37,137 bases of DNA. Source: Giesbergeria sp. (lineage in GTDB: Bacteria; Pseudomonadota; Gammaproteobacteria; Burkholderiales; Burkholderiaceae_C). The position numbers and the translations under genes are program-made. The notes under the pieces are model-generated. The model ran no database searches, was not told the DNA's origin, and saw only the letters and a program-made list of their open reading frames with translations. This document shows positions 1 to 37,137 of this stretch, in pieces. The stretch's first letter is position 1. Each line of letters opens with the position of its first letter. The DNA lies in assembly GCA_017985015.1 (NCBI GenBank), contig JAGNYI010000030.1, positions 1 to 37,137 of the forward strand, written 5' to 3'.

Positions 1-32
1 AGCCTGGGCGCTCGTATCCGCTCAGCAACCAC

Positions 33-971
33 TCAGTAACGCGTCTGACCCAGCTCTTTGAACAGATCGCTATAAATAGAATAGCGAATAGCGCTTATCC
101 CATCTGCGCTAGGGCCCATTTTTAGTGCAGAAATTACACCGCAGCCGGGCTCGTGCAGGTGCGTGCAGTTGTAGAACTTGCAGTGCGAACCATGCGCCGC
201 AATGTCGGGCATGCAGCGCGCGAGGTCCATGGGCGTGATGTGGTGCAGGCCAAATTCCTGGAAACCGGGCGAATCGATCACCGCCGTTGTGCGCGCGGCG
301 TCCAACCAATACAGCGCCGTGCTGGTGGTGGTGTGGCGGCCCGAGTTGAGGGCCTGGGAGATCTCGGCCGTGAGCACCGCCGCCCCCGGCACCAGCAGGT
401 TGACCAGGGTGCTCTTGCCGACGCCCGAGGGGCCCAGCACCAGCGTGGTCTTGCCTGCCAGCAGCGGCAGCAGGACGCCCTGGGCGGCTTCGGGCGAGCG
501 TCCCAGCGAGAGCGGCAGCACCGGGTAGTGCCTGCCTTCGCCGATGTTGCGATACGGCAGCAGCCGCTCCCAGGCGCGGGCAAAGGGTTCGGGCAGATCG
601 CTTTTGTTGAGCGCAATCAGCGGCGCGATGCCAGCCGCCTCGGCGGCAATCAGCGCGCGGGCCAGCTGCATTTCTGAGAATACCGGCTCGGCGGCCAGCA
701 GAATCAGGATCTGGTCGAGGTTGGCAGCAAATGATTTGGTGCGGATTTCATCCTGGCGGTAAAACAGGTTGCGCCGCTCCTCTACCTTTTCGATGGTGCC
801 CTCGTTGCCTTGGCCGGCGGCCGCTGGCAGCCACGTCACCCGGTCGCCCACCACCGACTGGCTGCGTTTGCCCCGTGGGTGGCAAATGCGGCGCTCGCCA
901 TCGGGCGTTTCCACCACGCAATGCCGCCCGTGGCTGGCCACCACCAGGCCTTGGCGCTGGGCTTCAGCCAT
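33..971 (-). CDS. rsgA: Ribosome small-subunit-dependent GTPase RsgA
   Basis: 312 aa, full family length. RsgA is a circularly permuted GTPase that checks late 30S subunit maturation in the cytoplasm. Visible in order: an N-terminal OB-like region, the G4 motif NKSD near residue 122, then G1 GPSGVGKST near 182, a G3-like DSPGFQ, and a C-terminal zinc knuckle with the Cys/His pattern CKFYNCTHLHEPGC. The G4-G1-G3 order is the hallmark of the family. It is the last gene of a leftward operon, 18 bases after the pterin dehydratase. The ATG start at 971 fits this spacing. Oddity: the last ~25 codons contain a copy of a short dispersed repeat (80-126), read as part of the C-terminal helix. Identification is firm. 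Confidence 0.96.
   Translation of the reverse strand: MAEAQRQGLVVASHGRHCVVETPDGERRICHPRGKRSQSVVGDRVTWLPAAAGQGNEGTIEKVEERRNLFYRQDEIRTKSFAANLDQILILLAAEPVFSEMQLARALIAAEAAGIAPLIALNKSDLPEPFARAWERLLPYRNIGEGRHYPVLPLSLGRSPEAAQGVLLPLLAGKTTLVLGPSGVGKSTLVNLLVPGAAVLTAEISQALNSGRHTTTSTALYWLDAARTTAVIDSPGFQEFGLHHITPMDLARCMPDIAAHGSHCKFYNCTHLHEPGCGVISALKMGPSADGISAIRYSIYSDLFKELGQTRY
80..126 (+). repeat. Short dispersed repeat, copy 1 (inside rsgA)
   Basis: The core reads CGCTTAT, seven bases, then GCGCTAG and GGCCCATTTTT. The same layout with the same seven-base spacer occurs at 14563-14612 and 24547-24590. Here it overlaps the 3' coding end of rsgA in the antisense orientation and stays open in the rsgA frame. 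The family resemblance to intergenic repeats of Comamonadaceae is from memory, not a search. Confidence 0.6.
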
Positions 972-989
972 GATGGTGTGGATGCCGGC

Positions 990-1325
990 TCATGCGAGCA
1001 GGGCGTCGAAACGGCTGGCGCAATCAAAGTCGGTGCTGGAGATGCCGCCGACGTCGTGCGTATTGAGCCGCACGACGCAGCGGTCGTAGTGCACGGAGAG
1101 GTCCGGATGGTGGTCTTGCGCGTGGGCAACGAAGGCCAGTGCATTCACGAAAGCCATGGTCTGGTAGTAATTGGCAAAGCGGTAGGTTTTTTCGATGGCC
1201 AGGTCGGCGCCGTCGCCTTGCAGTCGCCAGCCGTCCAGTTGGGCCAGTGCCGCTACTATTTCTGTAGCTGACATACCCCGCCGCGTCTGCGTGGACCAGT
1301 CATTTTTCTTCAAATCTTGTGTCAT
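990..1325 (-). CDS. phhB: Pterin-4a-carbinolamine dehydratase
   Basis: 111 aa, the usual size for the PCD/DCoH family. It dehydrates 4a-hydroxytetrahydropterin, the product formed by aromatic amino acid hydroxylases, and so recycles the pterin cofactor. The diagnostic segment is AHAQDHHPDLSVHYDRCVV near residues 67-85, which carries the HHP catalytic histidines. It is followed by LNTHDVGGISSTDF, another conserved part of the family. The start at 1325 overlaps the stop of the upstream M48 protease gene by four bases (ATGA), so the two are translationally coupled. No phenylalanine hydroxylase gene is present in the window. The assignment is firm; the symbol is by family only. Confidence 0.93.
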   Translation of the reverse strand: MTQDLKKNDWSTQTRRGMSATEIVAALAQLDGWRLQGDGADLAIEKTYRFANYYQTMAFVNALAFVAHAQDHHPDLSVHYDRCVVRLNTHDVGGISSTDFDCASRFDALLA

Positions 1326-2638
1326 GCGGGTGCCCCTTGGTGCATGCGCGCCAGACGTTCCACGGCGGGCGGATGCGAGTAATAGAACTTCACGTACACC
1401 GGATCGGGCGTGAGCGTGGATGCATTGTCTTCGTAAAGCTTGAGCAAGGCCGAGGCCAGGGAGCCGCCTCCGGTCTGCGCCACCGCATAGGCGTCGGCCT
1501 GAAATTCGTGCGCGCGCGACAGCTGCGCAAACAGGGGCGAGAGAAACACGGTGAAGACCGGCACTGCCAGCAGAAACAACAGCAGCGCCAACGCATCGTT
1601 GGGCGGTGCGACGGCGCCGGGCACCAGCGCCGGGAGGGCCGGCTGCACGCCCAGGCCGGTATAGAACCATACCTGCGAGGAAAGCCAGCCAAGCAGGGCG
1701 AAACCGGCGAGGCTGAGCGCAAACATCGCCGCCATGCGCTTCGTAATGTGCCGATGATGGAAGTGACCCAACTCGTGCGCCAGCACCGCTTCCACTTCTT
1801 CGGGTGTCAACTGGCGCAGCAAGGTATCGAAGAACACCACGCGCTTGGCGCTGCCGAAGCCGGTGAAATAGGCGTTGGCATGGGCACTGCGGCGACTGCC
1901 ATCCATCACGTAAAGGCCTTTGGCGACAAAGCCGCAGCGCTGCATCAGCGCCTGCACCCGCGCTGCCAACGTTTCGTCCTGCAGCGGCTCGAACTTGTTG
2001 AAAAATGGGGCAATGAAGGTGGGATACACCCACATCAACAACAGGTTGAACCCTGTCCACAGTGCCCAGGCCCAGAGCCACCACAGACGCCCGGCTGAGG
2101 CCATCAGCGCCAGGATGGCTGCGGCCAGGGGCAAGCCGATGAGCACGCCCAGCAGCGTCGATTTCACGAGGTCACTGAACCACAGCCGCAGGGAGGTCTG
2201 GTTGAAGCCAAAGCGCTGCTCCAGTACAAAGGTCTGGTACAGAGTGCCCGGCAGGTCGATGAGTCCGCTGATCAGGGCAAAAGCGGCGAGCAGGGCCAGC
2301 TGCTGCCCCATGCCGCCGCCCAGTGCCGAGAGCAGCGCCTGATTCAGCGCGTCCAGTCCACCGAGCAGGGTCCAGCCCAGCAAGACTGCAGCGCCCAGCG
2401 CTGCTTCCAGCATGCCAAAGCGCAGCTTGGCGCGCGTGTAGTCGGCCGCCTTGTGGTGGGCGGCTAGCGAGATGCGATCGGCAAAAGCCGGCGGAACGGC
2501 GGCCCGTCCGTGAGCCACCTGGCGCAATTGCCGGCCGGCCAGCCATGCTTTGAGCACGAAACCGGCGGCGAGTGCCAGAGCAAAGGCTAGCGTCAGCAGC
2601 AGCGATGGGGGAAAGGTGGAAGAGGCAGTGTCGGGCAT
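1322..2638 (-). CDS. M48 family (Ste24/HtpX-like) membrane metalloprotease
   Basis: 438 aa integral membrane zinc protease. The zinc motif HELGH lies at residues 288-292 within [14 protein letters not shown] downstream glutamate in HEFQADAYA is the expected third zinc ligand. There are hydrophobic segments near the N-terminus (after [11 protein letters not shown]), around residues 75-160 and 170-220, and on both sides of the HELGH region, matching the CAAX-protease-like Ste24 layout. The start at 2638 was chosen over an upstream codon because it leaves a 64-base divergent spacer to orn and puts a hydrophobic segment near the N-terminus. It heads the operon with phhB and rsgA. Its substrate is unknown; in bacteria the group is linked to membrane protein quality control. 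Confidence 0.9.
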
Positions 2639-2702
2639 GTCGGTCGAGTTTAGGGCAAGCCTGCGCGGCGCGGGCGGACGCTCCTTGCACGACAATGCAC
2701 GC

Positions 2703-3314
2703 ATGTCTGCATCCCCCGATTTCCTGCCCGCGCAACTGGCCCGGTCCGATCAAAACCTTGTCTGGCTCGACTGCGAGATGACCGGACTGGACCCCGAGAA
2801 GGAACGCATTATCGAAATTGCCGTCGTTGTTACCGGGCCGCAGCTCACACCGCGCATCGAAGGACCGGTGCTGGTGGTCCACCAGAGCGACGAGCTGCTG
2901 GGCGCCATGGACGCATGGAACAAGGGCACGCACGGGCGCAGTGGCCTGATTGAGAAAGTGCGCGCCTCCACGTTGACCGAGGCACAGGCCGAAGCCCAGG
3001 TGCTGGAATTCGTCAAGCGCTACGCCCCCAAGGCAGCGGTGCCCTTGTGCGGCAACAGCATCGGGCAGGACCGGCGTTTTCTGGCCCGCTACATGCCCAA
3101 ACTGGAGGCTTTTCTGCACTATCGCAACGTGGACGTGAGCACGCTCAAGGAGCTGGCCAAGCGCTGGAAGCCAACCGCTTACAGCAGCTTCAAAAAGGCG
3201 CAGAAACACACGGCGCTGGCCGATGTATACGAGTCGATTGACGAACTTGCGCACTACCGCGCACAGCTCTTCGCCGCTGACGCGCTTGCGGGAAAACCCG
3301 AATCCGTGGCATAA
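2703..3314 (+). CDS. orn: Oligoribonuclease
   Basis: 203 aa DEDDh 3'-5' exoribonuclease that degrades di- to pentanucleotides, including pGpG from c-di-GMP breakdown. The acidic residues are visible: D23 and E25 in [10 protein letters not shown], the central aspartate in [11 protein letters not shown], and His/Asp in [12 protein letters not shown]. Start at 2703 (MSASPDF) because the conserved core begins about 15 residues later; the longer open frame upstream runs back into the M48 gene. It is divergent from the M48 protease. Since the window also carries a diguanylate cyclase and an HD-GYP phosphodiesterase, Orn would act on pGpG if the latter releases it. Identification is firm. Confidence 0.97.
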
Positions 3315-3315
3315 T
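3286..3315 (+). promoter_or_regulatory. Candidate sigma-70 promoter for the helicase, within the end of orn
   Basis: TTGCGG at 3286-3291 and CATAAT at 3310-3315, spaced by 18 bases, overlap the last codons of orn. If used, transcription would begin near 3322 and give a leader of about 210 bases before the helicase start. The leader contains a small hairpin (CTTGCA/TGCAAG near 3324-3346). This is a by-eye match only. Confidence 0.4.
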
Positions 3316-3534
3316 CGCAGGCTTGCACCGCATTGCGCTGCAAGTTTGTGCATCTCCCTTCACACACCGGGTCCGCAATGGGTCTGGCCAATTTGGCTCA
3401 GACAGTCCTTGCGATGAATACCCAGCCGCAGCCGCGCGACGCAGCTGCAGGTTTCGTTTGATGGTTGATGTTTTTTAACCATCGATGAGACCGCCCGGAG
3501 CTCCCGCTTCCGGTCGCTTTCGTGAGAGAAAAAT

Positions 3535-5313
3535 ATGACCGACACTTTTGAAGTGCAGGGCGACTTTGCGCCTGCCGAATCCTTTTCTACGCCCGCTGAC
3601 CACATCGACCGCGATGCAGGCCCCATCGAAGTTGCTACCGAAACGACCCCCGAACCCAACGGTTTTGTCGAACTGGGGCTGGCTCCTGAGCTCGTTCAGG
3701 CGGTTGCCGATCTGGGCTACACCCAGCCCACCGCCGTGCAGCTCAAGTGCATTCCGCTGGCCATGGGCGCGAACGCCCAGGGAGGGCGCTACATCGACCT
3801 GATGGTGTCCAGCCAGACGGGCAGCGGCAAGACGGCGGCATTTTTGCTGCCCGTGCTGAACACCTTGCTGCGCCAGCAGGCCGAGGCGGCCGAACAGGCG
3901 CGCGCCGAGTACGAACGCGCTGCGGCCGAGGCCATTGAGCGCGGCGAGGCGCCGCCCAAGCGCGCCAAGCGCAAGGACCCGACCAATAACCGCAATTTCA
4001 AGCCTGCCGTGCCCGGCGCGCTCATCGTTTGCCCCACACGCGAACTGGCGCAGCAAGTGGCGCACGACGCCATCGACCTGGTGAAGCACGCACGGGGCCT
4101 TCGTGTGGCCAACGTGGTGGGCGGTATGCCCTACCAGTTGCAAATCGCCAAATTGCAGAATGCCGACCTCGTGGTGGCCACGCCTGGCCGTCTGCTCGAC
4201 TTGCAGCGTTCCATGCAAATCAAGCTCGACCAGGTGCAGTTCCTGGTGGTCGACGAAGCCGACCGCATGCTCGACCTCGGCTTCTCGGACGATTTGGCCG
4301 AGATCAACCAGCTCACCAGCCAGCGCAAACAGACCATGATGTTCAGCGCCACCTTTGCGCCGCGCATCCAGCAGCTTGCCATGCGCGTGATGCACGACAG
4401 TGGCTCCTCGGTGCAGAAGATCCAGATCGATTCGCCCCAGGAAAAGCACACCAACATCAAGCAGATCCTGTATTGGGCCGACAACCTGCAGCACAAGCGC
4501 AAGATGCTTGACCATTGGCTGCGCGATACCACCATTAACCAGGCCATCGTCTTTGCCAGCACCCAGATTGAGTGCGACGGCTTGGCTGCCGATCTGCAGC
4601 AGGAAGGCTTCAGTGCCGTGGCACTGCATGGTGCCTTGAGCCAGGGCCTGCGCAACCGGCGTCTCATGGCGCTGCGCCAGGGCCAGGTGCAAATTCTGGT
4701 CGCCACCGACGTGGCGGCGCGCGGGATTGACGTGCCCACCGTCACCCACGTGTTCAACTTCGGTCTTCCCATGAAGGCCGAGGATTACACCCACCGCATT
4801 GGCCGTACCGGCCGTGCCGGGCGCGATGGTCTGGCCATCACCTTTGCCGAATTCCGCGATCGCCGCAAAATCTTTGACATCGAAGGCTATACGCGCCAGC
4901 AGCTCAAGGCGGAAGTGATTCCTGGCCTCGAACCCACGCAGCGCTTTCCGTCCACCCGTCCGCCGCAAGGCAATTTCAGCGACCGTGGTGGTCGGGAGCA
5001 GCCCGCGCGCGATCGCGGCTATGCCGGTGCGTCACGCAGCGAAGGCCGTGGTGGCTTCAATGACCGCCAACGTGTGCAGGGTGCGCCCGAAGGTCGTTCC
5101 TTCGCACCGCGCCGCGACGCCGAAGGCTTTGGCCGCAAGCCAGGCTTTGGCGATACCGGACGCGGCGGCTTTGCTGGCCCACGCAACGAAGGCGCTGCGC
5201 CACGCGGTGATTTCGCGCCCCGCAAGCCAGCGTTCGCCAAGCCCGGCGCGCCGGCCGGCAAATCCTTTACGCCGCACGATGCGCGCAAGCGCCCGGCGCG
5301 TCCCGCACGCTGA
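3535..5313 (+). CDS. DEAD-box ATP-dependent RNA helicase (RhlE-like)
   Basis: 592 aa cytoplasmic RNA helicase. Motifs in order: Q motif GYTQPTAVQ (61-69), motif I SSQTGSGKT (92-100), Ia PTRELAQQ, Ib TPGRLLDL, II DEAD (240-243), III SAT, V ATDVAARGID, VI HRIGRTGRAG. Two features are unusual. A charged insertion of about 45 residues (114-158, rich in Ala, Glu, Arg and Lys) sits between motifs I and Ia. The C-terminus from about 470 is a disordered tail rich in Arg, Gly and Phe that ends in RPARPAR and probably contacts RNA. The ATG at 3535 follows a weak purine-rich GAGAGAAAAAT. It is monocistronic: a long leader precedes it and a strong terminator follows. Such helicases unwind structured RNA in ribosome assembly or the cold; the exact role cannot be read from sequence. 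Confidence 0.93.
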   Translation: MTDTFEVQGDFAPAESFSTPADHIDRDAGPIEVATETTPEPNGFVELGLAPELVQAVADLGYTQPTAVQLKCIPLAMGANAQGGRYIDLMVSSQTGSGKTAAFLLPVLNTLLRQQAEAAEQARAEYERAAAEAIERGEAPPKRAKRKDPTNNRNFKPAVPGALIVCPTRELAQQVAHDAIDLVKHARGLRVANVVGGMPYQLQIAKLQNADLVVATPGRLLDLQRSMQIKLDQVQFLVVDEADRMLDLGFSDDLAEINQLTSQRKQTMMFSATFAPRIQQLAMRVMHDSGSSVQKIQIDSPQEKHTNIKQILYWADNLQHKRKMLDHWLRDTTINQAIVFASTQIECDGLAADLQQEGFSAVALHGALSQGLRNRRLMALRQGQVQILVATDVAARGIDVPTVTHVFNFGLPMKAEDYTHRIGRTGRAGRDGLAITFAEFRDRRKIFDIEGYTRQQLKAEVIPGLEPTQRFPSTRPPQGNFSDRGGREQPARDRGYAGASRSEGRGGFNDRQRVQGAPEGRSFAPRRDAEGFGRKPGFGDTGRGGFAGPRNEGAAPRGDFAPRKPAFAKPGAPAGKSFTPHDARKRPARPAR

Positions 5314-5334
5314 TCCAGACAGTTCGTGTTGAAA

Positions 5335-5366
5335 GGGCCGACTTCGAGAGAAGTGGGCCCTTTTTT
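5335..5366 (+). terminator. Rho-independent terminator of the helicase gene
   Basis: GGGCC and ACTTC, separated by one unpaired G, pair with GAAGT and GGCCC around a GAGA loop. Six T residues follow (5361-5366). It lies 21 bases past the helicase stop codon, which argues against a cyclase start upstream of 5366. Confidence 0.9.
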
Positions 5367-5430
5367 ACGTTTGGGGTGGGCTCTGACTTCGCGGGAACCC
5401 GTCAATAATGCAGGCAAGAGGAATGCCCAC

Positions 5431-6894
5431 GTGACGTCACCAATATCTTCGGCCGCCGATTTTGAGCACATGTTCGAGCTCGCGCCGGTTTCACTCTGGC
5501 TTGAGGACTACAGCGCGCTCAAGCATTTGTTTGATGCCTGGCGCGCCGAGGGGGTGACCGACATCCGCGCGCACTTCGAGGCGGACCCGACGCGCGTGCG
5601 CCAGTGCACAGCGGCCTTGAAGGCGCTGCGCGTAAACCAGCGCACGCTGGAACTGTTCGGCGCCGCGACGCCCTCCGAGCTGTTCAGTCAGCTCGATCGC
5701 GTTTTCCGGGACGACATGCACGAGCAGGTGGTGGTCGAGCTGGCGCAGCTCTGGTCGGGAGCCAGCGGGTTTGACAACCAGACGGTGAACTACACACTCG
5801 ATGGCCGGCGACTGGACGTCATCGTGCATGGCCGCATCCTGCCGGGGTATGGGGACAGCTGGGAGCGCGTGCTGGTCTCGCTGGAGAACATCACGCAGCA
5901 AGCCCAGTCCACGCAGCGCCTGCAGCGCAGCGAGCGCTATGCCCGGGATCTTTTTGAGCATTCGCCTGTTTCCCTCTGGGTGGAAGATTTCAGCGCCGTC
6001 AAGCGCCTGCTCGACGACGTGCGTGCCCAGGGCATACGGGATTTCAAAACCTTCCTCAAAGTGCACCCGGAGTTCGTTTCGCGCTGCATGCTGGAAATCC
6101 GCGTGATCGACGTCAATCAGCAGACTTTGCAAATGTTTGGCGCTGCGAGCAAAGAGTCCTTGCTGAACAACATTCCCCGCATCTTCCGGGGCGAAATGCA
6201 GGAGTCCTTTGCCGAGCAACTGCAGGATTTGTGGGACGGTAAGCTGGTTCAGCAGCGCGAGGTGGTGAACTACGCCCTGTCCGGCGACGCTGTCCATATC
6301 CACATGCAGTTCTCGGTGCTGGATGGCCACCGCGACGACTGGGGTCTGGTCCTGCTGTCGCTGGTGGACATCACGGCGCGCAAGAAGGCCGAGGCCTACC
6401 TCGAATACCTGGGCAAGCACGATGTGCTGACGCAGCTGCGCAACCGCGCGTTCTATGTGGAAGAACTCAATCGCATCACGCGCAAGGGTCCGTGGCCGCT
6501 GAGCGTGGTCACCATTGACCTCAACGGCCTCAAGAGCGTCAACGACGATGAGGGCCATGCGGCTGGTGACGCCCTACTTCGCCGAGTGGGTGAGGTGCTG
6601 GCCAAAGCTGTGGACGCCTCTGCCTGCGCTGCGCGCATTGGCGGCGACGAATTCACCGTCTTGCTGCCAGGGACGGATGAGCGCGGCGCCATCGCCTTGA
6701 CTGAGCGCATCGCCTCATTGGTGGAACTGAACAACCAGTTCTATTCAGGCCAGTCGCTCAGTCTGGCCATTGGCGTAGCCAGTTGCAGCAGCGGAGACCA
6801 GGTAGAGGCGGCCTTGCACCGCGCCGACAAGGCGATGTATGCGGAAAAGGCGCGCTACTACGAAGAGCGTCCCGCAGACCGGCGCCGCCGCTGA
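5431..6894 (+). CDS. Diguanylate cyclase with two tandem sensor-like repeats
   Basis: 487 aa, GGDEF enzyme that makes c-di-GMP from two GTP. The catalytic motif GGDEF is at about 404-408, within RIGGDEFTVLLPG. The four residues at the usual inhibitory I-site position (RxxD) read DASA, so product inhibition through that site is probably absent. The N-terminal ~310 residues are two copies of one PAS-like module: each begins with an FE(L/H)(A/S)PVSLW(L/V)ED(Y/F) segment, carries a (V/D)NQ(R/Q)TL(E/Q)(L/M)FGAA segment and ends in a (R/L)VL(V/L)SL segment. No membrane segment is seen, so it is cytosolic. The GTG start at 5431 was chosen because the more upstream frame overlaps the terminator and AAGAGGA lies eight bases before the GTG. 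It converges on the Bcr gene with only 8 bases between stops. Confidence 0.88.
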   Translation: MTSPISSAADFEHMFELAPVSLWLEDYSALKHLFDAWRAEGVTDIRAHFEADPTRVRQCTAALKALRVNQRTLELFGAATPSELFSQLDRVFRDDMHEQVVVELAQLWSGASGFDNQTVNYTLDGRRLDVIVHGRILPGYGDSWERVLVSLENITQQAQSTQRLQRSERYARDLFEHSPVSLWVEDFSAVKRLLDDVRAQGIRDFKTFLKVHPEFVSRCMLEIRVIDVNQQTLQMFGAASKESLLNNIPRIFRGEMQESFAEQLQDLWDGKLVQQREVVNYALSGDAVHIHMQFSVLDGHRDDWGLVLLSLVDITARKKAEAYLEYLGKHDVLTQLRNRAFYVEELNRITRKGPWPLSVVTIDLNGLKSVNDDEGHAAGDALLRRVGEVLAKAVDASACAARIGGDEFTVLLPGTDERGAIALTERIASLVELNNQFYSGQSLSLAIGVASCSSGDQVEAALHRADKAMYAEKARYYEERPADRRRR

Positions 6895-6902
6895 ACAGGC
6901 GC

Positions 6903-8135
6903 TTAGCCCAGAATGGCGCTGCGGCCGATCTCTGGCCAGCGGTGGTGCAGGTAGATCCAGGCAGCAAGGCCAATGCCCATCATCAGCAGCGAAGACAAAG
7001 CCATCAAGACGGTGGAATGCATCACCAGCGGCACCAGCAGGCCTGCCACCGTGCCATTGGCCACCGAGCCGATAAAGGCCTGCAGTGACGACGCCATGCC
7101 GCGCCGCGCCGGGTACAAATCGAGCACCAGCAGCGTCACCACGGGCACCATCAGTGCCCAGCCAAAGGCGAACACCGCAATAGGCACCAGCGCCCAGGAC
7201 ACATGCGCGGGAAACAGCAGATTGGCCAGCAGGTTCAGCACGGAGGTCGTCAGCATGATCACAAAGCCATGCCGGATCTGGCGCTTGGGCGCAATCTTCC
7301 CGGCCAGCCTCCCGCTCAGCCAGGCGCCGGACATAATGCCGGAGATGGTCAGCAAGAAAAACCAGAAGAATTCCTGTGGCGCCAGGCCCAGGCGCTCGCC
7401 CAGAAACGCGGGCGCACCCAGCACATAGAGGAACATGCCGTTGAACGGCACGCCACTGGCCAGCGCCAGCAAAAGAAAGCGCGGGCTCGCTCCCAGTTCC
7501 CAATACCCTCGCATCAGGTGGCGTACTTCGAACGGCTGGCGGTGGTCTGCATGCAGCGTCTCGGGCAACAGGCGGTAATTGGCCAGCCACAGCGCAACGC
7601 CTACCAGGGTCAGGAACCAGAAAATGCTGTGCCAACCCGTGTGCACCAGCAGCCAACCGCCGATGATGGGCGCGATGGCTGGTGCAGCGCCGAAATAAAT
7701 GGTGACCTGGCTCATCACCTTCTGCGCCTGCGCAGGCGGAAACATGTCGCGAATGACGGCGCGTGAGACGACGATGCCGGCGCCAGTCGACAAACCCTGC
7801 AGGGCGCGGAAAAACACCAGTTGCCCAATGGTTTGTGACAGCGCGCAACCCGCCGATGCCAGCGTAAAAATGGCAATGCCCCACAAGACCACCGGACGCC
7901 GGCCAAAACTGTCCGCCAGTGCGCCATGGAACAGATTCATGAACGCAAAGCCGAACAAATAGGCCGACAGCGTCTGCTGCATTTCCACGGGCGTTGCGCC
8001 CAGAGCGGTGGCGATGCCCGAAAAGGCGGGCAGGTAGGTATCGATCGAGAACGGCCCCAGCATGCCCAGCAGCGCCAGCAAGACGGCCAATGCCCAGCGC
8101 GGAGCGCGCCACAATTCGTCGGCTTGCGGATTCAT
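6903..8135 (-). CDS. Bcr/CflA-family drug efflux MFS transporter
   Basis: 410 aa with about twelve hydrophobic segments. The N-terminal half has the DHA1 signatures GPFSIDTYLPAF in helix 1, the loop GALADSFGRRPVVLWG (motif A), and FFRALQGLSTGAGIVVSRA (motif C region), all typical of Bcr/CflA proton-driven exporters. The start at 8135 (MNPQADELW) was chosen because the helix-1 signature sits about 30 residues after it; an upstream TTG at 8198 would add an unconserved leader. It is transcribed leftwards, alone, and converges on the cyclase. Substrate is unknown; relatives export bicyclomycin, chloramphenicol or sulfonamides. Confidence 0.9.
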   Translation of the reverse strand: MNPQADELWRAPRWALAVLLALLGMLGPFSIDTYLPAFSGIATALGATPVEMQQTLSAYLFGFAFMNLFHGALADSFGRRPVVLWGIAIFTLASAGCALSQTIGQLVFFRALQGLSTGAGIVVSRAVIRDMFPPAQAQKVMSQVTIYFGAAPAIAPIIGGWLLVHTGWHSIFWFLTLVGVALWLANYRLLPETLHADHRQPFEVRHLMRGYWELGASPRFLLLALASGVPFNGMFLYVLGAPAFLGERLGLAPQEFFWFFLLTISGIMSGAWLSGRLAGKIAPKRQIRHGFVIMLTTSVLNLLANLLFPAHVSWALVPIAVFAFGWALMVPVVTLLVLDLYPARRGMASSLQAFIGSVANGTVAGLLVPLVMHSTVLMALSSLLMMGIGLAAWIYLHHRWPEIGRSAILG

Positions 8136-8250
8136 GGAAAGCGGTTCTAGTTCTTTAAGGAGGAATGGCACCAGCGTCCGGAGCGGGTTGCTGCGCAATT
8201 ATCAAGGGGCTGGCGAAACCGCGCTTGGCAGCAAGTGCGCAGAGCGGCCC

Positions 8251-8287
8251 AAAGAAAAAGGGAACTGGCGAATGGCCAGTTCCCTTT
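8251..8287 (-). terminator. Rho-independent terminator of tRNA-Lys
   Basis: A 13-base perfect stem (8257-8269 with 8275-8287) with a five-base loop is followed, in the leftward direction, by CTTTTTCTTT. It begins six bases beyond the tRNA 3' end. Confidence 0.88.
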
Positions 8288-8292
8288 GTAAG

Positions 8293-8368
8293 TGGTGGGT
8301 CCTGAGTGGCTCGAACACTCGACCTACGGATTAAGAGTCCGCTGCTCTACCAACTGAGCTAAGAACCC
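8293..8368 (-). tRNA. tRNA-Lys, anticodon CTT
   Basis: 76 bases including an encoded CCA (8293-8295). The acceptor stem GGGTTCT pairs with AGGACCC (one G-T pair). The D-arm carries the AGTTGGTA loop, the anticodon arm reads GCGGA-CTCTTAA-TCCGT with CTT at the centre, and the T-arm has TTCGAGC between GAGTG and CACTC. The gene stands alone and has its own terminator. Confidence 0.97.
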
Positions 8369-8402
8369 ACTTAAAACCTTGTCTGCCTGGGCAGAGAGCG
8401 AA

Positions 8403-8408
8403 ATTATA
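8403..8408 (-). promoter_or_regulatory. Candidate -10 box for tRNA-Lys
   Basis: A perfect TATAAT on the leftward strand lies 35 bases before the mature tRNA 5' end, which would leave a short 5' leader of about 28 bases for RNase P. No convincing -35 hexamer is visible at 17 bases. Confidence 0.5.
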
Positions 8409-8443
8409 TACAGAAAATCTGGTCGCTCCGCGATCATTCCCGT

Positions 8444-9337
8444 CTACTGCATCGCATTGCGGCTGGCGAGTTCGACAAACAGGCCGCTGTGGTCCAGTTC
8501 TCCCAGGCCGTGCTCGATGCTTTGGGCATACAGCCCTTCGAGCAGCGCCGTTACGGGTGCATCGAAGCCGATCTCCTGCGCGGTGGCGAGCCCGTTGCGC
8601 AGGTCCTTGAGCTGCACGTTCATGCTGCCGCGCGGGGCGAAGTCGCGCTCCACCATGCGCTGGCCATGCAACTGGAGAATGCGGCTGTCGGCAAAGCCTC
8701 CGCCGATGGCTTCGCGGACCTTGGCCATGTCGGCGCCCCCTTTGGCGGCGAAAAGCAGGGCTTCGGCCACCGCACCGATGGTGATGCCGACGATCATTTG
8801 GTTGGCCAGCTTTGCCAACTGCCCAGCGCCGTGCGGCCCGACCAGCGTCGAGCGCCCCAGCACCTGAAAAATCGCCTGTGCGCGCTTGAAATCGGCAGGT
8901 TTGCCGCCGACCATGATGGCCAGCGTACCGGATTCGGCGCCCACGGTGCCGCCCGAAACAGGGGCATCGAGGTGGTCCACACCCATTTCGCTCAGACGCG
9001 CAGCGTGATCGCGCGCCTCGCGCGGCTGGGTGGAGGCCATGTCGATGAACAAGGTGCCGCGCGCCATGGCTTGGGCGGCGCCCTGGTCAAACAGCACCTT
9101 GCCGACGACCGAGCCGTTTTCGAGGAGGCTGATGGTGATGTCGGCCTGGGCTGTGGCTTCGCCGGGACTTGCGCACGCAATGGCGCCGTCGTCGGCCAGC
9201 AGCTGGGTTTTGCCAGGGGAGCGGTTCCAGGCGTGGACTGGGAAGCCGGCCTGGAGCAGGCGCCTGCCGACGCGCAAGCCCATCAGGCCAACGCCAAGCA
9301 AGGCGATGCGTGGGTGTGAGAGCTCGGGCATGGACAT
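8444..9337 (-). CDS. NAD(P)-dependent 3-hydroxyisobutyrate dehydrogenase-family oxidoreductase
   Basis: 297 aa beta-hydroxyacid dehydrogenase. The Rossmann motif GVGLMG (GxGxxG) is at residues 16-21. The substrate-binding segment DAPVSGGTVGAESGTLAIMV and the catalytic-lysine segment GAGQLAKLANQ follow in the canonical order. Relatives oxidise 3-hydroxyisobutyrate or reduce tartronate semialdehyde (GarR/GlxR type); the sequence alone does not choose between them. The ATG at 9337 is used; a second ATG two codons later is possible. It is divergent from the next hydrolase gene with a 210-base spacer and shows no operon partner. Confidence 0.9.
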   Translation of the reverse strand: MSMPELSHPRIALLGVGLMGLRVGRRLLQAGFPVHAWNRSPGKTQLLADDGAIACASPGEATAQADITISLLENGSVVGKVLFDQGAAQAMARGTLFIDMASTQPREARDHAARLSEMGVDHLDAPVSGGTVGAESGTLAIMVGGKPADFKRAQAIFQVLGRSTLVGPHGAGQLAKLANQMIVGITIGAVAEALLFAAKGGADMAKVREAIGGGFADSRILQLHGQRMVERDFAPRGSMNVQLKDLRNGLATAQEIGFDAPVTALLEGLYAQSIEHGLGELDHSGLFVELASRNAMQ

Positions 9338-9547
9338 GTTCCAAAAGGAGTGGTAGCTCCATCATGGTGCGCTTCGCCTTCGGCTGGCTGTCAGCTGGCT
9401 TGCAGTCTCGTTGCGCTGGCGTTCAAGGTGTTTTGCTTTAAGTCGCACCAGATGGCGCTCTGCGGCACCCACCGGGGCGCTTTCCCACGTTGTAAGAGCG
9501 TCGCCTGTAACATGATCAGCTCTGTTCAAGCGCAAGGCAAGGTATCT

Positions 9548-10480
9548 ATGAGCTTCCCTCTGCATGACGCGGCCTGGTACGAGAGCATGTACAACAACCG
9601 TGCGCTTGTTCCGGACAATGGCGAATACCTCCAGCGTTGGGCCGACGATTCAGCGGCGGTTCGGCGCAGCCAGGGCAGTGTGCTGGACCTGGCCTATGGC
9701 AATGGCGCCAGCGAAACCTTGGATATCTTTCCTGCTGTTGGAATGCAGAGCGATGCGGGCGCGCCGGTGCTGGTGTTTGTCCATGGCGGTTACTGGATCG
9801 CGCTGGACAAATCGGACCATTCCTTCGTCGCGCCGGCCTTCTGCCAGGAAGGCTGCTGTGTGGTGGTGGTCAACTACGCGCTGTGTCCTGGGTCCGCTTC
9901 GCATCCGGTAACGATTCCGACGATCCTTGACCAAATGGAGCGTGCGCTCGCCTGGGTGGGCGACCACATTGCCGGCCATGGCGGGGACCCGGGGCGCATC
10001 ACGGTAGCGGGGCACTCCGCGGGCGGTCAGATCGCCGCCATGCTGCTGTGCACAGCAGGGCGCGGCGAAGGTTCCACGAGACCGGCACCTGGGCTTCGCA
10101 GTGCATTGTCGATTTCGGGAGTGCACGATCTTGAGCCGCTGATGCATACGCCGCGCTACCAGTCGGTTCTGCAGCTCACGCCAGAGCAGATTCAGCAGGC
10201 CAGCCCTGCGCGCCAGCCGGCGCCTGTCCTGGGCGAGCTGTGGTGCGCGGCAGGGGGTGGCGAGAGTGCGGAATTCTTGCGGCAGAACCAGCTGATGCAA
10301 GCGGCCTGGGGCCCCCGCATCGTGCCCCGGTGCGCCGCACTGCCGGGGCTCAACCATTTCAGCATTCTTGACTCGCTGGCCACGCCAGGGCAGGCGCTAC
10401 ACGAAATGGCCTTGGGCTTGCTGCGAGCGCCATGCGTCACATCAACAGATGTTCGCCCGCATTGTCTCCACCGAGGATGA
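9548..10480 (+). CDS. Alpha/beta hydrolase, arylformamidase-like
   Basis: 310 aa. The oxyanion motif HGGYW (HGGxW) is typical of the kynurenine-formamidase branch of the hormone-sensitive-lipase group. The nucleophile elbow is GHSAGG, and the likely catalytic histidine is in [11 protein letters not shown]. Relatives hydrolyse N-formylkynurenine in tryptophan breakdown, but no other kyn gene is nearby, so another acylamide or ester is equally possible. The ATG at 9548 follows AAGG; the frame stays open upstream without conserved sequence. The gene ends inside the convergent guaC: its last ~15 codons (ending CLHRG) are antisense to the end of guaC and look like an unconserved tail. Confidence 0.85.
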
Positions 10481-11414
10481 CGTAGTTGACCTTGCGGATG
10501 TCCATCAGCCGCGTACCGCCCGAGTAGCTGATCGAACTTTGCACGTCCTGCTCCATCTCGATGAGGGTGTCGGCCAGCGTGCCTTTGATGGGCTCCAGAA
10601 TGCGCTTGCCCTCGACGTGCCGGTATTCGCCCTTGTTGAAGTCGCTGGCCGAGCCGTAGTACTCCTTGTAAAGCTGGCCATCCACTTCCACCGTCTGGCC
10701 GGGGGATTCCTCGTGCCCGGCAAAGAGCGAACCGATCATGACCATACTGGCGCCGAAGCGCACGCTCTTGGCAATATCGCCATGGCTGCGGATGCCGCCG
10801 TCGGCAATGATGGGCTTGGTGGCCACGCGCGCGCACCACTTGAGCGCCGAGAGCTGCCAGCCGCCGGTGCCAAAGCCGGTCTTGAGTTTGGTGATGCAAA
10901 CTTTCCCCGGGCCCACGCCGACTTTGGTGGCGTCTGCGCCCCAGTTTTCCAGGTCGATCACCGCCTCGGGCGTAGCCACGTTGCCGGCGATGACGAAGGC
11001 GCGCGGAAGCTTTTCCTTCAGGTGCGTGATCATTGCGTGCACCGTCTCGGCATGGCCATGGGCGATGTCGATGGTGATGTAGTCGGGCGAAAGACCCTCA
11101 GCGATCAGGTGGCTCACGGTGTCGTAATCGGGCTGCTTCACTCCCAGCGAGATGGACGAGTACACGCCGCGCTCGGTCATGTTGCGCACGAACTTCAGGT
11201 TGTCGAAGTCGAAACGGTGCATGACGTAAAAGTAGCCGCTCCTGGCCATCCATTCGCAGATGGACTCGTTCACCACCGTTTTCATGTTCGAAGGAACCAC
11301 CGGAAGGCGAAAGTGACGTCCACCCAGCTCCACGCCCGCGTCGCACTCGGCACGGCTTTGCACGCGGCACTTGCGCGGCAGCAGCAGCACGTTGTCGTAG
11401 TCGAAGATTTCCAT
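10437..11414 (-). CDS. guaC: GMP reductase
   Basis: 325 aa, matching GuaC length. It converts GMP to IMP and ammonia with NADPH in purine salvage. The IMPDH/GMPR barrel is clear: the start [16 protein letters not shown], the loop [17 protein letters not shown] with the catalytic cysteine, and [21 protein letters not shown] for phosphate binding. No CBS domains are present, and length with the [11 protein letters not shown] segment favours GMP reductase over IMP dehydrogenase. The start is the ATG at 11414; the open frame continues 47 codons upstream into the leader and terminator. The 3' end overlaps the convergent hydrolase gene by 44 bases. Confidence 0.93.
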
Positions 11415-11538
11415 AAAGATTCCAAGCTCCGTAGAAGGCCGCAGAGGCAAACGCTGCCCTGCGGTGGGCGCTTGGCTTGGCTCCGGTTTTTGCCGGGCGC
11501 CTGCAGCGAGGCGGCCCGAACCCCGCTTGCGCAGGCAC

Positions 11539-11571
11539 AAAAAACCGGGCGCCAAGAAAACTTGGGCCCGG
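11539..11571 (-). terminator. Rho-independent terminator between the exported-protein gene and guaC
   Basis: The stem 11545-11556 pairs with 11561-11571 (CCGGGC and CCAAG type arms, one bulge) around an AAAA/TTTT loop. Six T residues follow in the leftward direction. It lies 45 bases past the stop of the upstream gene and 125 bases before the guaC start, so it most simply ends the upstream gene. A role as a guaC attenuator cannot be excluded. Confidence 0.8.
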
Positions 11572-11615
11572 TGGTTGATTGTACCGGTGCAATGAGGGGC
11601 GCGCTGGCAGGTGGG

Positions 11616-12350
11616 TTAGGGCTGGGTTGCAACGCACTGCGCGCGCGCTGTGGCAACTATCTGGCCGTTGCCGTCTTCCATCCAGCCGATGAGCGCCAGG
11701 CGGTTCGGGTCAGCGCTGGGCGCCATCTGCATGGAGCGGCGTTCGATCCAGCGGGTGTCGCGCGGCAGATTGCGAAGCTCATTTTTTAATAGCTTGTCAC
11801 GCACGTCCCACTTGCGTTGAAACAGGTTTCTAACCAGATTTCTGCTGACTGGAGTGCCTTCCACACCTTGTGGAATCTGCTCGACGAGCGCGATGGACAC
11901 CGTCCATTCACCGGTGGCGTCAGGCGGTAAGGCGCCAAGGTAGCTGACTGTTGTGCCGACGTAGCCACTGATCGCGGGGCCAAAGGACACGCGCAAGCGG
12001 CCTGGCAGGCGCTGTGCCACTGCGGCGACGTGCACGTCGGTGGCCATGGGCGGCTGGCGGCCAAGGGCTTGCAGCCGGGCGAGTGCTTCGGTGCGTGCGG
12101 CGGCAGACAGCGGTGCATCGTCGCCCGTGCGCCCTGGGGTGATCCAGTCGAGCACCGCTGCGCTCACGCCGGGCGCGAAGCTGGGGTTGCTCCAGCAATC
12201 GGCGCAATCGGCGCTCAAAAACCGCTCGTAGAGCGCTTGCGGTGCGGGCGCGCCGTCGCTGCTGCAGGCGTTCTGCGCGATGGCCAGTGGCAGATGCAGG
12301 GCCAACAACAGGGGCAGCAGCAGTGGCGGAGTGGCGGTGGAAAACTTCAT
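11616..12350 (-). CDS. Exported protein of unknown function, Cys-rich N-terminus
   Basis: 244 aa; I do not recognise the family. Starting at 12350 gives a clear signal peptide: MKFSTATPP, then a long leucine-rich core, ending LAIAQ before NACSSDG. Just after it, SADCADCWSNPSF holds a CxxC, with another cysteine at NACSS and one at AQCVATQP near the C-terminus, so disulfides in the periplasm are likely. No membrane anchor is seen after the signal. The gene is divergent from uvrD with only 26 bases between starts, so control elements must be shared. A stretch near 11780-11815 weakly resembles the short dispersed repeat found in three other genes here. Confidence 0.75.
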   Translation of the reverse strand: MKFSTATPPLLLPLLLALHLPLAIAQNACSSDGAPAPQALYERFLSADCADCWSNPSFAPGVSAAVLDWITPGRTGDDAPLSAAARTEALARLQALGRQPPMATDVHVAAVAQRLPGRLRVSFGPAISGYVGTTVSYLGALPPDATGEWTVSIALVEQIPQGVEGTPVSRNLVRNLFQRKWDVRDKLLKNELRNLPRDTRWIERRSMQMAPSADPNRLALIGWMEDGNGQIVATARAQCVATQP

Positions 12351-12376
12351 GGGGCCTCGCTTTCTACAATCGGCGC

Positions 12377-14830
12377 ATGTTCCCACAAGACCCGGTTTCG
12401 CGTGCGCCGCAGGGCGTCGCCTTCCCAGCGCAAGATACTGCGCCAGCCCCTGGCGTTTCGCCGCTGCTGGCGAACCTCAACCCCGAGCAACTCGCCGCCG
12501 TTACGCTGCCGTCAGGCCACGCCTTGATTCTTGCGGGCGCCGGTTCAGGCAAGACACGCGTGCTCACCACGCGCATTGCCTGGCTGTTGCAAAACGGCCT
12601 CGCTACGCCGGGGGGCATTTTGGCCGTAACCTTCACCAACAAGGCCGCCAAGGAAATGGTCGCGCGCCTCTCGGCCATGCTGCCGGTGAATGTGCGCGGC
12701 ATGTGGATCGGCACCTTCCACGGGCTGTGCAACCGGCTCCTGCGCGCGCACCACAAGGCGGCGGGCCTGCCCCAGACGTTTCAGATTCTGGACACGCAAG
12801 ACCAGCTCTCGGCCATCAAACGGCTGTGCAAGCAATACAACGTGGACACCGAGCGCTTCGTGCCCAAACAGCTGCAGTACTTCATTGCCGGCTGCAAGGA
12901 AGAAGGCATGCGCCCAGGCGACGTGCCTGCGAATGACAGCGACGCGCGCAAGAAGGTCGAGATCTACCAGTTGTACGAAGATCAGTGCCAGCGCGAAGGC
13001 GTGGTTGATTTCGGCGAGCTAATGCTGCGCAGCTTCGAGCTGCTGCGCGACAACGACCCGATCCGCGCGCACTACCAGCACCGCTTTGCCCACATCCTGG
13101 TTGATGAGTTTCAGGACACCAACAAGCTGCAGTACGCCTGGCTCAAGCAGCTTGCGGGCGATGAGGTGGCCGGCCACTTTGAGCCGCACGGCAGCGTGAT
13201 GGCCGTGGGCGATGACGATCAGAGCATCTACGCCTTTCGCGGCGCGCGCGTCGGCAACATGCAAGACTTCGTGCGCGAATTCGATGTGCGGCGGCAAATC
13301 AAGCTGGAGCAGAACTACCGCAGCTACAGCAACATTCTGGACAGCGCCAACGCGCTCATCAGCCACAACAGCAAGCGTCTGGGCAAGAACCTGCGCACCG
13401 AGCGCGGCCCGGGCGAGCCGGTGCGCGTGTACGAAGCATCGAGCGATCTGGCCGAGGCGCAGTGGATGGTCGATGAAATCCGCCAGCTGGTGCGCGGCGA
13501 CGGCGTGGCGCGGCAAGAGGTCGCCATCCTCTACCGCAGCAACGCGCAAAGCCGGGTCATTGAAACCGCGCTGTTCAATGCCGCCGTGCCCTACCGCGTC
13601 TATGGCGGCCTGCGCTTTTTTGAGCGCGCTGAGATCAAGCACGCACTGGCCTACCTGCGCCTGCTCGAGAACCCGCAAGACGACACCAGCTTTTTGCGCG
13701 TGGTGAACTTCCCGCCGCGCGGCATTGGCGCGCGCAGCCTGGAGCTGCTGCAGGACGCGGCCAAAGGCGCGGGCTGCTCGCTGCACGACGCCGTCACCAG
13801 CATGACCGGCAAAGCCGGCAGCAACCTGACCGCCTTTGTCGCGCAGATCGACGTGCTGCGCGAGCAGACCCAGGGCCAGCCGCTGCGCGCCATCATTGAG
13901 CAAATGCTGGAGTCGAGCGGCTTGCTGGCGCATTTCCGCGCCGAGCGCGACGGCCAGGACCGCATTGAAAACCTGGAGGAGCTCGTCAACGCCGCCGAGA
14001 GTTTTGTCATGCTGGAAGGCTTCGGGCGCGACGCCGTGGCCTTGCCGCTTGACGAGCACGGCCAGCCCCTCACGCAAAGCCCCGCCAGCCAGGGGCTGGA
14101 CACGACTGCACCGTTGCTGGATGCGCCGCTTTCCGGCCCACCGGGTGTGGACCAGGACACGGGCGAAACGCTCTCGCCCCTTGGAGCCTTCCTGACCCAC
14201 GCCGCGCTCGAAGCCGGCGACAACCAGGCCCAGGCCGGGCAGGACGCGGTGCAGCTGATGACGGTGCACGCCAGCAAGGGCCTGGAGTTCGACGTGGTCT
14301 TCATCGGCGGGCTGGAGGAGGGCCTGTGTCCGCATGAGAACTCACTCTCAGAACAGGGCGGCATCGAGGAAGAGCGCCGCCTGGTGTACGTGGCCATCAC
14401 CCGTGCCCGAAAGCGTTTGTACCTGAGCCACTCGCAGACCCGCATGTTGCATGGCCAGACGCGCTACGCCATCAAAAGCCGCTTTTTCGACGAACTGCCC
14501 GAATCGGCACTGAAGTGGATCACGCCCAAGCAATCTGCCTTTGGCAAATCTGCTCCATATTCAGGAGCTGGTAACGCTTATGGGGCAAGCGCTAGAGGCC
14601 AATTTGGCTTGAATTCTGAGCGCTTCGCCAGCCCACCGGTGCCGCCGCAGAAGCAGGCGCCCGCCCACGGCATCGCGGCCGGCAAGAACGTGTTCCACGC
14701 CAAGTTTGGCGAGGGCAAGGTGCTGGCCATTGAAGGCACAGGCGACGACGCGCGTGCGCAGGTGAGTTTTGGGCGCCATGGCACCAAGTGGCTGGCGCTG
14801 GCGGTGGCGAAGTTGACGGTGGTGGACTGA
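12377..14830 (+). CDS. uvrD: UvrD/PcrA-family DNA helicase
   Basis: 817 aa SF1A 3'-5' helicase for excision and mismatch repair. Motif I AGAGSGKTR begins at residue 53, motif II DEFQDT at 243. Motif III is GDDDQSIYAFRGA, IV LEQNYRS, V TVHASKGLEFDVVF and VI YVAITRARKRLYLSHS. The C-terminal FGEGKVLAIEGTGDDARAQVSF segment is the Tudor-like domain that contacts RNA polymerase in UvrD and PcrA. Start at 12377 (MFPQDPVSR) because the upstream frame runs into the divergent gene. The linker before the Tudor-like domain (about residues 729-746) is made by an in-frame copy of a short dispersed repeat. Rep is the alternative name, but the C-terminal domain favours UvrD. Confidence 0.94.
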   Translation: MFPQDPVSRAPQGVAFPAQDTAPAPGVSPLLANLNPEQLAAVTLPSGHALILAGAGSGKTRVLTTRIAWLLQNGLATPGGILAVTFTNKAAKEMVARLSAMLPVNVRGMWIGTFHGLCNRLLRAHHKAAGLPQTFQILDTQDQLSAIKRLCKQYNVDTERFVPKQLQYFIAGCKEEGMRPGDVPANDSDARKKVEIYQLYEDQCQREGVVDFGELMLRSFELLRDNDPIRAHYQHRFAHILVDEFQDTNKLQYAWLKQLAGDEVAGHFEPHGSVMAVGDDDQSIYAFRGARVGNMQDFVREFDVRRQIKLEQNYRSYSNILDSANALISHNSKRLGKNLRTERGPGEPVRVYEASSDLAEAQWMVDEIRQLVRGDGVARQEVAILYRSNAQSRVIETALFNAAVPYRVYGGLRFFERAEIKHALAYLRLLENPQDDTSFLRVVNFPPRGIGARSLELLQDAAKGAGCSLHDAVTSMTGKAGSNLTAFVAQIDVLREQTQGQPLRAIIEQMLESSGLLAHFRAERDGQDRIENLEELVNAAESFVMLEGFGRDAVALPLDEHGQPLTQSPASQGLDTTAPLLDAPLSGPPGVDQDTGETLSPLGAFLTHAALEAGDNQAQAGQDAVQLMTVHASKGLEFDVVFIGGLEEGLCPHENSLSEQGGIEEERRLVYVAITRARKRLYLSHSQTRMLHGQTRYAIKSRFFDELPESALKWITPKQSAFGKSAPYSGAGNAYGASARGQFGLNSERFASPPVPPQKQAPAHGIAAGKNVFHAKFGEGKVLAIEGTGDDARAQVSFGRHGTKWLALAVAKLTVVD
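14563..14612 (+). repeat. Short dispersed repeat, copy 2 (inside uvrD)
   Basis: AGCTG, then CGCTTAT, seven bases, GCGCTAG and GGCCAATTT. It lies in frame in the variable linker ahead of the C-terminal domain of UvrD and encodes a Gly/Ala/Ser-rich stretch. The spacer length equals that of the copies at 80-126 and 24547-24590. Confidence 0.7.
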
Positions 14831-14844
14831 GGAGCGCGCGCGAA

Positions 14845-15180
14845 ATGCTGGTGCTGCCAGCCCTGATTTTTCCGTTTGTCCTGGGTCTCGCGCTGTATCG
14901 CCTGGTCCAGATTCCCCGCCGGCTCTGGGCGGGTGGTTTGCGGCTTCCTGGCCGGCACCGCCAACCCTGGCTGGTGGCAACCGCAGGGGCCTGCCTGGCA
15001 TTGCTGTGCTACACCGCTGCGCTTGCGACGGCTCTGGTTCGAGCATTTTTTCTCGCAGAAAATCAGTTGCCTGCGTACCTGCCCCTGCTCTTTTATGTCG
15101 CGGCCCACCCGGTGGTGTATTTCGCGGCGGCATGGATTTTCTACTACGGGTTGACGCCCAAGAAGCACCTGGAACCATGA
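14845..15180 (+). CDS. Small integral membrane protein of unknown function
   Basis: 111 aa, not recognised. There are three to four hydrophobic segments: residues 1-19 (MLVLPALIFPFVLGLALYRL), about 42-65, and about 77-101, with a basic loop RRLWAGGLRLPGRHRQ between the first two. GAGGAG at 14829-14834 precedes the ATG by ten bases. The stop overlaps the start of the following GNAT gene (ATGA), so the two form a coupled pair. They follow uvrD by only 14 bases and may be part of its transcript. Confidence 0.75.
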   Translation: MLVLPALIFPFVLGLALYRLVQIPRRLWAGGLRLPGRHRQPWLVATAGACLALLCYTAALATALVRAFFLAENQLPAYLPLLFYVAAHPVVYFAAAWIFYYGLTPKKHLEP

Positions 15181-15713
15181 TGAACACCATAGCGGTCCGC
15201 CAAGCGGCACTGTCCGACATCGATGCCCTCGCAGCGCTGTTCAACGCCTATCGCCAGTTCTACGGGCGCGAGAGCGACGTCGATGCGGCAAGGGCGTTTC
15301 TGGTCGCACGGTTTGCGCATGGCGAGTCGGTGTTGTTGCTGGCGTTCCAAGGCAGTCGGCCGGTGGGGTTTACGCAGCTCTACCCCTCTTTTTCCTCTGT
15401 GTCGCTCGCGAGAATCTTTGTGCTGAACGACCTTTTCGTGGAGTCGTCCGCGCGCAAGCAAGGCGTTGCTGGCAAACTGCTCTCTGCGGCTGTGGCGTTT
15501 GCAGAGACTGTAGGCGCCGTCCGCCTTTCGCTTTCCACGGCAGTGACCAACAAAACTGCCCAGTCGCTCTATGAAGCGAGCGGTTGGAAGCGCGATGAGG
15601 CGTTTTTGTCCTATGGGTTTTCTATCCCGGCCGAATGCGAGGCGCCAGCGCATTCGCGTCGTTCGCCGCAGGAGCGAACCGGAAGGTCCGGGGGCGTACA
15701 AGGAGCGGCGTAG
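15177..15713 (+). CDS. GNAT-family N-acetyltransferase
   Basis: 178 aa. It shows the GNAT order: an N-terminal IRQA-like strand (IAVRQAALSDIDALAALF), the substrate-side QLYPSFSSVS, then ARIFVLNDLFVESSARKQGVAGKLL, whose ARKQGVAGKLL is motif A and binds acetyl-CoA, then LSTAVTNKTAQSLYEASGWKRDE, the motif B region. Substrate is unknown; small molecules or protein N-termini are possible. The last ~27 residues, after FSIPAE, are Arg/Pro/Gly-rich and look like read-through tail rather than fold. The ATG at 15177 overlaps the stop of the membrane protein gene. Confidence 0.87.
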   Translation: MMNTIAVRQAALSDIDALAALFNAYRQFYGRESDVDAARAFLVARFAHGESVLLLAFQGSRPVGFTQLYPSFSSVSLARIFVLNDLFVESSARKQGVAGKLLSAAVAFAETVGAVRLSLSTAVTNKTAQSLYEASGWKRDEAFLSYGFSIPAECEAPAHSRRSPQERTGRSGGVQGAA

Positions 15714-16019
15714 CAGTGCAGGAGAATGCGTGTCAGGCCCGTCGCACTCGGCGGCTCTGGCCGCGACTGCTCGCCCGGCTGGATAAGCACAATCACGCAA
15801 TATCGACAACAGGCGAGTCAATCGCATGGCGCCCGGCAAGAACGTCGACACCAAGCCTGGGTCTGCGGACGTGCCGCGCGCTTTGCGCCCAGCCAGCCGC
15901 CTCTGGCGGCGGAAGGTGACCCTGCCGCATCTCCCGATGGCCGAGGAACTCCTGCCTCTCGCGATGCAGTGCCCCGACCAGCGGCGTGGGAAGCCTGCCG
16001 CCGTCACCTCCATCGACCC
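15714..16019. other. 306-base spacer, no gene seen
   Basis: Ordinary GC content. The glucoamylase frame is open without a stop for 98 codons upstream of 16020, but the translation (many Arg, Pro, Gln and Ser) has neither signal peptide nor conserved sequence. I read it as non-coding, with no recognised promoter or terminator. Confidence 0.5.
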
Positions 16020-17339
16020 ATGACTACTGCCCAGTACCGACACCACGACGCGATGCTGGAGACCATCCAGCGCCACGCGTTCAGCTATTTCGTCCACGAA
16101 GCCAATCCACTCAACGGGCTGGTGCGGGACAAGACCGCGCAGGGTTGGCCTTGCAGCATTGCGGCGGTCGGAATGGCGTTGAGCGTCTACCCGGTGGGCG
16201 TGGCGCGTGGTTACCTGTCGCGCGGTGATGCGCTGACACGAACGCTCGCGACGCTGCGGTTTTTCGCTGGCAGCGAGCAAGGCGACTCCCCGGCTGCCAC
16301 CGGGAACCGCGGTTTCTACTACCACTTCCTGGACATGGATACCGGCAGGCGCGCGTTCGACTGCGAACTCTCCAGCATCGACACCGCCTTGCTGATGGCG
16401 GGCGTGTTGTGCGCGGCAGCTTTCTTCAACCAAGCCAACCCGCGCGAGGCCGAGGTGCGCCAGTTGGCCAATGTGCTCTACGAACGCGTCGACTGGCGCT
16501 GGATGCTGGCTGGGCAGGCGACGGTGTGCCACGGCTGGTTGCCCGAAAAGGGGTTTCTGCAGTACCACTGGCACGGGTACGACGAGGCACTGATTTTGTA
16601 CATGCTGGCGCTCGGATCGCCGTCGCACGGCATCGGCCCCGAGTCGTATGCCGCCTGGGCCAGCACCTACGCGTGGCAGACCGTAGAAGGCATCGAACTG
16701 CTGCACGCAAGCTCCTTGTTCATCCACCAGATGTCGCATGTGTGGATCGATTTTCGCGGGCTGCAGGACGATTTCATGCGCCAGCATGGCAGCGACTATT
16801 TTCACAACAGCGCGCAGGCCACGCGCGTCCAGCAGCGCTACGCCATGCGCAACCCCCACGGCTTTGGCGGCTATGGCGAGTTCGCCTGGGGCATTACGGC
16901 AAGCGATGGGCCGGGTGCGCGCCACCCCCATCCACCTGGTGATGTGCACAGCTACTTCGACTACGTGGCGCGCGGAGTGCCGGATGGCCCGGACGACGGT
17001 ACCCTGGCACCGTGGGCTGCGGCTGCGTCGCTGCCGTTCGCGCCTGGCATCGTGTTTCCCACTCTGGAGAATTACCTTCGGCTGCAGCTGCATCTGGAAA
17101 ATTCCTACGGATTCAAGGCATCCTTCAACGCCACTTACCCCTCGGGGCGTACGCATCCCATTGGCTGGGTGTCTCCTTTTCATTTCGGCATCAACGTGGG
17201 GCCCATCGTGCTGATGATTGAGAACTTCCGAAGCGGCTTTGTCTGGCAACTTTGCCGCCGCATTCCCGTGCTGGAACGGGGGCTGCGTGCTGCCGGTTTT
17301 CGTGGTGGGTGGTTGGATGGCGCGCCGGCATCCTCCTGA
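16020..17339 (+). CDS. Glucoamylase-like protein (PF10091 type)
   Basis: 439 aa, an all-alpha toroid glycosidase-like domain as found in cyclic beta-glucan synthases and as stand-alone proteins. Conserved segments: GFYYHFLDMDTGRRAFDCEL followed by SSIDTALLMAGVL; GFLQYHWHGYDEALILYMLA followed by LGSPSH; FIHQMSHVWIDFRGLQDDF; WGITASDGPG. The acidic residues in DCELSSIDTA and DEALILY are candidates for catalysis. No signal peptide is visible from MTTAQYRHHD, so a cytoplasmic role is suggested, although an earlier start cannot be excluded. Relatives act on alpha- or beta-glucans; substrate is not inferable here. No glycosyltransferase gene lies beside it. Confidence 0.88.
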   Translation: MTTAQYRHHDAMLETIQRHAFSYFVHEANPLNGLVRDKTAQGWPCSIAAVGMALSVYPVGVARGYLSRGDALTRTLATLRFFAGSEQGDSPAATGNRGFYYHFLDMDTGRRAFDCELSSIDTALLMAGVLCAAAFFNQANPREAEVRQLANVLYERVDWRWMLAGQATVCHGWLPEKGFLQYHWHGYDEALILYMLALGSPSHGIGPESYAAWASTYAWQTVEGIELLHASSLFIHQMSHVWIDFRGLQDDFMRQHGSDYFHNSAQATRVQQRYAMRNPHGFGGYGEFAWGITASDGPGARHPHPPGDVHSYFDYVARGVPDGPDDGTLAPWAAAASLPFAPGIVFPTLENYLRLQLHLENSYGFKASFNATYPSGRTHPIGWVSPFHFGINVGPIVLMIENFRSGFVWQLCRRIPVLERGLRAAGFRGGWLDGAPASS

Positions 17340-17484
17340 AGCCCACATGGCGGATGGACAATGCGCTCTTGCAGTGATCGGCAGGCGCAGCATGCTTGCC
17401 CAGGTTTTCTGTCGCCCGCGGCGCTATGTCGCGCGCTATCTGCCGTTGCAACGCCGACTTGCAGTAAAGTGGTTGCATTTTTTC

Positions 17485-17660
17485 GGTTTTAGAAAATGAA
17501 GCGAAAAATAAATGCTTATAAAAATTTTCATAAAATGAAAAATAAATATCTGTATTCAGATCGCCCCATCAAGAAAAGCATGCATCTTGAAAGCGCCTTT
17601 CGGCACCATATTTAGCTTCTTGCGCTTAAATTTCTATTCATTGTAGTTATTCCGATGTTT
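17485..17660 (+). promoter_or_regulatory. AT-rich leader of the HD-GYP gene
   Basis: An abrupt AT-rich island (clearly above the window average) precedes the HD-GYP start. It contains an 11-base direct repeat GAAAAATAAAT at 17503-17513 and 17537-17547, and an AAAATGAA pair just before or at each. Nothing encodes a protein. It is the likely control region, and such islands often bind nucleoid proteins; no single -35/-10 pair is convincing. Confidence 0.5.
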
Positions 17661-17674
17661 TGCGCACTTGCCAA

Positions 17675-18952
17675 ATGAATCTTCCCGTCACGCGTACCAT
17701 CTCTGTCGATCAATTATGTGTGGGCCTTTATGTGCATCTGGACATGAATTGGCTGGATCACGCGTTTGCACGCAATAGTTTCAAATTAAAAAATGCCGCG
17801 CAGATCGACACCATCAAACGCATGGGTATCAAGGAGATTCGGGTGGAGCCCGCCCGTTGTTCCACCCGTCCTTTGCCTTTGACCGCCAAAGTGTCGGAGC
17901 ATGCGGAAATCGTCGTCCCCAGCGCAGAAGAAAACGCGTTGATCAGCGAGAAAAAGGCGCGCATCGAAAGAATTATTGCAGAACGTGCTGCGATTGCCCA
18001 ATGTGAGAAAGAATTTGCCAAGGCGGGCAGCACCTTGAAAAATATCGAGCGCAGTGTGTTTTCCAGACCGCATGAAGCTTATGCCGATGCAGATCAATTA
18101 GTGCAGCATATGCTGGATGCTCTGCTGGCAGACAAGAGCATTGCGATTCACCTCATGAACGACAAAATCGCGGGTGAGGACGCGTATTTTCATTCGCTGA
18201 ACGTGTCGGTGCTGGCGATGATGCTGGCCAAAGAGTTGGCGCTGCCGGCCGAGGATATCAAAGCCATTGGTATCGGCTGCCTGTTTCATGATATTGGCAA
18301 GGTGGAAATCCCGGCGCGGATTATTAACGCGACTCTCCCTCTCAACCGTGCAGAAAAGAACTTGCTGCAACTGCACTGCCAGTACGGCCTGAATGTGGTG
18401 AGCAAGCTTGGCTTGCCGAGGGCGTCGCTCGACATCATCGGTCAGCACCATGAATCCATGGACGGCAGCGGTTATCCTGATCATTTGCGTGGTGATCAAA
18501 TTTCTTTGTTGGCTCGAATCGTCGGTGTGGTTAACACCTACGACAATCACTGCAACCGTGCCAATCCGGCCGATTCGCTGACACCGTTTGAGGCTTTATC
18601 GATGATGTTCAAGCAGCAGCGCCACTTGCTTGACCCGGCGCCGCTGGATATGTTTATCCGCTGCATGGGGGTCTATCCACCTGGCACACTGGTGAAGCTA
18701 TCGGATGAAGCGCTGGGCATGGTGATTTCGATCAATTCCGGAAAACCATTGCGGCCCAGCGTTTTAATTTATGATCCGAGCGTGCCGAAGAACGAGGCGA
18801 TTATTCTGGATCTAAGTCAGGAAACCGATATAGAGATCAGCGCCAGCTTAAAGCCCAGCCAACTCAGCCAGGAAGCCTACGACTACCTGAGTCCCCGCAA
18901 GCGCATGAGCTATTTTTTGGATGCACCCAAAGTGGGGACGAAGAAGCCCTAG
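17675..18952 (+). CDS. HD-GYP domain c-di-GMP phosphodiesterase
   Basis: 425 aa. The N-terminal ~140 residues match the DUF3391 domain that accompanies many HD-GYP proteins (ISVDQLCVGLYVHLDMNWLDH at the start). The metal-binding HD core follows: HSLNVSVLAMML, then CLFHDIGKVEIP near 200-212, HCQYGLNVV, and HHESMDGSGYPDHLRGDQIS from 258, the HHExxDGxGYP signature. It hydrolyses c-di-GMP to pGpG or GMP. The start at 17675 (MNLPVT) follows the AT-rich leader; a TTG five codons upstream is possible. The stop codon TAG is formed by the CTAG boundary of a palindromic element. Codon use is somewhat AT-richer than its neighbours. Confidence 0.93.
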   Translation: MNLPVTRTISVDQLCVGLYVHLDMNWLDHAFARNSFKLKNAAQIDTIKRMGIKEIRVEPARCSTRPLPLTAKVSEHAEIVVPSAEENALISEKKARIERIIAERAAIAQCEKEFAKAGSTLKNIERSVFSRPHEAYADADQLVQHMLDALLADKSIAIHLMNDKIAGEDAYFHSLNVSVLAMMLAKELALPAEDIKAIGIGCLFHDIGKVEIPARIINATLPLNRAEKNLLQLHCQYGLNVVSKLGLPRASLDIIGQHHESMDGSGYPDHLRGDQISLLARIVGVVNTYDNHCNRANPADSLTPFEALSMMFKQQRHLLDPAPLDMFIRCMGVYPPGTLVKLSDEALGMVISINSGKPLRPSVLIYDPSVPKNEAIILDLSQETDIEISASLKPSQLSQEAYDYLSPRKRMSYFLDAPKVGTKKP

Positions 18953-19117
18953 GGAGCCTCTGCACGAATCGCGTGGCAAGTGGGCGCTGCGGATCGGGAT
19001 GAGCTGCAAGGCGCAAACCGCAGCGATAGCCGTAGCTATCGCGAGGATTTGCAACGCTGCAGATCGCCCGAGGCCGCAGATGCACACGGCGCGACGATTC
19101 GTGCAGAGGCTCCCTAG
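18949..19117. repeat. Palindromic MITE-like element A, CTAG-bounded
   Basis: A perfect 25-base inverted repeat (18947-18971 against 19095-19119) bounds a 161-base interior flanked by CTAG at 18949-18952 and 19114-19117. Termini after CTAG read GGAGCCTCTGCACG. The interior is itself roughly self-complementary and is centred on GCGATAGC-CGTA-GCTATCGC. It encodes nothing. Its left CTAG supplies the TAG stop of the HD-GYP gene. CTAG fits the YTAR target of IS5-group elements, so a non-autonomous relative is plausible (inference). Confidence 0.8.
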
Positions 19118-19284
19118 GGACGTCCTGCATCACTCCTCGCGGCGTGTGATAGCGCGGACTCGGGCGGTCTGCGTCGTTGCGTTTCACAGCCCATAGCTAC
19201 GGCTACTGCCTGCAAAACACGCCTAGCATCCCATCCCGATCCGCACTACACCCACTCGCGTAGAGTTTTGCAGGACATCCCTAG
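19114..19284. repeat. Palindromic MITE-like element B, tandem with A
   Basis: It shares the CTAG at 19114-19117 with element A and ends at CTAG 19281-19284. The termini GGACGTCCTGCA and TGCAGGACATCC match with one change. The interior of 163 bases folds back imperfectly around an ATAGCTACGGCTA core, as in element A, so the two are related but clearly diverged. It is non-coding. Confidence 0.75.
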
Positions 19285-19381
19285 AAATGTTCGTTGGAAC
19301 CTCGCCAATTGCCGGCCGTGCTGTTGCGCTGGTTTGAAAGAATTTTTTCATCGACGGCCCTGCTGGAGCGGCTGCACGCTT

Positions 19382-20170
19382 TCAGTTGATATTTCCATAA
19401 CCGGAGCCGGGTGTGGCTTGCGAACCTTTTTCGTATTGGTGGCCACTTCCGTCCCTGGACCCTTTGACGCCGGTGATCTGCCAGGCAGTGCGCTGGCGCA
19501 CCAGGGCGGCCAGCATCTCCATCTCTTCATCGCTGTGGTTGATGGCGCGGGCCGGGAACAGGCTTTGCCCGTTGCGCGGGCTCGCTTCGGCCCAGAACGA
19601 CTGGTGGTAGGTGGATTCGCTGACGGTCCGGTCTGCGCCTGCGGCAATGTCCACCGTGCCGTAGCAGTTGCAGAAATAGCTGCGAAAGTCCTGCTCGGCA
19701 TGTACCTCGACGTACACGCCGGTGCCTCGGATGCCCGCTGCCATGGTGGGCGTCACCACGCGGCGGTCGCTGCCGCGGCTCCAGACGCTCGCCACGGCCC
19801 CGTGGAGCAGGCGCAGCACGCGCACTGCAACGGGGCTTTCGCCTTCCAGCGCCAGATGGGTGTTTTCGCGCACCAGGAAAGCACTGTCGCCCACGGTCAG
19901 CACCGCGCGGGAGCCCGGGCCGGTCTCCAGGCGGTCGCCTGCGGCAATGGCGTCTTGCAGGCCGATGCGCGCACCATTGCGCAGCACGTCGCCGTGCAGT
20001 TCCACCACACGGCTGGGCATATCGTTCGCGGACTGTCCCCGCACGCTTTGCCAGCCACCAGTGGCCGCCCACAGGCTTGCGGCCTGCAACAGGTGGCGCC
20101 GCAGCAGCGGCGTGCGGTCAGTCGGTTGAGGCAGGCGAAGCGTCGGGGGTCGGAAGGGCATCGACCGCAT
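19382..20170 (-). CDS. FecR-domain exported protein
   Basis: 262 aa. From the start at 20170 it has an N-terminal twin-arginine-like region (RRHLLQAASLWAATGG), suggesting Tat export. The FecR domain follows: VVELHGDVLRNGARIGLQDA, then AAGDRLETGPGSRAVLTVGDSAFLVRENTHLAL, typical of the family. Two cysteines in YFCNCYGTV are close together. FecR domains are often periplasmic sensors or binding modules, but no sigma factor or TonB receptor gene is beside it, so an iron-regulation role is not supported. Alternative ATG at 20161. The 5' end overlaps the decayed duplicate described at 20118-20255. It lies downstream of phoX on the same strand. Confidence 0.85.
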   Translation of the reverse strand: MRSMPFRPPTLRLPQPTDRTPLLRRHLLQAASLWAATGGWQSVRGQSANDMPSRVVELHGDVLRNGARIGLQDAIAAGDRLETGPGSRAVLTVGDSAFLVRENTHLALEGESPVAVRVLRLLHGAVASVWSRGSDRRVVTPTMAAGIRGTGVYVEVHAEQDFRSYFCNCYGTVDIAAGADRTVSESTYHQSFWAEASPRNGQSLFPARAINHSDEEMEMLAALVRQRTAWQITGVKGSRDGSGHQYEKGSQATPGSGYGNIN

Positions 20171-20255
20171 TTTGCTTGTCCTGCGGTTCGGGCGGCTCAA
20201 AACAATCCCGAAAGGCAAGCCCAATCGAGGCCAAAGCACACCACCGCCAGCATGC
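20118..20255 (-). pseudogene. Decayed duplicate of the end of the BPSS1780-like gene
   Basis: About 75 bases (20177-20253) match the 3' part of the gene at 22390-23241 (near 22449-22522) almost base for base, including FRDCFEPPE. A one-base length difference near 20228 breaks the frame, and the C-terminal residues beyond diverge. The remnant lies between phoX and the FecR gene and overlaps the FecR start. It is read as the relic of a gene or segment duplication. Confidence 0.7.
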
Positions 20256-20296
20256 ATGCATGCCGGCAGTCGGGCGTTCTTGCCTCGAACGAAGCC

Positions 20297-22243
20297 TCAC
20301 CCCAACTTCATCTGCGTTGGCATTCCCGTCAAATAGCCGACCGCGGCGCCAAACTTGTTTTTGTAGTTCGCCTTGATCAGCGGATCCAGCGTGTCCTTGA
20401 CCACGCTGTGGATGCCGCCCCAGTCGCCCGCGTGCTGGAAATTGCTCATGATGTACATCCAGCCGTTGACTTCGTCCACCGCATGCAGACCGGTGGATTC
20501 ACCGCCTGCCGGCACCGACATCAGGCGCGAGAGCATTTTGGTGTCGACGTTGTAGGCCCACAGGAAGTTGTTCACGTGCTGGCTGCTGTCTTCTCCGATG
20601 AACAGGGTGCGCAGCTTCTCCGAGAACTTGAGGTTGTCGGGGTTGGCGATGCGATTCGGGTTGGCGGTGTTGCCCAGGGCGTCGGCGCTGATGTCTTCGC
20701 CGGTGATGAGGGCGCGGGTGTCGGCCGGCATCCAGTCGCTCTGGATGGCAGCACCGGCCAAGTCCTTCTGGCCGCCGCGCAGGTTCAGCGCCATGACGGC
20801 GCCGGCTTTGAGTGCTTGGTCGAGGGCAATGCCGTTGCCGTCCGTATGGCCCTTGCCGCCCTTGACCATCGAGTCCTGCACGTTTTGCAAGGCCGAGTAC
20901 GCCACCTTGTCGCGGACATTCACCGTCGTGCCTTCCATTTTGGAAAAACCCATGCTCGCGCCCACGTAGGCGGCGTAGCGGTGGGTTTCCAGGAAAGCGG
21001 CGGCTTTTTCCATGCCGGGCTTGAGGCGAAGCCATTCGGTGCGGCCGTTGCTGATTGTCTTTCGGAAGCTGGCGTCTGACGGGTCTTTGCTGGCGAGGTC
21101 GAAGATGTCGCTAGGCGCCGTGCTGCCTGCCAGCGCCTCAATTTGCGCGCTGGTGGCCGAGCCGAGCGGGATCCAGGTGAGCGTCGCGGCCGGGCCGGCT
21201 GGGTTGACCGAGAAGCCCGCGCCGACTTTGGCGACGTAGAGCGTGCCGGACGAGAGGTCGCGCGCCTTGTCGGCGACGAACACGAAGAGGCCACCGTTGG
21301 TGGCGTCGTCGCCCATCAGCGTGGTGCGCTCATCGGGCATGACCTGCACCAGCTCGTGCGAGATGCGGCCCAGGCAGTAGTGCTTCCGGATGCTGGCGGT
21401 GCCATCGGCCTTCACCGTCACTTCGGGCAGGTGGCCGTAGTGGTAGGGGTTGGCGGCGGTCTCACTGCCAAACAGGTTCTGGCTGAAGGCCTTGAACTGG
21501 CTGCTGCTGGCGGCGGTGAAGGCGTCGGGCTCGTATTCTTCGCTCGACAAATGCGTGCCCCAGGGCGAGAGGCTGGCGCCGCAGGTGATCCACAAGCCAT
21601 GCGCGCTAGAGGTGTCCACGTTGTGGTACTTCACCAGGCTGAGTTTGCCCGTGTCGGGGTTCTGGTCCAGGGTGAGCACGGCAATCGGCGAGGGCAGGCG
21701 GCCGTACATGTCGCTGATGCCGTCCTGCGCGAAGCTGGTGTATTCGAACTGCACCACCGCGAATGCGGGATTGCCTTTGACGCCTTCCACCTTCGCGCCG
21801 GGCACGGTCAAGAGCGAGGTGCCATCGGGCGAATCCGAGAAGAACTGGCGGGGCGAGGCTGGCACCGTGCGGTCGACGATGGGCTGATTGCGGATGTCGT
21901 AGTAGCCGCCCGCGAGCATCGTGCCGCCCTTGCCATCGGGCACCGCATCGCCGGTGATGAAGAAGGGCTGATAAGCCAGGTCGAAGCTGCGCACCGATTG
22001 GTCGCTCATCGTCACCTTGAGCGCCGAACCGACGCTGGTGGAGGCCATGGCGCCAGGGTTGGCCAGGGTCGGCGCAGCCATGGAAGTGAAGGTTGCGGCG
22101 GCGAACTGGGCCTGCTCGTCGTCGCTACCTCCGCCGCAGCCGGCGAGGAAGGCAGCGGCGCCAGATGCGCCCAGAGGCAGCAGTGGCACGCCGGCAAACA
22201 GTTTCAGGGCCTTGCGGCGGGTGGGCAGGGTCGTGGATGTCAT
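20297..22243 (-). CDS. phoX: PhoX-family alkaline phosphatase (DUF839), Tat-exported
   Basis: 648 aa. Calcium/iron-dependent secreted phosphomonoesterase for phosphate scavenging. N-terminal twin-arginine signal TRRKALKLFAG, a hydrophobic stretch, and a lipobox-like LAGC, after which a glycine-rich linker follows, so it may be a lipoprotein. The metal-site segment TCGASLSPWGTHLSSEEYEPD is typical of PhoX, with the cysteine and paired glutamates present; GRISHELVQVMPD and FIGEDSSQHVNNF are further conserved blocks. Start at 22243 because the RR motif then lies at residues 9-10; an in-frame codon at 22273 would add ten residues. A Pho-box array lies 98-137 bases upstream. Confidence 0.93.
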   Translation of the reverse strand: MTSTTLPTRRKALKLFAGVPLLPLGASGAAAFLAGCGGGSDDEQAQFAAATFTSMAAPTLANPGAMASTSVGSALKVTMSDQSVRSFDLAYQPFFITGDAVPDGKGGTMLAGGYYDIRNQPIVDRTVPASPRQFFSDSPDGTSLLTVPGAKVEGVKGNPAFAVVQFEYTSFAQDGISDMYGRLPSPIAVLTLDQNPDTGKLSLVKYHNVDTSSAHGLWITCGASLSPWGTHLSSEEYEPDAFTAASSSQFKAFSQNLFGSETAANPYHYGHLPEVTVKADGTASIRKHYCLGRISHELVQVMPDERTTLMGDDATNGGLFVFVADKARDLSSGTLYVAKVGAGFSVNPAGPAATLTWIPLGSATSAQIEALAGSTAPSDIFDLASKDPSDASFRKTISNGRTEWLRLKPGMEKAAAFLETHRYAAYVGASMGFSKMEGTTVNVRDKVAYSALQNVQDSMVKGGKGHTDGNGIALDQALKAGAVMALNLRGGQKDLAGAAIQSDWMPADTRALITGEDISADALGNTANPNRIANPDNLKFSEKLRTLFIGEDSSQHVNNFLWAYNVDTKMLSRLMSVPAGGESTGLHAVDEVNGWMYIMSNFQHAGDWGGIHSVVKDTLDPLIKANYKNKFGAAVGYLTGMPTQMKLG

Positions 22244-22340
22244 GTGGTGAGAGTCCTGTAGCGGTTCGGGCATCGGGTGTGCCTGTCGGCGCGCGCGGGG
22301 CGCGCACCGATCAGGTCGCTCTCGATGCTAGAAACGCTGC

Positions 22341-22380
22341 ATGACAGCTTCGTGATGAAGCCATGACAGTTGTGCGACAA
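22341..22380 (-). promoter_or_regulatory. Pho box (PhoB-binding direct repeats) upstream of phoX
   Basis: On the leftward strand, two perfect CTGTCAT units (22363-22369 and 22341-22347) are spaced exactly 22 bases, two 11-base PhoB periods. A further TTGTCGC unit lies 11 bases upstream (22374-22380). TAGCAT about 10 bases downstream is a possible -10. Together this predicts phosphate-starvation control of phoX. Confidence 0.8.
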
Positions 22381-22389
22381 CGCAATCGC

Positions 22390-23241
22390 CTAAATCTGCG
22401 GCTCCTGCGGCTCCTGCGGCGCGCTTTCGGCCAGCGTGGCAGGCTCTGCGTCCTGCTGTTCGGGCGGCTCAAAGCAATCCCGAAAGGTAAACACAATCGA
22501 CGTAAAGCACATGGCCGCCAGCATCAGTGCCAGTGCCACCATGGCACCGCCCATCACCGCGGTGCCGCCGCCCAGACCCATGACTTCGAGCAAGGCGGTG
22601 ATCAGGCTCATCGCGACACCGCCCAGGGCAAACACTGCCAGCCAGCCCAGGCCGTACACCGTGAACGCACCCAGGTTGCGCACGCAGGCGATGAAGCTGA
22701 AGAACAGGCTTTTGACCGGCGGTACGCCATGCCAGTGCACCAGCCCCGGTGCGTGCCAGAACAGGAGCGAAAGCGGCAGGTACAGCACCATGGCCACCCA
22801 CATCGCCAGCTGGAAGTCACCACTTTGCGCCACTTCCTGTGTCAGGGGCTCGCCGCCCAGGTAGACCTGGGCAAACTGCCCGCCGTCGAACAAGGCAGAG
22901 ATCGCAATGATGAGCAAAAAACCTGCGGCGTAGAGCGCGCCCAGCACGGCCATGTCGCGCAGGCGCTGGCGTCCGGTGCGAAAAGCCACCAGCAGCAGGG
23001 CGGGCGTGGGGAAGCGCCCCTGGCCGGCCTCGGCTGCGGCCACCATCATGGCCAGCGTGGCGGATGGGAGCAGCGCCAGAGCCAGAGCGGGGCCGATGAG
23101 CGGGAACATGGTGACGATCGACATGGCCGCCATGGTCATGAAGAACAGCGCAGACAGTGCCATGGGCTGGCGCCAGAAGACGCGAATGCCGCCTTTGACC
23201 CAGGCGATGCCGGTGCGGGCGGGGACGATGTGAAGTTTCAT
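22390..23241 (-). CDS. BPSS1780-family integral membrane protein
   Basis: 283 aa with about six hydrophobic segments, for example ALSALFFMTMAAMSIVTMF, VLGALYAAGFLLIIAIS and LGWLAVFALGGVAMSLITAL. The N-terminus MKLHIVPARTGIAWVKGGIR and the conserved FRDCFEPPE near the C-terminus match the BPSS1780 family of Burkholderiales; no biochemical role is established. The true start is 23241, where its ATG overlaps the thrB stop by four bases, so it is translated with thrB. A decayed copy of its 3' end lies at 20118-20255. Confidence 0.85.
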   Translation of the reverse strand: MKLHIVPARTGIAWVKGGIRVFWRQPMALSALFFMTMAAMSIVTMFPLIGPALALALLPSATLAMMVAAAEAGQGRFPTPALLLVAFRTGRQRLRDMAVLGALYAAGFLLIIAISALFDGGQFAQVYLGGEPLTQEVAQSGDFQLAMWVAMVLYLPLSLLFWHAPGLVHWHGVPPVKSLFFSFIACVRNLGAFTVYGLGWLAVFALGGVAMSLITALLEVMGLGGGTAVMGGAMVALALMLAAMCFTSIVFTFRDCFEPPEQQDAEPATLAESAPQEPQEPQI

Positions 23242-24218
23242 GCAGACAGGCAGGTGGAGGCGTTGGCACAGGGCACAAGAGGGTGGGCGACGCGCTGGCG
23301 CAGTACGCGTTCGAAATGCTGGGGGTCGTGCGGCGTCAGCACCTCGGCTTCGCGCGGCAAATGCCAGTCCCACAGGCGCGAGATCCAGAAGCGCAGCGCT
23401 CCGGCGCGTGCCATTGCGGGCAGCAGGCTGCGCTCGGCCGCCGTGAGCGGCCGCACGGCCTCGTAGGCCTGCAGGAGGGCGCTGGCGCGCTCGCCGTTGT
23501 GCGCGCCTGTGGGCAGGTGCACGCACCAGTCGTTCATGCAAACCGCCAGGTCGAACAAAAAGGTATCGACCCCGGCAAAGTAGAAATCAAAGAAGCCGGT
23601 GAGCTGCTCGCCCTCGAACATCACGTTGTCGCGGAACAGGTCGGCATGCACCGGGCCGCGCGGCAGGGCGGCGTAGGCCGGGCTCTCGCCTACGTGGTTC
23701 TGGTACGCCAGCTCGGCCTGCAAAAGCGCCGCCTCGGCCGCAGTCATTTTTGGAAGTACCAGGGGCGCCGTCTCGTTCCACCAGGCCAGGCCGCGCAGAT
23801 TGGGCTGCTGCCGATCGAAACTGCGCCCCGCCAGATGCATGCGTGCCAGCATGTCGCCCACGGCGGCGCAGTGCACCGGTTCTGGCGCGAGCTGGCTGTG
23901 GCCGGGCAGGCGGTTGACCAGGGCGGCGGGTTTGCCGCAGACGCTGTGCAGGATTTCGCCCTGCGCGTCGCCCTGCGGGTCGGGCACGGGAATGCCGGCG
24001 TGCGCCAGGTGCTTCATCAGGTGCAGGTAGAACGGCAATTGCTCGGCGGTGAGGCGCTCGAACAGCGTCAGCACGTACTCGCCCGCCGCGCAGGTGACAA
24101 AGTAGTTGGTGTTCTCGATGCCGCCCGCGATGCCTCGCAAGGCGACGAGTTCGCCGAGTTTGAGCCTGTGCAGCAGCGCGCTGGCCGCTTCGGGGGAGAC
24201 GGGGGTAAATACAGCCAT
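23238..24218 (-). CDS. thrB: Homoserine kinase, aminoglycoside-kinase-like type (ThrB)
   Basis: 326 aa. Phosphorylates homoserine in threonine synthesis. This is the protein-kinase-like form, not the GHMK form. Catalytic loop HADLFRDNVMF with Asp and Asn, and metal-binding FDFYFAG. N-terminal GGIENTNYFVT is the ATP-binding start region of this group. Start at 24218 (MAVFTPVSPEAAS) fits family length. Leftward operon with DUF2782 upstream (86-base gap) and the membrane protein downstream (ATGA overlap). The thrB/DUF2782/polA grouping is common in beta- and gammaproteobacteria. Confidence 0.93.
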   Translation of the reverse strand: MAVFTPVSPEAASALLHRLKLGELVALRGIAGGIENTNYFVTCAAGEYVLTLFERLTAEQLPFYLHLMKHLAHAGIPVPDPQGDAQGEILHSVCGKPAALVNRLPGHSQLAPEPVHCAAVGDMLARMHLAGRSFDRQQPNLRGLAWWNETAPLVLPKMTAAEAALLQAELAYQNHVGESPAYAALPRGPVHADLFRDNVMFEGEQLTGFFDFYFAGVDTFLFDLAVCMNDWCVHLPTGAHNGERASALLQAYEAVRPLTAAERSLLPAMARAGALRFWISRLWDWHLPREAEVLTPHDPQHFERVLRQRVAHPLVPCANASTCLSA

Positions 24219-24304
24219 GGCTCAGGGCACCACGAAAACGGGGCGTTCAAAAAGGGCGGACGCGAGGCGGGCCGCGGGATGGGGTGGAGGACGGCGGACG
24301 CGGC

Positions 24305-24682
24305 TCAGAACTTCATCACGTTCCACACGCGCGGGCCGGTGGTGGATTCGGAGCCATTTTGCGGACGGTTGCGAACGCCATCGGACGGCAGCACTTCGTA
24401 GGAAGGCATGTTGCCGGCGGCCGGCTGCACCGTGATGCTGCGCGTCTGGCCGCCAATGCGCAGTTCATCGACGGTGCTTCCCTGGTCTTCCAGGTGGATG
24501 CGTTCGGTGCGCTGCTCTACCCGTGGGTTCTTTTGCTCTTTATTTGAGAGCTGCTCGCCCTTATCGGGTGCGCGCTGGGCGCCATTTTGACTGCTATTTT
24601 GAGCGAAAGCGGGGGCGCTGACGAAAGCCAGCAGCACAAGAGAGGCGAGGAGGGAGGCAATGGGGGAGGTAGGGGCGCGCAT
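24305..24682 (-). CDS. DUF2782-family exported protein
   Basis: 125 aa. Signal peptide: LLASLVLLAFVSAPAFA, predicted cut before QNSSQNG. The conserved block RVEQRTERIHLEDQGSTVDELRIGG and RVWNVMKF at the C-terminus match DUF2782, whose role is unknown. The gene sits by thrB and near polA, its usual neighbours. The region just after the signal peptide (SSQNGAQRAPDKGEQLSNKE) is encoded by a copy of the short dispersed repeat (24547-24590), so this linker seems acquired rather than ancestral. Confidence 0.82.
   Translation of the reverse strand: MRAPTSPIASLLASLVLLAFVSAPAFAQNSSQNGAQRAPDKGEQLSNKEQKNPRVEQRTERIHLEDQGSTVDELRIGGQTRSITVQPAAGNMPSYEVLPSDGVRNRPQNGSESTTGPRVWNVMKF
24547..24590 (+). repeat. 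Short dispersed repeat, copy 3 (inside the DUF2782 gene)
   Basis: AGAGCTG, CCCTTAT, seven bases, GCGCTGG and CGCCATTTTG. It is antisense to the DUF2782 gene and in frame with no stop. Layout and spacer equal those of the copies at 80-126 and 14563-14612. Confidence 0.65.
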
Positions 24683-24776
24683 AGCGCGATTCTAGGCGTG
24701 CCGTGCCGCGCCGCCTCCGCGCCAAAGACGCAGGGCGGGGGGACTATACCGGCCCAGACGCAAGCGCCCCATCGGG

Positions 24777-25988
24777 TCAGCGCGCCGGCGCGGCGGCCGT
24801 CTCGTCGTCCACCGCTTTCTGCACTGCCAGGTAGAACGCTTCGCGTGCGTCGCTGGTGGCGCGGTCGCTGGCGCCAGCGGACCAGTTGGCGTTGGAGGCA
24901 ATCACCAGCTTGCGCTTGGGGTCGATGAAGATGCCCTGGCCAAAGATGCCGCGCGCGGCGAAAGCGCCGGTGTCGTACGTCCACCACTGGTAGCCGTAGG
25001 CCCGGCCGGGCTGGCCGGTGGCGGCTTGGCCAGAGGTGGCCTCGGCCAGCCAGCCCTCCGGCACGATGCTCTGGCCGCCCGCCTTGGCACCATCGAGGAC
25101 GAACTGCCCAAAGCGGGCAAAGTCGCGCGTGGCGGCCTGGATGCAGCAGCCGCTGATTTCGTTGCCCGTCTTGCTGAGCAGCCAGGTGGCTTGCTGCTCC
25201 ATGCCCGCAGGGTTCCAGACCTTCTCGTACAGATAGTCGGCCAGCGGCTTCTTCGTCGCCTGGTTCACGAGGATGCCCACCAGATTGGTCTCGCCGGTGC
25301 TGTAGTGCCAGCGCGTGCCGGCCGGCGCCTCGCGCGGGAGCTTGCGCATGTAGCTCACCAGCGCGTCCACGCCGGCTTCGGGCTTGTGGTTGTTGAACTG
25401 GGCCACGTCGGAATGCGGGTCGGCATAGTCTTCGTTCCAGCGCACGCCCGAGGTCATGGTGAGCAACTGGCGCACGCTCACGTCGTCGTAGGCCGAGCCT
25501 TTCATGTCCGGGATGTAGTCGCTCACCTTGTCGTCCATGCTCTTGATGAAACCATCGCGCAGCGCCGCGCCCACCAGCGTGGAGGTGAAGGATTTGGCGA
25601 CCGAGAAGCTCGTCCAGCGCCCGTCCTTGTCAAAACCCAGCCCGTAGCGCTCGACGCGCAGCTTGCCATCCTGCAGGATCACGATGGCAGCGCTGCGCTG
25701 GCTGGCCATGTAGGCGTCCAGGTCGATGGGGAGCTTGAGCGGCTCGCCCTGCGGCAGCGGCTTGGGCGCGCTGCTGGCCGGGATGACGTGCCACTTGGCC
25801 AAGAGCGAAATCCGGTCGAGTGCGCGAAAGGCGGCGTCGCGCTGCGGCACGCTCCAGAACAGCAGGTCGCGGTTGGTGGGCGCGGTTTTCAGCAGGGCGC
25901 GCGTCTCCTTGTCCAGGCTGAACCAGCCGGCGGTGCCGGCAACGACGAGGGCGGCGAGGGCTCCCAGGGCGATTTTCTTGAGCTTCAA
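24777..25988 (-). CDS. Serine hydrolase, beta-lactamase/DD-peptidase fold (class C type)
   Basis: 403 aa. Nucleophile motif SVAK (SxxK) at residues 129-132, then HYSTGETN with the tyrosine of the second motif, and a C-terminal GIFGQGIF in place of the KTG motif. An N-terminal hydrophobic segment (residues about 4-20) is a signal or anchor, placing the enzyme outside the cytoplasm. Relatives include EstB esterases and 6-aminohexanoate-dimer hydrolases, and the missing KTG argues against a true beta-lactamase. The TTG start at 25988 (MKLKKIALGA) follows GGGAG by seven bases. It is divergent from polA and stands alone. Confidence 0.85.
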   Translation of the reverse strand: MKLKKIALGALAALVVAGTAGWFSLDKETRALLKTAPTNRDLLFWSVPQRDAAFRALDRISLLAKWHVIPASSAPKPLPQGEPLKLPIDLDAYMASQRSAAIVILQDGKLRVERYGLGFDKDGRWTSFSVAKSFTSTLVGAALRDGFIKSMDDKVSDYIPDMKGSAYDDVSVRQLLTMTSGVRWNEDYADPHSDVAQFNNHKPEAGVDALVSYMRKLPREAPAGTRWHYSTGETNLVGILVNQATKKPLADYLYEKVWNPAGMEQQATWLLSKTGNEISGCCIQAATRDFARFGQFVLDGAKAGGQSIVPEGWLAEATSGQAATGQPGRAYGYQWWTYDTGAFAARGIFGQGIFIDPKRKLVIASNANWSAGASDRATSDAREAFYLAVQKAVDDETAAAPAR

Positions 25989-26123
25989 TGCAGTACTCCC
26001 AAATGGGTGGTGGCGAACGAAATGGCGACCGGCGACATTCAACATGAAGCGTTGCCAGCGCGCCAGAGGGCAAGCCCCTTGACGGCCACCGCCAGCGCCC
26101 GCTTCCTGTGCACAATCTGACGC

Positions 26124-28916
26124 ATGAGCGACAAAAAAACCCTGCTGCTGGTCGATGGCTCCAGCTACCTGTACCGCGCCTTCCACGCCATGCCCGACCT
26201 GCGCGCCGTGCCGGGCGACCCGGCCAGCGCCGCCACGGGCGCCATTCGCGGCATGATCAACATGATGCAGGCGCTGCGCAAAGAGGTGCGCGCCGACTAC
26301 GCCGCCTGCGTGTTCGACGCCAAGGGGCCTACCTTCCGCGACGAGATATACCCCGAATACAAGCAGCACCGCAGCCCCATGCCCGACGACCTGCGCGCGC
26401 AGATTCCGCCCATCCACGAAGTGGTGCGCCTGCTCGGCTGGCCACTGCTGGCTGTGCCGGGCGTCGAGGCCGACGACGTGATCGGCACCCTGGCCGTCAT
26501 CGCCGCCCGCCAGGGCATCGAGGTGATCGTCAGCAGCGGCGACAAAGACTTGGCGCAATTGGTGGACGAGCACATCACCATCATCGACACCATGAACGGC
26601 AAGCGCCGCGACCTCGCCGGCGTAGAGGCTGAATTTGGTGTGCCCGCGCGGCTGATGGTCGATTTCCAGACCTTGGTGGGCGACCAGGTCGACAACGTGC
26701 CGGGGGTCGAAAAAGTCGGCCCCAAGACCGCCGCCAAGTGGCTGCAGGAATACGGCTCGCTCGACGCCGTGGTCGCCAGCGCCGACCAGATCAAGGGCGT
26801 AGCCGGCGAGAACCTGCGCAAGGCGCTGGCCTGGCTGCCCACGGGGCGCCAGCTGCTCACCATCAAGACCGACTGCGACTTGACCGAATGGATTGCCGGC
26901 CTGCCCCGGTTAGAGGCCATTGCCATTGGCGCGCCCGACGCACCTCGACTGAAAGATTTTTACGAGCTGTACGGCTTCAAAGGCTTGGCCCGCACGCTGG
27001 AGCCTGCCGCCCCGGCGGCCGCAAACGCCCCCGAAGTCGCCATGCCCGGCCAGAGCGGCGACTTGTTTGCCGACCACTCCGCCAGCCCCGTGGCCGAAGC
27101 CGCCCAGCACCGCAGCGTGGTGTACGACACCATCCTGAACTGGACCGATTTCGACCAGTGGATGCAGCGCCTGCAGGCGGCCGAGCTGGTGGCCATCGAC
27201 ACCGAAACCACCTCGCTTGACGAAATGCGCGCCGAAATCGTCGGCATCTCTTTCAGCGTGCAGGCGGGCGAAGCTGCCTACATTCCCTTGGCCCACGCCG
27301 GGCCGGATGCGCCCGAGCAACTGCCGCTCGCCGACGTGCTGGCGCGCCTCAAGCCCTGGCTGGAAGACGGCAAGCGCCACAAACTCGGCCAGCACATCAA
27401 GTACGACCGCCATGTGTTTGCCAACCACGGCATCGAGGTGCAGGGCTACGCGCACGACACCATGCTGCAAAGCTATGTGCTCGAAGTGCACAAGCCGCAC
27501 AACCTCACCAGCCTGGCGCTGCGCCACACGGGGCGCAGCGGCATCAGCTACGAAGACCTGTGCGGCAAGGGTGCGCACCAGATTCCGTTCGCCCAGGTGC
27601 CGGTGGACAAAGCCGCCGCCTATTCGTGCGAAGACTCGGACCAGACGCTGGACGTGCACAACGCCCTGTGGCCGCTGTTGCAGGCGGATGACAAGCTGCG
27701 CTTTATCTACGAGCTGGAGATGGCGAGCAGCGAGACGCTCTACCGCATCGAGCGCAACGGCGTGCTGATCGACGCGCCCACGCTGGCCGCACAAAGCCAC
27801 GCGCTGGGCCAGCGCATCGTGCAGCTGGAGACCGAGGCGTATGAAATTGCCGGCCAGCCCTTCAACCTGGCCAGTCCCAAGCAACTGGGCGAAATCTTCT
27901 TCGACAAGCTCGGCATGCCGGTGGTCAAGAAGACCGCCACCGGCGCGCGCAGCACCGACGAAGAGGTGCTGGAAAAGCTGGCCGAGGACTACCCCCTGCC
28001 CGCCAAGCTGCTGGAGCACCGCAGCCTCTCCAAGCTCAAGGGCACCTACACCGACAAGCTCGCGCAGCTCGCCAACCCGCGCACCGGCCGCGTTCACACA
28101 CACTACGCGCAGGCCGTGGCCGTCACCGGGCGCTTGTCCAGCAACGACCCCAACCTGCAGAACATCCCCATCCGTACGGCCGAAGGGCGCCGGGTGCGCG
28201 AGGCCTTTGTCGCACCGCCTGGCCGCGTCATCGCCAGCGCCGACTACAGCCAGATCGAGCTGCGCATCATGGCGCACCTCAGCGGCGACCAGGCCTTGCT
28301 CCATGCCTTTCAGCATGGGCTCGATGTGCACCGTGCCACCGCCGCCGAGGTGTTTGGCGTGGCGGTGGACCAAGTGTCAAGCGAGCAGCGCCGCTACGCC
28401 AAGGTCATCAACTTCGGCCTCATCTACGGCATGAGCAGCTTTGGCCTGGCCAAGAACCTGGGGATTGAAACCAAGGCCGCCGCCGCCTACATCGACCGCT
28501 ACTTCCAGCGCTACCCCGGCGTCAAGCAGTACATGGACGAGACCAAAGCGTCGGCCAAATCCATGGGCTACGTGCAGACCGTGTTTGGCCGCCGCCTGTA
28601 CCTGCCCGAAATCAACAGCCCCAACGGCCCGCGCCGCGCCGGCGCCGAGCGCGCCGCCATCAACGCGCCCATGCAGGGCACGGCGGCTGACCTCATCAAG
28701 CTAGCGATGGTGGCGGTGCAAAAGGAGCTGGACGCGCACAAGCCAGCCATCAAAATGATCATGCAGGTGCACGACGAACTGGTGTTCGAGCTGCCCGAGG
28801 CCGATGTGGATTGGATCAAGCTGGAGATCCCCCGCTTGATGGCGGGCGTGGCCGCCCTCAAGGTGCCACTGCTCGCCGAAGTGGGGGTAGGGCCGAACTG
28901 GGACAAGGCACATTGA
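26124..28916 (+). CDS. polA: DNA polymerase I
   Basis: 930 aa, full length. N-terminal 5'-3' exonuclease: LLLVDGSSYLYRAFHA, VEADDVIGTLA, SSGDKDLAQLV, VGDQVDNVPGVEKVGPKTA. The proofreading domain keeps DTE (D359, E361), with the Exo II segment reading GQHIKYDRHV, where E. coli has GQNLKYD, so the conserved Asn is His; Exo III is YSCEDSDQTL. Polymerase domain: motif A DYSQIELR with Asp 706, O-helix RRYAKVINFGLIYG, and motif C VHDEL with Asp 884. Used in repair and Okazaki fragment processing. The ATG at 26124 fits homologues. It is followed by a terminator. Confidence 0.97.
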   Translation: MSDKKTLLLVDGSSYLYRAFHAMPDLRAVPGDPASAATGAIRGMINMMQALRKEVRADYAACVFDAKGPTFRDEIYPEYKQHRSPMPDDLRAQIPPIHEVVRLLGWPLLAVPGVEADDVIGTLAVIAARQGIEVIVSSGDKDLAQLVDEHITIIDTMNGKRRDLAGVEAEFGVPARLMVDFQTLVGDQVDNVPGVEKVGPKTAAKWLQEYGSLDAVVASADQIKGVAGENLRKALAWLPTGRQLLTIKTDCDLTEWIAGLPRLEAIAIGAPDAPRLKDFYELYGFKGLARTLEPAAPAAANAPEVAMPGQSGDLFADHSASPVAEAAQHRSVVYDTILNWTDFDQWMQRLQAAELVAIDTETTSLDEMRAEIVGISFSVQAGEAAYIPLAHAGPDAPEQLPLADVLARLKPWLEDGKRHKLGQHIKYDRHVFANHGIEVQGYAHDTMLQSYVLEVHKPHNLTSLALRHTGRSGISYEDLCGKGAHQIPFAQVPVDKAAAYSCEDSDQTLDVHNALWPLLQADDKLRFIYELEMASSETLYRIERNGVLIDAPTLAAQSHALGQRIVQLETEAYEIAGQPFNLASPKQLGEIFFDKLGMPVVKKTATGARSTDEEVLEKLAEDYPLPAKLLEHRSLSKLKGTYTDKLAQLANPRTGRVHTHYAQAVAVTGRLSSNDPNLQNIPIRTAEGRRVREAFVAPPGRVIASADYSQIELRIMAHLSGDQALLHAFQHGLDVHRATAAEVFGVAVDQVSSEQRRYAKVINFGLIYGMSSFGLAKNLGIETKAAAAYIDRYFQRYPGVKQYMDETKASAKSMGYVQTVFGRRLYLPEINSPNGPRRAGAERAAINAPMQGTAADLIKLAMVAVQKELDAHKPAIKMIMQVHDELVFELPEADVDWIKLEIPRLMAGVAALKVPLLAEVGVGPNWDKAH

Positions 28917-28936
28917 CTAGCGGTGACACCAGATGA

Positions 28937-28969
28937 AGGCGGGGCGGTTGATTCCGTCGCGCCTTTTTC
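28937..28969 (+). terminator. Rho-independent terminator of polA
   Basis: An 11-base stem with two mismatches (28937-28947 with 28954-28964), a six-base loop, then TTTTT at 28964-28968. It lies 20 bases past the polA stop and directly before the large repeat. Confidence 0.75.
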
Positions 28970-28970
28970 T

Positions 28971-29581
28971 AAGTTCCGGAGCCGGGTGATGCGCCCGGCG
29001 GCGCAGTAACTTTTTTTGCCAAAAAAAGTCACCAAAAATGGCTCACCCTGCTGTCTGCGACCCCTTCGCTGCGCTGCGGGGCAACCTGCGTCGGGGCACT
29101 TGCGGGGTGCGCCGTGGAACTCACTTCGCTGCTGTGCAGCTGCGTTCAGACAGCCACGGCGAGCCAGTCAACGAAGCATGCGCGCACCAGCGCGCATGCC
29201 ACCCCGCAAGCACCCCGCCGCAGGCGCATCCACAAGGGCTGGGAACCACACGGGCCTTTGCTGCGCTCGGCCTGGGAAAAAAACGACGCGCCGCTATGGG
29301 ACGAACTTGCTTTTCCCCAGGCCGAGCGCAGCAATGGCCCGTAAGGATGTCTGAGCCCTTGTGGCCGTGCCGAGAAGCGCAGGGGCGGGCGGATCAGGGC
29401 TCGCGTCTGTTTGAGCACCGCAGGTGCGAGTTGAGCGAGACCCCGTCCGGCGCAAGCATCGCAGGTTGCCCGAAGCGCAGCGCAGGGACACGGACAGTAG
29501 GGCGGGCGTTCTTTGGTGACTTTCTTTCGCTGGAAAGAAAGTTACTGCGCCGCCGGGCGCACACCCCGGCTCCGGAACTTT
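28971..29581. repeat. Large inverted repeat, two opposed copies of a long repeat unit
   Basis: The two ends share an imperfect inverted block that holds CCGGAGCCG, GCGCCCGGCGGCGCAGTAAC and an ACTTT..AAAGT hairpin (left 28971-29036, right about 29508-29581). Reading inward from either side the sequences stay similar for well over 100 bases (GGCAACCTGCG, CTGTC..GTC). The core holds dense GC and no convincing gene. A third copy in one orientation is at 30850-31260. Composition and pattern match long dispersed repeats that I associate with Comamonadaceae; function is unknown. Confidence 0.75.
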
Positions 29582-29764
29582 GATGCGACCCCGTCCGCGC
29601 CACGAGCCAAACTGAGTGCGCCCTCAGCGGGTTGTGAAAAGCGAGCAGCACACTTGGCCACGTGCGCACCGCTATAGTGCACCCATCTGCTTTCTCCAAA
29701 GCTGAAAACTTCAAGTCTCTAAGGCCTGCAGCGCAATATTGCAAAGGGATACCAGCTATCATTT

Positions 29765-30490
29765 TTGAATATCTTGGCCACCTCAAACGTCATCGCCAAC
29801 CTGACCCCAGCCACCCGCATGGGCCTGTCCATCGCCGCCGCCACCGGGCTCTACGGCGTCTCGTTCGGCGCCCTGGCCGTGGCCGCCGGCCTCAGCGTAG
29901 GCCAGGCCATGGCGCTCAGCCTGCTCATGTTCACGGGCGGCTCGCAGTTCGCCTTCATTGGCGTCATTGCGGGCGGCGGCGCGCCGACTGCCGCGCTCGG
30001 CGCCGCAGCACTGCTGGGCGTGCGCAATGCTGTCTACGCCATGCAGATGAACCACATGCTCCAACCCCGTGGCTGGCGCATATGGCTTGCCGCGCAGGTC
30101 ACCATCGACGAATCCACCGCCACCGCTGCAGGGCAAACCGATAGGGCCGAGCAGGGCCGTGGCTTCTGGGTGGCGGGCCTGGGCATCTTCGTGCTGTGGA
30201 ATGTTTTCACTTTCGTCGGCGCCTGGCTGGGCGACGCCCTGGGCGACCCGCGCCGCTGGGGATTGGACGGCGCGGCCGTCGCCGCCTTCCTCGGCCTGCT
30301 CTGGCCGCGCCTGCGTCAGCGCGAGCCCGTGGCGCTGGCCGTGCTGAGTGGTGTGGTCACTGCGCTCGCTCTGCCCGAGCTGCCGCCCGGCCTGCCCATC
30401 CTCGTTGCCGCTGCGGTGGGTGCGGCCTGGGGTTGGTGGGTGCCGGATCGCGCAGCAGCAACGGCAGGCGCTGAAGGGGCTGCACCATGA
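29765..30490 (+). CDS. azlC: AzlC-family branched-chain amino acid exporter, large subunit
   Basis: 241 aa with about five to six hydrophobic segments. The motif GLYGVSFGALAVAAGLS and MALSLLMFTGGSQFAFIGVI match AzlC (YgaZ) proteins, which with AzlD export branched-chain amino acids or their analogues. A second block is AALLGVRNAVYAM. The start is uncertain: TTG at 29765 or 29774, or ATG at 29818; the first ATG would begin at the first hydrophobic segment. Its end overlaps azlD by four bases, so the two are coupled. No regulator gene lies beside it. Confidence 0.85.
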   Translation: MNILATSNVIANLTPATRMGLSIAAATGLYGVSFGALAVAAGLSVGQAMALSLLMFTGGSQFAFIGVIAGGGAPTAALGAAALLGVRNAVYAMQMNHMLQPRGWRIWLAAQVTIDESTATAAGQTDRAEQGRGFWVAGLGIFVLWNVFTFVGAWLGDALGDPRRWGLDGAAVAAFLGLLWPRLRQREPVALAVLSGVVTALALPELPPGLPILVAAAVGAAWGWWVPDRAAATAGAEGAAP

Positions 30491-30792
30491 GCTTGTGGCT
30501 TGCCATCCTGGTCGGCGCCGCCGCCACCTACCTCACCAAGCTCTCGGGCTACGCCGTACCCGCCCGCTGGCTCAGCAACCCGCGCATGACGCGCGTGGCG
30601 GGGGCCATCACCGTGGCGCTGCTGTCGGCGCTGACCGTGATGAACACGTTCGCATCAGGCACTGGGTTGGTGCTGGATGCGCGGCTGGCAGCTTTGGCGG
30701 TGGCCGCGCTGGCCTTGTGGGCGCGGCTGCCGTTTTTGCTGGTGGTGCTGCTCGGGGCGGGGGCGGCGGGGGTGGTGCGGTGGTGGGGGTGA
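30487..30792 (+). CDS. azlD: AzlD-family exporter, small subunit
   Basis: 101 aa with three to four hydrophobic helices, starting MSLWLAILVGAAATYLTKLS, then WARLPFLLVVLLGAGAAGVV. It matches AzlD (YgaH), the small partner of AzlC. The start ATG overlaps the azlC stop (ATGA). The gene ends 57 bases before the repeat copy at 30850. Confidence 0.85.
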   Translation: MSLWLAILVGAAATYLTKLSGYAVPARWLSNPRMTRVAGAITVALLSALTVMNTFASGTGLVLDARLAALAVAALALWARLPFLLVVLLGAGAAGVVRWWG

Positions 30793-30849
30793 ATGCTGCG
30801 CCAGGGTTGCCGAGGGCGTCCGCTGGGATGGAGGCGTGTCTTTTTGCTG

Positions 30850-31260
30850 AGGTCGGGTGCCGGGATGTGCGCCCGGCGGCGCAGTAACTTATCTCTTGCG
30901 TCGCCACCGGTCGCCGGCCGAGAGAAAGTCACCAAAGAGAAGGCGACCCCGCTGTCCGTGTCCCCTTCGCTGCGCTACGGGGCAACCTGCGGTGCGCGCT
31001 TCAGGCGGGGTCCGCGCAAACTCGCCTGCGGCTCAAACAGCGCGCGACCCTGATCCGCCTGAAGCTGTGCTCCTCGGCACGGCCAGAGGGGAAGGGGAGC
31101 CGGGCAGCCCTTCGGGCCATCGCTGCGCTCGGCCCCGGCGTCGGCAGCGCGCGCGGCGCAGGCAGTGGCGCCGGATTCAGCGGAGCGCAGGCATTGGGGG
31201 CGCAGTGCAACTGTCGGATCACGATGCAGCGCAGCGAAACGCGTGCTCAGACCCCAATGC
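30850..31260 (+). repeat. Third copy of the long repeat unit
   Basis: Shares with the element at 28971-29581 the blocks GTGCGCCCGGCGGCGCAGT, AAAGTCACCAAAGA, CTGTCCGTGTCCCCT, GGGGCAACCTGCGG and CTCAAACAG..CGCGA..CCTGATCCGCC. Later come CTCGGCACGGCCAGA and GGGCCATCGCTGCGCTCGG, which pair with 29325-29345 and 29360-29400 of the first copy. No gene is seen. It abuts the IS110-family region, and the boundary between them is not clear. Confidence 0.7.
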
Positions 31261-31329
31261 CGGAATGGTGGGCGCAGCGCGGGTTCTTTGCCATTCATGC
31301 TTTCGGCCGTGCATTGCTCTGGAGATGAT

Positions 31330-32527
31330 GAGTGACTGCTGTCGGCCATGACCAGTCAGTAGAAGCAGGAAGAAGCGGTCACTCAACGAATGAAAGGGAC
31401 TTCCCCGTCCCGAGTGATCCGCGCAGTTGCGGGGTACGGCATCAAAGTGCCACGATGGGAAGTGCAACCTCTCATCAACTCACTCGTTTTTTTGGAAGGG
31501 GAAGTCCATGACCGCCATTGTCACCATCGGAATCGATCTCGCCAAGAACGTCTTTGCTGTTCACGGCGTAGATGCCACAGGCAAGAGCGCACTGGTGCGC
31601 CCGAGCGTGCCTCGCGCCAAACTGCTCGAACTCATCGCCGCGCTGCCGCCTTGCCTCATCGGCATGGAAGCGTGCTCCGGCGCCCACCACTGGGCGCGTG
31701 AGTTTCAAAACTTTGGCCACACCGTGCGCATCATGGCGCCCAAGTTTGTCATCCCCTACCGCCTCTCGGGCAAGCGCGGAAAGAACGATGCGGCCGACGC
31801 AGCCGCCATCTGCGAAGCCGTCACCCGCCCCAACATGCGCTTCGTCCCCATCAAATCAATCGACCAGCAAGGCCAGCTCATGGTGCACCGCGCCCGCCAA
31901 GGCTTTGTAGAGCAACGCACCGCCACGCTCAACCGCATTCGCGGCTTGCTCAGCGAACTGGGCATTGTCTTGCCCCTCAAGGCTGCCGTGGTGCGCCGCG
32001 AAGCCATGGCCCACCTGGAAGACCTGCCCGGCTGGGCCAACACTGTCATCGGCGATCTGCTCAGCGAGGTCAGCCATCTGGACGAACGCATTACCCAGTA
32101 CGACCACCACATCGAGTTGATGGCGCGTCACAGCACCGAGGCCAAACGCCTGATGCAGCTAAGCGGCGTAGGGCCCACCACCGCCACGGCGCTGCTCAGC
32201 ACCATTGGCAACGGACACGACTTCAAGTGCAGGCGCCAGCTGTGCGCCTGGCTAGGCTTGGTGCCCGGGCAATACAGCTCAGGCGGCAAGCAGCGCCTAG
32301 GGCGTATTACCAAGGCGGGCGACCCGTACCTGCGCAGCCTGCTGGTGCTCGGTGCCCGAGCGGTGCTGGCAGCGGCCAAGACCAAGAGCGATCCGATCAG
32401 CCGATGGGCCGTGAGCCTGGAGCAGCGGCGCGGCTACTGGAAGGCCATCGTGGCCATTGCCGCGAAGAACGCGCGCATGTGCTGGGCGGTGCTCAGCCGA
32501 GGCGAGGCATTCAGGCTGCCGGCATGA
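31330..32527 (+). mobile_element. IS110-family insertion sequence, ends not defined
   Basis: This covers the recombinase gene plus a structured leader. The leader has a hairpin of 10-base arms with one mismatch (31330-31339 and 31375-31384) and a second perfect 10-base pair, GGACTTCCCC at 31397-31406 and GGGGAAGTCC at 31498-31507, which flanks the start. IS110-family elements carry a non-coding end that gives the bridge RNA, so the leader is a candidate. Terminal repeats and target duplications are not expected in this family, hence the uncertain ends. Confidence 0.55.
31508..32527 (+). CDS. IS110-family transposase (recombinase)
   Basis: 339 aa. N-terminal RuvC-like DEDD domain: GIDLAKNVF (first Asp), IGMEACSGAHHW (Glu), KNDAADAAAICEA (two Asp). 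C-terminal Tnp domain: SGVGPTTATALLSTIG, CAWLGLVPGQYSSGGKQRLG and RITKAGDPYLRSLLV, whose serine is the expected covalent nucleophile. Full length, so probably active. The ATG at 31508 begins MTAIVTIGIDLAK, the normal start of the family; the open frame upstream is leader. AGTCC before the ATG is part of an inverted pair, which could hold back translation. Confidence 0.94.
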   Translation: MTAIVTIGIDLAKNVFAVHGVDATGKSALVRPSVPRAKLLELIAALPPCLIGMEACSGAHHWAREFQNFGHTVRIMAPKFVIPYRLSGKRGKNDAADAAAICEAVTRPNMRFVPIKSIDQQGQLMVHRARQGFVEQRTATLNRIRGLLSELGIVLPLKAAVVRREAMAHLEDLPGWANTVIGDLLSEVSHLDERITQYDHHIELMARHSTEAKRLMQLSGVGPTTATALLSTIGNGHDFKCRRQLCAWLGLVPGQYSSGGKQRLGRITKAGDPYLRSLLVLGARAVLAAAKTKSDPISRWAVSLEQRRGYWKAIVAIAAKNARMCWAVLSRGEAFRLPA

Positions 32528-32983
32528 CTACTTGAACCGCACTGCCAATACATTGACACAGAGGAGGTTTGTTTCGATTTCCACCACCGCGTGCAGCCAG
32601 CAACGTTGATGAGTCAAGGTTGGACCTGCGCGGGGCTCGACCGGTTAATTCAAGGAGATCAGGGCAACTGGCAACAGCGGCCATCCTCGACTAACGAATG
32701 GGTCCCCCGCGCGCGTCTTTCATCAGGGTCCGCTGCAACAAGCAGCATTAATGACCGTTTGTAGTTTCGCTGTCCGCATTCCTTGCTCGACTGGGCAACG
32801 CAGCGCTGGCGTAGATGGTGTGGATTGAATCAAGTCAGTCGAAATGCATTCCGTGATCCATCGCTGCGCGATGCACCACGGTTGGAAATTCGTTTGACTT
32901 TTATGGGGAAGCCCTTGTAGTTAGAGTTATGCCGCGTGGCGTGATGGCGTTGCTTCTGAGGCCGTACTCATTGCCGGTTGTAA
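32528..32983. other. 456-base region after the IS element, no gene seen
   Basis: Mixed composition with several AT-richer patches. It contains TTGACA at 32553-32558 and TTGACT near 32894, which are stray -35-like hexamers with no clear partner box. A small palindrome with ATCGC-TGC-GCGAT lies near 32862. It may contain the right end of the IS110 element, which I cannot place. Confidence 0.4.
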
Positions 32984-33802
32984 TCACTTTCCTTTGACGT
33001 ACTTTTCCTCGCACAGGGCTGCTTTGCGCAACTCCGCGAATGGGGTGTCGTCGTTCAGGCGATCCATACCGCACCTTCGGCGAGCGTCCGCCTTGCGTCG
33101 TCCTAGCTCTAACCGGGAGATGCCCAGGCTCTTCGCTTCTCGAACCTCATTCGCTTCGTCGACTGACGGATCATTTGCGTCCAGCCCATAGGTGGCAATC
33201 TCGGTCGGAGTGAGAATCTTCATCCTGTCTGGGGCTATGAAGACGGAGTCCTCGTAAAGGCGGGTGGGGACTGACATGGTCTGCAGGAACGCGACTATCC
33301 GCTTTCCCAGGTCATCCTGCTTCTGCCGCTGCTGAGCTGCGGTGTCGGCAGTGTCATTCGGATCGTATGGTCTATGAATGCCAATGATTGCGCGCTGGTT
33401 GACTATTCTCGTGGGTGCGCCGGCGAGTACGTACACGCATGCGCTCATGCAGCTTGCACCGCGGTCTACCAAAGCCGCAAGTCCTCTCTCGCGAAGTATT
33501 GCGCCAATCTCAAGGGCAGCTTGAATATTGCCGCCACTCGAGTCCAGGTCGACAACCGCCCACCACTTCTTGTACTTCTTGTCGAGTGTCTGCGCGATGA
33601 CGTTGAAGTAGGTCGAATCGACTGGCGCTATCGTGTCCCTGAGGGCGATGCGCAAAATGGCACTACCTGACTCTTGGCCAGCCAGCTCCGAAGTAACCTC
33701 AACTGTGGAGCGAGCTGGAGTTCCGACCAATGCAAAGACGAGGATGATGACGAGCGCGCGCGCTACGCCATGCGCCATTTGTGATGTGCGCTCGGTTCTC
33801 AT
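32984..33802 (-). CDS. ClpP/crotonase-fold exported protein (COG3904-like)
   Basis: 272 aa. Signal peptide or anchor: ALVIILVFALVGTPARS in the first ~32 residues. The body is a ClpP-like fold: VDLDSSGGNIQAALEIGAIL, then GASCMSACVYVLAGAPTRIV, where the serine before AC is a nucleophile candidate, and IGIHRPYDP, the likely histidine. Relatives are predicted periplasmic serine proteases or hydrolases; none is well understood. The C-terminal ~60 residues are charged with a CGMDR..C cysteine pair. It is likely an operon with the small gene six bases upstream. Codon use is less GC-rich than around it, which suggests acquisition together with its neighbour (inference). Confidence 0.72.
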   Translation of the reverse strand: MRTERTSQMAHGVARALVIILVFALVGTPARSTVEVTSELAGQESGSAILRIALRDTIAPVDSTYFNVIAQTLDKKYKKWWAVVDLDSSGGNIQAALEIGAILRERGLAALVDRGASCMSACVYVLAGAPTRIVNQRAIIGIHRPYDPNDTADTAAQQRQKQDDLGKRIVAFLQTMSVPTRLYEDSVFIAPDRMKILTPTEIATYGLDANDPSVDEANEVREAKSLGISRLELGRRKADARRRCGMDRLNDDTPFAELRKAALCEEKYVKGK

Positions 33803-33808
33803 TGGCTT

Positions 33809-34039
33809 CTACCAGTCCCGAATCACCAGACGATAGGATTCATCGACATCGAGCTCATGAGGAAACTTGTACGGGGGAGAGGAGTCTTCCCCGCTCAGCC
33901 ACGAAATGTCTAGGTTTCCTTCAGCTCTGGCAAGCCGTTCCGCCTCGGCTCGGAGCACAGCGAGTGAGTTGGATTGCATGAGGAGGAGGGGCTCCCCGAC
34001 CGGGCCATGCTTGTCCAAAGATTGTTTGTAGAGGTTCAT
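33809..34039 (-). CDS. Small protein of unknown function, upstream of the ClpP-like gene
   Basis: 76 aa from the ATG at 34039; a TTG at 34072 would add 11 residues. No signal peptide or membrane segment. The sequence is charged and partly hydrophilic (SGEDSSPPYKFPHELDVDESY), with no recognised domain. The six-base spacer and same strand argue for co-transcription with the ClpP-like protein gene. No clear ribosome binding site is seen before the ATG, so coding status is moderate. Confidence 0.5.
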   Translation of the reverse strand: MNLYKQSLDKHGPVGEPLLLMQSNSLAVLRAEAERLARAEGNLDISWLSGEDSSPPYKFPHELDVDESYRLVIRDW

Positions 34040-34072
34040 CGAGACGCTCGCTTGGGTTGATCCGTTTAGCAA

Positions 34073-34423
34073 CTTGACCGGTTGAGTGAAAGTTTAGCGC
34101 GTTCGGTTGAATGAGGGGTCAGGCGCCCGTGCCACGCTCGGCGAGCGCTTCTCGGCGCAATTTGATTGCTGTGGCAGTACGACCAAGCGCTTTGGCTATG
34201 GCCTCGTCTGTGCTACACGAATGTGCTGAAGGTGGCCGCTGGAAGGGCGGTCAGCCCGCTGGACGCCTCGGATTTGGTGTCTGACAGTCCGTTTTACTGT
34301 GCATGGATGACGTCTCGTTTGGGTCGACAACAGCCGACCGAAAAACCCCATGTCGGCCATTCCCTTGCATTCAAAAGCTGCCCCCTCGAAGGTCCGCCGT
34401 CTTGACGCCAAGGCACTCGACCC
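34073..34423. other. 351-base spacer, no gene seen
   Basis: Sits between the small gene and the PEP-mutase-family gene. Open frames exist on both strands (up to ~84 codons), but their translations are Arg-, Pro- and Ser-rich and show no conserved segment. No terminator or repeat from the other families in this window was found. Confidence 0.4.
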
Positions 34424-35233
34424 CTACTGCCCAAGAAACATCGCATCCACCTTCGGCAACCCCTCGAAACAAGCAAACGTCCCCTCGTCCGCAATCTCTT
34501 TCGCGGCGTGCAGGAACCCCGCCCAGGCCGTGCGCGCCAGCGCACCACCCACGCTGATCCGGCGCACGCCCAGATCCGCAGCTTCTGCGACGGTGATAAA
34601 TGTCGTGTTGATCAGCAGGTTCACCGGTTTCGGCGCCACAGCGGCGACGACTGCAGCGATATCTTCTCGCTTGTGAATCCCCGGTGCGTACAGGCAGTCG
34701 GCGCCGGCCTCTGCATACGCTTGCAGCCTGCGAATCGTCTCGGTGATGTCGGGGCGCCCGCAGATGAAGCCTTCTGATCGACCGGTGAGCAGGGCGCCTC
34801 TGCCCGTCTCGTCAATGGCTTGCCGCGCAGCCTTGATTCGGGCGACCGCGAGTTCGAAGTCGTGCAAGGGATGACTAGCGTCGCCTGTGGAGTCTTCGAT
34901 GGAGAGCCCTGCAATGCCGGTGGCTACGGCAAGCTTTACGTTCGCCGCGACCTGTGCTGGGTCAATGGCGAAGCCGCCTTCAAAATCCGCGTTCACGGGC
35001 ACCGCAACGGTGGCAACGATTTGGCGCAGGTGCTCAAGCGCCTGGTCAAGGGTGATCTGGGTGTCCGCTCGGCCCCGCGACCACGCGAAGCCTGCGCTGG
35101 TGGTGGCCAAGGCTTTAAATCCCATCTGCTCCAGAGCCCGTGCACTCCCCACATCCCAAGGGTTGGGCATGACGAAACAATTCGCGTCATGCAAGCGGCG
35201 AAACGTTTCGCGCTGATGTTGATGTGCTTCCAT
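34424..35233 (-). CDS. Isocitrate lyase/PEP mutase-family enzyme
   Basis: 269 aa TIM-barrel enzyme. Segments: MPNPWDVGSARALEQMGFKA, where family members bind substrate phosphate or carboxylate; VPVNADFEGGFA with Asp and Glu for magnesium; GLSIEDST; GRSEGF and ADCLYAPGI. This is the general PEP mutase/carboxyvinyl-phosphonate mutase branch; the KKCGH lyase motif is not visible, so it is not a classical isocitrate lyase. Reaction is unknown. ATG at 35233 (MEAHQHQRETF) was chosen; the longer frame is not conserved. It is divergent from the Fsr-type transporter, with a 250-base spacer. Confidence 0.85.
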   Translation of the reverse strand: MEAHQHQRETFRRLHDANCFVMPNPWDVGSARALEQMGFKALATTSAGFAWSRGRADTQITLDQALEHLRQIVATVAVPVNADFEGGFAIDPAQVAANVKLAVATGIAGLSIEDSTGDASHPLHDFELAVARIKAARQAIDETGRGALLTGRSEGFICGRPDITETIRRLQAYAEAGADCLYAPGIHKREDIAAVVAAVAPKPVNLLINTTFITVAEAADLGVRRISVGGALARTAWAGFLHAAKEIADEGTFACFEGLPKVDAMFLGQ

Positions 35234-35483
35234 GCCATGGCTCCAAGAACGCAATCGATGGCATGATTTTGCCCCTTCAAGGGTGCCGAGTGACAGGGGG
35301 CAGATGGAGCGCGCCGTCCAGCGTGATTGGCACCACCTCCAGGGACGTCCATGTAAGAACATCCCGGTGGGTGGTCAATCGAGTCGCAAGAAAAATTTCC
35401 GTTCGAAATCTAGAATTCTGCTGTGCCAGCCGCCCCGTCGAACCCGTATCAACGGTTCGCGCCTCCTCCAGGAACCCCTCCCA

Positions 35484-36692
35484 ATGTCCAGCCTTGCCGC
35501 CACGCTCCGCCCGCCTCAAGCCCCCAAGGCCGAGTACCGCGTTCTGGGCGCCATCAGCGCCTCGCACATGGTCAACGACATGATGCAGTCGCTGATTCTG
35601 GCGATGTACCCGATCCTCAAGGGCGACTTTCACCTGAGCTTTGTGCAGATCGGCTTCATCACGCTGACCTACCAGTTGACGGCGTCGCTGCTGCAGCCGC
35701 TGATTGGCCTGACCACCGACCGTCGGCCGCAACCGTATTCGCTGCCGTTCGGCATGGTCTCGACCTTGTGCGGTTTGATTCTTTTGGCCTATGCGCCGAC
35801 CTACGCGGTGCTGCTGCTCGCTGCGGCGTTTGTGGGCCTGGGGTCGGCCATCTTCCACCCGGAGTCGTCGCGCATCGCTCGGCTGGCGTCGGGCGGGCAG
35901 CACGGGCTGGCGCAGTCGGTGTTTCAAGTGGGTGGCAATACCGGCAGTGCGGTGGGGCCATTGCTTGCCGCCGCCGTGATCGTGCCGTTTGGCCAGCGCA
36001 GTGTGGCCTGGTTTGGGTTGGTCGCACTGATGGCCATCGTGATGCTGCTGCAGGTAAGCCGTTGGTACGCGGCGCACAACCTGGCGGCTGGGCCGGTCGG
36101 CCAGCGTGCAGTGCCCAGCTCGCCGCACCCGCGCGGCGTGGTGCTGTTTGCGATTGGCGTGCTGCTGGTGCTGATTTTTTCCAAGTATTTCTACATTGCG
36201 GGCATCAGCAGCTTCTACACCTTCTATTTGATCGAGAAGTTCGGCTTGTCGGTGCAGAGCGCGCAGGTGCACCTGTTCATCTTTTTGTTCGCCTCGGCCA
36301 TCGGCACGCTTGCGGGTGGGCCGATTGGCGATCGCATTGGGCGCAAGCCGGTGATCTGGGCGTCCATCCTTGGCGTCGCGCCCTTCGCGCTGCTGCTGCC
36401 GCATGCGGATCTGTTCTGGACGACCGCACTCACGATCGTGATTGGGCTGGTGCTTTCGTCTGCCTTTTCGGCCATCCTGGTGTATGCGCAGGAACTCATG
36501 CCAGGGAAAATTGGCGCAGTCTCCGGCTTGTTCTTCGGCTTTGCGTTCGGTATGGGCGGCCTGGGCGCTGCGGCGCTGGGTTTGTTGGCCGACCGCACCA
36601 GCATTGATTACGTCTACAGGGCGATCGCCTACCTGCCGTTGCTGGGCGTCGTGGCCGCCTTTCTACCCAAAAGTCAAAGAGCGGCTGTCTAG
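35484..36692 (+). CDS. fsr: Fosmidomycin-resistance-type MFS transporter (Fsr-like)
   Basis: 402 aa, about twelve membrane segments. The N-terminus AISASHMVNDMMQSLILAMYP is typical of Fsr proteins, with FHLSFVQIGFITLTYQLTAS after it. Also GGPIGDRIGRKPVIW (motif A) and the loop IFHPESSRIARLASGGQHGL. The ATG at 35484 follows AGGA at 35470-35473 by ten bases. Relatives export fosmidomycin or antiseptics by proton antiport; substrate here is unproven. The stop TAG is formed by the CTAG end of the palindromic element at 36689. Confidence 0.9.
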   Translation: MSSLAATLRPPQAPKAEYRVLGAISASHMVNDMMQSLILAMYPILKGDFHLSFVQIGFITLTYQLTASLLQPLIGLTTDRRPQPYSLPFGMVSTLCGLILLAYAPTYAVLLLAAAFVGLGSAIFHPESSRIARLASGGQHGLAQSVFQVGGNTGSAVGPLLAAAVIVPFGQRSVAWFGLVALMAIVMLLQVSRWYAAHNLAAGPVGQRAVPSSPHPRGVVLFAIGVLLVLIFSKYFYIAGISSFYTFYLIEKFGLSVQSAQVHLFIFLFASAIGTLAGGPIGDRIGRKPVIWASILGVAPFALLLPHADLFWTTALTIVIGLVLSSAFSAILVYAQELMPGKIGAVSGLFFGFAFGMGGLGAAALGLLADRTSIDYVYRAIAYLPLLGVVAAFLPKSQRAAV

Positions 36693-36875
36693 GAGGCTGT
36701 CGGACTTGGAGCGTCGAAAGCGAAAACCGAAGGTTTCACCAAAATCGGCCCCAGCGAGGACAGTTTTTGCCGGATTTGCCGCCTCATAGCCCGGCTATGG
36801 GGCAAAAAGACGGTGGAAAATGGCCCGCTGCGGTCGATTTGCAGCCGACGATTTCCAAGTCCGACAGCCTCCTAG
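36689..36875. repeat. Palindromic MITE-like element C, CTAG-bounded
   Basis: A perfect 22-base inverted repeat (36689-36710 and 36854-36875) encloses an interior of 179 bases between two CTAGs. Termini after CTAG read GGAGGCTGTCGGAC. The interior folds back on itself (CATAGCCCGGCTATGG near the centre). It encodes nothing. The left CTAG supplies the TAG stop of the Fsr-like gene, exactly as element A does for the HD-GYP gene, although the inner sequences differ. Confidence 0.82.
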
Positions 36876-36906
36876 CGTTGCCTCGCCCAGGTTGCAGCGT
36901 CGGCTG

Positions 36907-36916
36907 CCCCCCCCCC
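36907..36916 (+). repeat. Ten-C homopolymer before the MFS start
   Basis: Ten consecutive C residues, 9 bases before the ATG at 36926. The frame is also open through the tract from a TTG at 36878, so the tract may lie either in the translation-initiation region or in the coding sequence. Confidence 0.6.
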
Positions 36917-36925
36917 GATTCTTCA

Positions 36926-37137
36926 ATGAACCCCTTTTCACCTACATCCGGCGCCAGCGTCAGAGCCAGGCTGAAAAGGACGTTCCGCTCACTGGGCAGG
37001 CACAACTATCGCGTCTGGGCCGCCGGCTCATTTGTTTCCAACATTGGCACGTGGATGCAACGCATCGCCCAGGATTGGCTGGTGCTGACCCAGTTGACCC
37101 AGCACAGCGGCACCGCAGTGGGTGTGGTGATGGCGCT
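36926..37137 (+). CDS. MFS transporter, 5' part only (cut by window edge)
   Basis: The first ~70 codons, start MNPFSPTSGASVRARLKRTF, then RVWAAGSFVSNIGTWMQRIA and QDWLVLTQLT, which is the first-helix region of the EntS-like (MFS_3, PF05977) transporters. Its 3' end lies beyond the window. The start is at 36926, but a TTG at 36878 is in frame and would put a poly-C tract in the coding part. Export substrate is unknown. No clear ribosome binding site is seen. Confidence 0.7.
   Translation, partial: MNPFSPTSGASVRARLKRTFRSLGRHNYRVWAAGSFVSNIGTWMQRIAQDWLVLTQLTQHSGTAVGVVMA

Follow-up and report, generated by a model that had tools for sequence, protein, structure and literature searches.

Tandem hairpin elements sharing one CTAG downstream of an HD-GYP-type gene in Giesbergeria: probable IS5-group MITEs with a core common to several end types

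Immediately downstream of an HD-GYP-type gene in Giesbergeria sp., two palindromic elements, here called A and B, lie end to end with a single CTAG between them, within a 37,137-nt stretch of DNA that was analysed as a whole (the window). The locus raises the question of what kind of elements these are and how two of them came to occupy the same site beside an intact gene. Their coordinates and those of the neighboring genes are given in Table 1.

Table 1. Features of the tandem locus and its flanking genes (window coordinates).
Feature	Coordinates	Strand	Evidence
HD-GYP-type gene, 430 aa, TAG stop inside first CTAG	17660..18952	+	ORF; Pfam HD_5 98.5 bits, DUF3391 92.6 bits
Left CTAG, putative target repeat of element A	18949..18952		Window sequence; flanks differ among copies
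Element A, putative hairpin MITE of 161 bp, perfect 19-bp terminal inverted repeats	18953..19113		Repeats, alignment, copies
Hairpin core of A, recurring in elements with other ends	19006..19061	-	Core-only own-genome matches of 51-56 bp, 89-95% identity; alignment
Middle CTAG, common to A and B	19114..19117		Window sequence
Element B, putative hairpin MITE of 163 bp, related to A and inverted relative to it	19118..19280		Repeats, alignment, copies
Core of B, diverged form of A's core	19175..19227	+	Position by comparison with copies; shuffle test of B-type vs A-type core
Right CTAG, putative target repeat of element B	19281..19284		Window sequence
FecR-domain gene, convergent, its 3' end separated by 98 bp from the right CTAG of B	19382..20257	-	ORF; Pfam FecR 26.1 bits (cut-off 24)

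The initial annotation had described two tandem palindromic elements with one common CTAG just past the HD-GYP stop codon, and direct reading of the window confirmed this arrangement, with CTAG at all three positions. Since CTAG occurs 23 times in the window and is not rare there, the case for the elements rests on their repeats and on copies elsewhere. The perfect 25-nt inverted repeat earlier assigned to the termini of A (18947-18971 and 19095-19119) is present but extends on each side over the CTAG and two bases beyond it; the terminal inverted repeat that belongs to A itself is 19 bp long and perfect (GGAGCCTCTGCACGAATCG). Both termini of B agree over CTAGGGAYGTCCTGCA with one change, as had been reported, and the interiors, previously put at about 162 bases each, measure 161 bp in A and 163 bp in B. 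Beyond what had been noticed before, A and the reverse complement of B are identical in 118 of 169 aligned columns, which identifies them as relatives in opposite orientation. The pair folds into a single long hairpin (18940-19290, -202.4 kcal/mol; shuffles average -132.7, z = -12.3, and 0 of 100 are as good), and neither A nor B contains an internal ORF of at least 120 aa.

The name of the upstream gene comes from the initial annotation, with which the Pfam HD_5 match agrees. Because its TAG stop lies inside the duplicated target CTAG, the gene was left intact by the insertions. Both neighboring genes are also present in another genome of the genus, G025 (HD-GYP match of 85% over query positions 4-551, downstream gene 90% over 975-1301), where neither element was found and the two gene matches are 120 bp apart, compared with 423 in the window. 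The G025 site reads AAGCCCTGAAAAACAG, as against AAGCCCTAG, then A and B, then AAATG in the window. The prediction of an empty site with a single CTAG was thus borne out in that A and B are absent between the same genes, but the G025 allele is CTGA rather than CTAG. In G003, the HD-GYP gene ends AAGTCTTAGAACTT (CTTAG), carries no element and is followed by a different downstream gene. Both G025 and G003 are diverged relatives and not exact ancestors.

Copies outside the window bear directly on whether the tandem is a unit. When the own genome (G000; 3.37 Mb, 110 contigs) was queried with 18900-19330, 64 matches were obtained, and beyond the window full copies of A stand alone on contigs C94 and C48, full copies of B stand alone on C64, C101, and C92, and nine further places hold B-like copies, whose ends are GGATGTCCTGCATAAC or GGATCCTCTGCATA. 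The initial annotation had staked its interpretation on such copies existing elsewhere, and they do. The separate A and B matches stop at the CTAGs. That A-CTAG-B is one composite element which arrived in a single insertion would account for the adjacency of A and B and the single CTAG between them, but we consider it highly improbable, as no A-B pair is found among the own-genome matches beyond the window and each element occurs there alone, with flanking CTAG or related repeats.

For a wider census, we used the core pattern CGTTGC-N(6-14)-ATAGC-N(3-5)-GCTAT, which matched 32 times in G000, 33 in G003, 14 in G025, and 9 in G009, with 0 matches of the reversed control; these counts are lower bounds, since element B of the window itself misses the pattern (GCTAC for GCTAT). 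The 88 pattern matches, plus six copies from G007, G018, G019, and G023, were retrieved, and of these 94 the left end assigned a type to 93 (E 32, F 16, A 14, B 8, B2 8, H 7, G 4, B3 3, I 1). Five retrieved loci that lack the core pattern (L239, L240, L242, L245, and L249) and the contig-edge copy L162 were left out of the counts. Across the order, 19 of 250 genomes matched, the reversed control pattern matching in 10 genomes. By reading, six of the 19 carry true elements (the own genome, G115, G214, G158, G031, and G211), G198 and G255 are ambiguous, and the other 11 were taken as chance. Other families of the order carry core-bearing elements as well (G158, G031, and G211). Among plasmid records, five match A and one matches B, with no annotated feature beneath the match.

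The target rule of the IS5 group is YTAR, into which CTAG falls. Identical YTARs flank 12 of the 14 A-type copies examined, and in 11 of these the flanks are CTAG on both sides; the earlier expectation of CTAG flanks thus describes most A copies, while some copies have another YTAR or unmatched flanks. Types A, B, B2, B3, and E together give 63 bounded copies, of which 57 have YTAR on at least one side, 43 on both sides, and 39 in identical form on both sides; the other 24 lack identical YTARs, which counts against the IS5-group reading. Of these 39, 21 are CTAG/CTAG and 18 have other YTARs, which argues that the tetranucleotide belongs to the target and not to the element. The end finder was not given seven H copies and one I copy, and left one E and one B3 copy unbounded. 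Other end types have other repeats: of 20 bounded copies of F (GTGTCGTGAGTTGG) and G (GTGTGCTGTCCCG), 10 are flanked by TA at either end, and there are identical TNA triplets on both sides in eight of nine loci of H and K (GAACNTGT..), the ninth (L153) being unbounded. TNA is the target repeat of the IS1031 group. In the tables of PMC3281130, most of the IS5/IS5 entries shown have 4-bp repeats, and repeats are mostly 2 bp in the IS427 group and mostly 4 bp in the IS5 group.

A landing site was found in a short repeat, AAGCGCTAGAGGCC, of which 187, 197, 194, and 80 copies (at most 1 mismatch) occur in G000, G003, G025, and G009, against 0, 0, 0, and 2 for the reversed pattern; it is present in exact form once in the window (14587-14600). 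When flanks were joined with one copy of the target, 13 of 83 bounded copies restored a AAGCGCTAGAGGCC-like sequence (at most 3 mismatches, shifts of up to 2 bases allowed, no separate chance control), namely A 8/14, B 2/8, B2 2/8, E 1/31, and others 0/22. On this comparison, AAGCGCTAGAGGCC is a separate abundant repeat whose CTAG serves as landing site for A, B, and B2 elements, and it acts as an empty site in many copies, chiefly for A.

The initial annotation had also called for an IS5-family element with matching termini. Of 26 genomes of the genus, 15 contain PF05598, and a search of the genome contigs with the transposase of one element, L061, gave 71 loci, of which 31 have YTAR on both sides and GG-starting inverted ends in a scripted search, mostly with a length of 1.1-1.25 kb. 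L061 has CTAG flanks and the ends GGAAGGTCTGCACGAATCGTCG and GGATGCTCTGCACGAATCCC, and its protein has a 100% identical counterpart in Acidovorax sp. SRB_14. Its end GGAAGGTCTGCACGAATCGTCG agrees with the right end of A at 26 of 32 positions, and an IS on contig 81 of the own genome agrees with B at 22 of 32 (left end) and 19 of 32 (right end), none of 20,000 shuffles being as good in any of the three comparisons; the contig 81 IS itself has no clear YTAR flanks (CTAT-like), a point against the IS5-group reading. A third element, L055, has E-like ends. The transposases of L061, contig 81, and L055 score 327, 331, and 346 bits on the NCBIfam IS5 model (cut-off 140).

End searches for an autonomous element that has exactly the ends of A found none in the 26 genus genomes, and no transposase-bearing element with them in 200 family genomes, of which 8, the own genome included, matched the ends. 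In both sets, searches with the A end returned MITE-spaced pairs or lone ends only, and 13 loci (12 places) with lone or odd A ends held no IS5 transposase motifs. In the own genome, no autonomous element with ends identical to those of A or B was found, the IS like B being so by similarity only. A same-genome IS with identical ends is not needed for membership of the IS5 group, although its absence weakens the pairing. The claim of a partner element accordingly stands for related ends with CTAG flanks, as in L061, and not for the exact ends of A.

Partners of the other types were sought in the same way. End patterns for F and G (at most 1 and 2 mismatches) returned MITE-spaced pairs and lone ends in the 26 genomes, some of these loci being examined, and 0 of 24 PF13340 loci had F or G ends; a partner for F or G was not found in these sets. 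K-type elements, 268 bp long (TTA-GAACTTGTCCGTAAATT), have ends resembling sequences beside hits to PF13340 (IS5-type) transposases, with such loci at L378 (G005:C3), L375 (G007:C93), and L351 (G017:C133). At L378, K-like ends lie beside an IS5-type transposase scoring 198 bits on NCBIfam IS5_3 (cut-off 110), and PF13340 transposases are the likely partner of the K type. One further locus, L250 (G000:C33), has a lone A-type end, a truncated element that abuts or overlaps reading frames; its neighborhood includes a thymidylate synthase-like and dihydrofolate reductase-like pair, named by eye from the translations.

Taken together, A and B very probably belong to a single hairpin superfamily of non-autonomous IS5-group elements (MITEs), with CTAG as their common target, and the earlier interpretation is supported overall. 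IS5-family transposases that duplicate a 4-bp YTAR target would mobilize both in trans. The first element would have entered the CTAG that holds the HD-GYP stop codon, duplicating it, and the second would have targeted either of the resulting CTAGs, giving CTAG-A-CTAG-B-CTAG with the stop codon kept. We infer two separate insertion events at a common target. Of the earlier proposal, the non-autonomous IS5-group insertion has the YTAR repeats, the lone copies, and the related IS ends in its favor; use of the first element's boundary by the second is simply the simplest reading, equally compatible with A first or B first. A second abutting pair was found in G009, where an E element stands beside an H element with an overlap at TTA(G), the far flank of the E element not matching. 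The tandem shows how a palindromic target with a TAG stop in it can accept more than one insertion without damage to the gene. Separately, one locus of G003 (L294, G003:C1:1402400-1407400) holds three core-bearing elements, one E and two F, within about 2 kb.

Many of the own-genome matches to A cover the core only, inside elements with other ends, and one asymmetric hairpin core is common to elements with dissimilar ends and with 4-bp (YTAR), 2-bp (TA), and 3-bp (TNA) repeats. Eleven representatives (consensus sequences of A, B, B2, B3, E, F, and G, and the single copies J, G158, L276, and L271) measure 159-163 bp, with a core start at position 55-57, and this includes types whose arms have no detectable homology. 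Kinship was assessed by local alignment with 200 shuffles each, the arms of H and K lying outside the test. Cores prove related in most pairings, though the diverged ones of B2, B3, and G158 are not clearly so with respect to A, F, or G. Among the arms, A, B, B2, B3, and E are for the most part related to each other, as is G158 to E and B3; F has a relative in L276 (p = 0.01 on either side) and otherwise only a weak one, on one side, in G; and the arms of G, J, and L271 mostly appear unrelated to the rest. J (AGAAGGTGTGAACGAA), found in G002 and G214, differs from the L061 end by 2 mismatches in 15 and may represent a further IS5-type end. Exceptions to the common length are H and K, at 249-268 bp with the core present, three E copies of 176-183 bp, and L343 (G003:C14:33700-34500), an F-type copy of 107 bp without the core.

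These exceptions are also what gives some room to the idea that the core moves or recurs as a hairpin in its own right and came into MITEs that are unrelated, whose families would then have no common chassis, as the core also resides inside the longer H and K types and is missing from L343. We regard this as unlikely, because independent entry is not expected to yield the uniform length and core position of the 11 representatives, and L343 looks like an internal deletion within the arms, not a clean empty site. The equal length and core position likewise weigh against the idea that different IS ends captured a hairpin by chance. We read them as one old hairpin chassis whose ends would have been swapped to suit different IS5-family transposases, or would have diverged with no net change in length. 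Tentatively, and as a possibility that falls somewhat short of probable, this may extend to a Burkholderiales superfamily of parasites with a fixed chassis of about 160 bp and a core at a fixed place, in which the arms were repeatedly replaced for IS5-family transposases with 4-, 3-, and 2-bp targets, core and length being constant and selected and the ends exchangeable. In the usual account, a bacterial MITE derives from one particular IS by internal deletion. If true, the chassis reading would reverse that account: with core and length constant, and ends and target repeats differing, the MITE lineage would be what persists and the transposase the partner that changes.

The stability of the folds raises the possibility that a hairpin RNA or DNA role at gene ends, such as termination or mRNA stability, retains the elements, mobility being incidental. 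Gene context was determined for 88 copies with genes called by our own simple script, identical copies being collapsed and orthologous sites kept: 25 lie between convergent genes, 56 between tandem genes, and 4 between divergent genes, with 3 undetermined, and within 60 bp there are 85 gene 3' ends against 28 5' ends. This excess, which a gene-end role would predict, is also to be expected if promoter insertions are lost, and promoter avoidance alone would produce it. In the window, A folds better on the strand that is sense for the HD-GYP gene, and B on the one that is sense for the convergent FecR gene. The notion of a 3'-UTR function was rejected: over copies between tandem genes, 20 are sense and 36 antisense (p = 0.044, in the opposite direction and uncorrected for several tests), and type E alone gives 4 sense and 17 antisense (p = 0.007, uncorrected). 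The strand complementary to CGTTGC does fold better on average in all seven of seven types, by 10-21 kcal/mol, and in four of five further single elements, which a role at gene ends might also explain, but L271 is contrary, and core and arms have opposite signs of G.T/A.C wobble asymmetry. Strand-biased C-to-T change could be the source of the fold asymmetry. Rfam 15 gave no match up to E = 1 for window positions 18800-19450. On balance, we hold a gene-end role to be quite improbable, and the lack of a sense-strand preference leads us to take the elements as selfish.

With the IS5-group MITE reading thus preferred, the question of class can be set against known systems. A search of open-access papers found no description of these elements. 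As in MITEs generally, A and B combine perfect 19-bp terminal repeats (A), a lack of coding capacity, and a length of 161 and 163 bp with frequent target duplication among their YTAR-type relatives, several dispersed copies, and an empty site in G025; a 4-bp YTAR repeat and ends resembling those of an IS with an IS5-family transposase place them in the IS5 subgroup. REP, REPIN, and BIME sequences are, like A and B, abundant intergenic palindromes. REPs, however, are far smaller and depend on Y1 (RAYT) transposases, and palindromes of 20-40 bp without long terminal repeats or duplications differ in size and target repeats from A and B, whose terminal repeats are long, whose targets are duplicated, and whose ends are of IS5 type. 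In Neisseria, the Correia elements (NEMIS) are intergenic hairpin MITEs of about 100-160 bp in many copies, similar to A and B in form and size, with a TA target and other ends. The conservative statement is that A and B are IS5-group MITEs of the kind of MITEPsy1. The closest known system, MITEPsy1 of Pseudomonas syringae pv. phaseolicola, has ISPsy2 (IS5 family) as its presumed source (PMC3189936). As described there, it is likewise short and gene-less, with terminal repeats of the same style (GGAAGGTCTGAAAAAGCC) and IS5-family-like ends, inserts after CTAG or YTAA with a 4-nt duplication, and has been reported in tandem insertion with an IS (PMC3189936). That account gives MITEPsy1 as 100 nt long, in few copies, with one end type and with transposition demonstrated (PMC3189936), whereas elements of the A and B kind are full-length hairpins of about 160 bp with a core common to several end types, and their mobility is inferred.
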